Part shown: positions 1-64,000 of the stretch, piece after piece
How the letters are laid out: every line of letters starts with the position of its first letter
How positions within the stretch are numbered: the stretch's first letter is position 1
Source: Flexistipes sinusarabici DSM 4947
GTDB taxonomy: Bacteria; Chrysiogenota; Deferribacteres; Deferribacterales; Flexistipitaceae
Length of the DNA: 64,000 nt
Direction: 5' to 3'
Assembly (NCBI RefSeq): GCF_000218625.1
Contig: NC_015672.1
Location: 682,001 to 746,000, forward strand
Translations under genes and position numbers: made by a program
The notes under the pieces: generated by a model
Databases searched by the model: none
Told to the model about the DNA's origin: nothing
What the model saw: the letters and a program-made list of their open reading frames with translations, nothing else

Positions 1-98
1 ACCTTTTAAGGTCTCCTTTTTTATTTCCAGAACAACTTTAAAATTTTCTTCACACTTTTTTAAGAATCTGCTATCAATGGTTTAATTCAGGAGGAAGT

Positions 99-1400
99 AT
101 GTCTGTAAACTATGTGTTAGATACCAATGTTCTTTTATATGATCCAATGGCAGTTTACGGCTTTAACGGTGATGTGGTTAATATTCCGATAACAGTTATT
201 GAAGAGATAGATATATTTAAAAAGAACATGGACCAAACGGGGTATAATGCCCGGTATATAAGCAGATTTTTAGACGAATTAAGGCTAAAGGGTGATTTAA
301 GCAGGGGAGTTAAAATAGAAAATGATACTGTTATCAGGGTGAACATATGTGAAGGCGAGGCTTCTCAAAAGATTTCTGAGGATCTTATTAAAGACAAAAC
401 TGACAATTTAATACTTTCTGTTGCTAAATGGCTTCAGGAAAACGAATCTCTTGATGTTATTTTTGTGACGAAAGATGCAAATCTGCGTATTAAGTCAGAT
501 GTTCTCGGCATAAAAACCACTGATTACGAGAAAGATAAAGTAGATACGGAATCTTACCTGGAGGGTACCAGAAAAGTTTATGTTAGTGATGAGATTATCG
601 ACCGGATTTATAAAGAAAAGAAATATAATTTTGATGAGCAGTTTGTTCCTAATGAGTATTTCTGCGTTTTAAGTAAGACTGACGAGAAAAAATCTGTATT
701 GATGAGATACAGCGAAAAACATTCTTCATCAGTCATTATTGATACTTATGAAAGCGGTGTTTGGGGTATTTTTGCCAGAAATATGGAACAGCGCTTTGCT
801 TATGATGCTTTACTTAACGACGAAATAAAACTGGTTTCACTTCTTGGTATAGCCGGGACAGGCAAGACACTTCTCGCTATTGCCGCAGGTCTTTTGAAAG
901 TAGTGGATAATCAAGCATACAGAAAACTTCTTGTATCAAGACCTATATTTCCTATGGGTAAAGATCTGGGTTATCTGCCGGGGGAAATAAAAGAAAAAAT
1001 GACACCCTGGATGCAGCCCGTTTACGATAATTTGAGCCTGATCCTGGACAGCAGAGATACAAATGAAACTTATGGAACGCTTTTTGATCAGAATATGATT
1101 GAAATTGAAGCTCTGACATATATTAGAGGCAGAAGTATCCCTTATCAGTTTTTTATTGTGGATGAGGCACAAAACCTTACTCCTCACGAGATTAAAACAA
1201 TTTTGACAAGGGCCGGGGAAGGTACGAAGATAGTGCTGACAGGGGATCCTAATCAAATTGATAATCCTTATATTGATTATCATACCAACGGTCTGACTTA
1301 TGTTATGGACAGATTTTATGGAGATCCCATAGCTGCTTCCGTAGCACTGCAAAAGGGTGAGCGCTCAGAGTTGGCTACAAAGGCAGCCCAAAAGCTTTAA
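99..1400 (+). CDS. phoH: PhoH family ATPase with N-terminal PIN domain
   Basis: A 433-residue cytoplasmic protein of the PhoH2 type: an N-terminal PIN ribonuclease-like domain (starts VNYVLDTNVLLYDP, with the early acidic residue typical of PIN nucleases) fused to a PhoH P-loop ATPase. Walker A is GIAGTGKT at residues 250-257 and Walker B is VDEAQN near 354-359. In the family this pairing is linked to RNA unwinding and cleavage. The ATG has a strong GGAGG about 7 bases upstream. It is followed by a 244-bp gap with repeats, so it is probably transcribed separately from gmhA. The family call is firm; the RNA substrate cannot be told from sequence. Confidence 0.93.
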   Translation: MSVNYVLDTNVLLYDPMAVYGFNGDVVNIPITVIEEIDIFKKNMDQTGYNARYISRFLDELRLKGDLSRGVKIENDTVIRVNICEGEASQKISEDLIKDKTDNLILSVAKWLQENESLDVIFVTKDANLRIKSDVLGIKTTDYEKDKVDTESYLEGTRKVYVSDEIIDRIYKEKKYNFDEQFVPNEYFCVLSKTDEKKSVLMRYSEKHSSSVIIDTYESGVWGIFARNMEQRFAYDALLNDEIKLVSLLGIAGTGKTLLAIAAGLLKVVDNQAYRKLLVSRPIFPMGKDLGYLPGEIKEKMTPWMQPVYDNLSLILDSRDTNETYGTLFDQNMIEIEALTYIRGRSIPYQFFIVDEAQNLTPHEIKTILTRAGEGTKIVLTGDPNQIDNPYIDYHTNGLTYVMDRFYGDPIAASVALQKGERSELATKAAQKL

Positions 1401-1644
1401 AAATTACGGAAGGTCAGACTATATAGTTATTAACTCAAGTTTTGCACTTGGTTTAGTCATTGCGGCCACGCACTTGACGCCTTAAGTGGGCGGGAGGCAA
1501 TTTCAAAAAATAAAAAAAAGTGAGATTGCTTTGCCGTTATCACTCCCTGCAAAAACTTGTAATAGGTACAAGTGCTAAATTTGGGTTATTAAAACATTGA
1601 GAAAAATGTAAGACTATATAGTTTATATTTATCCTGGAGATGGT
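1401..1644. repeat. Intergenic palindromic MITE/REP-like element
   Basis: The gap between phoH and gmhA holds no gene. It contains a 158-bp segment (1431-1588) with imperfect 20-bp inverted ends: TAACTCAAGTTTTGCACTTG on the left, and TAACCCAAATTTAGCACTTG as the reverse complement of the right. Inside, two arms (GCAATTTCA near 1496 and TGAGATTGC near 1521) can fold into a hairpin. The segment is bracketed by a 13-bp direct repeat AGACTATATAGTT (1416-1428 and 1611-1623). No coding capacity for a transposase is present. A small non-autonomous element is the likeliest reading; a bounding target duplication is not clean. Confidence 0.4.
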
Positions 1645-2238
1645 ATGGAAAAGTATGTGAGTGATATTTTCGGTGAAGTAAGTGAAACTATAAATAAGTT
1701 TATTGCAGAATCATCTTATCAGCTTGTCGAAATTGCCACACATATTGCATCTTGTTTTGAATCCGGCGGCAAACTGATGATTTTTGGTAACGGCGGTTCT
1801 GCTGCCGATGCTCAGCATATTGCCGCGGAATTTGTCAACAGATTTAGAATGGAGAGACCTCCGCTGCCCGCAATTTCTTTGTCAACCGATACTTCGGTTA
1901 TAACATCTGTTGGTAACGATTACGATTTTGATGAAATATTTGAAAAACAGCTGATGGCTCTTTGTAAACCGGAGGATATTGCATGGGGGATTTCAACCAG
2001 CGGGAACTCTCCGAATGTTCTAAAGGGGCTCAGGTTTTGCGCTAAGGAAGAGATTTCAACTCTGGGTTTTGCCGGTCGTGACGGAGGTAAAATGAACGGT
2101 TTATGTGATTTTATGCTTACCATCCCTTCTGATAACACAGCAAGGATTCAGGAGGTTCATATAATAGCTGCCCATGTCATTTGTGCTCTTGTGGATGAGA
2201 TACTTTTTGGCAGATTTAATCCGGATATAGTGGGGTAA
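1645..2238 (+). CDS. gmhA: Phosphoheptose isomerase
   Basis: A 197-residue SIS-domain protein. GmhA converts sedoheptulose 7-phosphate to D-glycero-D-manno-heptose 7-phosphate, the first step to the heptose of LPS inner core. The sequence shows the phosphosugar-binding NGGSAADAQHIAAEFVNRF stretch near residues 50-68, the STSGNSPNVL loop, and a late QEVHIIAAHVIC helix with the catalytic His region; length is normal for the family. It heads a tight cluster with the heptose adenylyltransferase 3 bp downstream, which confirms the pathway. The bifunctional kinase half of HldE is not in this window. Confidence 0.95.
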   Translation: MEKYVSDIFGEVSETINKFIAESSYQLVEIATHIASCFESGGKLMIFGNGGSAADAQHIAAEFVNRFRMERPPLPAISLSTDTSVITSVGNDYDFDEIFEKQLMALCKPEDIAWGISTSGNSPNVLKGLRFCAKEEISTLGFAGRDGGKMNGLCDFMLTIPSDNTARIQEVHIIAAHVICALVDEILFGRFNPDIVG

Positions 2239-2241
2239 ATT

Positions 2242-2718
2242 TTGGCAAAAATTTTCAAAGACTGGCATGAACTAAAGAAAGAATTATCAGACATCAGAAA
2301 AGGGAGAGAGGTTGTTTTGACAAACGGCTGTTTTGATATAGTACATCTCGGACACTTAAGATATCTCCAGCATTCCGCTGAAGCCGGCGATTATCTTGTT
2401 GTTGCTTTGAACTCAGACGATTCTGTGAAAAAACTGAAAGGTGATACAAGGCCCATTAATAAACTTGATGAAAGAATGGAGTTTATTTCATATATAAGAG
2501 GGGTGGATTTTGTCACCTGTTTCAGCGGTGATACTCCCTATGATTTGATTAAATTTATAAGACCGGATGTATTGGTTAAAGGCGGAGACTGGCCCATTGA
2601 ATCGATAGTGGGAGTGGACATTGTTACTGCTGGCGGCGGCAGAGTGGAATCTCTGAAATTTGAAGAGGGGTATTCCACAACCTCGATTATAGAAAAAATA
2701 GTGAAGATATACTGCTAA
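2242..2718 (+). CDS. rfaE2: D-glycero-beta-D-manno-heptose 1-phosphate adenylyltransferase
   Basis: A 158-residue cytidylyltransferase-like protein equal to the C-terminal (nucleotidyltransferase) half of HldE. It makes ADP-heptose for LPS. The NGCFDIVHLGHLRYL stretch carries the HxGH active-site motif, and the C-terminal EEGYSTTSIIEKI matches the family's conserved ST-S/T-II end. The start is TTG, with GGGG of the preceding gene end as ribosome site; only 3 bp separate it from gmhA, so translation is probably coupled. Here the domain stands alone instead of being fused to the sugar kinase. Confidence 0.93.
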   Translation: MAKIFKDWHELKKELSDIRKGREVVLTNGCFDIVHLGHLRYLQHSAEAGDYLVVALNSDDSVKKLKGDTRPINKLDERMEFISYIRGVDFVTCFSGDTPYDLIKFIRPDVLVKGGDWPIESIVGVDIVTAGGGRVESLKFEEGYSTTSIIEKIVKIYC

Positions 2719-2719
2719 C

Positions 2720-5700
2720 ATGAAAGGTTATACTCATTTATGGGGTGCATCCAAACTCCATTTTTTAAAAGAAAATTTGGTTGATGATAATTCGCTGAAT
2801 ATAATAATTGTTGACGATCCGGCTGCTTATGAAAAGATTGTCAATGAAGCGAACTTCTTTTTGCCACATCTTAATCCTGTCTCATTGCCACCTTATTTTC
2901 AGGAGCCTTTTGAATTGGCAAGAGTTTTGCCGGAAATTTTTACCAAACGCGCAAATGCCCTTAATGCGGTTTTAAATAAGGAGACTTCTCTTGTTATTAC
3001 AACTTTGTATGGTCTGTTAAAAAAACTTCCGCCAAAAGACGTATTTCTTTCTTCCATTTTGGATATTGAAATAGGCACGGAAATTACAAGAGAAGAATTT
3101 ATATATTACCTGGACATTTTAGGATTTGTTAATGTTGAAATTGTTGACGGTATAGGTGAGTATGCATTCAGAGGAGATATCTTCGACCTGCTGCCGCCGG
3201 GGTATGATCTGCCGGTGAGGATTGAATTTTTTGATGACGATGTTGAGCAGATTTACCTTTATAAACCTGATACCCAACGAAAAGTTGAAAACCTGGAAAA
3301 GATAAAACTAATGCCTGCAACTGAAGGTGTTTTTGAAACGGAAGAATTTAAAAGAGCACTAAAAGGACGGCGGGAACTTGAGGAGGCCGAACTTTTCGGT
3401 AAGTTTGCAGGCTTTCACTGGTTTGCACCTCTTGTTTATGACAAGATGGACAGCTTTTTCGATTATACCCGGCAGGATATTAAGCTTTATTTTCTATCGG
3501 AAAGCGGGAAGAACTATATAAGTGATTTTTACGACTGGATTTCGGAAAAGTCTGGATCCCGGGAAGAAGAGCTTGTTTTATCCAATTTTGTCTCCAAAAA
3601 TGTTTTAAATGATATTGATGAGAACTCTTTTGCTTATCTTGTAGAGCTTGATACTTCTGAAGATCTTACAAGACCGGATTATGGAAGCCCAAGGCTTAAA
3701 CTGGGTGTTTCCAAAAATGTTTACGAATCGCTGGATAAGTTCATACATACCTTGAAAAGTCTGTTAAATGAAAAATATACCGTTATTGCTGCAATAGGGA
3801 GCAGCAAATTTTACAGTCTGCTAAAGCAGTTCTGTGAAGACTACAGTGTAGGCATAACGGAAATTTCACATTTAGATGAGGCGAAAATACCTTCTTTTTA
3901 TGTTTACAGAGATACAATAACCGGTGGTTTCACAGACCAGAAAACACGGACAGCATTTTTTTCAGATGAGGATATCTTCGGTTTTTCCAAAAAAAGAAAA
4001 AAAAGCAGAAACAAAGAGGTTTTTAAAACTTCACTTTCCGATCTTTCTGCAGGAGATTATATCGTTCATGTGGATTACGGTATTGGAATTTTTAAAGGGC
4101 TTGTTCACAAATCAATAGGAGGCATTGAATCCGATTTTCTGGAACTTGAGTACGATAAAGGTGAAATATTATATGTACCGCTGGAATCTATTAACCTCAT
4201 CCAAAAGTATGTGGGATCAGGGGAATCTTCTCCCCGTATAAGCAGTCTTCAAAGCTCAAAATGGAGTAAGTTAAAAAATCAGGCTAAGAAAAGTGCTAAA
4301 AAGCTGGCAATGGATTTGTTGAAGCTTTATGCGGAAAGAAAAGCATTAAACGGTTTTTCCTTTCAAAATGACGGCTTTTTGGTCAGGGAGCTTGAAAACA
4401 GTTTCTTATTTGAGGAAACGGAGGACCAGCTTTCAGCTATACTGGATGTTTACAGAGACATGGAAGCTGATTATCCTATGGAGCGCTTGGTTTGCGGTGA
4501 TGTTGGTTTTGGAAAAACGGAAGTAGCGGTCAGGGCTGCCGGTAAGGCTGTTGCCGCCGGAAAACAAGTGGCTGTTCTGGCTCCGACAACAGTTCTGACA
4601 AGGCAGCATTTTGAATCATTCAGGCAGAGGTTCAACGATCTCCCCGTTAAGATTGATTATGTAAGCAGGTTGAAGACCTCAAAAGAAATTAAAAAGACAT
4701 TAAAAAAGGTTGCAGATGGCGAGGTGGACATACTGATAGGAACACACCGCCTTCTTTCCACAGATGTGCATTTTAACGATTTGGGGCTTCTTGTTATAGA
4801 TGAGGAACAGCGGTTTGGTGTGGCTCATAAAGAGAAAATAAGTGATATGAGATGCAATATCGATGTTTTGACACTAACAGCCACGCCTATTCCGAGAACA
4901 CTTCAGCTCTCCATTTCGGGGATAAGAGATATCAGTGTTATCGAAACCCCGCCGGCTGACAGACTGCCGATTATTACAAAAATAGTAAGGCAGGATGGAA
5001 ATATCGGAAAATTAATAGAAAATGAAATGAAAAGGGGCGGGCAGGTTTATTTTCTCCATAACAATGTTAAGGATATTGTCAATACGGCTTCCTGGGTACA
5101 ATCGATGGCACCGTATGCCCGGGTGGATATTGCCCACGGTCAGATGAGCTCCATCCAGCTGGAAAAAGCCCTGATAAAGTTTTACGAAGGGGAAACTGAT
5201 GTGCTTGTATGTACTACCATTATAGAAAACGGTGTTGACATACCCAATGCCAACACAATTATTGTTAATTCTGCAGGTAATTTCGGGCTTGCACAGCTTT
5301 ATCAGCTGAAGGGCAGGGTTGGAAGGTCAGACAAAAGGGCTTACTGTTATCTCGTGGTGGATAATCTTGAAGCGTTGAATCAGGTTGCAAAAAAACGGCT
5401 GCAGATTATACAACAGCTGTCAGATCTTGGAAGCGGTTTTAAAATTGCCTCCTACGATTTGCAGCTGAGAGGTGCCGGAGATCTGCTTGGTGCTGAACAG
5501 TCCGGATTTGTGACAAATATAGGGTATGAATTATACCTTCAGATGGTTCACGATGCAGTAAAGGAACTTCAGGGTAAAGGCGGGATTAAAAATGAAGTGG
5601 AGATACAATCGAATGTTTCATACTATATTCCGGCTGAATATGTTCCCAATCCGGAAACAAGAATGAATTATTATAACAGGATATCTGGAATAACTGAGAA

Positions 5701-6046
5701 AGATGATGTTGATAATTATATGGAGGAGTTCCAAACGATTTACGGTGATACTCCGGAACCGGTAAAAAACCTTTTGAAAATCTTTTATATAAAGAACCTG
5801 GCTTCGGGATGCGGAGTAATTAAATTAACCATATTCAGCAGTAAGATGAAAATCTCTTTCGACAAAAATGTAACCCTTGAACCGGCTATTATTCTAAATT
5901 TAATCAGTGAACTGCAGCTGAAAGCAAATTTCAATTCTGAGTATGAAATCAGCATTGTGAGCAAAGAGAACGATATTCTTGAAACTTCCATTGTTTTTTT
6001 TGAAAGGCTGGCGGAGATATTTTCCCTTGAGAAATCATATGCATAA
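2720..6046 (+). CDS. mfd: Transcription-repair coupling factor
   Basis: A 1108-residue Mfd, close to the usual 1150. It displaces stalled RNA polymerase and recruits UvrA. Visible parts in order: UvrB-like N-terminal module (about 1-330), the RNA-polymerase-interacting domain beginning [19 protein letters not shown] (about 445-520), then the SF2 translocase with Walker [12 protein letters not shown] (residue about 593), the DEEQRFG box (about 693), TATPIPRTL, and the C-terminal TRG motif region [16 protein letters not shown], followed by the D7 domain. The ATG is 1 bp after the rfaE2 stop, so it sits in the same operon as the heptose genes, with two chaperone genes following. Confidence 0.97.
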
Positions 6047-6074
6047 TAGTATTGATTGATTGCGGGGTTGATGA

Positions 6075-7067
6075 ATGTTTAAAGTAATTGTATTGTGTTT
6101 TTTTCTTATAATTGGATGCGGACAGCAGGAAGCAAATGTTACAGATGATTCCAAGAAAGCACCTGCAGAGGAGAAATCTCAGGTTACTCAAAAAAAGCAG
6201 CCCGTACTCAAAATTAACAATAATGCTTATTATGTTGAAGATATAATAAACTACGCTTACTATACCCTCTCTGAAATGAATGAAGAAAATAAAAACAACC
6301 CGGAAGTTAAAAAAGAGATTATTGAAAATTTTATTGATCATAAGCTTCTTTTGAAAAAGGCGGAAAACAGTGGTATAACTGTCGACGATACTAAAGTTAA
6401 AAGGGTCTTGGATAACTTTAAATCAGCTTTCGGTAAAGAAAATCTCAGTACATATACCAATAAACCTGTTCTTGATATCAGAAGACTGAGTAATGTTATA
6501 AAAGAGCAGCTGATAATACAAAAATTTTTAGCTGAGAAGCTTAAAAATATTAAACTGGAAGAAAAAGATCTGAAAAATTATTACGATGAATTTGTAAAAA
6601 GATATAAAGGTGTGACTTTATATCATATATACCATCTGGTAGCCGATAATGCCGAGAGTGCCGGAAAAGCCAGGCAGCTTATGAGGCAGAGGCATGCATT
6701 CAGCGATGTGGCAAAGAAATTTTCTGTGGGCCCTCTGAAGGAGGAGGGTGGTGATATGGGTTATGTCGATATAAGCAATTACCCCGCGCCATTCCAGCAG
6801 GTCAAAGAAATGCGGATAGGAAGCGTAAGCAGTGTGATAAAGTCCGATTACGGCTATCATATTTTTAAACTGGTGGATATAAAAAGAAATATCCGGCCTG
6901 ATTTTAAGGAAATCAAAAGTAAACTTTACTCGGAATTGTTTATCAAAAGACAAGATGAGTTATTGGATAATTTAACGAAGGAGTTACGGTCAAATGCGAA
7001 AATTACTATCAGTGACAATGTTAGCTTTGTTCTTAGTCCAAAGCCCCCTGAACGCTCAGATAATTGA
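6075..7067 (+). CDS. Parvulin-type peptidyl-prolyl isomerase, lipoprotein
   Basis: A 330-residue protein with a lipoprotein signal (VLCFFLIIGC, lipobox LIIGC, Cys about residue 15), then a polar linker, a SurA/PrsA-like helical N-domain (about 45-165) and a rotamase domain (about 180-285) with the parvulin features VAKKFSVGP, GGDMGYV and YGYHIFKLVD. It should act in the periplasm as a foldase for outer-membrane or exported proteins, anchored to a membrane by lipid. Its 3' end overlaps the next gene by up to 74 bp, so the two are translationally coupled. The match to PrsA or SurA cannot be settled by eye. Confidence 0.88.
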   Translation: MFKVIVLCFFLIIGCGQQEANVTDDSKKAPAEEKSQVTQKKQPVLKINNNAYYVEDIINYAYYTLSEMNEENKNNPEVKKEIIENFIDHKLLLKKAENSGITVDDTKVKRVLDNFKSAFGKENLSTYTNKPVLDIRRLSNVIKEQLIIQKFLAEKLKNIKLEEKDLKNYYDEFVKRYKGVTLYHIYHLVADNAESAGKARQLMRQRHAFSDVAKKFSVGPLKEEGGDMGYVDISNYPAPFQQVKEMRIGSVSSVIKSDYGYHIFKLVDIKRNIRPDFKEIKSKLYSELFIKRQDELLDNLTKELRSNAKITISDNVSFVLSPKPPERSDN

Positions 7068-7908
7068 TAAGATACTGGCGGTTGTCGGCGATGAAGTGAT
7101 TACCAAATATGAGGTGGAATCATTTAACCCGGAAAGGGTTAAGCAGATTTATTCTATTGAAAATGAAGAAAAGAAGGATAAAATACTTCAGGAGTACTAT
7201 GATAATGTACTCGATTTTCTTGTGAAACAGTACAAGATTGAAATTGCAGCAAAGAGAGAAGGGGTGGAAGTTACAGAGGCAGAAACCAACGCCGCTTTAC
7301 AGGATGTTTTAACCAAAAATAATGTCAGTATGATGCAACTGAAATCGGCCCTTAAAGAGCGGGGGCTAACTCTTGCCAAATATAAGTGGCAGATTAAAAT
7401 GGATATATTGAAATCCAGAATAATGAGCAGAATTATTGCTCCAATGGTTGTTGTTACTAACGAAGATATAAGGGATTATATAGATGAGCATCCTGAAATG
7501 GATTTGTCAGACAAGTATGAACTGAGAATGATTGAAGTTAAAAACAAGGATGAATTTAAAAAGATGAAAGATTATTTGGAAAGTCATTCCTTTTCGGATA
7601 CGGCGATTAAGTTTTCAAAAGCTGCTTCTGCAAAATCCGGGGGATATATCGGTTTTGTAAGTCCGGATCAGGTTGCTGAAGTTATTCAGAAGAAACTGGA
7701 AAATGCCAAAGCCGGAGATGTTTTCCGCGTCAATAATGATAACAGTATTCAGTTATTTAAGGTGGAGTCGTTTTCCAGTAAATATGATGTTGATAATAAG
7801 ACAAGAGAGGAAATCGTTTCAAAAATAAGGGAAAAAAAGCTGCAAAACGTTTATGAAAACTGGCTTGAAGAGCACAGTGAAACGATATATGTTAAATACA
7901 AGTATTGA
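6994..7908 (+). CDS. surA: SurA-like periplasmic chaperone / peptidyl-prolyl isomerase
   Basis: A 304-residue secreted protein with a cleavable signal peptide (MLALFLVQSPLNAQ region, predicted cut after NAQ). The mature start IIDKILAVVGDEVITKYEV is the conserved SurA N-domain opening. One divergent parvulin-like domain follows (about 165-265, with AAKSGGYIGFVS as the GG-x-G core), then a helix that would pack on the N-domain. SurA in E. coli has two rotamase domains, so this is the short one-domain form. The start at 6994 overlaps the upstream isomerase by 74 bp; an in-frame ATG at 7018 shortens the overlap to 50 bp and still gives a full signal peptide. Confidence 0.85.
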   Translation: MRKLLSVTMLALFLVQSPLNAQIIDKILAVVGDEVITKYEVESFNPERVKQIYSIENEEKKDKILQEYYDNVLDFLVKQYKIEIAAKREGVEVTEAETNAALQDVLTKNNVSMMQLKSALKERGLTLAKYKWQIKMDILKSRIMSRIIAPMVVVTNEDIRDYIDEHPEMDLSDKYELRMIEVKNKDEFKKMKDYLESHSFSDTAIKFSKAASAKSGGYIGFVSPDQVAEVIQKKLENAKAGDVFRVNNDNSIQLFKVESFSSKYDVDNKTREEIVSKIREKKLQNVYENWLEEHSETIYVKYKY

Positions 7909-7983
7909 TTTATAATTGTTGATTTTTAGTAAGCAGGTAATATTTTGTTTAGGAAATAAAATAGCAAAAACCGGAGGTAAAAC

Positions 7984-9630
7984 ATACTATACGGCTACAC
8001 TGAAAATCTGAAGGCGAAGTTTCTAAAGCGATTTGAGAAACTGGATAAGAGAAAAAGCAAATCAACAGCGATCATTTCCAATGATCTTATAAAAAACATT
8101 ACTTCCCTTTCGTATGAGACAGGTCAACAGGTCGGTCTGTTGATCGACAGGAACAATACCATTCAATATGTACTTGTTGGCACAAATAAAGAAGTTCTTA
8201 TACCAAAACTGCACAGATTTGCGCTTGTGCCTGGTAAATTGCGCGGCTTAAGGCTGGTACACACACACTTATACAATGAAGAACTGACAGATGATGATTT
8301 TACCGATCTTGTTCTTTTACGGCTCGACTCCGTATCTGCTGTTACTATGGATGAAAACGGTAATCCCCTTAAAATGCATTCAGCACACATTATGCCGCCG
8401 GATGCTGATAAACCTTATGAGGTTTTTACCGATAAAGACCCCTACGATCAGAAGCTGGATTATTTAAGTTTTATTAAATCCCTGGAAGAAGAGGTCGAAA
8501 GTAAAACAAAGCAGCTCCATGAAACAAAATTATATGAAAGTGCAATACTCATAGGTGTCTATAGTAATAAATATGAAGCCGGAGAATCCATGGCAGAATT
8601 GAGAGAACTCGCTGCCAGTGCAAAAATTGAGGTCATGGATACCTTCTATCAGATTAAAAACAAGCCTAATCCAAAATATATCGTGGGTTCCGGTAAGTTA
8701 AAGGAGATTGTCATCAAAGCTCTTTCCAGCGGTGTGGATTATCTGATTTTCGATAATCAGCTTTCACCGGCGCAGTCAAAGGCCGTGGCAAATTTTACTG
8801 AGCTCAAAGTGATAGACAGAACGCAGCTGATTCTGGATATCTTTGCTGCACGTGCAAAGTCAAATGAAGGTAAGCTGAGGGTTGAGCTTGCCCAGTTGAA
8901 ACATATTCTTCCGAAACTCAGCGCAAGGGACGATTCCCTTTCCAGACTCACAGGGGGGATAGGTGGCAGAGGCCCCGGTGAAACAAAACTTGAAGTGGAC
9001 CGTCGTAGAATTAACGACAGAATAGCTTTTTTAAACAAGAAACTGAAAAATATAGAAAAAAACAGAAATGTTCAAAAAGGTAAAAGGCTGAAAAATAATC
9101 TACCCATTGTGTCGATTATTGGATATACAAATGCCGGGAAATCAACTCTGCTCAATGCTCTTACCAAATGTGACACATATTCGGACAATCTTATGTTTGC
9201 AACACTTGACACCAGCTCCAAACGTATCAGGTTTCCAAGAGAACGTGATGTTATTATAACCGATACGGTGGGTTTTATAAGAGATCTGCCCGCCGGTCTC
9301 AAAGGGGCATTTAAATCAACACTGGAGGAGTTGGATGATTCCGATCTGCTGCTGGAAGTTGTAGACGCCTCAAGTTACCATTATAAGCAGCATATTCAGT
9401 CTGTGTCAGAAATTTTAAATGAGCTTGGTTTGAATGAAAAAAGAAAAATACTTGTTTTCAACAAAATTGATAAACTGAGCGAAGATGAAATCTTTGAGAT
9501 TGAGAGGGAATATCCTGAAGCCGTTCTTGTTTCGGCAATAAAAAAACACAGCCTTGACCCGCTTCTGAAAAAAATACAGTCCGTATTGTTTCAGGAAGGA
9601 AAAGAAGTGCTTTTCAGCGGCCAGCATTAA
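7984..9630 (+). CDS. hflX: Ribosome-associated GTPase HflX, apparent ATA start
   Basis: HflX is a ribosome-binding GTPase that splits stalled ribosomes. The G domain is clear: GYTNAGKST at about residues 380-388, DTVGFI near 427 and NKID near 493, preceded by the glycine-rich GGIGGRGPGETKLE near 324. The first conventional start in frame is a TTG at 8140, but 52 codons upstream of it still encode conserved HflX sequence (ILYGYTENLK and SYETGQQVGLLIDR). The frame is closed by a TAA at 7978-7980. No ATG, GTG or TTG exists between 7981 and 8139. A perfect GGAGG (7973-7977) sits 6 bases before an ATA at 7984, which gives a 548-residue protein. Start codon is inference; family is firm. Confidence 0.9.
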   Translation: MLYGYTENLKAKFLKRFEKLDKRKSKSTAIISNDLIKNITSLSYETGQQVGLLIDRNNTIQYVLVGTNKEVLIPKLHRFALVPGKLRGLRLVHTHLYNEELTDDDFTDLVLLRLDSVSAVTMDENGNPLKMHSAHIMPPDADKPYEVFTDKDPYDQKLDYLSFIKSLEEEVESKTKQLHETKLYESAILIGVYSNKYEAGESMAELRELAASAKIEVMDTFYQIKNKPNPKYIVGSGKLKEIVIKALSSGVDYLIFDNQLSPAQSKAVANFTELKVIDRTQLILDIFAARAKSNEGKLRVELAQLKHILPKLSARDDSLSRLTGGIGGRGPGETKLEVDRRRINDRIAFLNKKLKNIEKNRNVQKGKRLKNNLPIVSIIGYTNAGKSTLLNALTKCDTYSDNLMFATLDTSSKRIRFPRERDVIITDTVGFIRDLPAGLKGAFKSTLEELDDSDLLLEVVDASSYHYKQHIQSVSEILNELGLNEKRKILVFNKIDKLSEDEIFEIEREYPEAVLVSAIKKHSLDPLLKKIQSVLFQEGKEVLFSGQH

Positions 9631-9965
9631 TTATTTAAATGTTTTTCCATGAAAAGGACTATCCTGTCTTTTCTGATATAATAATCAAAATCTCCGTTGG
9701 CAGTATTTTCAACCATGTCTGTATAGCCGGTGCTTAATGCGGTTTTTAAACTGGGGTGGTTCAGTTTGATGAAACGATTTAATTCTGTTCCGTTGCCGTC
9801 TGGAAGGGAGTAATCGATTACAGCCAGATCAAAGTTGTTTTCATTGATTAACCTTATTGCTTCTTTAATATTTTCGGCACATTCGAACTGGAATTTGTAC
9901 TTTCTGGAAAGTATGGAAAATATATTTTTAAAATGTTTTTCATCATCCACAAGAAGGATTTTCAT
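9627..9965 (-). CDS. Single-domain response regulator (CheY-like)
   Basis: A 112-residue stand-alone receiver domain. The acidic pocket is VDDE (Asp7, Asp8), the phospho-acceptor is Asp51 in LAVIDYSLPDG, and a Lys in YYIRKDR takes the place of the usual KP lysine although the following Pro is absent. There is no output domain, so it should act by protein contact, as a phosphorelay intermediate or partner to a kinase. It converges on hflX with a 4-bp overlap of the stop codons. No kinase gene is adjacent; the hybrid kinase at 17.9 kb already has its own receiver. Confidence 0.85.
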   Translation of the reverse strand: MKILLVDDEKHFKNIFSILSRKYKFQFECAENIKEAIRLINENNFDLAVIDYSLPDGNGTELNRFIKLNHPSLKTALSTGYTDMVENTANGDFDYYIRKDRIVLFMEKHLNN

Positions 9966-10027
9966 TACTTTACACCGTATGAATTTTAGTATAAAACTAT
10001 CTTAGTGATATAATGACGGAGGATCAA

Positions 10028-10633
10028 GTGTTTAATAGATTATTTAATATTTTGTTGATTACTGCTTTTTTGATGCCCAATTTACTGTTTGCGGCGAGTC
10101 TTAATAACCTTATCAACAGGTTTGAAAATATTAATACGATGCATGCTCAATTTACCCAGAAAACAGAGATAAAAGGCTTTGGTGAGGATGTTTACAAAGG
10201 AGAAATTTATCTTATTAATAATGAGAAAGTTTTGTGGGATTATAACAAACCTTATGAGCAATATTATCTGTTTACCAGAAACACGATGGAATACTATGAC
10301 AGTTCCACAGATCAGCTTATCAGACAGAAGGTTACATCAAGCAGCGGAAACAACATTGTTTTCCAGCTGTTGGTGGATATAAGTAAAATTAAGGATTCCT
10401 TCAGTATAGAAAAAATAGCTGAAGATAAATTCAGGTTAACTCCAAAATCAGATATGGGGTTAAAATACCTTACGATGACTTTTGGTGATAAGTATCTGAA
10501 AAAAATATACAGCGTGGACAAAAAGGAGAATTACACAGAAATTACATTTGAAAATATCCGCCTGAATGTGGATATACCGGCAGGTGTTTTTGATAAAGAA
10601 GTGCCTTTGGGAACGGAGATTTTTAACTACTGA
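10028..10633 (+). CDS. lolA: Outer-membrane lipoprotein carrier protein LolA
   Basis: LolA ferries lipoproteins across the periplasm. The GTG at 10028 is preferred: a GGAGG at 10018-10022 lies 5 bases before it and would lie inside the coding region if the ATG at 10013 were used. This start gives a clean signal peptide (NRLFNILLITAFLMPNLLFAA) and a 201-residue precursor. The mature part has LolA features: FENINTMHAQFTQ at the N-terminus, then GEIYLINNEKVLWDYNKPYEQ with the conserved W-Y-x-P segment, and the C-terminal VDIPAGVF strand. It is followed at once by lpxK, another envelope gene. Confidence 0.9.
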   Translation: MFNRLFNILLITAFLMPNLLFAASLNNLINRFENINTMHAQFTQKTEIKGFGEDVYKGEIYLINNEKVLWDYNKPYEQYYLFTRNTMEYYDSSTDQLIRQKVTSSSGNNIVFQLLVDISKIKDSFSIEKIAEDKFRLTPKSDMGLKYLTMTFGDKYLKKIYSVDKKENYTEITFENIRLNVDIPAGVFDKEVPLGTEIFNY

Positions 10634-10634
10634 T

Positions 10635-11555
10635 ATGTGCCGTATAATCTCAGTCGGCAACATCAGCTTGGGGGGCACCGGAAAAACCCCGTTTGTTATC
10701 TATTTGTGCACGGAACTTCTTAACAGGGGATTTCGTGTCTGTGTATTATCGAGAGGGCATAAGGGGAAAATCGGTTTAGGAACAAATATTATTTACGACG
10801 GAAGGAAATTTCTTGTTGATAAAGAACTATGTGCCGATGAACCCTTCCTTATAGCTCAAAGGCTTCAGAATGTACCTGTTATTACAGGTAAAGACAGGGT
10901 GAAGAGTCTTAAGCTTGCCGTGGAGCGTTTTTCCCCCGATTTTGTAGTTCTGGATGATGCTTTTCAGCATAGAAAAATTCACAGAGATGTTGATATTGTA
11001 CTTTTGGACCATTCAAACCCTGTTTCCACGGGTTTTGTTTTTCCTTTCGGGTATCTCAGGGAGATGCCCCGAAATCTTCAGAGGGCGGATATCATTGTAT
11101 TTACAAGGGCAAAAGATTATAATATTCCAGATAAGGTGGGAAGGTATATTGAATCAAAGCCTGTTTTTTTCTCCCATATGTTAATTGACGGTTTTTATTT
11201 TAAAGGTGAAAAGTTTCCCTTAGATGTTGTGCAGAATTACAAGTTTTATGCATTCTCCGGGATTGCTTCCAATAAAAATTTTTTCAACATGCTTGCTGGA
11301 AAAAATATCCCGGTTATTTCATCCAGATCTTTTTCGGATCATCATAGTTATAAGCGGAAGGATTTTATATCGCTTACGGACAGGTTGAAAAAATCCGGGG
11401 CAGACTATTTGATAACAACTGAAAAGGATTATGTGAAGTTATCAGATGAATTAAAAAATAAGACTTTTTATACAGCTGTATCTATGCGTTTGGATAATGA
11501 TTTGGCTTTCTGGAACAGTATATTTGAAAAATGTGAAAAACCAGAAAAGGCTTAA
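10635..11555 (+). CDS. lpxK: Tetraacyldisaccharide 4'-kinase
   Basis: LpxK phosphorylates the lipid A disaccharide at the inner membrane. Visible motifs: VGNISLGGTGKTP (P-loop right at the N-terminus), VLSRGHKGK, LDDAFQHRKIHRDVDI (the DD-x-FQHR box) and RLFPFG-like VFPFGYLREMPRNL. With the ATG at 10635, 1 bp after the lolA stop, the protein has 306 residues and lacks most of the usual N-terminal membrane helix of about 40 residues. An alternative ATG at 10566 adds 23 residues (ending ERRFLTTD) but overlaps lolA by 68 bp. Which start is used is open. The gene ends inside a hairpin terminator. Confidence 0.92.
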   Translation: MCRIISVGNISLGGTGKTPFVIYLCTELLNRGFRVCVLSRGHKGKIGLGTNIIYDGRKFLVDKELCADEPFLIAQRLQNVPVITGKDRVKSLKLAVERFSPDFVVLDDAFQHRKIHRDVDIVLLDHSNPVSTGFVFPFGYLREMPRNLQRADIIVFTRAKDYNIPDKVGRYIESKPVFFSHMLIDGFYFKGEKFPLDVVQNYKFYAFSGIASNKNFFNMLAGKNIPVISSRSFSDHHSYKRKDFISLTDRLKKSGADYLITTEKDYVKLSDELKNKTFYTAVSMRLDNDLAFWNSIFEKCEKPEKA

Positions 11556-11572
11556 CCTTCTCTGGTTTTTTT
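11541..11572 (+). terminator. Rho-independent terminator after lpxK
   Basis: Stem CCAGAAAAGG / CCTTCTCTGG (one G-T pair) with a CTTAA loop and a run of seven T. The stem overlaps the lpxK stop codon. It faces a gene remnant on the other strand. Confidence 0.75.
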
Positions 11573-11575
11573 GTA

Positions 11576-11823
11576 CTATTTTTCTAAAGAAAACTCCATT
11601 GTATCAAACCAAAAACCGTCCTGATGCATAAAATCCAACTCGGCTTCAATGATCTGATAGTGTTTTTCTTCAACGCCTGCAAGTTTGGTAAAGAATTCCT
11701 TAACCTCTTTGCTGTAGTCCTTTTGAGCCTCTGCCTTATAGAAATCAATAGCTTTCTTTTCATGGGACAGGGCTATTTTCAGTGCTTCCTCATCTCCGAT
11801 TTCCCCTTTTTCATCAGGAGTTT
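11576..11823 (-). pseudogene. C-terminal half of a split ferritin-like protein gene
   Basis: Reading the minus strand from 11818 to the TAG at 11576 gives 80 residues starting PDEKGEIGDEEALKI. It has a ferritin/rubrerythrin helix pair with an ExxH metal motif (GVEEKHYQ) and the late DFMHQDGFWFD typical of this family. There is no start codon; the frame runs straight into the IS1634-type element. Joined to the fragment at 13730-14020 with one 5-bp target copy removed, the two halves make a seamless 177-residue protein. It is therefore the downstream half of a gene inactivated by insertion. Confidence 0.8.
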
Positions 11824-13729
11824 ATCAGTTATAATCAAAAATGTAGTCCTAAACTGACTTAGTTTTTTGAAGAATGGCGTCAAATCGGGATTTAATTTTT
11901 TCCATGCGGGCTGATTTGTAGTACGTGTATATATGCATTTATTGTTGACATTTATGTTTTTGTGGTTTATACATAAGTATGTTTTTGAGAAAAGTAGAGT
12001 CCAAAAGAAAATCAGGGTATACGCATACAACCGTGCAGCTGGTGGAATCATACAGAAATGAAGAGGGTAAGAGCAGAACAAGAATTCTTTATCATTTCGG
12101 TCCATTGGATAAATTTCTTCAGGCTGATGCTGACAAGCTTGTAGACAGTGTATTGAAGATGAAGGGCGAGGTATTTCTTGATCATTTGGAAAAATTTGGT
12201 TCAGCTAAAAACTTTGGAGATTTGTTTACCATATTCCGTATATTAAAGGAGCTAAAGTTTTTCCAGGAAATAGAAAAGATTAAGGAGAGTGAAACCCGTA
12301 TAGAGTTTGATCTGGTAGGCCATATTAACGCATTGATCTCAAATAGAATTAATGACCCTTCGAGTAAACTAAAGTTATTAAGCTGGCTTGAGTTAGTATA
12401 TTTGCCGGAATTAAAATCAAGCGGAATCAACTATAATAACCTATTAAGATCGATGGATTTTTTAATAAAGCATAAGAAACGTCTTGAAGATCGTCTTGCA
12501 GAGAGCGTGCTGAGTATTTTTGATTTAAGCCTGCGCATGTGTTTTTATGACATGACTTCGAGTTATTTTGAGACGAACAATTTAAGTGATTCAGATATAC
12601 GTTGTTATGGTTATTCAAGGGACAACCGTTCAGACAGGGTACAGGTGACTATAGGTGTAGTAATGACAGAGGAAGGTATTCCGATAGCTCATTATGTGTT
12701 CCCGGGCAACACAGCAGATGTGAGTACCTTGCAGGAAGTGGTAAAAGATATAAAGGATAGATTTGGAGACTTTCGTGAAGTTTCGATAGTAACGGACAAG
12801 GGGATGACAAGTGACAAGAATATAGATTATTTACTATCCGGTGATCATTCATTTATAGTTGGAGAATCCAAGACTAAAAAGATATCCAGAGAGATATTAT
12901 CAGAAGCTAATACTGAGCAGGAGGACAAAGAGAGCGGTTTTACATATGAAAAAGTTGTACCGTATAAATATGAAGTTGACGGTATTAAAAGACTTTGCAA
13001 TTTACGTTATGTTTGCAGTTTTAATCCTGAGACGTATCGCTTGAATGCTGAAAAATTCAAGGTAAAGCTTGCTGATTATGAAGAAAAGCTTTCGGAGATA
13101 AATGTTAAGGATATAGATTCAGCAGATAAGTATAGTCAACTTAAATCCTGGCTAAAATCACACGGTATGGTTAAGTGGTTTGATTTGTCTATCCAGGGTG
13201 ACGTTGTTATTTCTAAATCCAAGGATTCGGTTCTGTCTTCAGTTCAAGCCGGTTTTGGCTGGTTTTTAATAAAGTCCAACTTATCCTGGGAGTGGAACAA
13301 AGAAGAGCTTGTGTCAGGTTATAAGACATTATGGAAAGTGGAGCATGGTTTTCGTGAGTTAAAGCATTCATTTGATATCCGTCCTATGTATCATTGGACA
13401 GAAAGGCGCATCAGGGCGCATGTATTTCTTTGTTTCATAGGTATGGTAGCAACGAGTGTAATAGAGAAGAGGCTAAAAGATTCCGGGATTGATATGAGTT
13501 GGGAGAAGTGCTTGTATGAAATGCGAAAAATTAAAGTTATAGATTACAGGACAAAGTCTGGTATTTATGGTCATGCTATTAATGAGATTAGTAAGCAGCA
13601 GGAAAAATTATTCAGAGCTGTGGGGTGTCCAAAACCTAAATTGGGACATTTGTAGTAAATAATTTTTTAAGCAAGTTAAGCTAAAATGCTTATATGCGGT
13701 ATCTTTTTATATCACTGCTGATAAAGTCA
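11824..13729 (+). mobile_element. IS1634-type insertion sequence
   Basis: A complete element of about 1906 bp carrying one transposase gene. The flanks share a 5-bp direct repeat AGTTT (11819-11823 and 13730-13734). Near the ends lies an inverted TTTATCAG (11821-11828; complement at 13718-13725). The target-repeat reading is supported because deleting the element plus one copy restores the split ferritin-like frame exactly. The exact terminal bases are uncertain by a few positions. Confidence 0.75.
11979..13655 (+). CDS. IS1634-family transposase
   Basis: A 558-residue DDE transposase. The opening VESKRKSGYTHTTVQLVESY is characteristic of the IS1634 group, as are CYDMTSSYFETN, the SIVTDKGMTS strand with a catalytic Asp, and a C-terminal TLWKVEHGFRELKHSFDIRP helix with the catalytic Glu. 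The frame is intact. A promoter TTGACA (11945-11950), 17 bp, TATACA (11968-11973) lies so close that the transcript would begin at or next to the ATG at 11979, so the message may be leaderless. No ribosome site is seen upstream. Confidence 0.9.
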   Translation: MFLRKVESKRKSGYTHTTVQLVESYRNEEGKSRTRILYHFGPLDKFLQADADKLVDSVLKMKGEVFLDHLEKFGSAKNFGDLFTIFRILKELKFFQEIEKIKESETRIEFDLVGHINALISNRINDPSSKLKLLSWLELVYLPELKSSGINYNNLLRSMDFLIKHKKRLEDRLAESVLSIFDLSLRMCFYDMTSSYFETNNLSDSDIRCYGYSRDNRSDRVQVTIGVVMTEEGIPIAHYVFPGNTADVSTLQEVVKDIKDRFGDFREVSIVTDKGMTSDKNIDYLLSGDHSFIVGESKTKKISREILSEANTEQEDKESGFTYEKVVPYKYEVDGIKRLCNLRYVCSFNPETYRLNAEKFKVKLADYEEKLSEINVKDIDSADKYSQLKSWLKSHGMVKWFDLSIQGDVVISKSKDSVLSSVQAGFGWFLIKSNLSWEWNKEELVSGYKTLWKVEHGFRELKHSFDIRPMYHWTERRIRAHVFLCFIGMVATSVIEKRLKDSGIDMSWEKCLYEMRKIKVIDYRTKSGIYGHAINEISKQQEKLFRAVGCPKPKLGHL

Positions 13730-14020
13730 AGTTTCAACAGGCTGAAGACTTACATCTTTCTGATCCGGCATGAAATTGGAAAGTCTCCCTTTTGGTACTT
13801 CTACCTTTTCTACAGTTGTCCCTTCTGACAAAGAGGAAATCATTCTTTCTATCAGCTCCAGATGGTCAACCTCATCTGATGCCAGCTGAACAAACATATT
13901 CTTGCCGGAGATAACTTTTGTCTCCTTGGCAAATTTGAGATAACTTCTTAATCCTTCTTTTTCTGCTTCATAACCCAATTTTAAAGCTTCCAGTAACTTC
14001 TTGTTCGGCATATCCTGCAA
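13727..14020 (-). pseudogene. N-terminal half of a split ferritin-like protein gene
   Basis: Ninety-seven residues from an ATG with a good ribosome site (AGGAGG complement near 14030). The first helix has GYEAEKEGLRSYLKF and the second carries ExxH in ASDEVDHLELIER, the first half of a ferritin-like di-iron site. The last real residues are SLQPVET; a TGA supplied by the inserted element then ends the frame. A truncated half four-helix bundle without its second ExxH should not bind a di-iron centre. See the other half at 11576-11823. In this group the intact protein would be a rubrerythrin-like oxidative stress or iron protein. Confidence 0.82.
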
Positions 14021-14125
14021 CCTCCTTAATTTAATATGTAATACAAATTATATAGATTTGTTATTTTTAAACAACCTGAAAATATTTTAAAATATAATAT
14101 TTTCAAATCAAATACCTCTCATTGA

Positions 14126-14935
14126 TTAATTTATGAGGTTTTCCCAGTTTTCAGTGCTAAGAAAACTTTCTGTAACTTCAGCATCCATCTTTTTGAAAAG
14201 GTCATAAGTCATGCTGAAACTCATAATATTGTCACCAAAACTGTTTTTGGCAGCATTTCTGGCTGTGATATCCATTAAGCTTATAACACCTTTGGGATTT
14301 TCGGTGTTTAGCTGCTGATAGGTTAAAATTCCCGCAGATTGGCAGCCGGCACCGAACGGGGCTTCCACATTGTTTATCCCTTTTCTGAAATAGTTGCATA
14401 AAACTATCAGAGCTGAAAGCTGGTTAGCGTTGCAGAGTATTGTTATGCTTACAGGCTTCTCATCTTCTTCTGTTTTACTGAGGGGTTTGAATATTGTATA
14501 TTTGGCCGGAATATCCATGAAACCCAGCTCATCGATGAAGTCTTCAACTATTTCAGGGTTTTTTGCATAGCGTTCCCCGTGGAGGAATTCATGTATAAAA
14601 TGTTCAGGTGCTTTCCCTTTCATCTGCTCTGCCACTGCTTCACCTTTCGGATATCCTTTGTTGCCGTTTGACAGAAATCTTGCAAAGCAGTCCGTACCGC
14701 CGGGAAAATTTTCATATTGATTTCCGAAGCCCAAACCGACACCTCCACCCGGGCAGCCGAAAGTTTCAGAGTCCACAACTGCAGTTTTTCCTTTAGCGGC
14801 TGCAGTCATAAGGGAGATAATGCACCCCCGCTTTCCTTTCTGGAACTGGATTTTTTCTTCAGGGGCTTCGTCTTTCCAGATTGTTGCAACCGGTTCAGTC
14901 TTCAGGTTCAGGTATTCACTCATATTGCATTTCAT
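14126..14935 (-). CDS. DUF169 domain protein
   Basis: A 269-residue protein of the DUF169 family. Visible features: a Cys-containing glycine-rich stretch ETFGCPGGGVGLGFGN (about residues 58-73), SITILCNANQLSALIVLCNY and the conserved EAPFGAGCQSAG segment. No signal peptide or membrane helix. DUF169 proteins are common in anaerobes, but their role is unknown. It stands alone on the minus strand with a ribosome site GGGAGG just before the start; an IS4-family element lies 76 bp upstream and may have separated it from its original promoter. Confidence 0.85.
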   Translation of the reverse strand: MKCNMSEYLNLKTEPVATIWKDEAPEEKIQFQKGKRGCIISLMTAAAKGKTAVVDSETFGCPGGGVGLGFGNQYENFPGGTDCFARFLSNGNKGYPKGEAVAEQMKGKAPEHFIHEFLHGERYAKNPEIVEDFIDELGFMDIPAKYTIFKPLSKTEEDEKPVSITILCNANQLSALIVLCNYFRKGINNVEAPFGAGCQSAGILTYQQLNTENPKGVISLMDITARNAAKNSFGDNIMSFSMTYDLFKKMDAEVTESFLSTENWENLIN

Positions 14936-15011
14936 GATTACCTCCCAATTTTACGGATAATTAGTTTATATTGTACATGATTTGTAGAAAAATAAAAAGT
15001 TTTTTGTAAAA

Positions 15012-16446
15012 TTGGCACCCTCCCATTTTTTTCACAGTATCATACCAAGTGAACGTTTATTTAACAATTCATCAATTGTAGGAGCTAAATTAGGCGGCTT
15101 GGGTTTTCGAAATCTAAATATTTCCTTAGCCATAATAAATGCTCTGCTAATACCATCTAAAAGGCTATAATATATAAATTTTGGTCGATCTTTCTTTTTG
15201 GATTTCTCCCTCTTAGAATTTGCAATGACCTGCTCTTTTAATATTTCATCCTCCTGTACCATCAGCAATACGCTCCAGGCTAACATGGATGCTCCAAGCA
15301 GTGATTTTATCGCATTAAAGTTAGGGGTTAAACTCTTCTCTATTCCAAAGCCCTGCTTCTCAAATCTGTAACATTCTTCCACGCCCCAGCGGTGGTAATA
15401 TCCTGTCACGCGTCTCTTAATCTCTCTGGATTTCTTTATGTGACCATTTGTAAGTAAAATATGAGGCTCTTTATTCTCCTCCCCCTTATTAACCATTACA
15501 GTCACAGGGTAAAGCTTACCTTCAAGATTTATATAACACTTCTTATAGCCAAACCTAAAAGATTTCCCAATTTTGTAACGTCTGTTTATTTTCTTCACTA
15601 AATCAGGAATACTTACCGGTTTACCTCCTAAAACAAGGTGGCGCTTTTTTGTTAATCTGGTTACAAAATCAAGATCCTTGTTTAAAAAATAATTCAGCAT
15701 AATACCGCCGTCATAACCACGGTCTAATACCCACAAACCTTTGGGTCCAGCTGCTGATACAAAATTCTCTACCGCTTTCATACTTTCCGTGTTCATACTC
15801 TTAAAGCTCTGTTCTTCGCTGCTGTACATATCAAGATACATTGGAAATGTTATTCTCTCAGAAGGATTGTAACAACTTATTTGATTTAGATAATAACCGT
15901 TGCCGGTACTGCCTTTGCTCCCATCTCTTAAACGACAATGATTTTCAAAGTTATTGCCAAAATGATGACAAATGTCTCCCGCATCCAAAGCTATTATTGT
16001 TTCTTCCCTTACTTTGTCTTTCCACTTGTTCATATTGTAATAATTCGACAATTCAAGAATCTCTGGGTGATCATGGACATTACGGCGTATCCTTTTTAAA
16101 GTGTCTTTTATGGCTATATCTTCCTTCAGGCTTCTTGCTATTTCTGTTAAGTTGCAGCTCTTTGAGGCTAATACTCCGGTTACTATTTCCAAAATATGTT
16201 TATGAAGGGGCTTTTTTACACTTACATTATCCTCTGAAATTGATGATGCTACACTCACAATTTTTCTCTTCACATTTTTCCTAATTTCACCTATCATAAA
16301 CTGCCTCCTTTTTCTTTTTTGTTAGTGCTTTATGGTAAATTCACTATACAGGAAAAAGGAGGCTTATTCAATCACTTATCTTCATCTTTTACCTTTCTTT
16401 ACAAATACTTATCAAATATCTTTTTGAGAAAATGGGAGGGTGCCAA
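15012..16446 (-). mobile_element. IS4-family element, copy 1
   Basis: A complete 1435-bp element with inverted ends beginning TTGGCACCCTCCCATTTT. It is flanked by a perfect 10-bp target duplication TTTTGTAAAA (15002-15011 and 16447-16456). The same element, of equal length and opposite orientation, lies at 38513-39947. Ten-bp duplications are usual for IS4-family elements. It sits between the DUF169 gene and tsuA. In mirrored form it has the same promoter and hairpin described for copy 2 (-35 at 16366-16371, -10 at 16343-16348). Confidence 0.93.
15032..16297 (-). CDS. IS4-family transposase, copy 1
   Basis: A 421-residue DDE transposase. Catalytic Asp residues are in IALDAGD and VLDRGYDGG. 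The IS4 signature Y-x2-R-x3-E-x6-K is exact in the YYHRWGVEECYRFEK stretch. The protein is identical to the one encoded at 38662-39927. Start ATG with GGAGGC immediately upstream. The frame is intact, so the element may be active. Confidence 0.93.
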   Translation of the reverse strand: MIGEIRKNVKRKIVSVASSISEDNVSVKKPLHKHILEIVTGVLASKSCNLTEIARSLKEDIAIKDTLKRIRRNVHDHPEILELSNYYNMNKWKDKVREETIIALDAGDICHHFGNNFENHCRLRDGSKGSTGNGYYLNQISCYNPSERITFPMYLDMYSSEEQSFKSMNTESMKAVENFVSAAGPKGLWVLDRGYDGGIMLNYFLNKDLDFVTRLTKKRHLVLGGKPVSIPDLVKKINRRYKIGKSFRFGYKKCYINLEGKLYPVTVMVNKGEENKEPHILLTNGHIKKSREIKRRVTGYYHRWGVEECYRFEKQGFGIEKSLTPNFNAIKSLLGASMLAWSVLLMVQEDEILKEQVIANSKREKSKKKDRPKFIYYSLLDGISRAFIMAKEIFRFRKPKPPNLAPTIDELLNKRSLGMIL

Positions 16447-16530
16447 TTTTGTAAAAATTAATATGACAATTAATAAAATATACGTTATGATTTAAGAATA
16501 TTTATTGTTGTAAATTAAATTAGGTGCAGC

Positions 16531-17628
16531 ATGTTCTCAACTTTTATTTTACTGCTTATTATAGGTATAATTGCCGGCTTTGTTATGCACCGCAGTGACT
16601 TTTGTGTAGCAAGCATGCTCAGGGATATTTTTATGTTCAACCGTTTTGATACGGTTTTTTCTCTCTTCTTTCTTCTTTTAATGAGCGCAGCGTTGTATCT
16701 GCTTCTGTTCTTTACTGGTTTAATAGATATATCACACCCATGGGCAGGTGTTGTGAGTGGCAGACAGTTTATAGGCGGTGTTATCTTCGGCGCAGGAATG
16801 GTGCTGGCCGGCGGGTGCGTTATTGGGACTCTGTATAAGATAGGTTCCGGCAATGTGTCCAGCTTTTTCGCATTTATAGGGATTCTTTTCGGTTCCTTTG
16901 TTTATGCTGTTATATATCCGGAAATTTCAAATATTGCAGGCAGACTTGACATCACATCAAATTTTGTAAGCTTATACAGTCTTATAGATATTTCGATGTT
17001 TTACTTTTTGATATTTTATCTTTTGGTTTTTGCAGTATTATTTTTCCTTTTAAAAAATAAAAACAGACTGTTTTTGAAATCTCATGTAACCGGATTTTTG
17101 CAGCCATTTTATGCTTCTGTAATATTATCCTTCTGTCTAACGGGGGTATTTCTTATAACCAAAATGCCCTTGGGCATTACTTCGACATACACAAAACTCA
17201 GTGCTTTTATTGCTCATTTGATTTCAAATAACTACTATGAAAGTATCTCCTATTTTCACAATACAGTTCTGAACTATCACAACTCTTTTGCAGATACTGA
17301 TATTTCAGGCAAACTCGGATACCGTTTTGATGGTATATACCTTATACAGTTTCCGGTAATTATCGGGATACTTGCGGGTTCGTTTTTCTCATCAATTAAT
17401 CTAAGAGAGTTTAGCATAAATTTTAATATCCCTTTAAAGCAGTTTTTTATTGCTGTAACGGGGGGGTTTTTGATGGGTTTTTCCTCCAGGCTGGCAGGAG
17501 GGTGTAATGTGTGGTATCTTTTTGGCCAGCTACCACTTCTGGATCTTGGAGCATATTTATTTTTAGGCGGGCTTCTGCCCGGAGTCTGGATAGGGAGTAA
17601 ATTTCTTGAAAAATTGATTGTGGGGTGA
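16531..17628 (+). CDS. tsuA: YeeE/YedE family sulfur-compound transporter (TsuA-like)
   Basis: A 365-residue membrane protein with about nine hydrophobic segments in two related halves. Each half has a conserved glycine- and cysteine-bearing loop: AGFVMHRSDFCVAS near the start and GGVIFGAGMVLAGGCVIG at about 90, repeated as GGFLMGFSSRLAGGCNVW near 310. These are hallmarks of YeeE/TsuA (DUF395), where the Cys residues pass thiosulfate or related sulfur species inward. The next gene, a TusA-like sulfur carrier, starts within 3 bp, which strongly supports a role in sulfur uptake or trafficking. The exact substrate is not shown by sequence. Confidence 0.88.
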   Translation: MFSTFILLLIIGIIAGFVMHRSDFCVASMLRDIFMFNRFDTVFSLFFLLLMSAALYLLLFFTGLIDISHPWAGVVSGRQFIGGVIFGAGMVLAGGCVIGTLYKIGSGNVSSFFAFIGILFGSFVYAVIYPEISNIAGRLDITSNFVSLYSLIDISMFYFLIFYLLVFAVLFFLLKNKNRLFLKSHVTGFLQPFYASVILSFCLTGVFLITKMPLGITSTYTKLSAFIAHLISNNYYESISYFHNTVLNYHNSFADTDISGKLGYRFDGIYLIQFPVIIGILAGSFFSSINLREFSINFNIPLKQFFIAVTGGFLMGFSSRLAGGCNVWYLFGQLPLLDLGAYLFLGGLLPGVWIGSKFLEKLIVG

Positions 17629-17631
17629 GTG

Positions 17632-17868
17632 ATGGATCACGGAAATGAAATTTTTGATTTGAGGGGGCAGATATGCCCCTCAACACTCTTAACTGCTTTA
17701 AAAAAAGTGAACGAAAAAAAAGAACAGTTAAAAGACGGGTTAATTCTGGAATTTAAAGTTGATAACAGAGATGCTATCAACACGATTCCGGAGTCGGCAA
17801 CGAGAATGGGGTACAGATTTGATGTTGAAAAATCGCATGGATTTTATAAGATTAAAATATATAAATAA
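17632..17868 (+). CDS. TusA/SirA-like sulfur carrier protein
   Basis: A 78-residue protein of the TusA family. The conserved Cys is in LRGQICPSTLL; the family's usual CPxP reads CPST here, so the second Pro is missing, while the persulfide-forming Cys and first Pro remain. The ATG at 17632 is preferred to the overlapping GTG at 17629. It is coupled to the transporter gene and likely takes sulfur delivered by it, relaying it for thiolation or redox use. The partner enzymes are not nearby. Confidence 0.86.
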   Translation: MDHGNEIFDLRGQICPSTLLTALKKVNEKKEQLKDGLILEFKVDNRDAINTIPESATRMGYRFDVEKSHGFYKIKIYK

Positions 17869-17903
17869 ATTTGATTTTATATTTTGAATTGTAAGAAAAA
17901 TTG

Positions 17904-20327
17904 ATGGAAAATGGCGCCGTCTCTGATAAGGAAAAACTTTATAATTATCTTAAGGAAAAAATAAACCATCTTCTGGAAGTATTGGGGACGAAACCACTCA
18001 ATCCTGACGAACTTGATTTGGAATCCATATTATCTATTGATCCTATAGGAATTATAGCCGACTCTTTTGATCAGATTCTTGAACATCTGAACGAGACAAA
18101 TGAAGAGCTTATCACCGCGAAAGAAGAGATTTCTGCAATTTTTAACAGTGTTGGGGTGGGTATACTGGTTATAGATAAATCATGCAGAATACATTCCTTT
18201 AATCACAGGCTATGTGAAATGCTGGAAACGGATGAAAAAGAAATTTATAATTTAAATTTTGCGGAAATTTTTCCATCTGAAATTAAGGAAAATTATTGTA
18301 ATGATTTCTTTCATAAAGAGAGTTTTAAAGAATTTCACAATATACCTATTAAAAATAAATATTTTGATTTAAAGATTGTGCCTCTGAAAAGACAACAGGG
18401 AGCAGTGAATTCTTATATAATAAGCTTTAATGATGTCACGGATAAAATCCATTCGGAGTTAATGTTTCAGCAGATTTATGATAATGCCAATGATATGATT
18501 ATAGGCCTTGATACAGAAGGGGTTGTTAGAAATTTGAATAATGCGGCAAGAGCCATTTTAGGTTGCACAGATGAGGAACTAATCGGCAAAAAATTCAGCA
18601 GCATTGTGGCGGGAAATTATAGTGGGATACTTCCCTTTGAGCTTATGGAGATTATCTCAGACTCCTGTGTCAAAAATGTCGAAATGAAATTGATTGATAA
18701 ACAGGGCAATGAAATATATGTGGACGGATCTTTTTTCCGGGGAAAACTGAGTGTTTCTGAGACCGGGGTACTCGGTATACTGAGGGATATTACGGATAAA
18801 AAAATAGTTGAGAAAGAGCTGGAGAGAGAGCGCGAACTTCTTTCTGTAACTCTTAGAAGTATAAATGACGGTGTGATTACTGTAAATGACAGCTGCCAGG
18901 TTATCATGATTAACAAAACGGCAGAGGAGATGCTTGCCGTCAGTTCTTCTGATGCTGAAAATGTTGCGTTGGAAAAAATTTTCAATTTTTCTGAAGTTAA
19001 TCAACTTCCCTTATGCAGGGTAGGGCCCAAAAGATATTTTACTTCCCGGGAATATGACTCCAACAGCCGTTTTTGCCTTACCCTGAAAAACAAAAAAGGC
19101 ACAGACTATAAAGTGGATGTGTTTATAACTCCCCTTATTGACAGAAGCAGCAGTATTATCGGCGGGGTTGTGGTTCTTAAAGATATTACGGATTATCTGC
19201 GTATTCAGGAAGAGCTGCTGAACAGTTCGAAAATGGAAGCCTTGTCTATAATGGCCAGAGGTATTGCTCATGATTATAACAACATATTAACGGCTATAAT
19301 GAGTAATGTCTCGCTGGCTAAGCTGAAAGCCGAGTCTGAAAGTGTGGAGAAAGTTCTAAAGAACGCGGAAAATGCAGTTGTTAATGCAAAAAATCTTACA
19401 ATGCAATTATCCACTTTTGCCAAAGAAGGGGTCTTGGCAAAAGAAATTGTTTCGCTGAAGGAGTTTTTGAAGAGTGTTTGTGATTTTACACTCAGCGGAA
19501 GCAGCTGCTACTATAATGTTCACTGCACGGAAAATGTGAGTTATGTCGAAGTTGACAAATCCAAACTTTCACAAGTTATAAACAATCTTCTTGTAAATGC
19601 GATACAGGCAATGCCCGGCGGCGGCAAAATCGGAATTGACTGCAGGAATATTGATATAGGCGAAGATACTGCTCTACCGCTGCAAAGGGGGCGTTATGTG
19701 AAAATATCGGTCACGGATGAAGGTAAGGGTATTCCGGAAAGCCAGCAGCATAAAATATTCGATCCTTTTTTCACAACAAAGGAGGAGGGAACCGGTCTCG
19801 GCCTGGCAACCTCTTATTCAATTATTAAAAAACATGGCGGTCATATAGCTGTTGATTCAAAGGTGGGTGAAGGTACTGCATTTCATATTTATCTGCCTGC
19901 GGAGAAAGACGGTATAAACTACAAAAAAGAAAAAGAGTCTCATCATATTCAGAAGCATCATAAAAAAGTACTCCTTATGGATGATAATGAGAGTGTTCTG
20001 GAATCCACATCAGAATTATTGACGGAGCTCGGTGCAGATGTCGATGCTGTCAGAAGCGGGGAGAAAGCTGTTGAGAAGTTTGCTGAGGCTTTCAGAAAAG
20101 GGGAAGCTTATGACTTGTCCATACTGGACATTACAATGCCGGGAGGTTTCGGCGGTAAGAAGGTTTTTAAAGAGATAACCAAAATTGATCCGGAAGCAAA
20201 ATGTGTTATTTCCAGCGGATTTACCTCAGATGAGCTTATAAAAAACTACAAAAAATACGGATTTTACTCTTGTCTCCACAAACCTTATGATTTGCAGGAA
20301 TTAAACATGCTGTTGATGAATGTATAG
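17904..20327 (+). CDS. PAS-containing hybrid sensor histidine kinase
   Basis: An 807-residue soluble kinase with no obvious membrane segments. Order: N-terminal helical region, three PAS domains (about 65-185, 190-300 and 305-435), a HisKA dimerisation helix with His456 in ARGIAHDYNNILTA, a HATPase with N-box NNLLVNAIQAM and G-boxes DEGKGIPES and GTGLGLATS, then a C-terminal receiver with phospho-acceptor Asp742 in SILDITMPGG and HKPYD lysine. The AHDYNNIL H-box is typical of kinases that signal through their own receiver. It follows tusA by 35 bp and may sense redox or sulfur state, but that is only proximity. No cognate DNA-binding regulator is beside it. Confidence 0.9.
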   Translation: MENGAVSDKEKLYNYLKEKINHLLEVLGTKPLNPDELDLESILSIDPIGIIADSFDQILEHLNETNEELITAKEEISAIFNSVGVGILVIDKSCRIHSFNHRLCEMLETDEKEIYNLNFAEIFPSEIKENYCNDFFHKESFKEFHNIPIKNKYFDLKIVPLKRQQGAVNSYIISFNDVTDKIHSELMFQQIYDNANDMIIGLDTEGVVRNLNNAARAILGCTDEELIGKKFSSIVAGNYSGILPFELMEIISDSCVKNVEMKLIDKQGNEIYVDGSFFRGKLSVSETGVLGILRDITDKKIVEKELERERELLSVTLRSINDGVITVNDSCQVIMINKTAEEMLAVSSSDAENVALEKIFNFSEVNQLPLCRVGPKRYFTSREYDSNSRFCLTLKNKKGTDYKVDVFITPLIDRSSSIIGGVVVLKDITDYLRIQEELLNSSKMEALSIMARGIAHDYNNILTAIMSNVSLAKLKAESESVEKVLKNAENAVVNAKNLTMQLSTFAKEGVLAKEIVSLKEFLKSVCDFTLSGSSCYYNVHCTENVSYVEVDKSKLSQVINNLLVNAIQAMPGGGKIGIDCRNIDIGEDTALPLQRGRYVKISVTDEGKGIPESQQHKIFDPFFTTKEEGTGLGLATSYSIIKKHGGHIAVDSKVGEGTAFHIYLPAEKDGINYKKEKESHHIQKHHKKVLLMDDNESVLESTSELLTELGADVDAVRSGEKAVEKFAEAFRKGEAYDLSILDITMPGGFGGKKVFKEITKIDPEAKCVISSGFTSDELIKNYKKYGFYSCLHKPYDLQELNMLLMNV

Positions 20328-20394
20328 ATAAAAGAATATTTATTTTTTAAATGAACGATAAATTTTTATGAACTAATTCTCCTTTAAAAAACTC

Positions 20395-20501
20395 TTGATT
20401 TCAATGTGATTTATAATTATACATACCCCACACGAATAATGGAGTTTTAGCCTTATTTTAAGGCTCTCTCTACATTTGAAGGATACTAAGGAGGAAAGAG
20501 A
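20395..20501 (+). promoter_or_regulatory. Promoter and hairpin leader of the lipoprotein gene
   Basis: TTGATT (20395-20400), 17 bp, TATACA (20418-20423). A short palindrome AGCCTTA TTT TAAGGCT lies in the would-be leader near 20450-20466. AAGGAGG precedes the ATG. No known riboswitch pattern recognised. Confidence 0.4.
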
Positions 20502-21089
20502 ATGAAAAGAATTTTATTAGGGCTGTTTCTTCTTGCGGCGTTTTTTGTCGTTGCGTGTTCGCAGAACACCTCATCAGAAACGGCGGAAGAGAGTGTAAAG
20601 GAGGAAAACACTCAGGCTGTAAGTGCGAGCGAAAATGCGAATACCCAGCATAATACCGGCGGTGAAGGAATGGGTGAGCAAATTGATAATCCGCATTCCG
20701 GAATGGGCAGCACTGATGGGAAGGAAAGAAAAATTGTTGTTCCTGAAGAGGTTAAGGCTAAGTTTAAAAGTGTTATTGTAGAAATAAGTGATAACAGTTC
20801 AGGTTCGCCGAAGTTTATAGAAAGGGAGATTATGATTGGACAAAAAGCCGAAATTTCAGGCACTCCCCTGACTGTTGAAGTCGAGCACTATCTGCCGGAT
20901 TTTGTTATGGATCAGAGCGGCGTAATGACTTCAAGAACAGCTGAAGAAAATATGCCGGCAGCAAAAATCAAGGTTTATAATAAACAGGGACTTATATTTG
21001 ACGGCTGGCTTTTTAAGAATTTTCCCGGAATACATTCATTCCAGCATCCGGTATATGATATTAAGCTGAAGGGTTCAGTTACTAAATAA
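20502..21089 (+). CDS. DUF2155-type lipoprotein
   Basis: A 195-residue lipoprotein: signal peptide LLGLFLLAAFFVVAC with lipobox VVAC (Cys about residue 19), then an acidic low-complexity linker of about 65 residues rich in Glu, Asn and Gly, and a C-terminal domain of about 110 residues. The domain ends DGWLFKNFPGIHSFQHPVYD, which matches DUF2155, a small beta-rich periplasmic domain of unknown role in Proteobacteria and neighbours. It has its own promoter and a bidirectional terminator shared with fumB. Subcellular site: membrane-anchored, facing the periplasm. Confidence 0.75.
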   Translation: MKRILLGLFLLAAFFVVACSQNTSSETAEESVKEENTQAVSASENANTQHNTGGEGMGEQIDNPHSGMGSTDGKERKIVVPEEVKAKFKSVIVEISDNSSGSPKFIEREIMIGQKAEISGTPLTVEVEHYLPDFVMDQSGVMTSRTAEENMPAAKIKVYNKQGLIFDGWLFKNFPGIHSFQHPVYDIKLKGSVTK

Positions 21090-21104
21090 TTGCTTGCTAT
21101 AAAT

Positions 21105-21134
21105 AAAAAAGGGGCTTTTTATGCCCCTTTTTTT
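21105..21134. terminator. Bidirectional terminator between the lipoprotein gene and fumB
   Basis: GGGGC (21111-21115) and GCCCC (21123-21127) with A-run before and T-run after serve both converging genes. Confidence 0.85.
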
Positions 21135-21711
21135 ATATTCCGATAAGTTCTTTTGCTTTCTGCTGGGATTTGGTAAGTATTTCTTTATGGAGGCTTCCGC
21201 CTTTTGAATCCATTGTTACAACACAGGGGAAATCTTTAACTTCTATTACCCAGAATGCCTCTGGAGTTCCGAACTCCTCGAGCTTAAAAACATCTTTTAC
21301 ATTAATTACTTTTTCAGCAATGAGAGATCCTGCACCGCCTACGGCATGCAGATAAACGGCACCGCATTTTTTCAGTCCTTTAGCTGTCTTTTCTCCCATG
21401 CCGCCTTTACCTATCACAGCCCTTACGTTGTATTCGCAGATTACGTCGGACTGATACGGTTCTTCTCTTGCACTGGTGGTAGGCCCTGCCGCTATAAAAG
21501 ACCACTGACCGTTTTCATTCCTTACCACCGGCCCGCAATGATAGATAACGGATTCTTCAAGATATTTTCTTATGAAGTCGGGTTTTTCCTCCACCATCAG
21601 TTTATGTGCGGCATCTCTGGCAGTTACAATTGTACCTGTAAGTGATACTTCATCACCCACATTAAGTTCTCTGATTTTCTCTTCCGAAATAGGGGTTGTG
21701 AGATTAATCAT
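21133..21711 (-). CDS. fumB: Class I fumarate hydratase, beta (C-terminal) subunit
   Basis: A 192-residue protein equal to the C-terminal domain of iron-sulfur fumarases and L-tartrate dehydratases. Key features: GPVVRNENGQW, CEYNVRAVIGKGGMG, HAVGGAGSLIAEKV and FPCVVTMDSKGGSLH. It pairs with the alpha subunit, whose gene overlaps its start by 8 bp, to hydrate fumarate to malate using a labile [4Fe-4S] cluster. Tartrate dehydratase is the alternative, but the surrounding TCA genes and shared promoter motif make fumarase the better call. Confidence 0.9.
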   Translation of the reverse strand: MINLTTPISEEKIRELNVGDEVSLTGTIVTARDAAHKLMVEEKPDFIRKYLEESVIYHCGPVVRNENGQWSFIAAGPTTSAREEPYQSDVICEYNVRAVIGKGGMGEKTAKGLKKCGAVYLHAVGGAGSLIAEKVINVKDVFKLEEFGTPEAFWVIEVKDFPCVVTMDSKGGSLHKEILTKSQQKAKELIGI

Positions 21712-22576
21712 ATGTCACCTCGCCGTTCTTGATTATCATTTGCTTTCTTCGGTATGCCCAGCACATGTATGAAATGGCCACATAGAATGTTGCCGGATGT
21801 CTGTGCTGATAATCTATATGAGTGCCCAAAACGGTTGTTTTGCCTCCAAAGCCCATAGGGCCTATGCCGAGTTTGTTGAGATCTGTATGTAGTTCCTCTT
21901 CAAGCTTTGCGATTTCAGGATTTTCGTGGCGCTGGTTAAGTTTTCTGAAAAATTGTTCTTTTGACAATGCATAGGATGTCACCCTGTCTCCGCCTATGCC
22001 CACACCGATAATGCCGGGTGCACATCCAAGTCCCTGTGCTTTTGTAACGGCATCTATAACTACCTTTCTTACTCCCTTCAGGTCCCTGCCTGCTTTAAGT
22101 CCGGAATCAGGTAATTTGTACTGAGTTCCGACATTTTCGCTGCCGCCTCCTTTGAGCATCAGTCTGATTCTCACTTCATCTTTATCCCATTGATGAAAGT
22201 GAATGTAGGGGGCATTTTTACCGATATTGTTTCCACTGTTTTTGTTTGTGACAGGGTCAACGGCATTGGGTCTTAAATATTGCAACTCTGTTGCCTGGCT
22301 TGCAGCATTTTCAATTGCTTCACGGTATTTTTGTTCGCTGTCTCCAACCGGAAAATCGATGTAAAATATCAAAGCTCCGGTATCCTGGCAGATGGGCGTT
22401 GATTTTTGCCTGGCAAGCTGAATATCTTCCAAAATGGTGCCGAAGACATTTCTTGCAGGTGTACCTTCATCTTCCGTTTCGTAAGCTTTTTTGATTGCAT
22501 CCTCCACATCCGGTGACAAGTCTGTCGACGCTTTTCGTATTAACTTTAATATTGATTCCTGGAGATTCATAAGCAC
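21704..22576 (-). CDS. fumA: Class I fumarate hydratase, alpha (N-terminal) subunit
   Basis: A 290-residue iron-sulfur hydro-lyase subunit. It shows STPICQDTGALIFYIDFP with the first cluster Cys, the substrate loop NAVDPVTNKNSGNN, GGGSENVG, and GCAPGIIGVGIGGDR with a further cluster Cys. It is the promoter-proximal gene of the two-gene fum operon, reading away from acnB. The promoter at 22645-22673 carries the 17-bp site shared with acnB, idh and sdh. An ATG 2 codons downstream could also serve as the start. Confidence 0.92.
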   Translation of the reverse strand: MLMNLQESILKLIRKASTDLSPDVEDAIKKAYETEDEGTPARNVFGTILEDIQLARQKSTPICQDTGALIFYIDFPVGDSEQKYREAIENAASQATELQYLRPNAVDPVTNKNSGNNIGKNAPYIHFHQWDKDEVRIRLMLKGGGSENVGTQYKLPDSGLKAGRDLKGVRKVVIDAVTKAQGLGCAPGIIGVGIGGDRVTSYALSKEQFFRKLNQRHENPEIAKLEEELHTDLNKLGIGPMGFGGKTTVLGTHIDYQHRHPATFYVAISYMCWAYRRKQMIIKNGEVTYD

Positions 22577-22663
22577 CTCTCTTTAATCTGGTATTCGTCA
22601 AAAGCATGTAAATTGCCTTTAAAATTAATTTTGCTATATAATTGTATATATGTCAACTGCATA

Positions 22664-22680
22664 TTGTATACAATTAACAG
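22664..22680 (-). promoter_or_regulatory. TCA operator site, fum copy
   Basis: TTGTATACAATTAACAG; it contains the perfect 12-bp palindrome ATTGTATACAAT (22663-22674) and covers the fum -35. It matches the sdh copy at 14 of 17 positions. Confidence 0.65.
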
Positions 22681-22926
22681 CTGTTTTATTTTTGAGCAGG
22701 TTTTTAGTCTTGTTGATATTCTAATATGTGGTACGGTATGTTCAACGTTTAGCGTTCAATGTTGAATACCCGTCCAACAAATTGCGGTTACCCTGTTTCC
22801 CTACTTTCATACACTAATGAAGTACACCAAACCAATCAGTTGTTGTTTGTATTGATAAAAGGAATATTTCATATTGAGATTATCAAAATATGTTTTAAAA
22901 TTTATTTTGACAACGAGTCCAAAAAA

Positions 22927-22943
22927 TTGTATACAGAATACAA
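22927..22943 (+). promoter_or_regulatory. TCA operator site, acnB copy
   Basis: TTGTATACAGAATACAA includes the acnB -10 TATACA. It differs from the sdh copy at only two positions. Confidence 0.7.
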
Positions 22944-22959
22944 AAACGAGGGGTTAGTT

Positions 22960-25503
22960 ATGTTAAAAGAATATGAAGATCATGTTCAGGAAAGAGAAAA
23001 GCTTGGAATACCTCCTTTGCCACTTTCTCCGGAACTTACAAAGGAAGTATGTGAAAAACTGGAAAATCCTGCAAATCAGAAAGAGCAGGATTATTTGTTA
23101 TATCTTCTCAAGGAGAGGGTTGCACCTGGTGTTGACCCGGCTTCCAAAGTTAAGGCCGAATGGCTTAATAAGGTAGCAACCGGCGAAGTCAAATCTCCTG
23201 CAGTATCCGCAGAAGATGCTGTTGATATTCTGGGAACAATGCTTGGCGGATACAATGTCCAGTATTTGGTTGAGTTGCTAAAGGATGATCAGCTTGGGAA
23301 AAAAGCTGCTGAGGCTTTGAAAACGACTATTCTTGTTTATGACGCTTTTGATGACGTTTTAAAGCTGTCCAAATCCAATTCAAATGCGAAAGAGGTAATT
23401 ACATCATGGGCTGAAGGAGAGTGGTTTACATCTAAACCCGATTTCCCGAAAGAGATGAAACTTAAAGTTTATAAGGTTGAGGGTGAGATTAATACAGATG
23501 ATTTCTCACCAGCTAAACATGCCTGGAGTCGCCCTGATATTCCCATGCATGCTCTTGCTATGGGAGAATCGAGATTTCCCGAAGGAAATGAAACGATAAA
23601 AAAATTTCGTGAAGAAGGTTATAAGGTTGCCTTTGTAGGTGACGTAGTGGGTACCGGATCTTCCAGAAAATCCGCATGTAACTCTGTGATGTGGCACATC
23701 GGTGAAGATATTCCCAATGTTCCCAATAAAAGGAATGCCGGTGTTGTTATAGGCGGACTTATTGCTCCGATTTTCTTTAATACCACTGAGGATTCAGGCG
23801 GTCTGCCTGTAATGTGTGATGTGACAGGCATGAATACCGGTGATGTTATTATCCTTGATTTTGAAAAGGGGGAAGTCCGCAAAGATGACGGAACCGTTTT
23901 AACAAATTTTGAACTTAAACCGAAAACTTTAAGAGATGAATATAAAGCCGGAGGCAGACTGAATCTGATTATCGGCCGTTCCCTTACCAACAAGGCCAGA
24001 TCTGCTCTTGGTATGGATGAGTCCGATCTGTTTATCAAACCGGACAATCCGAAACCAAAGCCGGGACAGGCCTATTCCCTTGCTCAAAAGATTGTCGGTA
24101 AAGCCTGCGGCGAAGCCGGTGTTCTACCGGGAACTTCCTGTGAACCCAAAATGACAACTGTAGGTTCACAGGATACAACAGGACCGATGACTGCAGATGA
24201 ATTGAAGGAACTTGCTTGCTTGAAATTCCAGACTGATTTGTTTATGCAGTCGTTCTGCCATACGGCAGCATATCCCAAATCGGCCGATGTTAAGATGCAT
24301 AAAAGTCTTCCTGACTTTATTACCGAAAGGGAAGGTGTTGCTCTGAAGCCGGGTGACGGTGTTATCCACTCCTGGCTCAACAGACTGCTTCTTCCGGATA
24401 CGGTTGGTACAGGCGGTGATTCCCATACCAGATTTCCGATAGGCATTTCTTTTCCGGCAGGTTCCGGATTGGTTGCCTTTGCCGGTGCACTTGGTTTTAT
24501 GCCTCTTGATATGCCTGAGTCAGTTCTTGTGAAATTTAAAGGAGAATTAAATCCGGGTATAACATTAAGGGACGTAGTGAATGCTATTCCATATTTTGCT
24601 ATTCAGGAAGGTCTTCTTACTGTAGAAAAGGCCGGTAAAAAGAATATTTTTAACGGCCGTATCGTTGAAATGGAAGGACTGCCTGACTTGACAGTTGAAC
24701 AGGCGTTTGAATTGACCGATGCTTCAGCGGAAAGGTCGGCAGCAGGTGCTACTATAAAGCTATCTGAAGAGAGTGTAGCCGAGTTTCTCAAAAGCAATAT
24801 TGCCCTGATGAAGAAAATGATTGAAGACGGATATCAGTATGCGGATACATTGAAAAAAAGGATTGAAGACTGTGAAAAATGGCTTGAGAAACCTGCGCTG
24901 CTTGAAAGGGATAAAGATGCAGAATATGCTGCAGTTCTTGAAATCGACCTGAATGATATAAAGGAACCGATACTTGCCTGCCCCAATGACCCTGATGATG
25001 TCAAGCTGCTTTCTGATGTTGCCGGGACGAATATAGATGAAGTTTTTGTTGGATCCTGCATGACCAATATCGGACACTTCAGAGCTGCAGGAAAAATATG
25101 GGAAGGTGAGAAATATCCTCAGACGAGAATCTGGGTGACTCCCCCTACAAAAATGGATGAAGCAAAGCTCAAAGAGGAAGGCTACTATTCAATTTATTCT
25201 CAAATAGGTGCCAGGGTTGAAATACCCGGTTGTTCACTTTGTATGGGTAATCAGGCCAGAGTGAGACCTGAAACAAATGTGCTGTCAACATCTACCAGAA
25301 ATTTTGATAACAGAATCGGGGACGGGGCACAGGTTTATCTCGGTTCTGCTGAGCTTACTGCAATAACCGGACTTTTGGGCAAACTGCCTTCAGTTGATGA
25401 TTATATGGACATTATCAATAAAAAGGTAACTCCTAATAAAGAGGAAATTTACAAATATCTTGAGTTTGACAAAATGGGGAAAGTAAAACTCACTTATTCG
25501 TAG
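22960..25503 (+). CDS. acnB: Aconitate hydratase B
   Basis: AcnB interconverts citrate and isocitrate with a [4Fe-4S] cluster. The ATG at 22960 is chosen because MLKEYEDHVQEREKLGIPPLPL is the normal AcnB opening, giving 847 residues, close to the family's 850-865. The frame stays open for 67 further codons upstream, but that stretch holds the promoter and operator. Domain order is the AcnB type: HEAT-like N-domain, swivel domain with GDVVGTGSSRKSA, then the catalytic domains with GTGGDSHTRFPIG and the cluster-binding IPGCSLCMGNQARV. Monocistronic, followed by a strong terminator. Confidence 0.96.
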   Translation: MLKEYEDHVQEREKLGIPPLPLSPELTKEVCEKLENPANQKEQDYLLYLLKERVAPGVDPASKVKAEWLNKVATGEVKSPAVSAEDAVDILGTMLGGYNVQYLVELLKDDQLGKKAAEALKTTILVYDAFDDVLKLSKSNSNAKEVITSWAEGEWFTSKPDFPKEMKLKVYKVEGEINTDDFSPAKHAWSRPDIPMHALAMGESRFPEGNETIKKFREEGYKVAFVGDVVGTGSSRKSACNSVMWHIGEDIPNVPNKRNAGVVIGGLIAPIFFNTTEDSGGLPVMCDVTGMNTGDVIILDFEKGEVRKDDGTVLTNFELKPKTLRDEYKAGGRLNLIIGRSLTNKARSALGMDESDLFIKPDNPKPKPGQAYSLAQKIVGKACGEAGVLPGTSCEPKMTTVGSQDTTGPMTADELKELACLKFQTDLFMQSFCHTAAYPKSADVKMHKSLPDFITEREGVALKPGDGVIHSWLNRLLLPDTVGTGGDSHTRFPIGISFPAGSGLVAFAGALGFMPLDMPESVLVKFKGELNPGITLRDVVNAIPYFAIQEGLLTVEKAGKKNIFNGRIVEMEGLPDLTVEQAFELTDASAERSAAGATIKLSEESVAEFLKSNIALMKKMIEDGYQYADTLKKRIEDCEKWLEKPALLERDKDAEYAAVLEIDLNDIKEPILACPNDPDDVKLLSDVAGTNIDEVFVGSCMTNIGHFRAAGKIWEGEKYPQTRIWVTPPTKMDEAKLKEEGYYSIYSQIGARVEIPGCSLCMGNQARVRPETNVLSTSTRNFDNRIGDGAQVYLGSAELTAITGLLGKLPSVDDYMDIINKKVTPNKEEIYKYLEFDKMGKVKLTYS

Positions 25504-25534
25504 CAAAAAAAGCCGCCAAGAGGCGGCTTTTTTT
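25504..25534 (+). terminator. acnB terminator
   Basis: Stem GCCGCC / GGCGGC with loop AAGA and seven T. Confidence 0.9.
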
Positions 25535-25842
25535 ATAGTCTTGCCGTTAAAGCGAATACTATTATAAAAGGTTATTTCACCAAGGACCCGGATATGAAAT
25601 GCGTTGGTGATAAAGGGCTCTTAGACAAGATATCGCTATTACAAACTATGATATTAATTTGAAAGTATATTATTCGTTAAAAAATACGCATGTGCCATTT
25701 TGGGATGATTCTCTTAAAGAAAGGCTGGGACAGAAAAATATATGTCAATGGAATGTTAAACAAAAGAAAGTGCGCTTTGCATGTTAAATTTTTATGCTTT
25801 AAAAAATAAATACCGTTTTGTTATTAATCTTCTCAATATTCC
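25535..25842. other. Gene-free gap with possible coding remnant
   Basis: About 300 bp between the acnB terminator and the idh promoter. One short frame (about 25614-25786) reads RALRQDIAITNYDINLK and ends VKQKKVRFAC, with codon use like a real gene but with no plausible start and no family I recognise. It may be a decayed gene end. Nothing else structured was seen. Confidence 0.3.
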
Positions 25843-25871
25843 TTGACAAAAAACGGTATGTTCTGTATATG
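25843..25871 (+). promoter_or_regulatory. idh promoter
   Basis: TTGACA (25843-25848), 17 bp, TATATG (25866-25871) with an upstream TG at 25864. The start site would fall inside the operator that follows. Confidence 0.6.
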
Positions 25872-25886
25872 GTATACAGTATACAG
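25870..25886 (+). promoter_or_regulatory. TCA operator site, idh copy
   Basis: TGGTATACAGTATACAG: two GTATAC palindromes spaced 7 bp apart, overlapping the -10 edge and the predicted start. It lies 104 bp before the idh ATG, so there is a long leader. Confidence 0.7.
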
Positions 25887-25980
25887 AGTTGTGTGTATGC
25901 TTTTCCATATTTCAGGAATGAAGGCATTTTGTAACATTATTTTAGAAGTTATTTAAATTAGTCATAAAACATGAAAATAA

Positions 25981-28233
<2,253 letters not shown>

Positions 28234-28245
28234 CGGTGTAATTTG

Positions 28246-28278
28246 TTATCGGAGCCGGTTTTGCCCGGTTCCGATAAA
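28246..28278. other. Intercistronic hairpin between idh and mdh
   Basis: TTATCGGAGCCGG pairs with CCGGTTCCGATAA (13-bp stem, one G-T). No T-run follows, so a mRNA-stabilising or processing hairpin is more likely than a terminator. Confidence 0.5.
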
Positions 28279-28301
28279 ACAAAAATAAAGGGGGCAGAAT
28301 T

Positions 28302-29276
28302 ATGGCTTTTAAAAGACCTAAAATAGCACTGATCGGAGGCGGTCAGATAGGCGGGGTACTTGCACAACTGTCAGCTCTCAGAGAGCTGGGTGATGTTGTA
28401 ATGTTTGATATCGTAGAAGATATGCCGCAAGGTAAAACTTTGGATATTGGAGAAGCATCCAGAGTTGACGGTTTTGATATTGAATTGAAAGGTACCAATG
28501 AGTACAAAGGTATTGAGGGCTCAGATGTTGTTATAGTTACAGCCGGTTTGCCAAGAAAACCTGGTATGAGCAGAGATGATCTTCTTACAAAAAACGCCGG
28601 TATTATGAAACAGGTGGCAGAAGGTATAAGAGATTATGCACCTGACTCATATGTGATTGTTATCTCAAATCCTTTGGATGCTATGGTTACGCTGATGAAA
28701 GAAGTCACAGGTTTTCCCACTAACAGGGTTTTTGGGCAGGCAGGAGTGCTTGATTCCTCAAGATTTTCTTCCTTTATAGCATGGGAGTTGGGTGTTTCCG
28801 TTAAGGATGTAAATGCACTTGTACTTGGAGGTCACGGAGATACAATGGTGCCGCTGGTAAGATATGCCAATGTAAACGGTGCACCAGTTATGGAACTGCT
28901 GGAAAGAAAGTATGGAGATGCCAATAAGGCGAAAGAAGTTATGGACGCAATAGTTGAAAGAACAAGAAAAGCCGGCGGTGAAGTTGTTGGTCTCCTGAAA
29001 ACAGGTTCCGCTTTTTACTCTCCAGCGTCAGCTGCAATTGCAATGACAGAAGCACTTCTCAGAGATCAAAAGAGAGTTCTTCCAGTCTGTGCATTTCTGC
29101 AGGGTGAGTACAATGTTAATGATATGTATTTGGGTGTCCCTGCAATAATCGGCGGCGATGGCGTTGAAAAAGTTGTAGAGTTAAGCCTTAATGAAGAAGA
29201 AGGTAAGATGCTGGACAATTCTGTAGAGGCTGTTAAAAAACTGCTTGAGGACATGAAGAGACTCGGTTTCTTATAA
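28302..29276 (+). CDS. mdh: Malate dehydrogenase
   Basis: A 324-residue LDH-like malate dehydrogenase that oxidises malate to oxaloacetate with NAD. The nucleotide-binding loop is [13 protein letters not shown], and the acidic residue of MFDIVEDM favours NAD. Catalytic pieces are [14 protein letters not shown] (substrate Arg residues), VISNPLDAM and [12 protein letters not shown] with the catalytic His. It lies 68 bp after idh, with a strong GGGGGC ribosome site, and may be cotranscribed with it across the intercistronic hairpin. Confidence 0.95.
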
Positions 29277-29278
29277 AT

Positions 29279-29300
29279 TTACAGGGCATACAGCCCTGTA
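29279..29300. other. Hairpin downstream of mdh
   Basis: TTACAGGGC ATACA GCCCTGTAA forms a 9-bp stem right after the mdh stop, without a T-run. It resembles another palindrome at 38292-38309 and may be a dispersed REP-like sequence as well as an end signal. Confidence 0.4.
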
Positions 29301-29306
29301 AATCTC

Positions 29307-29336
29307 TAGTTAACTAATTTACACATAGTTAACTAA
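29307..29336. promoter_or_regulatory. Tandem TAGTTAACTAA sites before sucC
   Basis: Two identical 11-bp near-palindromes (29307-29317 and 29326-29336), 19 bp apart start to start, lie about 90 bp upstream of sucC. The spacing of nearly two helix turns suits two dimers on one DNA face. No regulator is assigned. Confidence 0.45.
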
Positions 29337-29428
29337 GTTGCTTATATGTAAGAATTATTTCTTGATTTGCCTGAAGATAAGTGCTACCTACAAAAGTTGT
29401 ACTAAAATAAAACAAGAGGTAGGTAGCT

Positions 29429-30604
29429 ATGGATATTCATGAACATCAGGCAAAGGAAATTTTCAGGAAATACGGTGTACCCACACCGAATGGGTACGTT
29501 GTTTACAAGCCGGATAATGCCGTAAAGGTAGCCCAGCAGCTGGGAGGGGACCTTGATGTATGGGTTGTGAAAGCCCAAATTCATGCCGGCGGCAGAGGGA
29601 AAGCCGGAGGAGTTAAGTTAGCCAAATCCACGGAAGAGGTTGGGCTGCTTGCAAAAGAGATGCTCGGAAGCACACTTGTTACGCATCAGACAGGTGCGAA
29701 CGGAAAGAAAGTTAACAGGATTTATATAGAAGAAGGCGTAAACATTGAAAAGGAATTTTATCTGGGTATGGTTCTTGACAGATCTAAAGAAATGCCGGTT
29801 ATGATGGCTTCTTCCGAGGGTGGAATAGATATCGAAGAAGTTGCTGATAAATCTCCTGAAAAAATAGTCAAAGTGGCTATTAACCCTACCATTGGATTCA
29901 GAGGTTTTTACGGAAGGAAGCTTGCTTTTGGATTAGGTCTGCCAAGAGAACAGGTAAATAAGTTAATAAAGTTTGCTGAATCCATATACAATGTATATAT
30001 GGACTATGATGCCAGTTTAATAGAGATTAACCCCCTTGTCCTGACAAAAGATAAAACGTTCATTGCATTAGATGCCAAGATGAGTTTTGATGATAACTCT
30101 CTCTACAGACAGCCGGAAATTTTGACAATGAGGGATTTGACAGAAGAAGAACCCGTTGAGGTTGAGGCAAACAAGCACGGATTGAGCTATGTTAAACTTG
30201 ACGGTAATGTAGGGTGCATGGTGAATGGAGCCGGTCTTGCTATGTCTACCATGGATATAATTAAGCATGAAGGCGGCACCCCTGCTAACTTTTTAGATGT
30301 CGGCGGCGGAGCCAATGCTGAAACAGTAGCAAAAGGTTTTGAAATTATTCTCAGTGACCCTAATGTGAAATCTATTTTTGTTAATATTTTCGGTGGAATT
30401 GTACGATGTGACAGAGTTGCTCAGGGTATTCTTGAAGCAGCTAAGATTACCAATGTTAATGTTCCTGTTGTTGTCAGGCTGGACGGAACAAATGCTGAAG
30501 AGGCTCAGGAAATACTTGCAAATTCCGGTATAAAGAATATTATTGCTGCTGATTCGATTGCCGATGGTGCAAGAAAAGCTATCAGCGCTGTCAGGGGGAA
30601 TTAA
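29429..30604 (+). CDS. sucC: Succinyl-CoA synthetase, beta subunit
   Basis: A 391-residue ATP-grasp subunit, the ADP- or GDP-binding partner in substrate-level phosphorylation from succinyl-CoA. Features: [20 protein letters not shown] opening, the nucleotide loop [29 protein letters not shown] with metal ligands, and DVGGGANAE, then [14 protein letters not shown]. First gene of a sucC-sucD-korD-korA-korB-korC operon with gaps of 12 bp or less. SD AGGTAGG before the ATG. Confidence 0.97.
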
Positions 30605-30606
30605 TC

Positions 30607-31479
30607 ATGAGTATACTGGTAGATAAAAATACAAAAGTTATAGTTCAGGGATTTACAGGCAGAGAAGGAACATTTCATGCTCAGCAGTGTATTGAGTACG
30701 GTACAAATATTGTGGGTGGTGTGACACCGGGAAAAGGCGGCAGTGAACATATGGGCCTGCCTGTTTTTAATACGGTAACTGAAGCTGTTTCAGCAACCGG
30801 TGCTACAGTCTCCATGGTTTTTGTTCCGCCTGCTTTTCTTGCTGATGCAATAATGGAGGCAGCTGATTCCGGTATTGAATTGGTAGTTGCAATAACTGAA
30901 GGAACACCTGTTACTGATATGCTTGACACAAAAGAATATCTGAAGCATAGAAAGGTAAAAATGATAGGACCCAATTGTCCCGGTGTTATAACATCGGAGG
31001 AATGCAAGATTGGAATTATGCCCGGCTTTATATTTAAAAAAGGTAAGGTAGGGCTTATTTCTAAATCCGGAACACTGACGTATGAAGCAAGTAATCAGAT
31101 TGTAAAAGAGGGACTTGGAATTTCAACTGCTGTTGGCATAGGCGGTGATCCTATAATAGGTATGAGCTACAAGGAACTTTTATGGGAATTTGAACAGGAC
31201 AGTGAAACCGAATGCATAGTGATGATAGGTGAAATAGGCGGTACCTTGGAGATAGATGCTGCAGAATATATAAAAGATAATATATCTAAGCCTGTTATTG
31301 CTTTCATCGCAGGCCAGACTGCTCCCAAAGGTAAAAGAATGGGACATGCCGGTGCGATAATTTCCGGCAGCAAGGGTACTGCAAAAGAGAAAATGGATGC
31401 ACTGAGTTCCGCAGGTGTACATGTAGTGCACAGTCCGGCGGATATAGGAAATACAGTTGCAAAAATTATTGATAAATAA
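30607..31479 (+). CDS. sucD: Succinyl-CoA synthetase, alpha subunit
   Basis: A 290-residue CoA-binding subunit. The N-terminal Rossmann part has [16 protein letters not shown] and [16 protein letters not shown] is the CoA loop. The phospho-histidine is in GHAGAIISG near residue 247. It is 2 bp from sucC and works with it at the succinyl-CoA step, taking product directly from the Kor complex encoded just downstream. Confidence 0.97.
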
Positions 31480-31490
31480 AGGAGATGTAA

Positions 31491-31691
31491 ATGGCAAAAG
31501 CAGAAAAAGTTGTAATTCACACAGACTGGTGTAAAGGCTGTGAAATTTGTGTCGAGCTATGCCCGACCAATGCTTTGGAAATGCAGGATTTTAAAGCTGT
31601 TGTTAAAGATCTTGAAAAATGCATTGCCTGTATGCAGTGTGAGCTGAGATGTCCTGATTTTGCAATTGAAGTTTATAAGAAAGAATCATAA
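31491..31691 (+). CDS. korD: 2-oxoglutarate:ferredoxin oxidoreductase, delta (ferredoxin) subunit
   Basis: A 66-residue two-cluster ferredoxin. The sets CKGCEICVELCP and CIACMQCELRCP each give CxxCxxCxxxC-P for a [4Fe-4S] centre. It begins the four-subunit Kor set in the order D-A-B-C and passes electrons from the TPP subunit to external ferredoxin. SD GGAG before the ATG. Confidence 0.93.
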   Translation: MAKAEKVVIHTDWCKGCEICVELCPTNALEMQDFKAVVKDLEKCIACMQCELRCPDFAIEVYKKES

Positions 31692-31703
31692 AGGAGGATT
31701 TAC

Positions 31704-32840
31704 GTGGCTAAAAAAGTAGATTTTATGATGGGTAACCATGCAGTTGCTGAAGGTGCTTTATATGCCGGATGCAAGTTTTTTGGAGGGTACCCCATAACCC
31801 CTTCAACTGAAGTTGCCGAACGCATGGCGGAAAGACTGCCTAAGGTGGGAGGCAGATTTATACAGATGGAAGATGAAATTGCAGCAATGGCATCTGTTGT
31901 AGGTGCTTCGCTAGCTGGTTCCAAAAGTCTTACCGCTACAAGCGGTCCCGGTTTTTCTCTGAAACAGGAAAATCTTGGATATGCCTGTTTGACTGAGATA
32001 CCTGTAGTAGTAGTGGATGTTATGAGAGGAGGACCTTCAACAGGTATGCCTACAGGTCCCAGCCAGTCTGATATTATGCAGGCAAAATGGGGTACACATG
32101 GAGACCACCCGATAATTGCTGTTACTCCAGCTTCTGTTCAGGAGCAATTTGATGAAACAGTAAGGGCATTTAACCTTTCAGAAAAATACAGGTGTCCTGT
32201 AGTGGTTCTTACTGACGCTATTATCGGTCAGATGATGGAATCTCTGACTATACCTGAAAAAGGTGGTATGGAAATAGTTGACAGAGAAATTCCTACATGC
32301 AAACCGGAAGAATTTTTACCATATGATATGAGCAAGGATGTTAATCCATTGCCGCCTTTCGGTAAAGGATACAGGTTCCATGTTACCGGGCTTCATTATG
32401 ATGAAACCGGCTTTCCCACTAATGATCCCGTTCTGCATACCAAAAACACCAAAAGAATTATAGAAAAGCTGGAAAAAAATTACGATGATATAGTACAAGT
32501 AGATGAATTTATGACAGATGATGCTGAAGTTCTTGTTTTTGCAATCGGCGTTAGTGCCAGATCGGCAAAACACGCAGTTCTGGAAGCCAGAAACAATGGA
32601 ATAAAAGCTGGTCTCATGAGACCGCTTACAATTTGGCCGTTCCCGGAAAAACATCTGGAAAAGATTCTTTCTCAGAATAATATAAAAAGTATTGTGGTTC
32701 CGGAAATGAATCTGGGACAGATGACTCTGGAAGTTGATAAAGTAGCCAGGGGTCGCTGTAAAGTGGAAGGACTCTACAGCCTTATGGTTGATCCAATCCT
32801 TCCTGCTGATATTCTTGAGAAAATTAGGAGGTTTGCTTAA
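31704..32840 (+). CDS. korA: 2-oxoglutarate:ferredoxin oxidoreductase, alpha subunit
   Basis: A 378-residue alpha subunit of the four-subunit 2-oxoacid oxidoreductase family. FFGGYPITPSTEVAE is the conserved domain I entry with the YPITP motif that contacts TPP and substrate, and TATSGPGFSLKQENLGY follows. The C-terminal transketolase-like domain has FAIGVSARSAKHAV and VVPEMNLGQM. Vor- or Por-type enzymes are alternatives, but the fit between sucCD and the TCA genes supports 2-oxoglutarate. Confidence 0.93.
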   Translation: MAKKVDFMMGNHAVAEGALYAGCKFFGGYPITPSTEVAERMAERLPKVGGRFIQMEDEIAAMASVVGASLAGSKSLTATSGPGFSLKQENLGYACLTEIPVVVVDVMRGGPSTGMPTGPSQSDIMQAKWGTHGDHPIIAVTPASVQEQFDETVRAFNLSEKYRCPVVVLTDAIIGQMMESLTIPEKGGMEIVDREIPTCKPEEFLPYDMSKDVNPLPPFGKGYRFHVTGLHYDETGFPTNDPVLHTKNTKRIIEKLEKNYDDIVQVDEFMTDDAEVLVFAIGVSARSAKHAVLEARNNGIKAGLMRPLTIWPFPEKHLEKILSQNNIKSIVVPEMNLGQMTLEVDKVARGRCKVEGLYSLMVDPILPADILEKIRRFA

Positions 32841-33656
32841 ATGGCTTATAATTATAGTAAATATTTAAGAAATGAAAAACTCCCTCATATCTGGTGCCCG
32901 GGCTGCACATATGGGATAGCTTTAAAGTCAATGATAAGAGCGATTGATGGATTAGGCTGGGAAAAAGATGATATAGTTGTAACCTCCGGTATAGGTTGTG
33001 TGAGCCGTATGCCCGGCTATATGGATTTTAACACTCTTCACACAACGCACGGCAGGTCTATAGCTTTTGCAACAGGAGTGAAACTCGCAAACCCTGAGCT
33101 CAAAGTTATTGCTTTAGGCGGTGACGGTGACATGACTGCTATTGGCGGTAATCACTTTATACATGCATGCAGAAGAAATATTGATATGACCGTTTTTGTT
33201 TTTAATAACAATATATACGGTATGACAGGGGCTCAGTATTCTCCGACCACACCTCGGGGGGCATGGGCAACAACGGCTCCTTATGGGATGCCCGAAAGTA
33301 ATTTCGATATTACAGAGTTGGCTATAGGTTCAGGCGCGAGCTTTGTTGCCAGAACAACTTCGTATCACACACCACATTGTGAGAAAATGGTTAAGGAAGC
33401 ACTTCTGCACAAAGGTCTCAGTGTGGTAGAAATTATTAGTGCTTGTCCTACAGGTTTCGGAAGAAAAAATAAATTTAAGACACCAACATCCATGCTTCTG
33501 AACATGAAAGAAAGAGCAGTAAACATACAGAAAGCTGCGAAAATGTCCGATGAGGAAATGGAAGGAAAATATAAAATCGGTGTGCTGCATAAAGAAGAAA
33601 GACCGGAACATATTGAAACATATGACGCTGCAGTCGGATTTCAAAAAGGGGTGTGA
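32841..33656 (+). CDS. korB: 2-oxoglutarate:ferredoxin oxidoreductase, beta subunit
   Basis: A 271-residue TPP-binding subunit. It opens with HIWCPGCTYGIALKS (conserved CPGC), has SGIGCVSRMPGY with the cofactor-contacting Cys, and the TPP motif LGGDGDMTAIGGNHFIHA with NNNIYGMTGAQYSPTT. The ATG overlaps the korA stop region with no gap. Produces succinyl-CoA, CO2 and reduced ferredoxin; the reaction is reversible in this family. Confidence 0.94.
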   Translation: MAYNYSKYLRNEKLPHIWCPGCTYGIALKSMIRAIDGLGWEKDDIVVTSGIGCVSRMPGYMDFNTLHTTHGRSIAFATGVKLANPELKVIALGGDGDMTAIGGNHFIHACRRNIDMTVFVFNNNIYGMTGAQYSPTTPRGAWATTAPYGMPESNFDITELAIGSGASFVARTTSYHTPHCEKMVKEALLHKGLSVVEIISACPTGFGRKNKFKTPTSMLLNMKERAVNIQKAAKMSDEEMEGKYKIGVLHKEERPEHIETYDAAVGFQKGV

Positions 33657-33658
33657 AT

Positions 33659-34195
33659 ATGGGAAGAATAGATATCAGATTAAGTGGTTCAGGCGGCCAG
33701 GGGATGATTACATCCGGAGCCATTTTAGGCGGTGCTGCTGTATATGACAATAAAAACGCTGTACAAACAAAATCATACGGTCCTGAAGCGCGGGGTGGCG
33801 CTGCAAGAGCTGAAGTTGTAATCAGCGATGAAGAAATTAACTTTGTAAAAGTGTTGAAGGCAAATATCTTGGTTGCCCTTACCCAGGAAGCGGCTGACAA
33901 GTTCTCAAGTGAAGTCGTGGATGATGGTATAGTAATTGTGGATGATATGCTTGTGAAGAATAAGCCTTCAGGAAATTTTAAGCTCTACTCTTTTCCTATC
34001 GTAAAAGCTGCTGCTGAAGATGTTGGCAAATCAATGGTTGCAAACATTGTAACACTTGGTGTGCTTAATGAGATTGCACAAATTGTAGATTTTGACTCAC
34101 TGGAAAAAGCAATTCTTGCTAAAGTACCCAAAGGTACCGAAGATTTGAATAAAAAAGCTCTTAAAGTTGGCAGAGAACTGGTTCAAAACAATTGA
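33659..34195 (+). CDS. korC: 2-oxoglutarate:ferredoxin oxidoreductase, gamma subunit
   Basis: A 178-residue gamma subunit. RLSGSGGQGMITSGAILGGAA is the family's glycine-rich opening, followed by QTKSYGPEARGGAARAEVVIS. The ATG at 33659 is favoured over a GTG at 33653 that overlaps the korB stop. Last gene of the operon; a strong terminator follows. Confidence 0.93.
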   Translation: MGRIDIRLSGSGGQGMITSGAILGGAAVYDNKNAVQTKSYGPEARGGAARAEVVISDEEINFVKVLKANILVALTQEAADKFSSEVVDDGIVIVDDMLVKNKPSGNFKLYSFPIVKAAAEDVGKSMVANIVTLGVLNEIAQIVDFDSLEKAILAKVPKGTEDLNKKALKVGRELVQNN

Positions 34196-34199
34196 TATA

Positions 34200-34227
34200 A
34201 AGCCCGCTGATAAAGCGGGCTTTTTTT
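34200..34227 (+). terminator. korC terminator
   Basis: AGCCCGC (34201-34207), 7-nt loop, GCGGGCT (34215-34221) and a run of seven T. Confidence 0.9.
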
Positions 34228-34240
34228 GGAGTAACAAAGG

Positions 34241-34534
34241 ATGAATGATTTTTTTCAAAACAAAGAGTACAAAAGATGTGTTTTTCTCTGCTCCCGCAGG
34301 GCTATGCTGGAAAATGAACTTCTTTTAAAAAAATTTGCTTTGAAATATGTTCCTGAGCATTATACAATCGATGAAGTAAGGGAGTTAAACATTTTTCTCA
34401 ACGATATTTTTGATAATGACCTTTTTGATGTGATTATGGGCAGGAAGAAAGCTTCTGAGTTCAAAGATCGATATAACGAAAAGTTTTTGCAGGATATAGA
34501 AGATTTCGCTTATAACGAATATTATTCGAAGTAA
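34241..34534 (+). CDS. sdhE: SdhE-like FAD assembly factor of succinate dehydrogenase
   Basis: A 97-residue all-helical protein. The segment SRRAMLENELLLKKFAL, then ELNIFLNDIFDNDLFDVIMG, matches the SdhE/YgfY/Sdh5 pattern (RRGxxELDxLL ... FxxLLxxxDxDLxxWxxG). SdhE helps attach FAD covalently to SdhA. The family RGxxE motif reads RAMLE here, so Gly is replaced by Ala, and the usual Trp near the end is Val. It lies between kor and sdh, on the strand opposite to sdhA. Alternative: an unrelated small helical protein, less likely given position. Confidence 0.72.
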   Translation: MNDFFQNKEYKRCVFLCSRRAMLENELLLKKFALKYVPEHYTIDEVRELNIFLNDIFDNDLFDVIMGRKKASEFKDRYNEKFLQDIEDFAYNEYYSK

Positions 34535-34749
34535 GAGCCGTTGCGCGTAATAGGAGATGTTTAACATTCAATGTTATTAAAAGTAAGCAGTTATTTATTG
34601 TTATTCTTTGTTATTCGTGGTTATTAACTGGGAGAAACAGCCCTGCCTGCATGTGAAATAAGGTAGTTAAAACTTAGCACTTAATACTTAACACTAATAC
34701 ACTCAACAAATTACCATCTCATTGCTTCACTATCTGACTCTCTCAACAA
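34535..34749. other. Gap with short dispersed repeats
   Basis: No gene in this 215-bp stretch. It has a TTAACATTCAATGTTA palindrome-like piece (near 34561), CAGCCCTGC (34637) and TTAGCACTTAATACTTAACAC (near 34675), members of short repeats also seen near 22.7, 51.6, 53.1 and 53.5 kb. Confidence 0.4.
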
Positions 34750-34783
34750 TAAAAAAAGCGGGCTAAATGCCCGCTTTTTTTTA
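34750..34783. terminator. sdhB terminator (works in both directions)
   Basis: GCGGGC TAAAT GCCCGC with A-run on one side and T-run on the other; on the minus strand it ends the sdh operon. Confidence 0.9.
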
Positions 34784-34784
34784 T

Positions 34785-35495
34785 TTAGTATTGTCTCTCC
34801 ATCAGCATTTTTCTGACTCCCACAATAGATTTGGTGGGATTCAATTCTTTAGGACATGCTTCTACACAGTTGTAAATGGTATGACATCTCCATACACCGT
34901 GTTTATCATTTAAAATGGGCAGTCTTACATCTGAACCTTCATCTCTTGAGTCAACAAGATATCTGTATGCCCGCAGAAAAGCGTTCGGACCTAAATAGTC
35001 CTTATCAGCCCAATAGGAAGGACATGATGAAGAACAGCATCCACAGAGGATGCATTCATACAAGCCGTCAAGTTTTCTTCTGTCTTCCGGAGATTGATAC
35101 ATTTCTTTGTCTGGAATTGCACTTCTTCTTATTAGATAAGGTTTAACAGTTATAAACTTGTTAAAAAAGTCCTCAACATCTGTCACTAAGTCTCTTATTA
35201 CTCTCATACCCGGCAGCGGCTGAACAGTTATGTGATCGGTGCCCAGCTCCTCAATCTTTGTAATGCAGGAAAGCATATTTACACCGTTGATGTTTAAACC
35301 GTCGGAACCACAGACACCTTCCCGGCATGATCTTCTGAAAGAGAAAGTTGTGTCATGCTCCCACTTAATCTGGTTAAGTGCTTCAAGCATGAGCATACCT
35401 TTCTTCCTTATTTCAACACTATATGTTTCGTAATAAGGTTCTTTATCCTTTTCCGGATCGTATCTGAAAACTTCTATATTAACATATTTACTCAT
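34785..35495 (-). CDS. sdhB: Succinate dehydrogenase iron-sulfur subunit
   Basis: A 236-residue electron-transfer subunit. The plant-type [2Fe-2S] ligands are in CREGVCGSDGLNINGVNMLSC; the second domain has CILCGCCSSSCP for [4Fe-4S] and CHTIYNCVEACP for [3Fe-4S]. It moves electrons from SdhA FAD to the membrane quinone pool or, in fumarate reductase mode, the reverse. Last gene of sdhCDAB; spacing to sdhA is 16 bp. Confidence 0.95.
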   Translation of the reverse strand: MSKYVNIEVFRYDPEKDKEPYYETYSVEIRKKGMLMLEALNQIKWEHDTTFSFRRSCREGVCGSDGLNINGVNMLSCITKIEELGTDHITVQPLPGMRVIRDLVTDVEDFFNKFITVKPYLIRRSAIPDKEMYQSPEDRRKLDGLYECILCGCCSSSCPSYWADKDYLGPNAFLRAYRYLVDSRDEGSDVRLPILNDKHGVWRCHTIYNCVEACPKELNPTKSIVGVRKMLMERQY

Positions 35496-35511
35496 TTCTC
35501 ACCCTCCCTGC

Positions 35512-37281
35512 TTAATATACTCTTGGTTTTGGTTCAAACATTTCGACAGTCAGAGGTTTCAGTCTGACATCACGGTATTCCACAGAGAACGTTCCATCCT
35601 CATTGTAAAATACTTCCGTATGCTTCAGGTATTTATCATCATCTCTGTCAGGATAGTCATCTCTATAATGTCCACCTCTGGATTCTTCCCTCTGGAGGGC
35701 TGCACGCGTATGTGCCTCTGCAACCATGAGCATATTGTTGAGTTCAAGAGCCTCAATGAGCTCAAGGTTAAATACAGTGGATTTGTCCTCCACTTTATAA
35801 TCTTTCATTTTTTCTTTAAGTTCTAATATTTTATCCAGTGCATTTGTCATGCCTTCTTCCGTTCTGAAAACGGAGACATTGGTTTGCATTGTTTCTATAA
35901 GATCCTGGTAAATTTCGTTAAAAGTATGTTTGCCGTTAGCATTGGCATATTTTTCCATTGTATCCATACCGAATTTACCTGCATTTTCCGGAAGAGCCAC
36001 ATACTGGTTTTCCTTGGCCCACTTTGCTGCTTCTTCTCCAGCCGTCCTTCCGAATACAACAAGGTCAAGCAGAGAGTTTGTGCCCAGCCTGTTAGCTCCG
36101 TGTACTGAAGCAGAAGCAATCTCACCTGCAGCAAAAAATCCGGGAACAGTGTCTTCAGGGTCTGAGCCTTTTGCTTTTACCACCTGCGTTTTATAGTTCG
36201 TTGGAATTCCACCGTTTTGGTAGTGAGCTGTGGGAACAACCGGGATCGGCTCTTTTGTGCAGTCAACACCTGCAAAAACAAGTGCCAATTCGTGAATACC
36301 CGGAAGTTTTTCCATAATAACATCTGCGCCAATATGATCTATTTTCAGGAGTATATGATCTTTATTGGGGCCAACACCTCTTCCTTCCAGAATTTCTTTT
36401 GCCATCGACCTTGAGACAATATCTCTTGGAGCGAGATCTTTAATGGTAGGTGCGTATTTCTCCATAAACCTCTCGCCGTTTGCATTGAGAAGAATACCAC
36501 CTTCACCTCTAACACCTTCGGTTATAAGGTTTCCTGCGCCATAAAGACCCGTTGGGTGAAACTGGGTAAATTCTGCATCACTCCAGGAAAAGCCTGCTCT
36601 CATTGCAAGCGCAAGGCCGTCGCCTGTATTGATGTGAGCGTTCGAATTGGTCTGATAGATTCTGCACATACCTCCTGATGCAAAAACTACAGATTTCGCA
36701 TGAAATATATGGTATCCACAGTCTTTCATATCCCAGCAGACAATACCATTCACAGCACCTTCATTTGTTATAAGTTCTAATGCGTAGAATTCACTGAAAA
36801 ACTGAGTTCCCTGCTCAACAGATTTTTCGTAAAGGGTCTGCAACATTGCATGCCCTGTTCTGTCGGCAGCATAGCAGGCTCTTTTAACAGCCTTTTTCCC
36901 GAAATTCGAAGTGTGACCGCCAAAAGGTCTTTGGGCGATTTTCCCTTCTTCAGTTCTGCTGAATGGCAGACCTATATGCTCCAGTTCAATAATTTTCTGT
37001 GGAGCAAGTTTTGTCATATATTCGCATGAATCCTGATCAGCCAGGTAATCACTTCCTTTGACAGTATCGTACATATGCCAGAGCCAGTGATCCTCTTCCA
37101 TATTACCAAGAGAAGCTGAAATGCCGCCCTGTGCAGAAATTGTATGGCTTCTTGTGGGATAGACCTCAGAAATTACAGCAGTGCTGACATACTGTGAAGC
37201 GACCTGAGCAGCATTAAGACCTGCACCGCCGGCTCCCAAAACAATTACATCAAACTTATGGTACTCTATTTTTGCAGACAT
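35512..37281 (-). CDS. sdhA: Succinate dehydrogenase flavoprotein subunit
   Basis: A 589-residue flavoprotein. VIVLGAGGAGLNAAQ binds FAD; SHTISAQGGISAS contains the His that carries FAD covalently; HPTGLYGAGNLITEGVRGEGG and the catalytic Arg region of APRDIVSRSM follow; GEIASASVHGANRLGTNSL is the C-terminal FAD contact. The ATG at 37281 is preferred over a TTG at 37299 since the AGAGGGG ribosome site lies between them. The presence of SdhE nearby fits covalent flavinylation. Confidence 0.96.
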   Translation of the reverse strand: MSAKIEYHKFDVIVLGAGGAGLNAAQVASQYVSTAVISEVYPTRSHTISAQGGISASLGNMEEDHWLWHMYDTVKGSDYLADQDSCEYMTKLAPQKIIELEHIGLPFSRTEEGKIAQRPFGGHTSNFGKKAVKRACYAADRTGHAMLQTLYEKSVEQGTQFFSEFYALELITNEGAVNGIVCWDMKDCGYHIFHAKSVVFASGGMCRIYQTNSNAHINTGDGLALAMRAGFSWSDAEFTQFHPTGLYGAGNLITEGVRGEGGILLNANGERFMEKYAPTIKDLAPRDIVSRSMAKEILEGRGVGPNKDHILLKIDHIGADVIMEKLPGIHELALVFAGVDCTKEPIPVVPTAHYQNGGIPTNYKTQVVKAKGSDPEDTVPGFFAAGEIASASVHGANRLGTNSLLDLVVFGRTAGEEAAKWAKENQYVALPENAGKFGMDTMEKYANANGKHTFNEIYQDLIETMQTNVSVFRTEEGMTNALDKILELKEKMKDYKVEDKSTVFNLELIEALELNNMLMVAEAHTRAALQREESRGGHYRDDYPDRDDDKYLKHTEVFYNEDGTFSVEYRDVRLKPLTVEMFEPKPRVY

Positions 37282-37306
37282 ATTTATTACCCCTCTCAAA
37301 AGATTT

Positions 37307-37624
37307 TTACATCATTGATGCCACAGATAGTGCGAGAAATCCGACCGTTAAACCTACAATCCAATAAATCCCAAGCAATATTGCGCGCCAGGTACTATTA
37401 GACACATAATCATCGGTTATCATTTTAAAGCCGTTCATTGTGTGGAAAACTCCGAAAATAAACAGCGGACCCAGTACTATTTTTTGAAGCCCCCAGGCTC
37501 CTGTACTAAGCATGGAAAAAAAGTGTATGAAAATAACAACTATCATTATAACTCCGGAAATTCTCTGCAACAGCCATTCAAAAACACCGCTGTCACTGGA
37601 GCCTACAAATTTATAAGGTTTCAT
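37307..37624 (-). CDS. sdhD: Succinate dehydrogenase membrane anchor subunit D
   Basis: A 105-residue protein with three hydrophobic helices. WLLQRISGVIMIVVIFIHFF and FGVFHTMNGFKMITDDY match the SdhC/SdhD superfamily; His residues in these segments are candidates for haem b ligation. Shares the HR/QR-x-SG and FH-x2-NG-x pattern with the neighbouring sdhC, so the pair are paralogous anchors. Start with GGAGG-like site 11 bp after sdhC. Confidence 0.88.
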   Translation of the reverse strand: MKPYKFVGSSDSGVFEWLLQRISGVIMIVVIFIHFFSMLSTGAWGLQKIVLGPLFIFGVFHTMNGFKMITDDYVSNSTWRAILLGIYWIVGLTVGFLALSVASMM

Positions 37625-37635
37625 CTAATCCCTCC

Positions 37636-37989
37636 TTATGAAAATATTGGAATAGCGCCCAAAATAGACACTACTATCGTCAAGAAAACTACAACCATAA
37701 ATTGTTTGCTGAACATTCCTTCCTCTGCACCGGAAGAAAAATCGATCAGGACGATCCTGAAACCGTTAAAAGCATGATAAGCGAAAAATATTAAAACTAA
37801 TATTCTCGCTACCGGATTAGCCGTAAGGCTTGTAAACCAGCCGGCAACGCCTGATTTTGCAAGAATATGAAAAATCAGGTATAGACCAATGATAACACCG
37901 GTAATTCTGTGAAGCAGCCATGCCACCATTCCGGTGTGTTTCCGATAGGAAACCTTTTTTGGGTAGGTGACTAAGTCTCGTCTTGGCAT
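37636..37989 (-). CDS. sdhC: Succinate dehydrogenase cytochrome b subunit C
   Basis: A 117-residue three-helix anchor. WLLHRITGVIIGLYLIFHIL carries the signature HR-x-TG and a second His for haem; FFAYHAFNGFRIVLIDF is the conserved second box. First gene of the sdhCDAB operon. AAGGGG precedes the ATG. The operon promoter upstream has the shared TCA operator. Confidence 0.9.
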   Translation of the reverse strand: MPRRDLVTYPKKVSYRKHTGMVAWLLHRITGVIIGLYLIFHILAKSGVAGWFTSLTANPVARILVLIFFAYHAFNGFRIVLIDFSSGAEEGMFSKQFMVVVFLTIVVSILGAIPIFS

Positions 37990-38512
37990 TTTACACCCCT
38001 TATATTTTATTTTACAAACAACGTTAATTTATCAATATGTTTTTTAACACAAATTATAAAGGGTGTCAATGTTGTTGTATACAATATACAAACTTAAACG
38101 GGGTCCGGTGCAATTTATTGTTTTAATCTATAATGGTCATTGGATGTACAAACATTCTTGTTCAGAGAAACGCTGTTTTACTCAGAAGGCAAATGAGTTT
38201 TAATTTAATTTTTGCATATTTTGAAAATTATTAACACAACCTTCCGATTAACAGAGGTCTTAAAGTTTAAGAATTTTGAATAATTCTGGAAGCAGGGCTT
38301 CAGCCCTGCAGATTTTGGTGACTCTGTTTGGAAACAAAGTGTAACCTTCTGCTTCATCTTCTAATCCAGAGGATAAGATACCCCGAGTATTGAGCACATA
38401 AATTCTTATGTGCTCGGGGCTCAGATAGGATAGGGTACTTGTTCAAAACTCCTGTTACGAAAATTTCTCAATAAATGTTTATAGTAAAAAATTATTACTT
38501 ACTTAATAAAAG
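37990..38512. promoter_or_regulatory. sdh promoter region and gene-free gap
   Basis: The 523-bp gap has the sdh -10 TATAAT (complement 38053-38058) and the operator at 38075-38091 covering the -35. Further out are two palindromes without T-runs: GCAGGGCT TCAGCCCTGC (38292-38309) and GAGCACATAA ATTC TTATGTGCTC (near 38392-38415). No gene was found; the rest looks AT-rich and non-coding. Confidence 0.55.
38075..38091 (-). promoter_or_regulatory. TCA operator site, sdh copy
   Basis: TTGTATACAATATACAA: TTGTAT and ATACAA arms around ACAAT. It lies 86 bp upstream of the sdhC ATG and over the predicted -35. Confidence 0.7.
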
Positions 38513-38587
38513 TTGGCACCCTCCCATTTTCTCAAAAAGATATTTGATAAGTATTTGTAAAGAAAGGTAAAAGATGAAGATAAGTGA

Positions 38588-38656
38588 TTGAATAAGCCTC
38601 CTTTTTCCTGTATAGTGAATTTACCATAAAGCACTAACAAAAAAGAAAAAGGAGGC
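38588..38656 (+). promoter_or_regulatory. IS4 transposase promoter with ribosome-site-masking hairpin
   Basis: -35 TTGAAT (38588-38593), 17 bp, -10 TATAGT (38611-38616). The arm GCCTCCTTTTTC (38596-38607) lies in the promoter spacer and pairs perfectly with GAAAAAGGAGGC (38645-38656), which holds the Shine-Dalgarno sequence. Messages from this promoter lack the first arm; read-through messages contain both. Confidence 0.7.
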
Positions 38657-38661
38657 AGTTT

Positions 38662-39927
38662 ATGATAGGTGAAATTAGGAAAAATGTGAAGAGAAAAATT
38701 GTGAGTGTAGCATCATCAATTTCAGAGGATAATGTAAGTGTAAAAAAGCCCCTTCATAAACATATTTTGGAAATAGTAACCGGAGTATTAGCCTCAAAGA
38801 GCTGCAACTTAACAGAAATAGCAAGAAGCCTGAAGGAAGATATAGCCATAAAAGACACTTTAAAAAGGATACGCCGTAATGTCCATGATCACCCAGAGAT
38901 TCTTGAATTGTCGAATTATTACAATATGAACAAGTGGAAAGACAAAGTAAGGGAAGAAACAATAATAGCTTTGGATGCGGGAGACATTTGTCATCATTTT
39001 GGCAATAACTTTGAAAATCATTGTCGTTTAAGAGATGGGAGCAAAGGCAGTACCGGCAACGGTTATTATCTAAATCAAATAAGTTGTTACAATCCTTCTG
39101 AGAGAATAACATTTCCAATGTATCTTGATATGTACAGCAGCGAAGAACAGAGCTTTAAGAGTATGAACACGGAAAGTATGAAAGCGGTAGAGAATTTTGT
39201 ATCAGCAGCTGGACCCAAAGGTTTGTGGGTATTAGACCGAGGTTATGACGGCGGTATTATGCTGAATTATTTTTTAAACAAGGATCTTGATTTTGTAACC
39301 AGATTAACAAAAAAGCGCCACCTTGTTTTAGGAGGTAAACCGGTAAGTATTCCTGATTTAGTGAAGAAAATAAACAGACGTTACAAAATTGGGAAATCTT
39401 TTAGGTTTGGCTATAAGAAGTGTTATATAAATCTTGAAGGTAAGCTTTACCCTGTGACTGTAATGGTTAATAAGGGGGAGGAGAATAAAGAGCCTCATAT
39501 TTTACTTACAAATGGTCACATAAAGAAATCCAGAGAGATTAAGAGACGCGTGACAGGATATTACCACCGCTGGGGCGTGGAAGAATGTTACAGATTTGAG
39601 AAGCAGGGCTTTGGAATAGAGAAGAGTTTAACCCCTAACTTTAATGCGATAAAATCACTGCTTGGAGCATCCATGTTAGCCTGGAGCGTATTGCTGATGG
39701 TACAGGAGGATGAAATATTAAAAGAGCAGGTCATTGCAAATTCTAAGAGGGAGAAATCCAAAAAGAAAGATCGACCAAAATTTATATATTATAGCCTTTT
39801 AGATGGTATTAGCAGAGCATTTATTATGGCTAAGGAAATATTTAGATTTCGAAAACCCAAGCCGCCTAATTTAGCTCCTACAATTGATGAATTGTTAAAT
39901 AAACGTTCACTTGGTATGATACTGTGA
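38662..39927 (+). CDS. IS4-family transposase, copy 2
   Basis: Identical in all 421 residues to the transposase at 15032-16297 (DDE residues in IALDAGD, VLDRGYDGG and the Y-R-E-K box around RWGVEECYRFEK). Intact frame. Identity of two copies 22 kb apart suggests recent movement or gene conversion. Confidence 0.93.
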   Translation: MIGEIRKNVKRKIVSVASSISEDNVSVKKPLHKHILEIVTGVLASKSCNLTEIARSLKEDIAIKDTLKRIRRNVHDHPEILELSNYYNMNKWKDKVREETIIALDAGDICHHFGNNFENHCRLRDGSKGSTGNGYYLNQISCYNPSERITFPMYLDMYSSEEQSFKSMNTESMKAVENFVSAAGPKGLWVLDRGYDGGIMLNYFLNKDLDFVTRLTKKRHLVLGGKPVSIPDLVKKINRRYKIGKSFRFGYKKCYINLEGKLYPVTVMVNKGEENKEPHILLTNGHIKKSREIKRRVTGYYHRWGVEECYRFEKQGFGIEKSLTPNFNAIKSLLGASMLAWSVLLMVQEDEILKEQVIANSKREKSKKKDRPKFIYYSLLDGISRAFIMAKEIFRFRKPKPPNLAPTIDELLNKRSLGMIL

Positions 39928-40007
39928 AAAAAATGGGAGGGTGCCAATAATAAAACTGGCGTCACCCCATTTTATTATAAAAGATATTGTATGACATGTA
40001 TTTAGAG

Positions 40008-40077
40008 TTGAGAAGTCCTCCAGGATCGTGTATAGTTATTTTCGAGAAAAAAGCAACAAATACAACGACCTGGAGGA
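40008..40077 (+). promoter_or_regulatory. Promoter and masking hairpin of the second IS4 element
   Basis: -35 TTGAGA (40008-40013), 17 bp, -10 TATAGT (40031-40036). The arm TCCTCCAGG (40016-40024) in the spacer pairs with CCTGGAGGA (40069-40077), which contains the ribosome site. Same design as the other IS4 element although the arm sequences differ. Confidence 0.68.
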
Positions 40078-40082
40078 ATTTT

Positions 40083-41402
40083 ATGATAAGTGAAACCGTG
40101 GAAAATGTGAAGGGAAAAATTAGAAAAATTGTGCACGATCTCAACGAACATATTTCAAAGCCTCAGCAAAAATATTTACTGGAAATGATTCCGGGATGTT
40201 TTTCAACAGGCAGCTTAAATCTTACATCCATATCGGGCTATCTGAGTGAAAAGACCAAAGTAAAACATACGCTAAAAAGGCTGCAAAGGAATACAGAGAA
40301 CTATTCGTCCCTGCTTAAAATTTCAAATTTATATAATATTCACAGCAGTTATGAAGAAACGATAAAAGATGAGAGAGTACTAATATCAGTGGATGAGGGA
40401 GATCTGGTTCATGATTATGGCAAGTCATTTGAACTCATATCGAAGGTTCGTGACGGCAGCAGCAAAAAGAAACGGATAAATAATGGTTATTTTCTGAATC
40501 ATGCAGTTTGTTACAGTCTTTCCAGCAAAAGAGTGTTACCGCTTTATCTTGATATTCACAGTAGCATTTCCCCTGATTTCAAGAGTGCCAACAATGAGAC
40601 AATAAAATTATTGGATACAATAGAGAAAAAATTCAAAGATAAGGGTATTTTTGTAATGGACAGGGGCTATGATGCTGGAGTTATACTGGAATATCTTTAT
40701 AAAAAGGGTCTGAGTTTTATAATAAGAAGCGTTGGTAACCGTCATGTAACTCACAGAGGCAAGAACGTACTGGTTTCCAAGTTGTGCAAATCTGTCATAA
40801 ACAAACGTTACAAAAAGAATAGTTTTTCTTATGGTTATGCGAAATGTTATTATAAGGGGCGTCCTATGACGGTAATAAGTGCTAAGGGGGCAGAAAAGGA
40901 TAATTATGTCTATCTTCTTTGCGAGGGTCATATAAGAAAGAGCAAGGAAGCCTTTTTCCGGGTGAAGAGTTATTTCAAAAGATGGAAGGTAGAAGAGAGT
41001 TTCAGATTTATGAAGCAGCAGTTGGGCATAGAGAGATGTCTTGTGAGGAAATTTGATTCTATAAAGACAATGCTTGGTATAGCTTCTTTTTGCTGGAATT
41101 TATTATCCCGGATAGAATCAGACAGATTGTTAGCGGTGGAACTTGAGAGAATGTCGAGACGTGAGAAATATAACACAAAGAATAGGACAGTGTGCACATT
41201 TATGCATTACAGGATATCAGACGGTATCAGGAATATGTTATTGTCTTATAATAAGAGGCTTTTTAGATTTAGAGATAAAAAATATAAATCAGATATAGTG
41301 TATTATATGAAGATACCGTATTATTTAGAAAAACATAGGGAAAGAGAAATTATAGATGGTATTCCTGTTGTCAGAAGGAAAAAAAGTTTACTCGTGGCAT
41401 AA
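40083..41402 (+). CDS. IS4-family transposase, second type
   Basis: A 439-residue DDE transposase related to, but clearly different from, the 421-residue one. Catalytic parts: ISVDEGDLVHDYG, VMDRGYDAGV, and the exact Y-x2-R-x3-E-x6-K box in YFKRWKVEESFRFMK. The ATG at 40083 follows GGAGG; the frame is open 32 codons further upstream but that region holds the promoter. Intact. Confidence 0.92.
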   Translation: MISETVENVKGKIRKIVHDLNEHISKPQQKYLLEMIPGCFSTGSLNLTSISGYLSEKTKVKHTLKRLQRNTENYSSLLKISNLYNIHSSYEETIKDERVLISVDEGDLVHDYGKSFELISKVRDGSSKKKRINNGYFLNHAVCYSLSSKRVLPLYLDIHSSISPDFKSANNETIKLLDTIEKKFKDKGIFVMDRGYDAGVILEYLYKKGLSFIIRSVGNRHVTHRGKNVLVSKLCKSVINKRYKKNSFSYGYAKCYYKGRPMTVISAKGAEKDNYVYLLCEGHIRKSKEAFFRVKSYFKRWKVEESFRFMKQQLGIERCLVRKFDSIKTMLGIASFCWNLLSRIESDRLLAVELERMSRREKYNTKNRTVCTFMHYRISDGIRNMLLSYNKRLFRFRDKKYKSDIVYYMKIPYYLEKHREREIIDGIPVVRRKKSLLVA

Positions 41403-41438
41403 GTCTGCGAAAAATGGGGTGACGCTAGAATAATAAAA

Positions 41439-41688
41439 GCATTGCAATTAATTTCAGCTTTGATATATTTCTTTGTTGTTATTTCGTGTAAGGGATTCGG
41501 GGTTATCATTGTTCAGTATTTCAAACAAAATTAATCAAAAATTCCATGCCGATTGCCGGGATCCCCGTTTGAGGATGATTCTTTGAACAGGGGATGCGTT
41601 TGTGATTATTCAACGGTAGGTAAGGTTTGTACATTTAAAAGAATGTTCAACTTCTTATTAATATTAAATAAAGTAGAGGTAGAAAAGT
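41439..41688. promoter_or_regulatory. Upstream region of the DEAD-box helicase gene
   Basis: A 250-bp gap with no gene. It has GGGATCCCCGTTTGAGGATGATTCTTTGAACAGGGGAT-type GC-richer sequence (about 41558-41596), with GATCCCCG and CAGGGGAT able to pair, before an AT-rich stretch and the GTAGAGGTAG ribosome site. No clear promoter chosen. Confidence 0.3.
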
Positions 41689-43272
41689 ATGCAGCAAAAT
41701 CATTCGTTTGATGAATTAGGATTATCGGAAAATTTGTTAAGATCTGTAAAAAAGAAGGGCTTTGAAGAGCCAACACCGATACAGGCACAGGTTATCCCGA
41801 CATTGTTAAAAAGTGAAAAAGATGTTGTTGGACAGGCGCAGACCGGAACGGGGAAGACAGCGGCTTTTGGTTTGCCGATTATGGATAGAATTGTATCCGA
41901 TGAGAAAAGGGTTAAGGCTTTAATTCTTGCTCCCACCAGGGAGTTGGCCATACAGGTTTCTGAGGAGTTAAACTCACTGAAAGGCAAAAAGAAAATGAAG
42001 GTTGTCCCCATATACGGAGGACAGTCTATAGAACTCCAGTTGAAGCGGCTGAGTAGCGGAGCTGATATTGTAGTGGGGACGCCTGGAAGGGTTATAGACC
42101 ACCTCAACAGAAAAACCCTGGATATATCCAGACTAGATTATCTTGTTCTTGATGAAGCTGATGAGATGCTCAATATGGGCTTTATAGAAGATATCGAGTC
42201 CATTCTAAAAAGAGCTAACCCTGATAAGCGGATGCTGCTTTTCTCGGCCACTATGCCGAGGGAAATATTGAATATTGCCAAAAGGTTCATGGGTGAGTTT
42301 GAGATTTTCAGGACGAAAAGTGAAGAACTTGCCGCCGGACTGACTGAGCAGATATATTTTGAAGTCAGAGAACCGGATAAATTTGAAGCTCTGTGCAGAA
42401 TCAGAGATATGGAAAAGGAATTTTACGGAATTATTTTCTGCCGAACAAAAGTGGATGTGGACAAACTTGCAAACAGGCTTATAGACAGAGGGTATAACGC
42501 TGAAGCCCTGCATGGAGACATATCCCAGCACCAGCGGGAAAGAATTCTGAAAAAATTCAGGAACAAGCAGGTCAATATGCTTGTTGCAACGGATGTGGCA
42601 GCAAGAGGTATCGATATTCAGGATTTGACTCATGTAATAAATTATGCACTTCCTCAGGATCCCGAAGCTTATATACATCGAATCGGAAGAACAGGGAGAG
42701 CCGGGAAAGAAGGCACCGCCATTACTTTCGTTACACCTGAGGAGTACAGAAAGTTACTTTTTATCATGAGAAAAGCCAAGACAGATATAAGAAAAGAAAG
42801 TCTACCCGGTGTCGGAGAGATTATCGAGGCTAAAAAGGAAAATATAAAAGAGGAAATATTAGAAGCTCTCAATTCGGATGAATTGAGAAACTATAAAGAT
42901 ATCGCTGAAGATCTGCTTGAAAATGCAGAGCCTGACAAACTGGTTTCTGCCCTGTTAAATATTGCCTATGAAGATGACTTGAGTGAGGACAGTTATCGTG
43001 AAATAAGTGATGTTTACGTTAACAGGAAAGGGAGGACTCGACTATTTGTTGCCCTTGGCAAAATGGATGGTATGAGCCCCAAGTCACTGGTTGATTTTAT
43101 AATAGATAAGGCCGGTGTGGAGAATAAAAAGATTAAAGATGTAAAGGTTTTTGAAAAATTTTCCTTTATCACTGTACCTTTTGAGGAATCCGAGATTATT
43201 CTGGAAATTTTTAAGCGGGAAAAACGCGGCCGGAGACCTATCGTGGAGATTGCAAAAGAAAAGAAAAGGTGA
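41689..43272 (+). CDS. deaD: DEAD-box RNA helicase with DbpA-type RNA-binding domain
   Basis: A 527-residue helicase of the DeaD/CsdA group, acting in ribosome assembly and RNA turnover. Motifs in order: Q motif region FEEPTPIQAQVIP, AQTGTGKT, PTRELA, TPGR, DEAD, SAT, TDVAARGID and HRIGRTGRAG (by about residue 345). A linker leads to a C-terminal RRM-like domain (about 440-510: LFVALGKMDGMSPKSLVDFI). It begins a three-gene run with carbonic anhydrase and thioesterase genes, each a few bases apart. Confidence 0.94.
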   Translation: MQQNHSFDELGLSENLLRSVKKKGFEEPTPIQAQVIPTLLKSEKDVVGQAQTGTGKTAAFGLPIMDRIVSDEKRVKALILAPTRELAIQVSEELNSLKGKKKMKVVPIYGGQSIELQLKRLSSGADIVVGTPGRVIDHLNRKTLDISRLDYLVLDEADEMLNMGFIEDIESILKRANPDKRMLLFSATMPREILNIAKRFMGEFEIFRTKSEELAAGLTEQIYFEVREPDKFEALCRIRDMEKEFYGIIFCRTKVDVDKLANRLIDRGYNAEALHGDISQHQRERILKKFRNKQVNMLVATDVAARGIDIQDLTHVINYALPQDPEAYIHRIGRTGRAGKEGTAITFVTPEEYRKLLFIMRKAKTDIRKESLPGVGEIIEAKKENIKEEILEALNSDELRNYKDIAEDLLENAEPDKLVSALLNIAYEDDLSEDSYREISDVYVNRKGRTRLFVALGKMDGMSPKSLVDFIIDKAGVENKKIKDVKVFEKFSFITVPFEESEIILEIFKREKRGRRPIVEIAKEKKR

Positions 43273-43284
43273 TAAAGAGTACAT

Positions 43285-43902
43285 ATGAGTTTATTGCATA
43301 AGAAGATAAAAGATTTTAAGCAGTACTCGTATGAGAGACATAAGAATTTGTTTTCGGAGCTTGCCTCAGGACAGGCTCCGCACACTTTGTTTATAAGTTG
43401 TTGTGATTCAAGGGTTCTCCCATCATTTATTACAAACTCACTGCCCGGAGAATTATTTATAGTCAGAAATATAGCCAATATTGTTCCCCCATACTCCACA
43501 AAAGGGGAATATTCATCTACAATTGCAGCCATCGAATATGCCGTGCTCGTTTTGAAAGTACAAAACATCGTGGTTTGCGGACATTCCAATTGCGGCGGGT
43601 GCTCATCGCTTTTAAAAAGTGATGACGAGTTAAGTTTGCTGCCTAATGTAAAAAGATGGCTATCTTTATCGGAAAACACCAGGGTAAAATATTTCCAAAA
43701 TCTGGATGAAGATATAAGAATGCCATATCATATTGAAATGATTAATGTCGTTATGCAGTTAGAAAATCTTATGACATATCCGTTTATTGAGGAACGGATA
43801 AAGCAAAAGTCCCTTAATACTTACGGATGGTACTATTCGATCGATAAGGGTGAAATTTTTGACTACAATCCTGCCGTAAAATATTTTGAACCGGTAATCT
43901 GA
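43285..43902 (+). CDS. Beta-class carbonic anhydrase
   Basis: A 205-residue zinc enzyme. Predicted zinc ligands are Cys39, Asp41 (CCDSR), His100 and Cys103 (CGHSNCGGC); Arg43 completes the Asp-Arg dyad. It interconverts CO2 and bicarbonate in the cytoplasm, useful to carboxylation and to pyrimidine and fatty acid synthesis. Starts 12 bp after the helicase and ends 2 bp before the thioesterase, so all three are probably cotranscribed. Confidence 0.94.
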   Translation: MSLLHKKIKDFKQYSYERHKNLFSELASGQAPHTLFISCCDSRVLPSFITNSLPGELFIVRNIANIVPPYSTKGEYSSTIAAIEYAVLVLKVQNIVVCGHSNCGGCSSLLKSDDELSLLPNVKRWLSLSENTRVKYFQNLDEDIRMPYHIEMINVVMQLENLMTYPFIEERIKQKSLNTYGWYYSIDKGEIFDYNPAVKYFEPVI

Positions 43903-43904
43903 AT

Positions 43905-44627
43905 ATGATTGTAAAGCTGGAAAAGGTTGTAAATTATAAAGATATAGGGTTTGACTTCAAGCTGAGACCGGACAGTCTTGTCTCTTTTTTTCAGGAAATT
44001 GCAATACATCATTCTGATATGGTTGGCTATGATGCCGAAACACTTAAAGATATGGGTGTGGCCTGGGTATTAAATAAGCTGTACGTAGATATTTCAGAAT
44101 ATCCTGTATTAGGAGATAGTATCACTGTGATAACCTGGTCATCAGGGATATCCGGTGTAAAGGCTTTCAGGGAGTTTATTATTCGCAGTGGCGGCACTGA
44201 GGCTGTGAGAGCTGTTTCGATGTGGACACTTTTGGATATAACCACCAAACGTATAAAACGTATTCCTTCTTATCTGAGTGAAGCTTATGAGACTGAAAGC
44301 TCTCAGGCCACATCATTTCCGATTGCCTCATACAAGGTTGACAAAAATCCCGGCGATGAGGAAGGTTTGCTGCAAACTGTCCGTTTTTCAGATTTTGATA
44401 CGAATATGCATATGAATAATACGGCATATGTAAATATTCTTGACACTGCATTGAAAAGATATATTGGGAAAAATGTTGAGGTTAATGAGTTTTTTATAAA
44501 TTTTCAGAAAGAAGTGGGTTTTGATGTGGAAAAACTCACCGTTAAATTTTCAAGGCAAGACACCAATGTTCTTTATTCTATAAATGATGCCAAAAACATT
44601 TGTTCAAAAGGGTTTGTTAGGGTATGA
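43905..44627 (+). CDS. Acyl-ACP thioesterase-like hotdog protein
   Basis: A 240-residue double-hotdog protein similar to the acyl-ACP thioesterase family. The first hotdog has SLVSFFQEIAIHHSDMVGYD and VLNKLYVDISEYP; the second starts RFSDFDTNMHMNNTAYVNIL, where the N-x-H-x-N-N pattern is the family's catalytic region. It would release fatty acids from ACP or CoA. Four-hydroxybenzoyl-CoA thioesterase-type activity is an alternative. Terminator immediately downstream. Confidence 0.85.
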   Translation: MIVKLEKVVNYKDIGFDFKLRPDSLVSFFQEIAIHHSDMVGYDAETLKDMGVAWVLNKLYVDISEYPVLGDSITVITWSSGISGVKAFREFIIRSGGTEAVRAVSMWTLLDITTKRIKRIPSYLSEAYETESSQATSFPIASYKVDKNPGDEEGLLQTVRFSDFDTNMHMNNTAYVNILDTALKRYIGKNVEVNEFFINFQKEVGFDVEKLTVKFSRQDTNVLYSINDAKNICSKGFVRV

Positions 44628-44653
44628 AAAAGGGGGCTCAAAGCCCCCTTTTT
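44628..44653 (+). terminator. Thioesterase terminator
   Basis: GGGGGCT (44632-44638), loop CAA, AGCCCCC (44642-44648), five T. The A-run before it would let it act on the opposite strand too. Confidence 0.85.
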
Positions 44654-44658
44654 CAATT

Positions 44659-44760
44659 TTACAGAATAAGTACAGCGCCTACTGCAACAACCCCGCAGAG
44701 GAGCGCTAACAGGGAAAAATAGCTGACTGTTTCCAGACCATCTCTGAATCTTTTTTCCAT
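44659..44760 (-). CDS. Small single-span membrane protein, 33 residues
   Basis: Translation from an ATG (complement 44758-44760) gives MEKRFRDGLETVSYFSLLAL and then a hydrophobic run ending AVGAVLIL. There is a strong GGAGG (complement 44770-44774) 9 bases before the start. The charged N-terminus followed by one hydrophobic helix is the usual shape of small bacterial membrane peptides. No family recognised; function unknown. The stop lies next to the shared terminator, which suits convergent genes. Confidence 0.5.
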   Translation of the reverse strand: MEKRFRDGLETVSYFSLLALLCGVVAVGAVLIL

Positions 44761-44900
44761 TTTCTAAAACCTCCGTGAATAAAATTTAAATTTATACCTG
44801 AATAACTGAGTTTAAATTTTGCTTTAACCTCCCCTTTCTATCATCCCCGATGTTAAAGCGTTAAAGAAGTATCTCTTCCTATTGTGAGATACCAGTTATT

Positions 44901-45191
44901 CTGGCATCACCCCAAAAATCATATAAAAGTATTGTTTTACCTATACTTAGCTAACATGACACTGATTTCAATGTAATTTGCACAAATGAAGCAGCCGATG
45001 TCTGAGAAACGTACTGCCGGTTAGCGGTCACACCCTGTGTTGGAAGGTAAAGTGAATAAATATTTGCAAATAAAAACAATTATGAGAGGAGGGTGTAGAC
45101 GGTTAGCGGCAGTAGTTTCGAGTTTCGGCTGCGAAATGCGTGCAAATTACATTGAAAAATATTTGCACTGCGAAAAATGGGGTGACTTCAG
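44901..45191. mobile_element. MITE derived from the second IS4-type element
   Basis: A 291-bp element bounded by a perfect 10-bp target duplication ACCAGTTATT (44891-44900 and 45192-45201). Its ends, CTGGCATCACCCCAAAAATC on the left and CTGAAGTCACCCCATTTTTC as complement of the right, match those of the IS at 39956-41428 and extend into subterminal sequence (ATAAAAG on the left, GCAG on the right). Inside are long complementary arms, including an exact TCAATGTAATTTGCAC / GTGCAAATTACATTGA pair, so the element can fold as a long hairpin. It encodes no protein. Confidence 0.82.
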
Positions 45192-45201
45192 ACCAGTTAT
45201 T

Positions 45202-45571
45202 CAGATACATTGTTAATTATGTATAAAAAACATAGCAAATCAATAGGAAATCTTTAACTTTAAATTAATATATTGCCGTTAAAATTTGACTTTTCATTAA
45301 AATGTACGGCTTTATAGTGTTTATTATTAGCTGACAAAACAAATAAAAATGAGATTTTTTTTTAATTATTGTGAAAAATAACATTGTTTTGTAAAAATTT
45401 CCTCAGTTTTTGCGGATATTTTGTATTAGATTGATTTGGACGGAAGCCGCAGCCGGTTTAGTCGGGATATAAAAAATCCCGGCTAATTGCTTCAAGAGGG
45501 GAGGAGGGAAGAAGCGTTTGAATAGCCGGGCAAATTATTATTTTGTTTACAGTAACTAATATAATAAATCG
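45202..45571. other. AT-rich gap with hairpin after the glycosyltransferase operon
   Basis: No gene in 370 bp. A hairpin TTAGTCGGGAT / ATCCCGGCTAA (45458-45468, 45476-45486) is the only marked structure; on the minus strand it lies 90 bp past the last glycosyltransferase gene and has T in its loop, not after the stem, so it is not a standard terminator. Confidence 0.4.
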
Positions 45572-46840
45572 TTAATAATTATCAAGAGTTTTTTTGTTTC
45601 TTTTAACATAAAGATGTGAAAGAAAAGGCTGCAGGTTTTTCTCATAAATATTATCCCAGCTGTATTTTTTTATAACTTTTCGAAAAAAGTTCCCGGTGGA
45701 AGAAGTTTTTAAAAATTCAATAATTTTATCAGCAATATTTCCAGGCGTTTCATCCAGTTTAAAATAGGTAACACTGTCTTCGCCTATTGTCCTGAAAGGG
45801 GGTATATCCGAGCAAACTACCGGCAGTTTTATCATGCCCGCTTCAAGCAGTGGAATGCCAAAACCTTCGTGGAAACTGGGCAGAAAAAGTATATCTGAAA
45901 TCAAATAGAGGTCCCTTATATTGAGTCTGTTTGAATTTATAACTTCTCCGGACTTAAGCCGGTATTCGGCAAGAATTATTACATTATTTTCAATGTTATA
46001 ATCATTTATCATCTGCTTTAAATTGTTATAATATCTTCTTGTCCCTTCTTCGTGCGGATCAAAAGCTCCTGTAACAATTAAAATTGCATCAAGCCCTTTT
46101 TTTGTTAACTCTGATGTGACTTTTATAGAAAGCTCGATATTTTTTCTCGGATGAAGCCTTGATGGTTGCACCATAATGAAGTCCGCCTTCAGCAGGTTTC
46201 GCTCATCAATAATCTTAACAGAAGAATCATCAAGCTTGTAAAAGCTTTTTGGATCAATCCCGTTGGGTATTGTTGTTACACAATCATCTTTGCCGTAAAG
46301 CTTTTCAAAATCTTTTTTTCTGCTTTCTGAAACTGCAACATATGTAAGTTTTTTGTTAAACTGCCGGAGTATCTTGTATATCTCATGGCTGAACTTTCTA
46401 TCCGAATCTTTATAAAAGAACAAACAGTCGTGATTCCAGCTTGCAACTTCTGTGTCATTCTTTTCGGCAATTTCGTGTATTGCGTATGTCAAAGGCAGGT
46501 TGTAGCGCATTGTTAGAACGTTGTGAGCTATTAAGAGATCAAAGGGCTCCAGACTCTTTAGTAAATAATTTTTAATTTTTTCCTTCAGATTGTAAAATAA
46601 CTCTTTTTGCCCCTGTAGATACATTCTTACTGACATTTCAACTGTTTTTTCCTGTGAACCCAAAAGTGGATTAATTTCCACAGGAATATTTTTGGCAAAC
46701 TGGCTTCCGGTTCCTGCAAATATCTTTACGTTATTAAAATTACGGCTGAAAAGCAGAGCCTGCTGCCTTAGTATTTCCTCTACACCTCCAACAACAGGAG
46801 GGCATGAATAGTGCAGAAGAGCAATGTTCATTCTGTGCAT
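45572..46840 (-). CDS. Glycosyltransferase family 4 protein
   Basis: A 422-residue GT-B fold glycosyltransferase. The N-terminal CPPVVGGVEEILRQQALLF has the usual GGVE acceptor-side loop; VQPSRLHPRKNIELSIKV starts the donor domain, and SFHEGFGIPLLEAGM gives the E-x7-E donor-sugar motif. Donor and acceptor sugars cannot be told. Last of a five-gene minus-strand operon; 1 bp from the next glycosyltransferase gene. Confidence 0.85.
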   Translation of the reverse strand: MHRMNIALLHYSCPPVVGGVEEILRQQALLFSRNFNNVKIFAGTGSQFAKNIPVEINPLLGSQEKTVEMSVRMYLQGQKELFYNLKEKIKNYLLKSLEPFDLLIAHNVLTMRYNLPLTYAIHEIAEKNDTEVASWNHDCLFFYKDSDRKFSHEIYKILRQFNKKLTYVAVSESRKKDFEKLYGKDDCVTTIPNGIDPKSFYKLDDSSVKIIDERNLLKADFIMVQPSRLHPRKNIELSIKVTSELTKKGLDAILIVTGAFDPHEEGTRRYYNNLKQMINDYNIENNVIILAEYRLKSGEVINSNRLNIRDLYLISDILFLPSFHEGFGIPLLEAGMIKLPVVCSDIPPFRTIGEDSVTYFKLDETPGNIADKIIEFLKTSSTGNFFRKVIKKYSWDNIYEKNLQPFLSHLYVKRNKKTLDNY

Positions 46841-46841
46841 T

Positions 46842-48113
46842 CTAACATCCCCTCAATGATAGAGATTTTATGAGGCCAAGCAGATGAAATTCCAGAACCT
46901 CGTATGAGAAAAAACGCATTCCAAGTTTGTAGTTTTTTTCAACCATATGTTCAAGTCTCTCTTTATCTTTCAGTAAATTCAGAGCATTTTGAACGGTTTC
47001 TTCAGTAATAAAACCGTCAAACGTTATTACGTCAAAGTCTTTAGGCTCAATGTCAGCTATAAATATCGAATATCGGTTAACAATTATCGGTTTTTTATGA
47101 TAAATCGTTTCAAGAAATGCATTACCGAACCCTTCATATCCTGAAGGATAAGTTATTATATCTGCACAATCGTACATATTACCTATTGTATATTTTTTAT
47201 TGTTATTCTTTTTTACATTTCTTTCTGAACCGACGTATTTATCAAGGGTGACAATTTCCACTCCGAGTATATTGGAATAATTTTTTATTCGTTTGAAGTA
47301 ATTTTTCCCTTCATCTGATGCGACGTGAGAAATGAAGAGCTTCGGTTCTTTCAGATTCATAAGATAGACTGTTTCAACTGCCCGTTCAATCCATTTTCTC
47401 GGAACAACGCGTGTGGGCTGTAAAACCATAATATCATCCTTTTCAAGTCCGGCAACTTTTCTGATTTCACTGCAAGTTTTAGAGGATGTTTTATCAGGTT
47501 CTTTTGAAAAGTCGTAAACGTTTGGGATTACAATGTTTGAAATCCCTTTTCTCAGGCTGAGCTGTTCACTTGCCAGTGAGTTTATAGTCACATGTTTTAT
47601 GGAAGTGAGTTTCGGAGGGAATGCACTGTCCAGATAGTCTTTGGCTGCATTTATTATAAATCTGTCCCTTTCCCAGTAGAAATCGTGGTGGTGAGCTATT
47701 ACCGGGAAACATGTTTCAACAGTGAATTCGGTTATAGCTAACCCCAGAGGAATATTCATCGGAATGGCCAGAGCATTCTCCACAATGAGCAAATGGATAT
47801 CAAATTTTTTTATAAATTTATAAAGCTTCGATTTTAGAAAATCACTTATTTTGTGGATTTTATCTGATGTTTCAGTACTTCTGTGAGTTGAGCCTATACA
47901 TTTATTCTGAATTTCTTTAATTTCCGGATGATCGAAAAAAGCTTCCGGGACAACCAATGATTTATCAGGTTCTCTGTCACATCTGCCTGCAAAATAAAAG
48001 CAGTTGAAGTTATTTCTTTCCAGAACCTGTGCCCATTTTTCTATTTCCAGGGATACACCGTCGGTTCCTTCAATTCTGGTGGAAACAAAACCTATATTTT
48101 TTATATTATCCAT
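46842..48113 (-). CDS. Glycosyltransferase family 4 protein
   Basis: A 423-residue GT-B protein. NIGFVSTRIEGTDGVSLEIE is the N-terminal nucleotide-fold opening; VLQPTRVVPRKWIERAVE and GYEGFGNAFLETIYHKKPI mark the donor domain with E-x7-E. Not closely similar to its neighbour. It overlaps the start of the cupin gene end by 8 bp, so the products are probably made together. With the two glycosyltransferases and a mannose-isomerase-like cupin, the operon may make a mannose-containing glycan or solute; this is conjecture. Confidence 0.84.
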   Translation of the reverse strand: MDNIKNIGFVSTRIEGTDGVSLEIEKWAQVLERNNFNCFYFAGRCDREPDKSLVVPEAFFDHPEIKEIQNKCIGSTHRSTETSDKIHKISDFLKSKLYKFIKKFDIHLLIVENALAIPMNIPLGLAITEFTVETCFPVIAHHHDFYWERDRFIINAAKDYLDSAFPPKLTSIKHVTINSLASEQLSLRKGISNIVIPNVYDFSKEPDKTSSKTCSEIRKVAGLEKDDIMVLQPTRVVPRKWIERAVETVYLMNLKEPKLFISHVASDEGKNYFKRIKNYSNILGVEIVTLDKYVGSERNVKKNNNKKYTIGNMYDCADIITYPSGYEGFGNAFLETIYHKKPIIVNRYSIFIADIEPKDFDVITFDGFITEETVQNALNLLKDKERLEHMVEKNYKLGMRFFSYEVLEFHLLGLIKSLSLRGC

Positions 48114-48471
48114 TTTTTATTCTTCCGTAATCATCTTCATATCTTATTATATCATTCTCCTCTAATTTATCGCCCATCTGCACCTCGAAAAAAATCAGTT
48201 TTATATTTGACTTGTTGCTGATTCTGTGTCTTGATTCTCTGGGAATATGATACATTTTACCCGGACCCGCCTCTATGACAGCATCTTCAATCTGCACCTC
48301 ACCCTTCCCCTGGATTATTGTCCAGTATTCATCCCTAAACATATGCTTTTGCAGGCTCAGACGTTTGTGAGGTAAGACTTCTATACGTTTTAATTTATAT
48401 TTTTCTCCGCTGTCGATTACCGTGAAACTGCCCCACGGTCTGTTTTCCGTATAAAATGCTTTCTGATTCAT
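48106..48471 (-). CDS. Cupin protein, phosphomannose isomerase type II-like
   Basis: A 121-residue single cupin. NRPWGSFTVIDSGEKYKLKR is the typical PMI type II cupin start; RLSLQKHMFRDEYWTIIQG has the metal-binding H-x-R-x-E pattern of cupin motif 1 and YHIPRESRHRISN supplies the motif 2 His. In most bacteria this domain is fused behind a mannose-1-phosphate guanylyltransferase; here it stands alone between a glycosyltransferase and an MBL-fold gene. Confidence 0.83.
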   Translation of the reverse strand: MNQKAFYTENRPWGSFTVIDSGEKYKLKRIEVLPHKRLSLQKHMFRDEYWTIIQGKGEVQIEDAVIEAGPGKMYHIPRESRHRISNKSNIKLIFFEVQMGDKLEENDIIRYEDDYGRIKNG

Positions 48472-48495
48472 TTTTCCTCCACTATTTAGTTCTGG

Positions 48496-49311
48496 TTAGT
48501 TTAATGTTAATGTCAATCCGGATTTTATGGGAGTGATTTTATTTCTGCAGATATTTTTTAAAACAAACAATCCGTTTAGACCGGTACAGTGACCGGTTAT
48601 AATATGTCCTATGTTGTATCTGTTTAACTTTTCAGCAATTTCAATTATTTCACTATCGCTGCTTCTGAAAAGATGAAATCCCCCTATGAGATTTTTTATT
48701 GTATTTGCTCCTGTTATATTAATAGCGGTTCTTACAATATTCAATATTCCCCTGTGGGAGCAGCCTGTAATTATTGTTAATCCGTCTGATTCCTGTAATA
48801 TTAAAAACATCTCATCTCTGAAAGGATCTTTTGTATATTTTTCCCCCTCTTTAATATACAGATTTTTGTCCGAATCAAAGTCATCATATCGGTTTATATG
48901 AGTGAAAATTATATTCGGTGTCAAATGGATTGAATCATTTATATAATAAAAGTTTAGGTTTTGCTCTTTAAGTATTTGGTTTTCTATACCTATGTATTTA
49001 TATTCGTCTTCCGCATTTTTCTTTCTGTGATTATCAGCTATTTTACTGCTGCAGTACACCACCGTTTTGTTTTTTTTGTTACTGATATATCCAAGTCCGC
49101 CTGTATGGTCATAATGACCGTGGCTTAGGAATACAGCATCCAGTGTATCCAAAGATTTTCCTAGAATATCAGAATTATGTGCCATTGAAATTGTCTGCCC
49201 TGTATCGAAGAGAAAATTATATTTTTCAAAATTTATCAGACATGAAAAGCCGTGTTCGGCAAGCAGATTTCGCGAATCAGTATAGTTATCTGTCAGGAAA
49301 GTCACTTTCAT
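48496..49311 (-). CDS. MBL-fold metallohydrolase
   Basis: A 271-residue metallo-beta-lactamase-fold protein of the COG1237 type (the group that includes methanopterin-pathway synthase-like enzymes). It shows FLFDTGQT, the zinc motif SHGHYDHTGG, GCSHRGILN, and late GGFHLF and TGHCTG His residues. Substrate unknown. Only 3 bp from the DUF1992 gene. Confidence 0.85.
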   Translation of the reverse strand: MKVTFLTDNYTDSRNLLAEHGFSCLINFEKYNFLFDTGQTISMAHNSDILGKSLDTLDAVFLSHGHYDHTGGLGYISNKKNKTVVYCSSKIADNHRKKNAEDEYKYIGIENQILKEQNLNFYYINDSIHLTPNIIFTHINRYDDFDSDKNLYIKEGEKYTKDPFRDEMFLILQESDGLTIITGCSHRGILNIVRTAINITGANTIKNLIGGFHLFRSSDSEIIEIAEKLNRYNIGHIITGHCTGLNGLFVLKNICRNKITPIKSGLTLTLN

Positions 49312-49314
49312 GAT

Positions 49315-49686
49315 TTAACCTTTTTGCAGTTTGCCCAGAATCTTGTTTTCATACTCCAGGTGGGCAGCTGTTTTTCCCTTCTTATCCATTAAAATATTGT
49401 AGTGAAGTATTTTTTCATTGAGTTTAAATTTTATTTTTCTGTATTCTTTATCATCATAACAATAATCCAGCAGATCTTCCAGTTTCTTTATTTCATTTTT
49501 CAAATTTATTTCCTTCGGTAAAACCCCTGAATTTTTTAATAGTATATAGCCTGCACGCAGCTCTTCGGGGATTCTGCTCAAATCTTCCAGATGTAAAGGC
49601 CTGCCTTTACCTTTGATATTATCCAATTCACCATTTTCAATTGCTTCTTTTATTTTATTTTCGGCCATTGCTGTAACTGCATCCAT
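49315..49686 (-). CDS. DUF1992 (DnaJC28-type conserved domain) protein
   Basis: A 123-residue protein; AENKIKEAIENGELDNIKGK followed by GRPLHLEDLSRIPEELRAGY is the DUF1992 core. Helical, no membrane segment. In eukaryotes the domain occurs in DNAJC28; bacterial role unknown. It is first in the five-gene minus-strand operon and lies divergent from gntR across a 124-bp control region. Confidence 0.87.
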   Translation of the reverse strand: MDAVTAMAENKIKEAIENGELDNIKGKGRPLHLEDLSRIPEELRAGYILLKNSGVLPKEINLKNEIKKLEDLLDYCYDDKEYRKIKFKLNEKILHYNILMDKKGKTAAHLEYENKILGKLQKG

Positions 49687-49759
49687 AGTTTTATCCTGCG
49701 ACTTTTTAAATAGTATAAAAATCGGCAGGTAATATTCAAGAAAAAAATATTAAAAAATG

Positions 49760-49802
49760 TTGACAAACTGCAATGATTTTTATACCGTCGATTGTCGACA
49801 AT
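49760..49802 (+). promoter_or_regulatory. gntR promoter and autoregulatory-type palindrome
   Basis: -35 TTGACA (49760-49765) and a TATACC -10 candidate (49781-49786, short 15-bp spacer). ATTGTCGACAAT, a perfect 12-bp palindrome (49791-49802), lies between the promoter and the ATG. It matches the TTGT-N2-ACAA core of the TCA sites. Confidence 0.5.
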
Positions 49803-49810
49803 GGGGTGAG

Positions 49811-50458
49811 ATGGTGGAAGTTCTCGAAAAGAATACGTATAAGGACCTTGTGGTAAAACAGATTTACCATATGATACTCAACGGCGAAATGAACAGCGGA
49901 GACCGGGTAATTGAAAGCAGTTTGTCTAAAAATTTCGGCATAAGCAGGGCACCGGTCAGAGAGGCTCTCAGAGAGTTGATTACTGAAGGTATACTCAAAT
50001 ACAAGCCTCAGGTAGGCTACTATGTTACGGAAATAACCACAGAGCAGATTCTGGATACCTATGAAACAAGAGGTCTCCTGGAAGGATATGCGATAAGAAC
50101 GGCTCTTGATTTGTTCAGCAGGGATGATATTGACAATTTGAAAAGGTATATAGATGATATGGAATTTTTTGCTTTTGAAGGGGAGCATTTAAAATTTATA
50201 GAAGCGGGTGGTAAATTTCATGAATATATGTTCTGTAAATCACCGAATTTTGAGCTGGTTGAATTTACCAAGAAATTATCACATAAATCTCATATATTTT
50301 TTAATAAATACTGGATGAAGATTTACAGTCCTGAAAACATTAGAAAACGCCATGAGTGTATTATTGATACCATAAGCAAAAAAGACGGCGGAATGCTGGA
50401 ATCTGTGATTAGAGACCATTATATGTCAACTGCAGCAAAAATATCTGAATTGATATAA
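49811..50458 (+). CDS. GntR-family regulator with FCD domain (FadR subfamily)
   Basis: A 215-residue DNA-binding regulator. The winged helix has YHMILNGEMNSGDRVIESSL and FGISRAPVREALRELITEG; the C-terminal all-helical FCD ligand domain has the TYETRGLLEGYAIRTA helix and a FHEYMF / KRHECII / RDHYMS set of residues that could bind a metal and an organic acid. An upstream in-frame ATG at 49757 would put the promoter and operator inside the gene, so the ATG at 49811 is used. Next gene is lysine 2,3-aminomutase, 20 bp on. Possible effectors are organic acids; see the TCA site finding. Confidence 0.88.
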   Translation: MVEVLEKNTYKDLVVKQIYHMILNGEMNSGDRVIESSLSKNFGISRAPVREALRELITEGILKYKPQVGYYVTEITTEQILDTYETRGLLEGYAIRTALDLFSRDDIDNLKRYIDDMEFFAFEGEHLKFIEAGGKFHEYMFCKSPNFELVEFTKKLSHKSHIFFNKYWMKIYSPENIRKRHECIIDTISKKDGGMLESVIRDHYMSTAAKISELI

Positions 50459-50478
50459 TAAATACACAGGAGGACTCA

Positions 50479-51555
50479 GTGGCCGAAGAATGGAAAGAGC
50501 AGCTTAAAAACAGTGTGAATACTGTGGAGGATTTAGAGAAAATTGTCAATTTAACGGATGATGAGAGGAAGGCTTTAACCTCTCTTAAAACGAGATGGGG
50601 TGCAACACCTTACTATGCTTCCTTAATGGACAAAGATGACCCTAATTGTCCCGTAAGGAGGCAGATTATTCCCTCTATGGAAGAAACAAAAAACGTTTAT
50701 GGAATGGATGAATATCTTGTGTGGAAAGAAAACAGAGCAGTTGGAGAGAAACGACCGGACAGTATAGCCAGACAATATAAAGACAGAGTAGCTTTTACTG
50801 TAATTGAAGTCTGCGGGATTTATTGCAGACACTGTTTCCGCAAAGAAGTGGTTGTCAGCCAGAATCTAAAGCTGAGATTTGATGTGGATGAAGGGATTGA
50901 ATGGATAAGGCAGCATGAAGAAGTAAGGGATATCCTTATTACTGGTGGTGATCCCTTCTTACTTAGTGATGAAAAACTGGACTATATTATTAAGAGTCTT
51001 CAGGATATTGAGCATGTGGAAATGATAAGATTCGGTACAAGGCTCCCCGTTGTACTTCCTCACAGAATTACAGAAGGTCTGAAAAAGGTTTTAAGCCGCT
51101 ATCACAGAGTCCCGATATGGATAAATACCCAGGTTAATCATCCTAAGGAGCTTACAGAGGAAGTGAGAAAAGCTGTATTTAAACTGCTTAAATGCGGCGT
51201 GAATGTAGGAAATCAGGCAGTTCTCTTAAAAGGAATCAATGATGATGTGGAGACATTCAGAGAGCTTCATCAGAAGCTGCTCAGATGGAGAATCCGCCCC
51301 TATTATGTTTTTTACTGCGAACCGGCTCCTGGTATCGATCATTTCAGAACCCCGGTTCTCAAAGGTGCTGAGTTGATCAGGGATGCCATAAGAGGCCATA
51401 CCACTGGTCTTGCGCAGCCTATGTATGTGATTGCAACCAATATAGGCAAGATTCCGCTGATGCCCGATTATTATATTCAAGGCAGTGATGAAGAGTATTT
51501 TTATCTCAGGAACTATAAAGGAGAGGAAACTAAGATACCCAATATGCCGGAATAA
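50479..51555 (+). CDS. kamA: Lysine 2,3-aminomutase family radical SAM enzyme
   Basis: A 358-residue radical SAM, PLP-dependent aminomutase. Cluster cysteines are Cys112, Cys116 and Cys119 in CGIYCRHCFRK. TGGDPFLLSD and FGTRLPVVLP are family motifs; GNQAVLLKGINDD follows. GTG start with AGGAGG 5 bases upstream. The protein is shorter than clostridial KamA (about 416), near the EpmB length (342), but lacks an efp neighbour. A lysine-to-beta-lysine role (catabolism or solute synthesis) is the main reading; no acetyltransferase partner is adjacent. Confidence 0.85.
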   Translation: MAEEWKEQLKNSVNTVEDLEKIVNLTDDERKALTSLKTRWGATPYYASLMDKDDPNCPVRRQIIPSMEETKNVYGMDEYLVWKENRAVGEKRPDSIARQYKDRVAFTVIEVCGIYCRHCFRKEVVVSQNLKLRFDVDEGIEWIRQHEEVRDILITGGDPFLLSDEKLDYIIKSLQDIEHVEMIRFGTRLPVVLPHRITEGLKKVLSRYHRVPIWINTQVNHPKELTEEVRKAVFKLLKCGVNVGNQAVLLKGINDDVETFRELHQKLLRWRIRPYYVFYCEPAPGIDHFRTPVLKGAELIRDAIRGHTTGLAQPMYVIATNIGKIPLMPDYYIQGSDEEYFYLRNYKGEETKIPNMPE

Positions 51556-51761
51556 TTTAGTGTTAAGTGATAAGCGTTAAGTACTAAGATTAAGGTAGAG
51601 GTTTACCCTGTTAAATGCCACAGGCAATCAGCGAAGCTGATATTTACCGGGGTAAAGGTTGATGTTGAAATGGTTGAGGAAGTTGATGTGGTTGATGGGT
51701 GATAGTGCGTCTTACGTCTCACGTTTTACGTCTTGAACATTGAACGAACAAGGGGGAAAGG
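51556..51761. other. Gap with short repeats between kamA and glnA
   Basis: Directly after the kamA stop comes a TTAAGTG-type repeat, then a hairpin-capable stretch TTTACCC (51602) ... GGGTAAA (51651), and a run ACGTCTCACGTTTTACGTCTTGAACATTGAACG. No gene. AGGGGGAAAGG precedes glnA. Confidence 0.4.
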
Positions 51762-53078
51762 ATGCTATCTTCGAGCAAATCGGATATAGACAGATATCTC
51801 AAAAAAGCTGATATAACAAAAATTTTTTTCAAGGATTTAAACGGAAGGACAAAAAGTCTTTCCGTAAATCCTTCCGACATGGATAAAATTCTGGAAAACG
51901 GGGTGGGGATTGACGGCAGTTCAATTGCCGGTATTGCCACAGTGGACAACAGTGACAGAATACTTAAGCCTGTTGCTGAAAGCTTTAAAATAGTGCCGTT
52001 TACAGATAAAAAGGTGGCTTTTTTCACCGGTAAACTTTTTGATCAGGACGGGTCTCGCTCCAGTGTTGATCCCAGGGCTGTTCTGGAAAAAATGATTGAA
52101 ACAGCCGCTAAAAATTACGGGATGAAGTTTACTTTCGGGCCTGAGCATGAGTTTTTTCTTCTAAAAAGAGATGAGTTCAGCAATGACATACACACGGATA
52201 AACTTGATTATTTTGGTTCAGGGCCCAGTGATTCGGGTGAGATTGTCAGACATGAAATCGTCAATGTTCTTGAAAAATGCGGAATCAAGTTTGAAAAAAC
52301 CCATCATGAAGTTACATCCTCTCAGCACGAAATCAATCTTGAGCCCGGAGAACCTTTGAGTATTGCCGACAGAACCGTCTTGTTTGAATATGTTACCAAG
52401 GAAATTGCTGCTGAGTGCGGTATGTACGCAACATTTATGTCCAAACCTTTTACAGGATTTAACAGAAATGCTTTTCATATACATGCATCCTTTTCGGATA
52501 CGGAAAATAATAATCTATGCTATGATGCTGATGATGAATACGGTTTAAGTGATAAAATGAAAAACTTTATAGGCGGAATTATCAAATATGCCAGGGAATC
52601 TTCTATAATATTTGCATCAACACTGAATTCTTACAAAGCTTATGTAATGAACCGTGAAGCTCCGATAGTAAGAGGTTGGGGGCTGCGTAACAGAAGTTCC
52701 ATGGTGAGAATTCCTTATACCGCTGAGCCTGCGGCCACCAGGTTTGAGCTCAGATGTGCCGATGCCACAGGTAACGTTTATCTAAAATTTGCAACGCTGA
52801 TTGCAATGGGATTACGTGGAATCGATGAAAGGCTCGATCCCGGCAAACCGGATATGGGCAATACATACAAAAAAAACTACACACCAAAAGTTCTTGACAG
52901 GCGTTTTTTGCCGAGAGACTTTTATGAAGCGTTGATGGAATCGGAAAAGAGCAAGTTTTTAAAAGAAGTGCTCGGTGAAGATCTTTTCAATAACTATATA
53001 ATACTTAAGCTGGCCGACTGGGAAGACCACAGAACAACTATTACCAATATTGAGCATAAAAAATATTTATCTATTTAG
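51762..53078 (+). CDS. glnA: Glutamine synthetase type I
   Basis: A 438-residue GS of the short (alpha-like) class. NGVGIDGSSIAG gives the N-domain D50-type motif; FTFGPEHEFFLL begins the catalytic barrel; NAFHIHASF is the ATP-binding His region; NRSSMVRIPY and RFELRCADATGNVYL contain the glutamate- and metal-binding residues. There is no adenylylation-site segment of the 470-residue class. Makes glutamine for the pyr genes and glutamate-synthase-like protein nearby. Monocistronic. Confidence 0.93.
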   Translation: MLSSSKSDIDRYLKKADITKIFFKDLNGRTKSLSVNPSDMDKILENGVGIDGSSIAGIATVDNSDRILKPVAESFKIVPFTDKKVAFFTGKLFDQDGSRSSVDPRAVLEKMIETAAKNYGMKFTFGPEHEFFLLKRDEFSNDIHTDKLDYFGSGPSDSGEIVRHEIVNVLEKCGIKFEKTHHEVTSSQHEINLEPGEPLSIADRTVLFEYVTKEIAAECGMYATFMSKPFTGFNRNAFHIHASFSDTENNNLCYDADDEYGLSDKMKNFIGGIIKYARESSIIFASTLNSYKAYVMNREAPIVRGWGLRNRSSMVRIPYTAEPAATRFELRCADATGNVYLKFATLIAMGLRGIDERLDPGKPDMGNTYKKNYTPKVLDRRFLPRDFYEALMESEKSKFLKEVLGEDLFNNYIILKLADWEDHRTTITNIEHKKYLSI

Positions 53079-53677
53079 TGTTAAGCATTAAGTGTTAAGT
53101 GTTAAGTGTTAAGTGTTAAGTATTAAGTGTTAAGGGCTAAGGGCTGAGTATTAAGCAGTTACCCTGATATATGACCTTTGAATAATGTATTCTTATAAAT
53201 TTTACCACCCCTTAATCCCCTCCTAACTCTTTGATAGGAGGGGAGATAAAACTCCTCCCCTAATTTAGGGGAGGTTGGTTGGTGTACTTATTCAAAGCTT
53301 TCGATATATGTGTTATATAAAGATAGAGATTCCTCGGTTTCACTTCGTTTTACTCGGAAGAATGCCTGCTGCTAGCACCAGTCTTTTAGACTGGTAAATA
53401 TGTTTACATTCTATTTAGCTATCGCTGTTAGACATAAAGTCCTGTCATCTCGACCGAAACGGAGTGGAGTGGAGAGATCTCTTTTACTTAATGCTATATA
53501 AATATACAATTATGTTTAAGTGCTAAGCACTAAGCGTTAAGTGTTAAGGGCTGAGTGTTAAGCATTAAGTGTTAAGGGAAGCATCAAAGTCAAGTCAATC
53601 TGGCTTTTGACAGATGTTATAGCATGACATACTTATGTAATTTAAAAGTCTTAAAACTTAATCCTTAGCACTTAAAA
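53079..53677. repeat. Repeat-rich gap between glnA and pyrC
   Basis: A 599-bp gene-free stretch built of short repeats. A run of 7-bp GTGTTAA units begins after the glnA stop (about 53080-53150) and another lies at 53518-53580; complementary copies precede the pyrC end (about 53650). Between are GGAGGGG / CCTCCCC hairpins (about 53236-53275) and the GTCATCTCGACCGAAACGGA-type intergenic sequence (about 53446-53480), similar to motifs scattered in many genomes. An 18-bp CAGATGTTATAGCATGAC (53611-53628) recurs at 56681-56698. Confidence 0.55.
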
Positions 53678-54949
53678 CTAACTTTCATATACAATTCTGC
53701 CGTTTTTTATAGTGTATAAGGCCATCCCCTGCAACCCGGAGCCCAAAAGAGGTGAGTTTTCGGCTTTGGATTTGTTTATATTTTTATCGTACAAATAAGT
53801 TTTCTCAGGATCGATTACCGTAATATCGGCGATCTTGTCCTCCTTTATCTCCCCTCTGTCATCTAAACCAGAAATAACCGACGGCATATAGGATGTAAGT
53901 TTTACAAACTGTTTTATATCTATTATGCCCTCGTTGACCAGTTTAAGTGTGAGTGGTATTAATGTTTGGAGACCGATAACACCGTTCGGAGCATTGTCGA
54001 ATTCCACAAATTTTTCATCCGGATGATGAGGGGCGTGATCTGTCGCAATGATATCAATTGTCCCGTCTTTCAACGCTTCTTTTATGCATATTACATCCTC
54101 TTTTGTCCGTAAGGGCGGGTTCATTTTGTAATTTGTATCATAATTGAGCAGCTCCTCTTCAGTAAAAGTAAAATGATGGGGGGCGGCTTCACATGTTACA
54201 TTTAATCCCTGGTCTTTTGCTCTGCGTATTAAATCCACTGAGCCTTTTGTGCTGACATGGGCAATATGAATATGAGCGCCGGTAAGTTTTGAAAGGAGAA
54301 TATCTCTGGATATCATTATTTCTTCTGCTTCTGCAGGTATCCCTTTTAAGCCGGTTATTGTTGAAACTTTCCCTTCATTTATTACGCCGCTTCCCGCCAG
54401 TGATATATCTTCAGAATGGCTTATAATGAAAGCTCCTATGCCTGAAGCATATTCTAAAGCTCTCCGCATAACTTCGCTTGAAAGTACGGGCAATCCGTCA
54501 TCTGAAAAGGCCAAGGCTCCGGCTTTTTTCATTTCTCCCATCTCGGCAAGCTCTTCACCGTTCATTTTCTTTGTTATCGAGCCGACAGGGAAAATGTCTA
54601 TTTTGCCGTATTCCCGGGCTTTCTCAATCATGTAAGATGTCACGGACTCGTTGTCGTTTACAGGTTTGGTGTTTGCCATGGGGAAACAGGTGGTAATTCC
54701 ACCGGCTGCAGCTGCATCACTTCCTGAAAAGATGTCTTCTTTATATTCAAATCCCGGATCCCTGAAATGTACATGCATGTCGATAAGGCCGGGGAGAATA
54801 TAATTACCTTTGCAGTCAATCTCCTTTAGGTTGTCATCGGCTTTTATATTGGAAGAAACACCGGAAATTTTACCATTTTTAATTAAGATATCGGTATCTT
54901 TTTCACTATCGTAATTTATCACTTTTCCGTTTTTTAATAATAAATCCAT
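53678..54949 (-). CDS. pyrC: Dihydroorotase
   Basis: A 423-residue type I amidohydrolase closing carbamoyl-aspartate to dihydroorotate. It shows the zinc site DMHVHFRDPGFEYKEDI, the SHSEDISL and HIAHVSTKGS His residues, and TDHAPHHPDEK with the catalytic Asp. The start ATG overlaps the pyrB stop by 1 bp. Last gene of pyrR-pyrB-pyrC. Confidence 0.95.
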   Translation of the reverse strand: MDLLLKNGKVINYDSEKDTDILIKNGKISGVSSNIKADDNLKEIDCKGNYILPGLIDMHVHFRDPGFEYKEDIFSGSDAAAAGGITTCFPMANTKPVNDNESVTSYMIEKAREYGKIDIFPVGSITKKMNGEELAEMGEMKKAGALAFSDDGLPVLSSEVMRRALEYASGIGAFIISHSEDISLAGSGVINEGKVSTITGLKGIPAEAEEIMISRDILLSKLTGAHIHIAHVSTKGSVDLIRRAKDQGLNVTCEAAPHHFTFTEEELLNYDTNYKMNPPLRTKEDVICIKEALKDGTIDIIATDHAPHHPDEKFVEFDNAPNGVIGLQTLIPLTLKLVNEGIIDIKQFVKLTSYMPSVISGLDDRGEIKEDKIADITVIDPEKTYLYDKNINKSKAENSPLLGSGLQGMALYTIKNGRIVYES

Positions 54950-55878
54950 TATCTTACCTCCGTTTTGATTCCAAGAAGATATAAAACAGCCATCCTGACT
55001 GCAACGCCGTTTTCAACCTGTTCAAGTATTACCGACTGTGCTGAATCTGCAGCGTTGCTGGCAAGCTCCACACCTCTGTTTATAGGACCTGGGTGCATTA
55101 TCAGTGCATCTTTTTTAGCAAGTTTCATTTTTTCAGCGTTAAGGCCGTAAAGCCTTGAATATTCCTTTACAGAAGGAAGGAGTGTTTTTGACTGCCGCTC
55201 CATCTGTATTCTCAGCATCATTACCACATCAGTGTTTTCAAGAGCTTCTTCAATGCTGCTGCATATTTTGCATCCAAAGGGTTCCGGATGTGCAGGCATC
55301 ATCGTTTTAGGGCCGAAAAGTTTTACATTCATACCAAGTTTTTGCATTGCCCAAATGTTAGACCTTGCAACTCTGCTGTGCGTTATATCTCCGATTATTG
55401 CAACATTGAGATTTGCAAAATCATTTTTATGCTCTTTGATTGTTAACAAATCAAGGAGAGCCTGAGTCGGATGCTCGTTTGTTCCATCCCCAGCGTTAAC
55501 CACTCTGGCACAAGTGTTTTCCGCAATAAATTTGACTGAGCCTGAAAAAGCATGACGTACAACAAAAACATCTGTATTCATTGATTCTATATTTTTTACC
55601 GTGTCTATAAGTGTTTCTCCTTTGGAGGTACTGCTGGAGGAAGAGGAAAAATTAATTGTGTCAGCAGAAAGCCTTTTGCCGGCTATTTCGAAAGATGTTC
55701 GGGTTCTGGTTGACGGCTCGAAAAAAAGATTTACCACAGTTCTGCCTTTCAATGTGGGTACTTTTTTGACATCCCGTTTGCCTATCTCTTTGAATTTTTC
55801 TGCAGTCTCAAGAATAAACAGAATTTCTTCAGCGCTTAAATCTTTTAATCCAACCAGATCTTTTCTGTTAAAACTCAT
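54949..55878 (-). CDS. pyrB: Aspartate carbamoyltransferase, catalytic subunit
   Basis: A 309-residue ATCase catalytic chain. FEPSTRTRTSFEIA binds carbamoyl phosphate; DGTNEHPTQALLDLLTI and HPGPINRGVELA complete the active site. No pyrI regulatory chain is seen. Spacing to pyrR is 2 bp. Start ATG with GGAG. Confidence 0.96.
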   Translation of the reverse strand: MSFNRKDLVGLKDLSAEEILFILETAEKFKEIGKRDVKKVPTLKGRTVVNLFFEPSTRTRTSFEIAGKRLSADTINFSSSSSSTSKGETLIDTVKNIESMNTDVFVVRHAFSGSVKFIAENTCARVVNAGDGTNEHPTQALLDLLTIKEHKNDFANLNVAIIGDITHSRVARSNIWAMQKLGMNVKLFGPKTMMPAHPEPFGCKICSSIEEALENTDVVMMLRIQMERQSKTLLPSVKEYSRLYGLNAEKMKLAKKDALIMHPGPINRGVELASNAADSAQSVILEQVENGVAVRMAVLYLLGIKTEVR

Positions 55879-55880
55879 AT

Positions 55881-56459
55881 TTACACTCCGTCCTCGTTTT
55901 TTTCAATACTGACAGAATCCACTTTATCCAATTCTTTGAGTTTCACATTGATCTTTTCATCAAGGCTTGTGGGAACATATTTGCCTGTGAAGTCGGCTTG
56001 TATCGGCAGCTCTCTGTGTCCTCTGTCTATAAGACAGGCGAGTATTATTTTTTCCGGCCTGCCAAAGTCGATAATTGCATCCAGAGCTGATCTGACTGTT
56101 CTGCCGGTGAAGATTACATCGTCAATAAGAATAATGTTTTTCCCCTTTACCCTGAAATCAATTTCAGTACCTGATAACAAAGGATAATCCGCTATTTCTG
56201 TTAAATCGTCCCTGTAAAGGGTGATATCCAGATATCCCACGGGTGCTTTTTTGCCGCTGTGTTCCTTTATTTTGTCATTAATTCTGTCTGCCAGAATAGC
56301 CCCTCTTCTTTTTATCCCGATCAGAGCAATATTCTCAAAATTGCTGCATTTTTCAAGAATTTGAAAAGTAATCCGAGTGATAATGCTGTCCAATTCATGT
56401 TTATTCAAAATTTCCTTTTCTATCTTCCCGGTTTTTGACTTTTCATTGTTGTTATTCAT
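55881..56459 (-). CDS. pyrR: Bifunctional pyr regulator / uracil phosphoribosyltransferase PyrR
   Basis: A 192-residue PRTase-fold protein. The PRPP loop is IILIDDVIFTGRTVRSALDA; upstream is LIGIKRRGAILADRI and downstream LIDRGHRELPIQADF. In Gram-positive bacteria PyrR with UMP binds pyr mRNA to promote termination. Here pyrR heads its own operon directly behind an attenuator-like terminator, a classic autoregulated arrangement. The N-terminal 18 residues are unusually polar and Lys-rich. Ribosome site GGAGG (complement 56464-56468). Confidence 0.95.
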   Translation of the reverse strand: MNNNNEKSKTGKIEKEILNKHELDSIITRITFQILEKCSNFENIALIGIKRRGAILADRINDKIKEHSGKKAPVGYLDITLYRDDLTEIADYPLLSGTEIDFRVKGKNIILIDDVIFTGRTVRSALDAIIDFGRPEKIILACLIDRGHRELPIQADFTGKYVPTSLDEKINVKLKELDKVDSVSIEKNEDGV

Positions 56460-56486
56460 GATACCTCCTGATATATACGCATAGAT

Positions 56487-56526
56487 AAAAAAAAGAGCTT
56501 CCCAGCTAACTGCTGAAAAGCTCTTT
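56487..56526 (-). terminator. pyr operon attenuator terminator
   Basis: On the minus strand, AAAGAGCTTTTCAGC (56526-56512), loop AGTTA, GCTGGGAAGCTCTTT (56506-56492) and a U-run to 56487. Stem of 15 with G-U pairs. It lies only about 28 bases before the pyrR ATG, so no separate promoter fits between them. Confidence 0.8.
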
Positions 56527-56562
56527 AGATTTTATATTCATAATTTTTATGCGGATAATCAT
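56506..56562 (-). CDS. pyrL: pyr leader peptide, 18 residues
   Basis: Minus-strand frame MIIRIKIMNIKSKELFSS followed by TAG. The ATG is at 56562-56560 and the TAG at 56508-56506. GUGAGG lies 7 bases upstream of the start as a ribosome site. The stop falls at the loop edge of the terminator hairpin, so a ribosome finishing the peptide would block hairpin formation. No similarity to other peptides expected. Translation is not proven; name by analogy to E. coli pyrL. Confidence 0.55.
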   Translation of the reverse strand: MIIRIKIMNIKSKELFSS

Positions 56563-56866
56563 TTTTAACCTCACTTTTCAACAATATCTTTATAAAATGG
56601 ATATGTCAATAATATTTTAGAGATGAGACTTTGAGATATCGTCACACTGTAGCATCTGAGTAAATTTATCCACCACTTGGCAGATGTTATAGCATGACCA
56701 AACAGAGTTTCTCAAAAGTCTTCAGATGGATAATGAATTATATTTTAACAAGTTTGCCTATAATTAAAAAAGGCTTTTTAGGCCAATTGCCTTATTTTAT
56801 ATTGAAAATAATATAAATCATATTATAATGTAATGATTTTTCTGGAAAAAATCAGAGGAGGAAATA
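56563..56866. promoter_or_regulatory. pyr promoter and divergent control region
   Basis: The pyr promoter on the minus strand is TTGACA (complement 56604-56609), 17 bp, TATTGT (complement 56581-56586); the predicted start at about 56574 leaves a leader of only about 12 bases before the leader-peptide ATG. The other half (56650-56866) reads toward the glutamate-synthase-like gene; it has the 18-bp repeat CAGATGTTATAGCATGAC (56681-56698) and AT-rich DNA. AGAGGAGG precedes 56867. Confidence 0.55.
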
Positions 56867-58504
56867 ATGAATTATCTTAAATCAAACGATGCCTTGGGAA
56901 CTGTGAACAGAGGCAATCCTGCGGAGTCAGGACTTTGTACTTTATGTCTTGCGGACTGCAAAGGTAAATGTGAAACATGGCTGTCCAGTATACGCGGACG
57001 TAAAATGCTTTACCCCAGAGATTTTGGAGAAAGTACCTCCGGAAGTTTAAATACCAATCATGTGGGTGTTTCATATTCAAATCTCAGAATACAGGGATAC
57101 CTTTACGGATCAGAGGGGATACCTGCAGGGCTTACGAACGATCCTGATGACTGCATATTTCCTAACGCTTCCACTGAAACGGAATTTGGAGCAGAGGTTA
57201 AGACAAAAGTAAAAGTTCCTTTTATTACCGGGGCTCTGGGGTCCACATTTATTGCAGAAAAATACTGGGATTCAATGGCTATAGGAGCTGCTTTGGTTGG
57301 GTTCCCGATAGTTATAGGTGAAAATGTCGTTGGTGTTGATCAGGAATCAGAGATTAAAAACGGCAAAATTGTAAAAGCACCGGAATTAGATAGAAGGATA
57401 AACTCTTTTCTCAGATATTATGACGGTTATGGAGCCGTAATTGTTCAGATGAATGTAGAAGATACCCGTAACGGCGTTGCCGAATATCTGATAGAAAAAT
57501 TCGGAGACAAAGTAATACTTGAATTAAAATGGGGACAGGGAGCCAAATGCATAGGGGGCGAAATCCAGGTGAATGATCTGGATTATGCCATTTTTCTTAA
57601 AAACAGGGGTTATATAGTTGATCCTGATCCAACTAAGAAAGAAAACCAGGAAGCCTTTTATAAGCATGCTATCACCAGCTTTGCAAGGCACAGCAGACTC
57701 GGTTTTACTGACCTGGATTCGCCTGATGCTGTTCATGATTTTTTTGTGGAGGAAGTAGCCAGGTTGAGAAAACTGGGTTTTGAACGTATAACACTGAAGA
57801 CGGGTGCATACGGGATGAGAGAGTTGGCGATGGCTGTTAAACTTGCTTCTGAAGCAGGTTTGGATTTGCTTACAATTGACGGTTCCGGCGGTGGGACAGG
57901 TATGAGCCCTTGGAATATGATGGAAAGCTGGGGTGTTCCTTCCATACATCTACACTCAAAGGCTTATGAGTATGCAAAAATTGTGAAGGAAAAAACAGGC
58001 AGGGTTGTGGATTTGTCTTTCGGCGGTGGTTTTGCAAACGAAGATCAGATTTTTAAATCTCTGGCTCTTGGAGCTCCTTTTGCAAAACTTGCATGCATGG
58101 GGCGCTCCATGATGATTCCAGCTTTTTTGGGATCAAATATTGAAGGGGCTATTCATAAAACAAGAAAAAACAGGGTCTTTGGTCATTGGGACAAACTTCC
58201 CTCTTCAATAACCCAATTCGGCGCATATCCTGAAGAAATATTTGCAAATTACTATGAAGTCGAGGAAAAAGTTGGTAAAGATGAGATGCGTAATATTCCT
58301 TTCGGAGCGATAGGAGTGTGGACATTGTGTGATAAGTTGAAGGGAGGCATACAGCAGTTTATGTCAGGAGCCCGAAAGTTTGCTCTTTCCGAGATTTCCA
58401 GGGATGATATTATGTCCGGAAACACGGAAACTGCCGAAGTAACTAAAATCCCTTTTATGACAGAAATCAATGATGAAGCTGCAAAAGAGATTTTAAAGAA
58501 ATAA
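56867..58504 (+). CDS. Glutamate synthase-like FMN-binding protein
   Basis: A 545-residue protein matching the FMN/glutamate-synthase domain of GltB (archaeal-type stand-alone). It opens with a Cys-rich CTLCLADCKGKCETW segment that could bind a cluster, then IPAGLTNDPDD, the FMN barrel (about 170-470) with ELKWGQGAKCIGGEI, LKTGAYGMRELAMA and TIDGSGGGTGMSPW, typical of GltB. The glutaminase domain and the GltD subunit are absent here. It would take electrons from ferredoxin or a partner. Its stop lies 8 bp before an IS5-type element. Confidence 0.82.
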   Translation: MNYLKSNDALGTVNRGNPAESGLCTLCLADCKGKCETWLSSIRGRKMLYPRDFGESTSGSLNTNHVGVSYSNLRIQGYLYGSEGIPAGLTNDPDDCIFPNASTETEFGAEVKTKVKVPFITGALGSTFIAEKYWDSMAIGAALVGFPIVIGENVVGVDQESEIKNGKIVKAPELDRRINSFLRYYDGYGAVIVQMNVEDTRNGVAEYLIEKFGDKVILELKWGQGAKCIGGEIQVNDLDYAIFLKNRGYIVDPDPTKKENQEAFYKHAITSFARHSRLGFTDLDSPDAVHDFFVEEVARLRKLGFERITLKTGAYGMRELAMAVKLASEAGLDLLTIDGSGGGTGMSPWNMMESWGVPSIHLHSKAYEYAKIVKEKTGRVVDLSFGGGFANEDQIFKSLALGAPFAKLACMGRSMMIPAFLGSNIEGAIHKTRKNRVFGHWDKLPSSITQFGAYPEEIFANYYEVEEKVGKDEMRNIPFGAIGVWTLCDKLKGGIQQFMSGARKFALSEISRDDIMSGNTETAEVTKIPFMTEINDEAAKEILKK

Positions 58505-58512
58505 ATTAAGTA

Positions 58513-60056
58513 GTTAACCCTGAAAAAGGTATATTTTCTTAAAATTTGCCAATATTTTTGTTTATTAAATGTAAACTATACATATATTTTGGCATACTTT
58601 TTATCCAGAAACACTTCGTTTGCAAAATTTGCTAATTTTTTTGCAATATTATCCATAAATTTTTTGAGAAAAAATAAAAGAAAGGCCAGTATCAGCCTTA
58701 AATTATGTCCACTTGCTGCCAAAATCGCATTAGCTTTATCTCCCTCTTTGCCTTTCAGATAATTTCTGTCCATCCGGTTATCTCGCTTAGTATGACCTAT
58801 CGTCGCCTCAACACAACTTCGTCTTTTCAATAACCTCTTAAAATTAACTTTGAATTTCTTCATACTGCGTGGAACTACATGGACTTTTGCATCCCCTCTA
58901 TAATTGTGCTTCCTGTAACCCAAATCTACCAATATCGTATCTATTGTACCGTTACTACCCAAAAGGGTTTTTGCTTCACATAAATTCTCTTCTAATGTAT
59001 GACCGTCATAAGGATTGCCGTGAAATGATTTGCAACTCAGTATAAAATTCTTCTTCAATGTACCAACAAAACCTACTTTGTTACCAAACTCATACCTCTT
59101 ATGGCTCTTGCCCTTGCTAATGCACTCAACCTCTGGACTGTGAAGACTGTAAAGTTTGTTCTTGCTCTTTTTACTCCGATTCCACAAACTCTCGTAAAAT
59201 AACTTTAGCTGTTGAAACTCATCCGAATTCCTCAATTCCTCAGGTAAAACCCTTTCTATAGAACGATATAATTTGCCCATCTTTGTCTTCATCTTTTTTA
59301 CTGCCTTACCCGCTCTCTTGTACTGTTTCGCATGAACATAGCCACTATATTTCATCAATAGCTTCTTGCCGGAATATTCATGTGTCTCCTTTAACCTTAT
59401 CTCATGCTTCTTTGAAAATTTCACAAGATATTTGATCATTGTATAAAAAAGTTTTATGTCCGTTGGAAACGTTATGTTCTTTTCCTGCACCGTCGTATCT
59501 GCAGCTACTTTCTTTACGTCATTCTTATTAAGATAACCACTACGAAAAGCAGTGTTAATTGTCTCCTCTAAAAACTTCAACAAATCTTCTTCTTTTAAAC
59601 GATTCCGAAATCTTGTCATGCTGGTTGGATTTATCGGCACCTTTGTCTGGAATACCTTTTCTCCAGTGAAGTACTGCCAGTAAGGGTTTTCTTTCCAGCC
59701 ATGCACCACGTCTTCATCACTCAAATTGTACGTGTATTTCAAATAATGAAACCCAACCATCATACGCATTGGAATTCCTGGGCGACCATCGTTACGGTGA
59801 TAAAGACTGCCAAATTCTTTCTCAAAATATTCCCAGTCTATTTTATCTGCTAATTGTATTAATGGATGTTTCATATCTATAATGTTAACAAGCAGTGGTT
59901 CTAAAAGCTCTTGTGTCGTCGAATCTTGCTTCTTAGGACGCATATAATCCCCCGGGTTTTTTGCTTATTCCTTTACTTTTCTGTGGGATTACTTTAGCAT
60001 ATTTCCTTGGTTAACTCAAGTATTATCAAATAGTTATCTAGTTTCTCAGGGCTAAC
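58513..60056 (-). mobile_element. IS5-type insertion sequence
   Basis: A 1544-bp element with imperfect inverted ends (GTTAACCCTGAAAAA on the left; GTTAGCCCTGAGAAA as complement on the right). A 6-bp direct repeat TAAGTA lies directly at both edges (58507-58512 and 60057-60062). It landed between the gltB-like gene and the leuA terminator. Confidence 0.8.
58576..59943 (-). CDS. IS5/IS1182-like transposase
   Basis: A 455-residue DDE transposase. N-terminal InsH-type domain (YHRNDGRPGIPMRMMVGFHYLK), catalytic Asp in VKKVAADTTVQEKN, second Asp in TILVDLGYRKHNYRG, and the C-terminal RRSCVEATIGHTKRDNRMDR with the Glu of the DDE triad. Intact. Ribosome site GGGGG before the ATG. Family placement between IS5 and IS1182 is by eye. 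Confidence 0.85.
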   Translation of the reverse strand: MRPKKQDSTTQELLEPLLVNIIDMKHPLIQLADKIDWEYFEKEFGSLYHRNDGRPGIPMRMMVGFHYLKYTYNLSDEDVVHGWKENPYWQYFTGEKVFQTKVPINPTSMTRFRNRLKEEDLLKFLEETINTAFRSGYLNKNDVKKVAADTTVQEKNITFPTDIKLFYTMIKYLVKFSKKHEIRLKETHEYSGKKLLMKYSGYVHAKQYKRAGKAVKKMKTKMGKLYRSIERVLPEELRNSDEFQQLKLFYESLWNRSKKSKNKLYSLHSPEVECISKGKSHKRYEFGNKVGFVGTLKKNFILSCKSFHGNPYDGHTLEENLCEAKTLLGSNGTIDTILVDLGYRKHNYRGDAKVHVVPRSMKKFKVNFKRLLKRRSCVEATIGHTKRDNRMDRNYLKGKEGDKANAILAASGHNLRLILAFLLFFLKKFMDNIAKKLANFANEVFLDKKYAKIYV

Positions 60057-60061
60057 TAAGT

Positions 60062-60090
60062 AAAAATGCCCCGGTACCGGGGCATTTTTT
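60062..60090. terminator. leuA terminator
   Basis: AAAAATGCCCCGG / CCGGGGCATTTTTT with a TA loop; symmetric, so it acts in both directions and could also end gltB-like transcripts that cross the IS. Confidence 0.9.
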
Positions 60091-61642
60091 AAATTCCTTC
60101 GGAAGTCTTTTTAATCTTACTGTTTTTTCTGAGAAGATATCGGTTGAGAGCATTAAGGTAAGCTTTGGCACTGGCTTCAACAACGTCTGTGGAATATCCT
60201 CTTCCGGTTATTTCGTTTCCGGATTTTTCAAAATCCACACTTACTACAACTTCACCCTGAGCATCTTTACCTGCTGTTACAGCATTAATACGGTACTTTT
60301 TCAATCTGCCGGGGATACCTGTAATTCTTTCTATTGCCTTAAATGAGGCATCAACAGGACCGTCACCAGTTGAAGCATCGGTGGTGATATTTCCTTTTTC
60401 GTCCACAATCTGAACTGTAGAAGTTGGAATAGATGTGTTTCCGCTGACAATATTGAGATATTCCAGGGAGTAAAATTCTTTTGCTTCGGAAATCTGGTTT
60501 TCGATAATTGTCTCAAGATCCTCGTCGTATACTTCTTTCTTTTTGTCGGCCAGTTCTTTAAATTTTGCAAAGGCTTTTTCCAAATCATATGATTGAAGCT
60601 CAAATCCAAGATCCTGCAGTCTTTGCACAAAAGCATGTCTTCCGGAATGTTTTCCGAGAACAAGTTTATTGGATGGAAAACCCACACTTTCCGGGGTCAT
60701 GATTTCATAAGTGGTCCTTTCCTTGAGTACACCGTCCTGGTGGATACCTGCTTCATGAGCAAACGCATTTTTACCCACAATCGCTTTATTCGGTTGAACT
60801 TCCACGCCGGTGATGGAAGTGAGGAGTCTGCTTGCTCTGTAAAGCTCCGAGGTGTTAACTGTACAGTTAACATAGTCAAAAAGATCCTTTCTCACATAAA
60901 GTGACATAACAACCTCTTCCAATGAAGCATTGCCGGCTCTTTCTCCGATTCCATTAATAGTGCATTCGACTTGTCTTGCTCCTGCCTTGATTGCTGCAAG
61001 TGAATTTGCAACGGCAAGACCCAGGTCATTGTGGCAGTGAACACTGATATTGGCTTTGTCTACATTGGGCACTTTATTCATAATTGTGCTGATTATCTGT
61101 TCAAACTCTATAGGAGCAGTATACCCTACGGTATCAGGAATATTTACGGTTTTTGCTCCTGCGTTTATAACCGTTTCCACAACCCTGCACAAAAAATCCA
61201 AATCTGTCCTTGTGGCGTCTTCTGCGCTGAATTCAACATCTTCACACAGATTTCTCGCAAATTTTACAGAATCTTCAGCGATAGTCAGCACTTCCTCTTT
61301 ATCTTTTTTGAGTTTATGTTTCATATGAATATCCGAGGTTGCTATAAAAGTGTGAATTCTTGCCCTTGGAGCACTTTGTAAAGCTTCCCATCCGTCTTCT
61401 ATGTCTTTTTTGTTCGCTCTGCAAAGTCCGGCAACTCCGATCTCTTTTACTGATTCAGCCACCTTTTTTACAGCTTCAAAGTCACCCACAGATGAAATGG
61501 GAAATCCAGCCTCAATAACGTCAACTCCGAGCTTTTCCATCTGCAATGCCAATCTCACCTTTTCATCAACATTCATACTGAATCCCGGTGCCTGTTCGCC
61601 GTCTCTTAATGTTGTGTCGAAAATCACCAATTTTTCACTCAT
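60089..61642 (-). CDS. leuA: 2-Isopropylmalate synthase
   Basis: A 517-residue LeuA, full length. [16 protein letters not shown] is the metal-site opening; [17 protein letters not shown] gives the zinc His pair; [14 protein letters not shown] follows; the C-terminal regulatory domain (about 390-510, ending [14 protein letters not shown]) senses leucine. The last gene of psd-pssA-leuA. The order psd-pssA-leuA is known from other bacteria, where it often continues an ilv operon. Confidence 0.95.
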
Positions 61643-61671
61643 TTTGATCCTCCTTTTTTGTTTTCATATAT

Positions 61672-61708
61672 AAAAAAAGCCCCAACCCCGGAAGAGGGCT
61701 GAGGCTTT
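61672..61708 (-). terminator. Terminator or attenuator upstream of leuA
   Basis: Minus-strand AAAGCCTCAGCCC pairs with GGGTTGGGGCTTT and is followed by a U-run. It sits 30 bases before the leuA ATG, too close for a separate promoter downstream. A nearby TTAGCT ... AGCTAA pair (about 61717-61737) could offer an alternate fold. Confidence 0.65.
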
Positions 61709-61731
61709 ATATATTTAGCTGACTTTTTTAG

Positions 61732-62460
61732 CTAAATGCGCCTTTCCTCCAGGGTTTTACCCATCTTACCCAATTTTAGCAGAGATAGCAGCAGACCGGA
61801 TAGGACATAAAGTATAAAAAAGAGAAAAAGAAACATTTCGGGATAAAGACCTATTATAAATATCAGAAGAACAAAAATCACCATTAAGTTAAACGTTTTG
61901 ATACCGTGGTAGTCGAACTTTTTGAAGCTGAAGTAGGGGAAATTGCTTACCATAAGGAAAGCCAGAACATATATTAAAAATACAAAGCCAATGGATATGG
62001 AAAAATTTGCCGCATTACCGATTAACTGGTTTATAAAAAGCAGTGTTGAAGCTATCAAACCTGCAGCTGCAGGAATAGGGAGTCCCACAAAAAATTTTGA
62101 TGAAATTTTCTTTGTCTGAACATTAAAACGTGCAAGTCTCAGAGCTCCGCATGCAATGAATAAAAAAGCGGCCATCCATCCCAGTCTTCCGTAAGGCATT
62201 AAAAGCCATTTATAAAGTAAAAGGGCGGGGGCTATTCCAAAAGAAACAAGATCACTTAATGAATCCAGCTGAATACCGAAATCACTTGTTGCGTTCATAA
62301 GTCTCGCTATTTTCCCGTCGATACCGTCAAAAAAGAAAGCGACAAGTATTGCATAGGCGGCAAACTCAAAATTACCCCGTTCGGTGGCAATTATGGAATA
62401 AAATCCGCTGAACATAGCCATTATTGTAATAAAGTTGGGGATTACATGTTCTTTTTTCAT
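61732..62460 (-). CDS. pssA: CDP-diacylglycerol-serine O-phosphatidyltransferase
   Basis: A 242-residue membrane enzyme that makes phosphatidylserine. The CDP-alcohol phosphotransferase motif is in FDGIDGKIARLMN and then GIQLDSLSDLVSFG, at about residues 42-73. Around six hydrophobic segments. It adjoins psd with no gap, so the two successive steps to phosphatidylethanolamine are cotranslated. Confidence 0.94.
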   Translation of the reverse strand: MKKEHVIPNFITIMAMFSGFYSIIATERGNFEFAAYAILVAFFFDGIDGKIARLMNATSDFGIQLDSLSDLVSFGIAPALLLYKWLLMPYGRLGWMAAFLFIACGALRLARFNVQTKKISSKFFVGLPIPAAAGLIASTLLFINQLIGNAANFSISIGFVFLIYVLAFLMVSNFPYFSFKKFDYHGIKTFNLMVIFVLLIFIIGLYPEMFLFLFFILYVLSGLLLSLLKLGKMGKTLEERRI

Positions 62461-63078
62461 TTATCCGTTATACCTCGCGATAATCGTCTCCCCTGCTTTC
62501 ACCTTTTCACCTTCTGCAACGGCCGGCTGAAATCCTGCCGGGAGATAGTGGTCGAAACGGGAAGAGAATTTGATTATACCCAGTCTATCCCCCATCGGCA
62601 CGTCCATTGCTTTTTCAGCATAGCAGACAGTGCGTCTTGCAACAAGACCTGCCACTTGCTTAAATACAGCTTTTCCGTACTTTGTTTCCACAGTAATTAT
62701 ATTTTGCTCGTTTTCAAAAGAACTTTCCTTTTTATCCGCCGGGATAAATTTTCCGGATTTATGTGTAATATCAGTTACCTTGCCTGATAAAGGCATACGG
62801 TTTACATGAACATTAAATATATTCATAAATACACTGATTTTGGTGAAAATCTCCCCGTCAAATTCTTCCCGGCTAATGTCAACTATTTTCCCGTCAGCTC
62901 CTGATAATGCAATGTCATCAAAAGGAGGGATACGTCTTTCGGGATCCCGGAAAAAAATTATAAAAAATACGAGTAAAACTATTAAAAGGAATATTAAAAA
63001 TCCCTCAGGGATTATTGCCAGTATTAAAACTGCTGCAGCTGCAGTCAATATAAAAGGATATCCTTCTTTGGCTATCAA
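62461..63078 (-). CDS. psd: Phosphatidylserine decarboxylase, short form
   Basis: A 205-residue Psd of the small (about 210-230) class. A hydrophobic N-terminus (FILTAAAAVLILAII and the following run) anchors it in the inner membrane; FFRDPERRIPP, GADGKIVDI and FMNIFNVHVNRMPL are family motifs. The self-cleavage site, normally FGSR, reads FSSR here (Ser172-Ser173): the Gly before the pyruvoyl-forming Ser is a Ser. Feeds PE synthesis after PssA. Confidence 0.92.
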   Translation of the reverse strand: MIAKEGYPFILTAAAAVLILAIIPEGFLIFLLIVLLVFFIIFFRDPERRIPPFDDIALSGADGKIVDISREEFDGEIFTKISVFMNIFNVHVNRMPLSGKVTDITHKSGKFIPADKKESSFENEQNIITVETKYGKAVFKQVAGLVARRTVCYAEKAMDVPMGDRLGIIKFSSRFDHYLPAGFQPAVAEGEKVKAGETIIARYNG

Positions 63079-63353
63079 TCTTTACCTCATTAAAAATATA
63101 ATTACAAAATTATATATTGTTTATACTAAATATCAATGAAAAGTTACTGCTTTAATTTTGCATTAGAAAATAACAAACTCCGATTTTGATATTTTTCCTG
63201 TTGTTTTTAAAATACAAGAAAAGATTTTCCAAATATTACTTCATTCATACTTTACTAAAGCATAAATTTTCTCCATTTACACCGTTTTTAGACACAGCAA
63301 TACTGCCTATTGCCTGAATTGTCCACAAAGTTAACATAAGTAAAGAAAAAAGG

Positions 63354-64000
63354 TCACAACATTAAACATTCTGTCCTCCACTGTTCCATTTTTTTGAACA
63401 TATCCACACTGCAGCACAACTTCAGTTTATTACCGCCGTGGGACACAAGTTTCCCCGCTATAGATATGACCTGATAACGTATACTACCCATCTCTTTATT
63501 TTTATAGACACCTCCCATTATGATTCGTTTGAGGTACATAATCAGATTATATGCCAGTATTCCTGTCTTAAACCATAAGCCGTTACCCGCAAGATTACCC
63601 GAAGGAAAGCTTTTTAAATTAAAACCATACTTTGCTTCTTTTATATTGTATTCACAAACACCGCGCAAATTATAAAAATGTACCACCTTTTCTGCATCCA
63701 GTTTTGAATTAGTTGCAATAACACGATATTCATATTTATCACCAAGAAGCTCCGGAACTGTGGGGTTGTCTGACTCAATTTTCTTACGAACAACTATTAT
63801 ATATACGGAAACTCTCCTTAGTGTTTTCCATACAGTGAATAAACTCTGCTATTTCCTCATTATCGCTTTCATCTCCATACCTATTTCTATATCTTTTCCA
63901 TGAATCAGATGGTATATGATTTATTCCTTTACGAACTGAACTATCAAGGTCACCTCCTATAAAAAACGTTAAATCGTTATCAAAACAGTAATTCAATACT
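63354..64000 (-). pseudogene. IS1380-type transposase C-terminal part, frameshifted, cut by window end
   Basis: From the window edge to 63784 the frame reads NYCFDNDLTFFIGGDLDSSV and ends ENTKESFRIYNSCS; from near 63800 the reading continues in another frame as VYIIVVRKKIES, then YRVIATNSKLDAEKVVHFYN and RGVCEYNIKEAKYGFNLKSF. The latter matches the IS1380-family ending (VVHFYN-RG-E-IKE-KYGF, with the catalytic Glu). A one-base shift between the two frames marks a broken copy unless it is a programmed shift, which IS1380 is not known for. The start lies outside the window. Confidence 0.72.

Follow-up and report, generated by a model that had tools for sequence, protein, structure and literature searches.

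A conserved near-cognate start codon, AUA, AUU or AUC, in long-form hflX, laid out like that of infC

Near-cognate start codons and their control

To our knowledge few bacterial genes that start with AUU, AUA or AUC have been characterised, and infC, which begins with AUU in E. coli, ATC in Streptomyces and AUA in S. aureus, is the one known as widely conserved. Its product, initiation factor IF3, represses noncanonical starts, with infC itself being autoregulated through its ATT or ATC, and Streptomyces sigR, whose GTC start is also repressed by IF3, shows that such control is possible for a gene other than infC (PMC5472188). The sigR case involves a different codon class, a single lineage and a transcription factor. 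In Staphylococcus, comparative and ribosome-profiling work has found conserved AUA and AUU starts that are accompanied by an extended Shine-Dalgarno (SD) sequence and give lower initiation, in one case in a medium-responsive manner (PMC13009471). Among them are ccpN (AUA), reported as conserved between S. aureus and B. subtilis, and cvfC1 (AUU), reported as conserved within Staphylococcus, and neither encodes a ribosome factor. The AUU start of E. coli pcnB limits translation, which is interpreted as dosage limitation for a product of unrelated function.

Here we consider the gene for HflX, a GTPase that in E. coli splits 70S ribosomes under stress, with IF3 preventing the subunits from re-associating (PMC9067457). 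Like infC, its long form has an AUA, AUU or AUC (AUH) start behind a strong SD, conserved across phyla, and HflX, like IF3, works on free ribosomal subunits. There is a difference: HflX is not a proofreading factor, so any loop involving hflX would be an IF3-dependent cross-control and not an autoregulation. The near-cognate start of the IF3 type is known; that hflX should be a second multi-phylum case, and one whose product acts on ribosomal subunits, seems to be new. Literature searches found no paper on a near-cognate hflX start, though their coverage was without most subscription journals and such absence is not proof.

The hflX locus of Flexistipes sinusarabici

Flexistipes sinusarabici MAS10T is a deep-branching anaerobe of the Deferribacteraceae (PMC3236037). 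The window, that is the whole stretch of 64,000 nucleotides analysed, comprises bases 682001-746000 of its single-contig genome of 2,526,590 bp; positions given below are those within the window, and all the hflX features lie on the forward (+) strand. The coding sequence, an uninterrupted frame at 7984-9630 with its stop codon at 9628-9630, specifies 548 amino acids that score 441 bits (E=2e-132) against TIGR03156 (GTPase HflX), for which the cut-off is 216.75, and that contain in order PF13167 (GTP-bdg_N, residues 201-288), PF16360 (GTP-bdg_M, 290-368) and PF01926 (MMR_HSR1, 376-494). Both the family score and the domain order place the protein in the HflX family, and ribosome splitting by this long form is predicted by analogy.

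What marks the long form is an N-terminal extension of about 200 amino acids (7984-8583), present in about a quarter (108) of the 385 genomes searched from across the domain. There is no Pfam match before residue 201 and a PDB sequence search with the extension gave no convincing relative; the N-terminal 200 residues of long-form HflX constitute an uncharacterised domain. Its first 52 codons are lost if the gene is called from the first canonical codon in frame, a TTG at 8140-8142 (codon 53), which is a leucine codon within the conserved GLLIDR motif and is not the conserved start. The frame is closed upstream by a TAA at 7978-7980, directly behind a GGAGG SD at 7973-7977, and after a single AAC codon (7981) comes ATA (7984-7986), with 6 nt separating it from the SD and LYGYTENLK following in the protein. 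The first-pass annotation had proposed this ATA as the start of HflX, and re-reading of the sequence confirmed its coordinates and layout for the GGAGG, the TAA, the ATA and the TTG. An upstream canonical start is ruled out in the window by the TAA, and in most relatives too a stop is found within a few codons upstream of the start. Neither in the window nor in the relatives that share an AUH codon at this place is there an ATG, GTG or TTG in the hflX frame able to yield the conserved N-terminus.

Of 52 long open reading frames in the window, only that of hflX shows an ATH codon which has a strong SD and lies well upstream of the first canonical codon in frame, the one other match in the survey being an ATA directly preceding an ATG. 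Elsewhere in the window, downstream of lolA/lpxK-like genes, an open reading frame of 558 amino acids (11979-13655) was judged by eye from its translation to be transposase-like.

Conservation in the order and in other phyla

The hflX loci of relatives were taken from the closest genomes, the frame was traced back to its upstream stop and the start position was aligned as codon 3 (or 4) before a conserved glycine. In the order and its class-level outgroup (42 genes) that position is occupied by ATA in 27, ATT in 11 and ATG in 4. The HflX proteins of two further genomes of the genus are 99% and 80% identical, and both genes show ATA at this position behind a similar SD; in four genes (L017, L020, L022 and L024) the ATA is shifted outward by one codon, to 5-6 nt past the SD match. 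In 95% of the 42 genes an SD match of at least 4 nt precedes the start position by 4-11 nt, the figure at most other upstream offsets being about 0-20%. Conservation on this scale rules out a chance occurrence. The comparison of related genomes thus bears out the proposal of an ATA start, with ATA or ATT kept in 38 of the 42, and the start site at ATA 7984 is well supported by these comparisons of sequence. The ATG starts within this set are confined to L015 and L016 (genomes G039 and G044) and L040 and L041 (G047 and G046). In G039, G046 and G047 infC is still ATA, so that loss of the weak start from hflX need not extend to infC. The hflX of G040 (L027) has one in-frame TAG, which may point to a truncated gene or to a faulty draft sequence.

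The phenomenon extends well beyond the order. Of the 141 long-form hflX genes read, the start position holds AUH in 118, ATG, GTG or TTG in 21 and neither kind in 2, with AUH starts occurring in at least six phyla, that of the window included. Long-form genes from other families have AUH in 34 of 51 cases and a canonical codon in 15. In a second phylum (that of G310) AUH was found in 27 of 29 genes (15 ATC, 9 ATA and 3 ATT), and in 93% of the 29 an SD of 4 nt or longer is suitably spaced from the AUH codon. For a third (that of G254), all 15 further genes are AUH, as are those of G254, G113 and G384 themselves, and in the phyla of G221, G145 and G123, each a separate small group, AUH was present in every hflX whose 5' end was read; the 15 of 15, and part of the readings for these small groups, were counted by eye from printed frames. 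One of the search baits was partly composite, its first 27 residues being from L107 and the remainder made up to resemble the family, and the start codons of its matches were read from real DNA. Two genes have neither type of codon just upstream of the conserved xYGN motif: L117 (G369) reads CTA at the place of the ATA found in L120 of the same family, and in L127 (G107) the codon that follows GGGAGG at the usual position is ACG. They represent either starts that are weaker still or errors in the draft assemblies.

Controls, and infC in the same genomes

That these genomes simply favour AUA starts throughout was ruled out by the window survey and by a control with the conserved GTPase Obg, whose gene in 29 of the same genomes starts with ATG in 23, TTG in 3 and GTG in 2; 28 of the 29 are therefore canonical, the remaining one being without a near canonical codon. 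In short-form hflX, which lacks the extension, all 10 genes read carry a canonical codon in frame close to the start of the gene. The pattern GGAGG-N5-7-ATW is without enrichment: 432 matches were counted, and 548 once the pattern was reversed as a control. Predicted RNA folding was unremarkable at the six start sites analysed (z-scores -1.1 to 1.7), which lend no support to a hairpin that would regulate the start.

The infC gene of the window genome reads TGGAGG-TGATCT-ATA, with the same 6 nt from GGAGG to ATA as in hflX. Across the order infC starts with ATA or ATC, although in four of its genomes an in-frame ATG a few codons upstream makes the start call less sure, and in 30 genomes of other families it is AUH in most. 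The codon is apparently ATC, not ATA, in L070 (G007) and in L283-L285 (G018, G011 and G023).

Retention of the weak codon on the tree

Start codons were placed as labels on a maximum-likelihood tree of the 42 HflX proteins of the order and class-level outgroup, which calls for 8 label changes altogether. For ATT the minimum is 5, on well-supported branches; for ATG the number is 2-3 with the outgroup counted in, its occurrences being in one subclade of one family in the order plus the class-level outgroup. On the tree of the order, then, ATA and ATT replace one another five times or more and ATG arises once or twice. A few long branches are placed uncertainly, which is not expected to change the contrast between ATT and ATG. 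The change from ATA to ATG is a transition and that from ATA to ATT a transversion. The former being the easier mutation, without selection ATG should have arisen more often. What the tree counts and the other phyla reveal is a near-cognate start retained while its identity drifts among the AUH codons.

A proposed tie to IF3, and the alternatives

Why should a ribosome-splitting GTPase be given so poor a start? The explanation that we favour, and consider probable, is that the weak start of hflX is conserved since it keeps HflX low and exposed to IF3, as is the case for infC. The AUA at 7984 would be picked by initiator fMet-tRNA by virtue of the strong and well-placed SD despite the third-base mismatch, and selection would hold the start weak so that HflX synthesis remained low and dependent on start-codon stringency, above all on IF3. 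With ample IF3, HflX would be low; were IF3 limiting, more HflX would be made. When IF3 became scarce in relation to 30S subunits, or proofreading weakened, IF3 and HflX would both rise, the one to hold subunits apart and the other to split 70S ribosomes. What the sequences show is where the codon lies, that it is conserved, the constraint on the coding segment and the design shared with infC; initiation at AUA in the cell, its repression by IF3 and a physiological feedback are here inferred. An infC-like, IF3-sensitive control was what the first-pass annotation had suggested, and it gains support, as a reading of sequence, from infC sharing the GGAGG-6 nt-ATA layout in the same genomes and from ATG being far rarer on the tree than interchange between ATA and ATT. 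The weak start is not indispensable, since 4 of the 42 relatives have ATG, and among the 51 genes of other families 15 begin with a canonical codon.

The alternative that survives best, and which we hold to be a real if lesser possibility, is that the AUH start is genuine and does no more than keep HflX production low and constant, regulation through IF3 playing no part. Weak hflX starts do occur outside the AUH group, for the short-form gene of E. coli K-12 starts with TTG, which is weak too but outside the IF3-sensitive class, and E. coli pcnB, cited in PMC13009471, indicates that a conserved weak start such as AUU can persist for low dosage alone. However, GTG, TTG or a poorer SD would also give low dosage, and most lineages prefer AUH with a good SD; moreover the infC of the same genomes uses the same layout. 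These considerations point instead to exposure to IF3.

That HflX is translated from a downstream canonical codon, TTG 8140, the upstream segment being untranslated or translated at trace level, is very improbable. Gene callers restricted to ATG, GTG and TTG would pick that codon, and a short SD-like match precedes it. Against this, between the window genome and its 80% identical relative pN/pS is 0.184 for hflX codons 1-52 and 0.193 for codons 53-200, so that the disputed segment is constrained at the protein level just as what follows it; for the 20 codons upstream of the ATA it is 1.65. The contrast between 0.184 and 1.65 indicates that protein-level selection begins at the ATA. In addition, downstream in-frame ATG, GTG or TTG codons are at differing places among the relatives, or absent within 90 codons, and SD placement peaks at the AUH codon; the constraint on codons 1-52 and that SD peak are the grounds for rejecting a start at TTG 8140. 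As for a sequencing or assembly error, a single A/G difference would turn the ATA into ATG, but with an error rate below 1 in 100,000 at ~200x coverage for the published genome (PMC3236037), three genomes of the genus agreeing on ATA and more than 100 others, assembled separately, having ATA, ATT or ATC, it is ruled out by independent genomes and has a vanishingly small chance of being the explanation.

Implications

There is a practical consequence for gene catalogues, in that automated annotation, usually limited to ATG, GTG and TTG, would give HflX proteins of this kind a wrong N-terminus, which in the present case is 52 residues short. For the biology of initiation, a second widely conserved AUH gene which again encodes a ribosome-subunit factor suggests shared control, and cross-regulation of HflX by IF3 becomes directly testable. 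It is about an even call, in our estimation, whether hflX and infC form an ancient pair of genes for ribosome-subunit factors, one splitting ribosomes that are idle or stalled and the other holding the subunits apart, present in multiple phyla and governed by one sensor, the start-codon stringency imposed by IF3, such that a fall in free IF3 would raise both.
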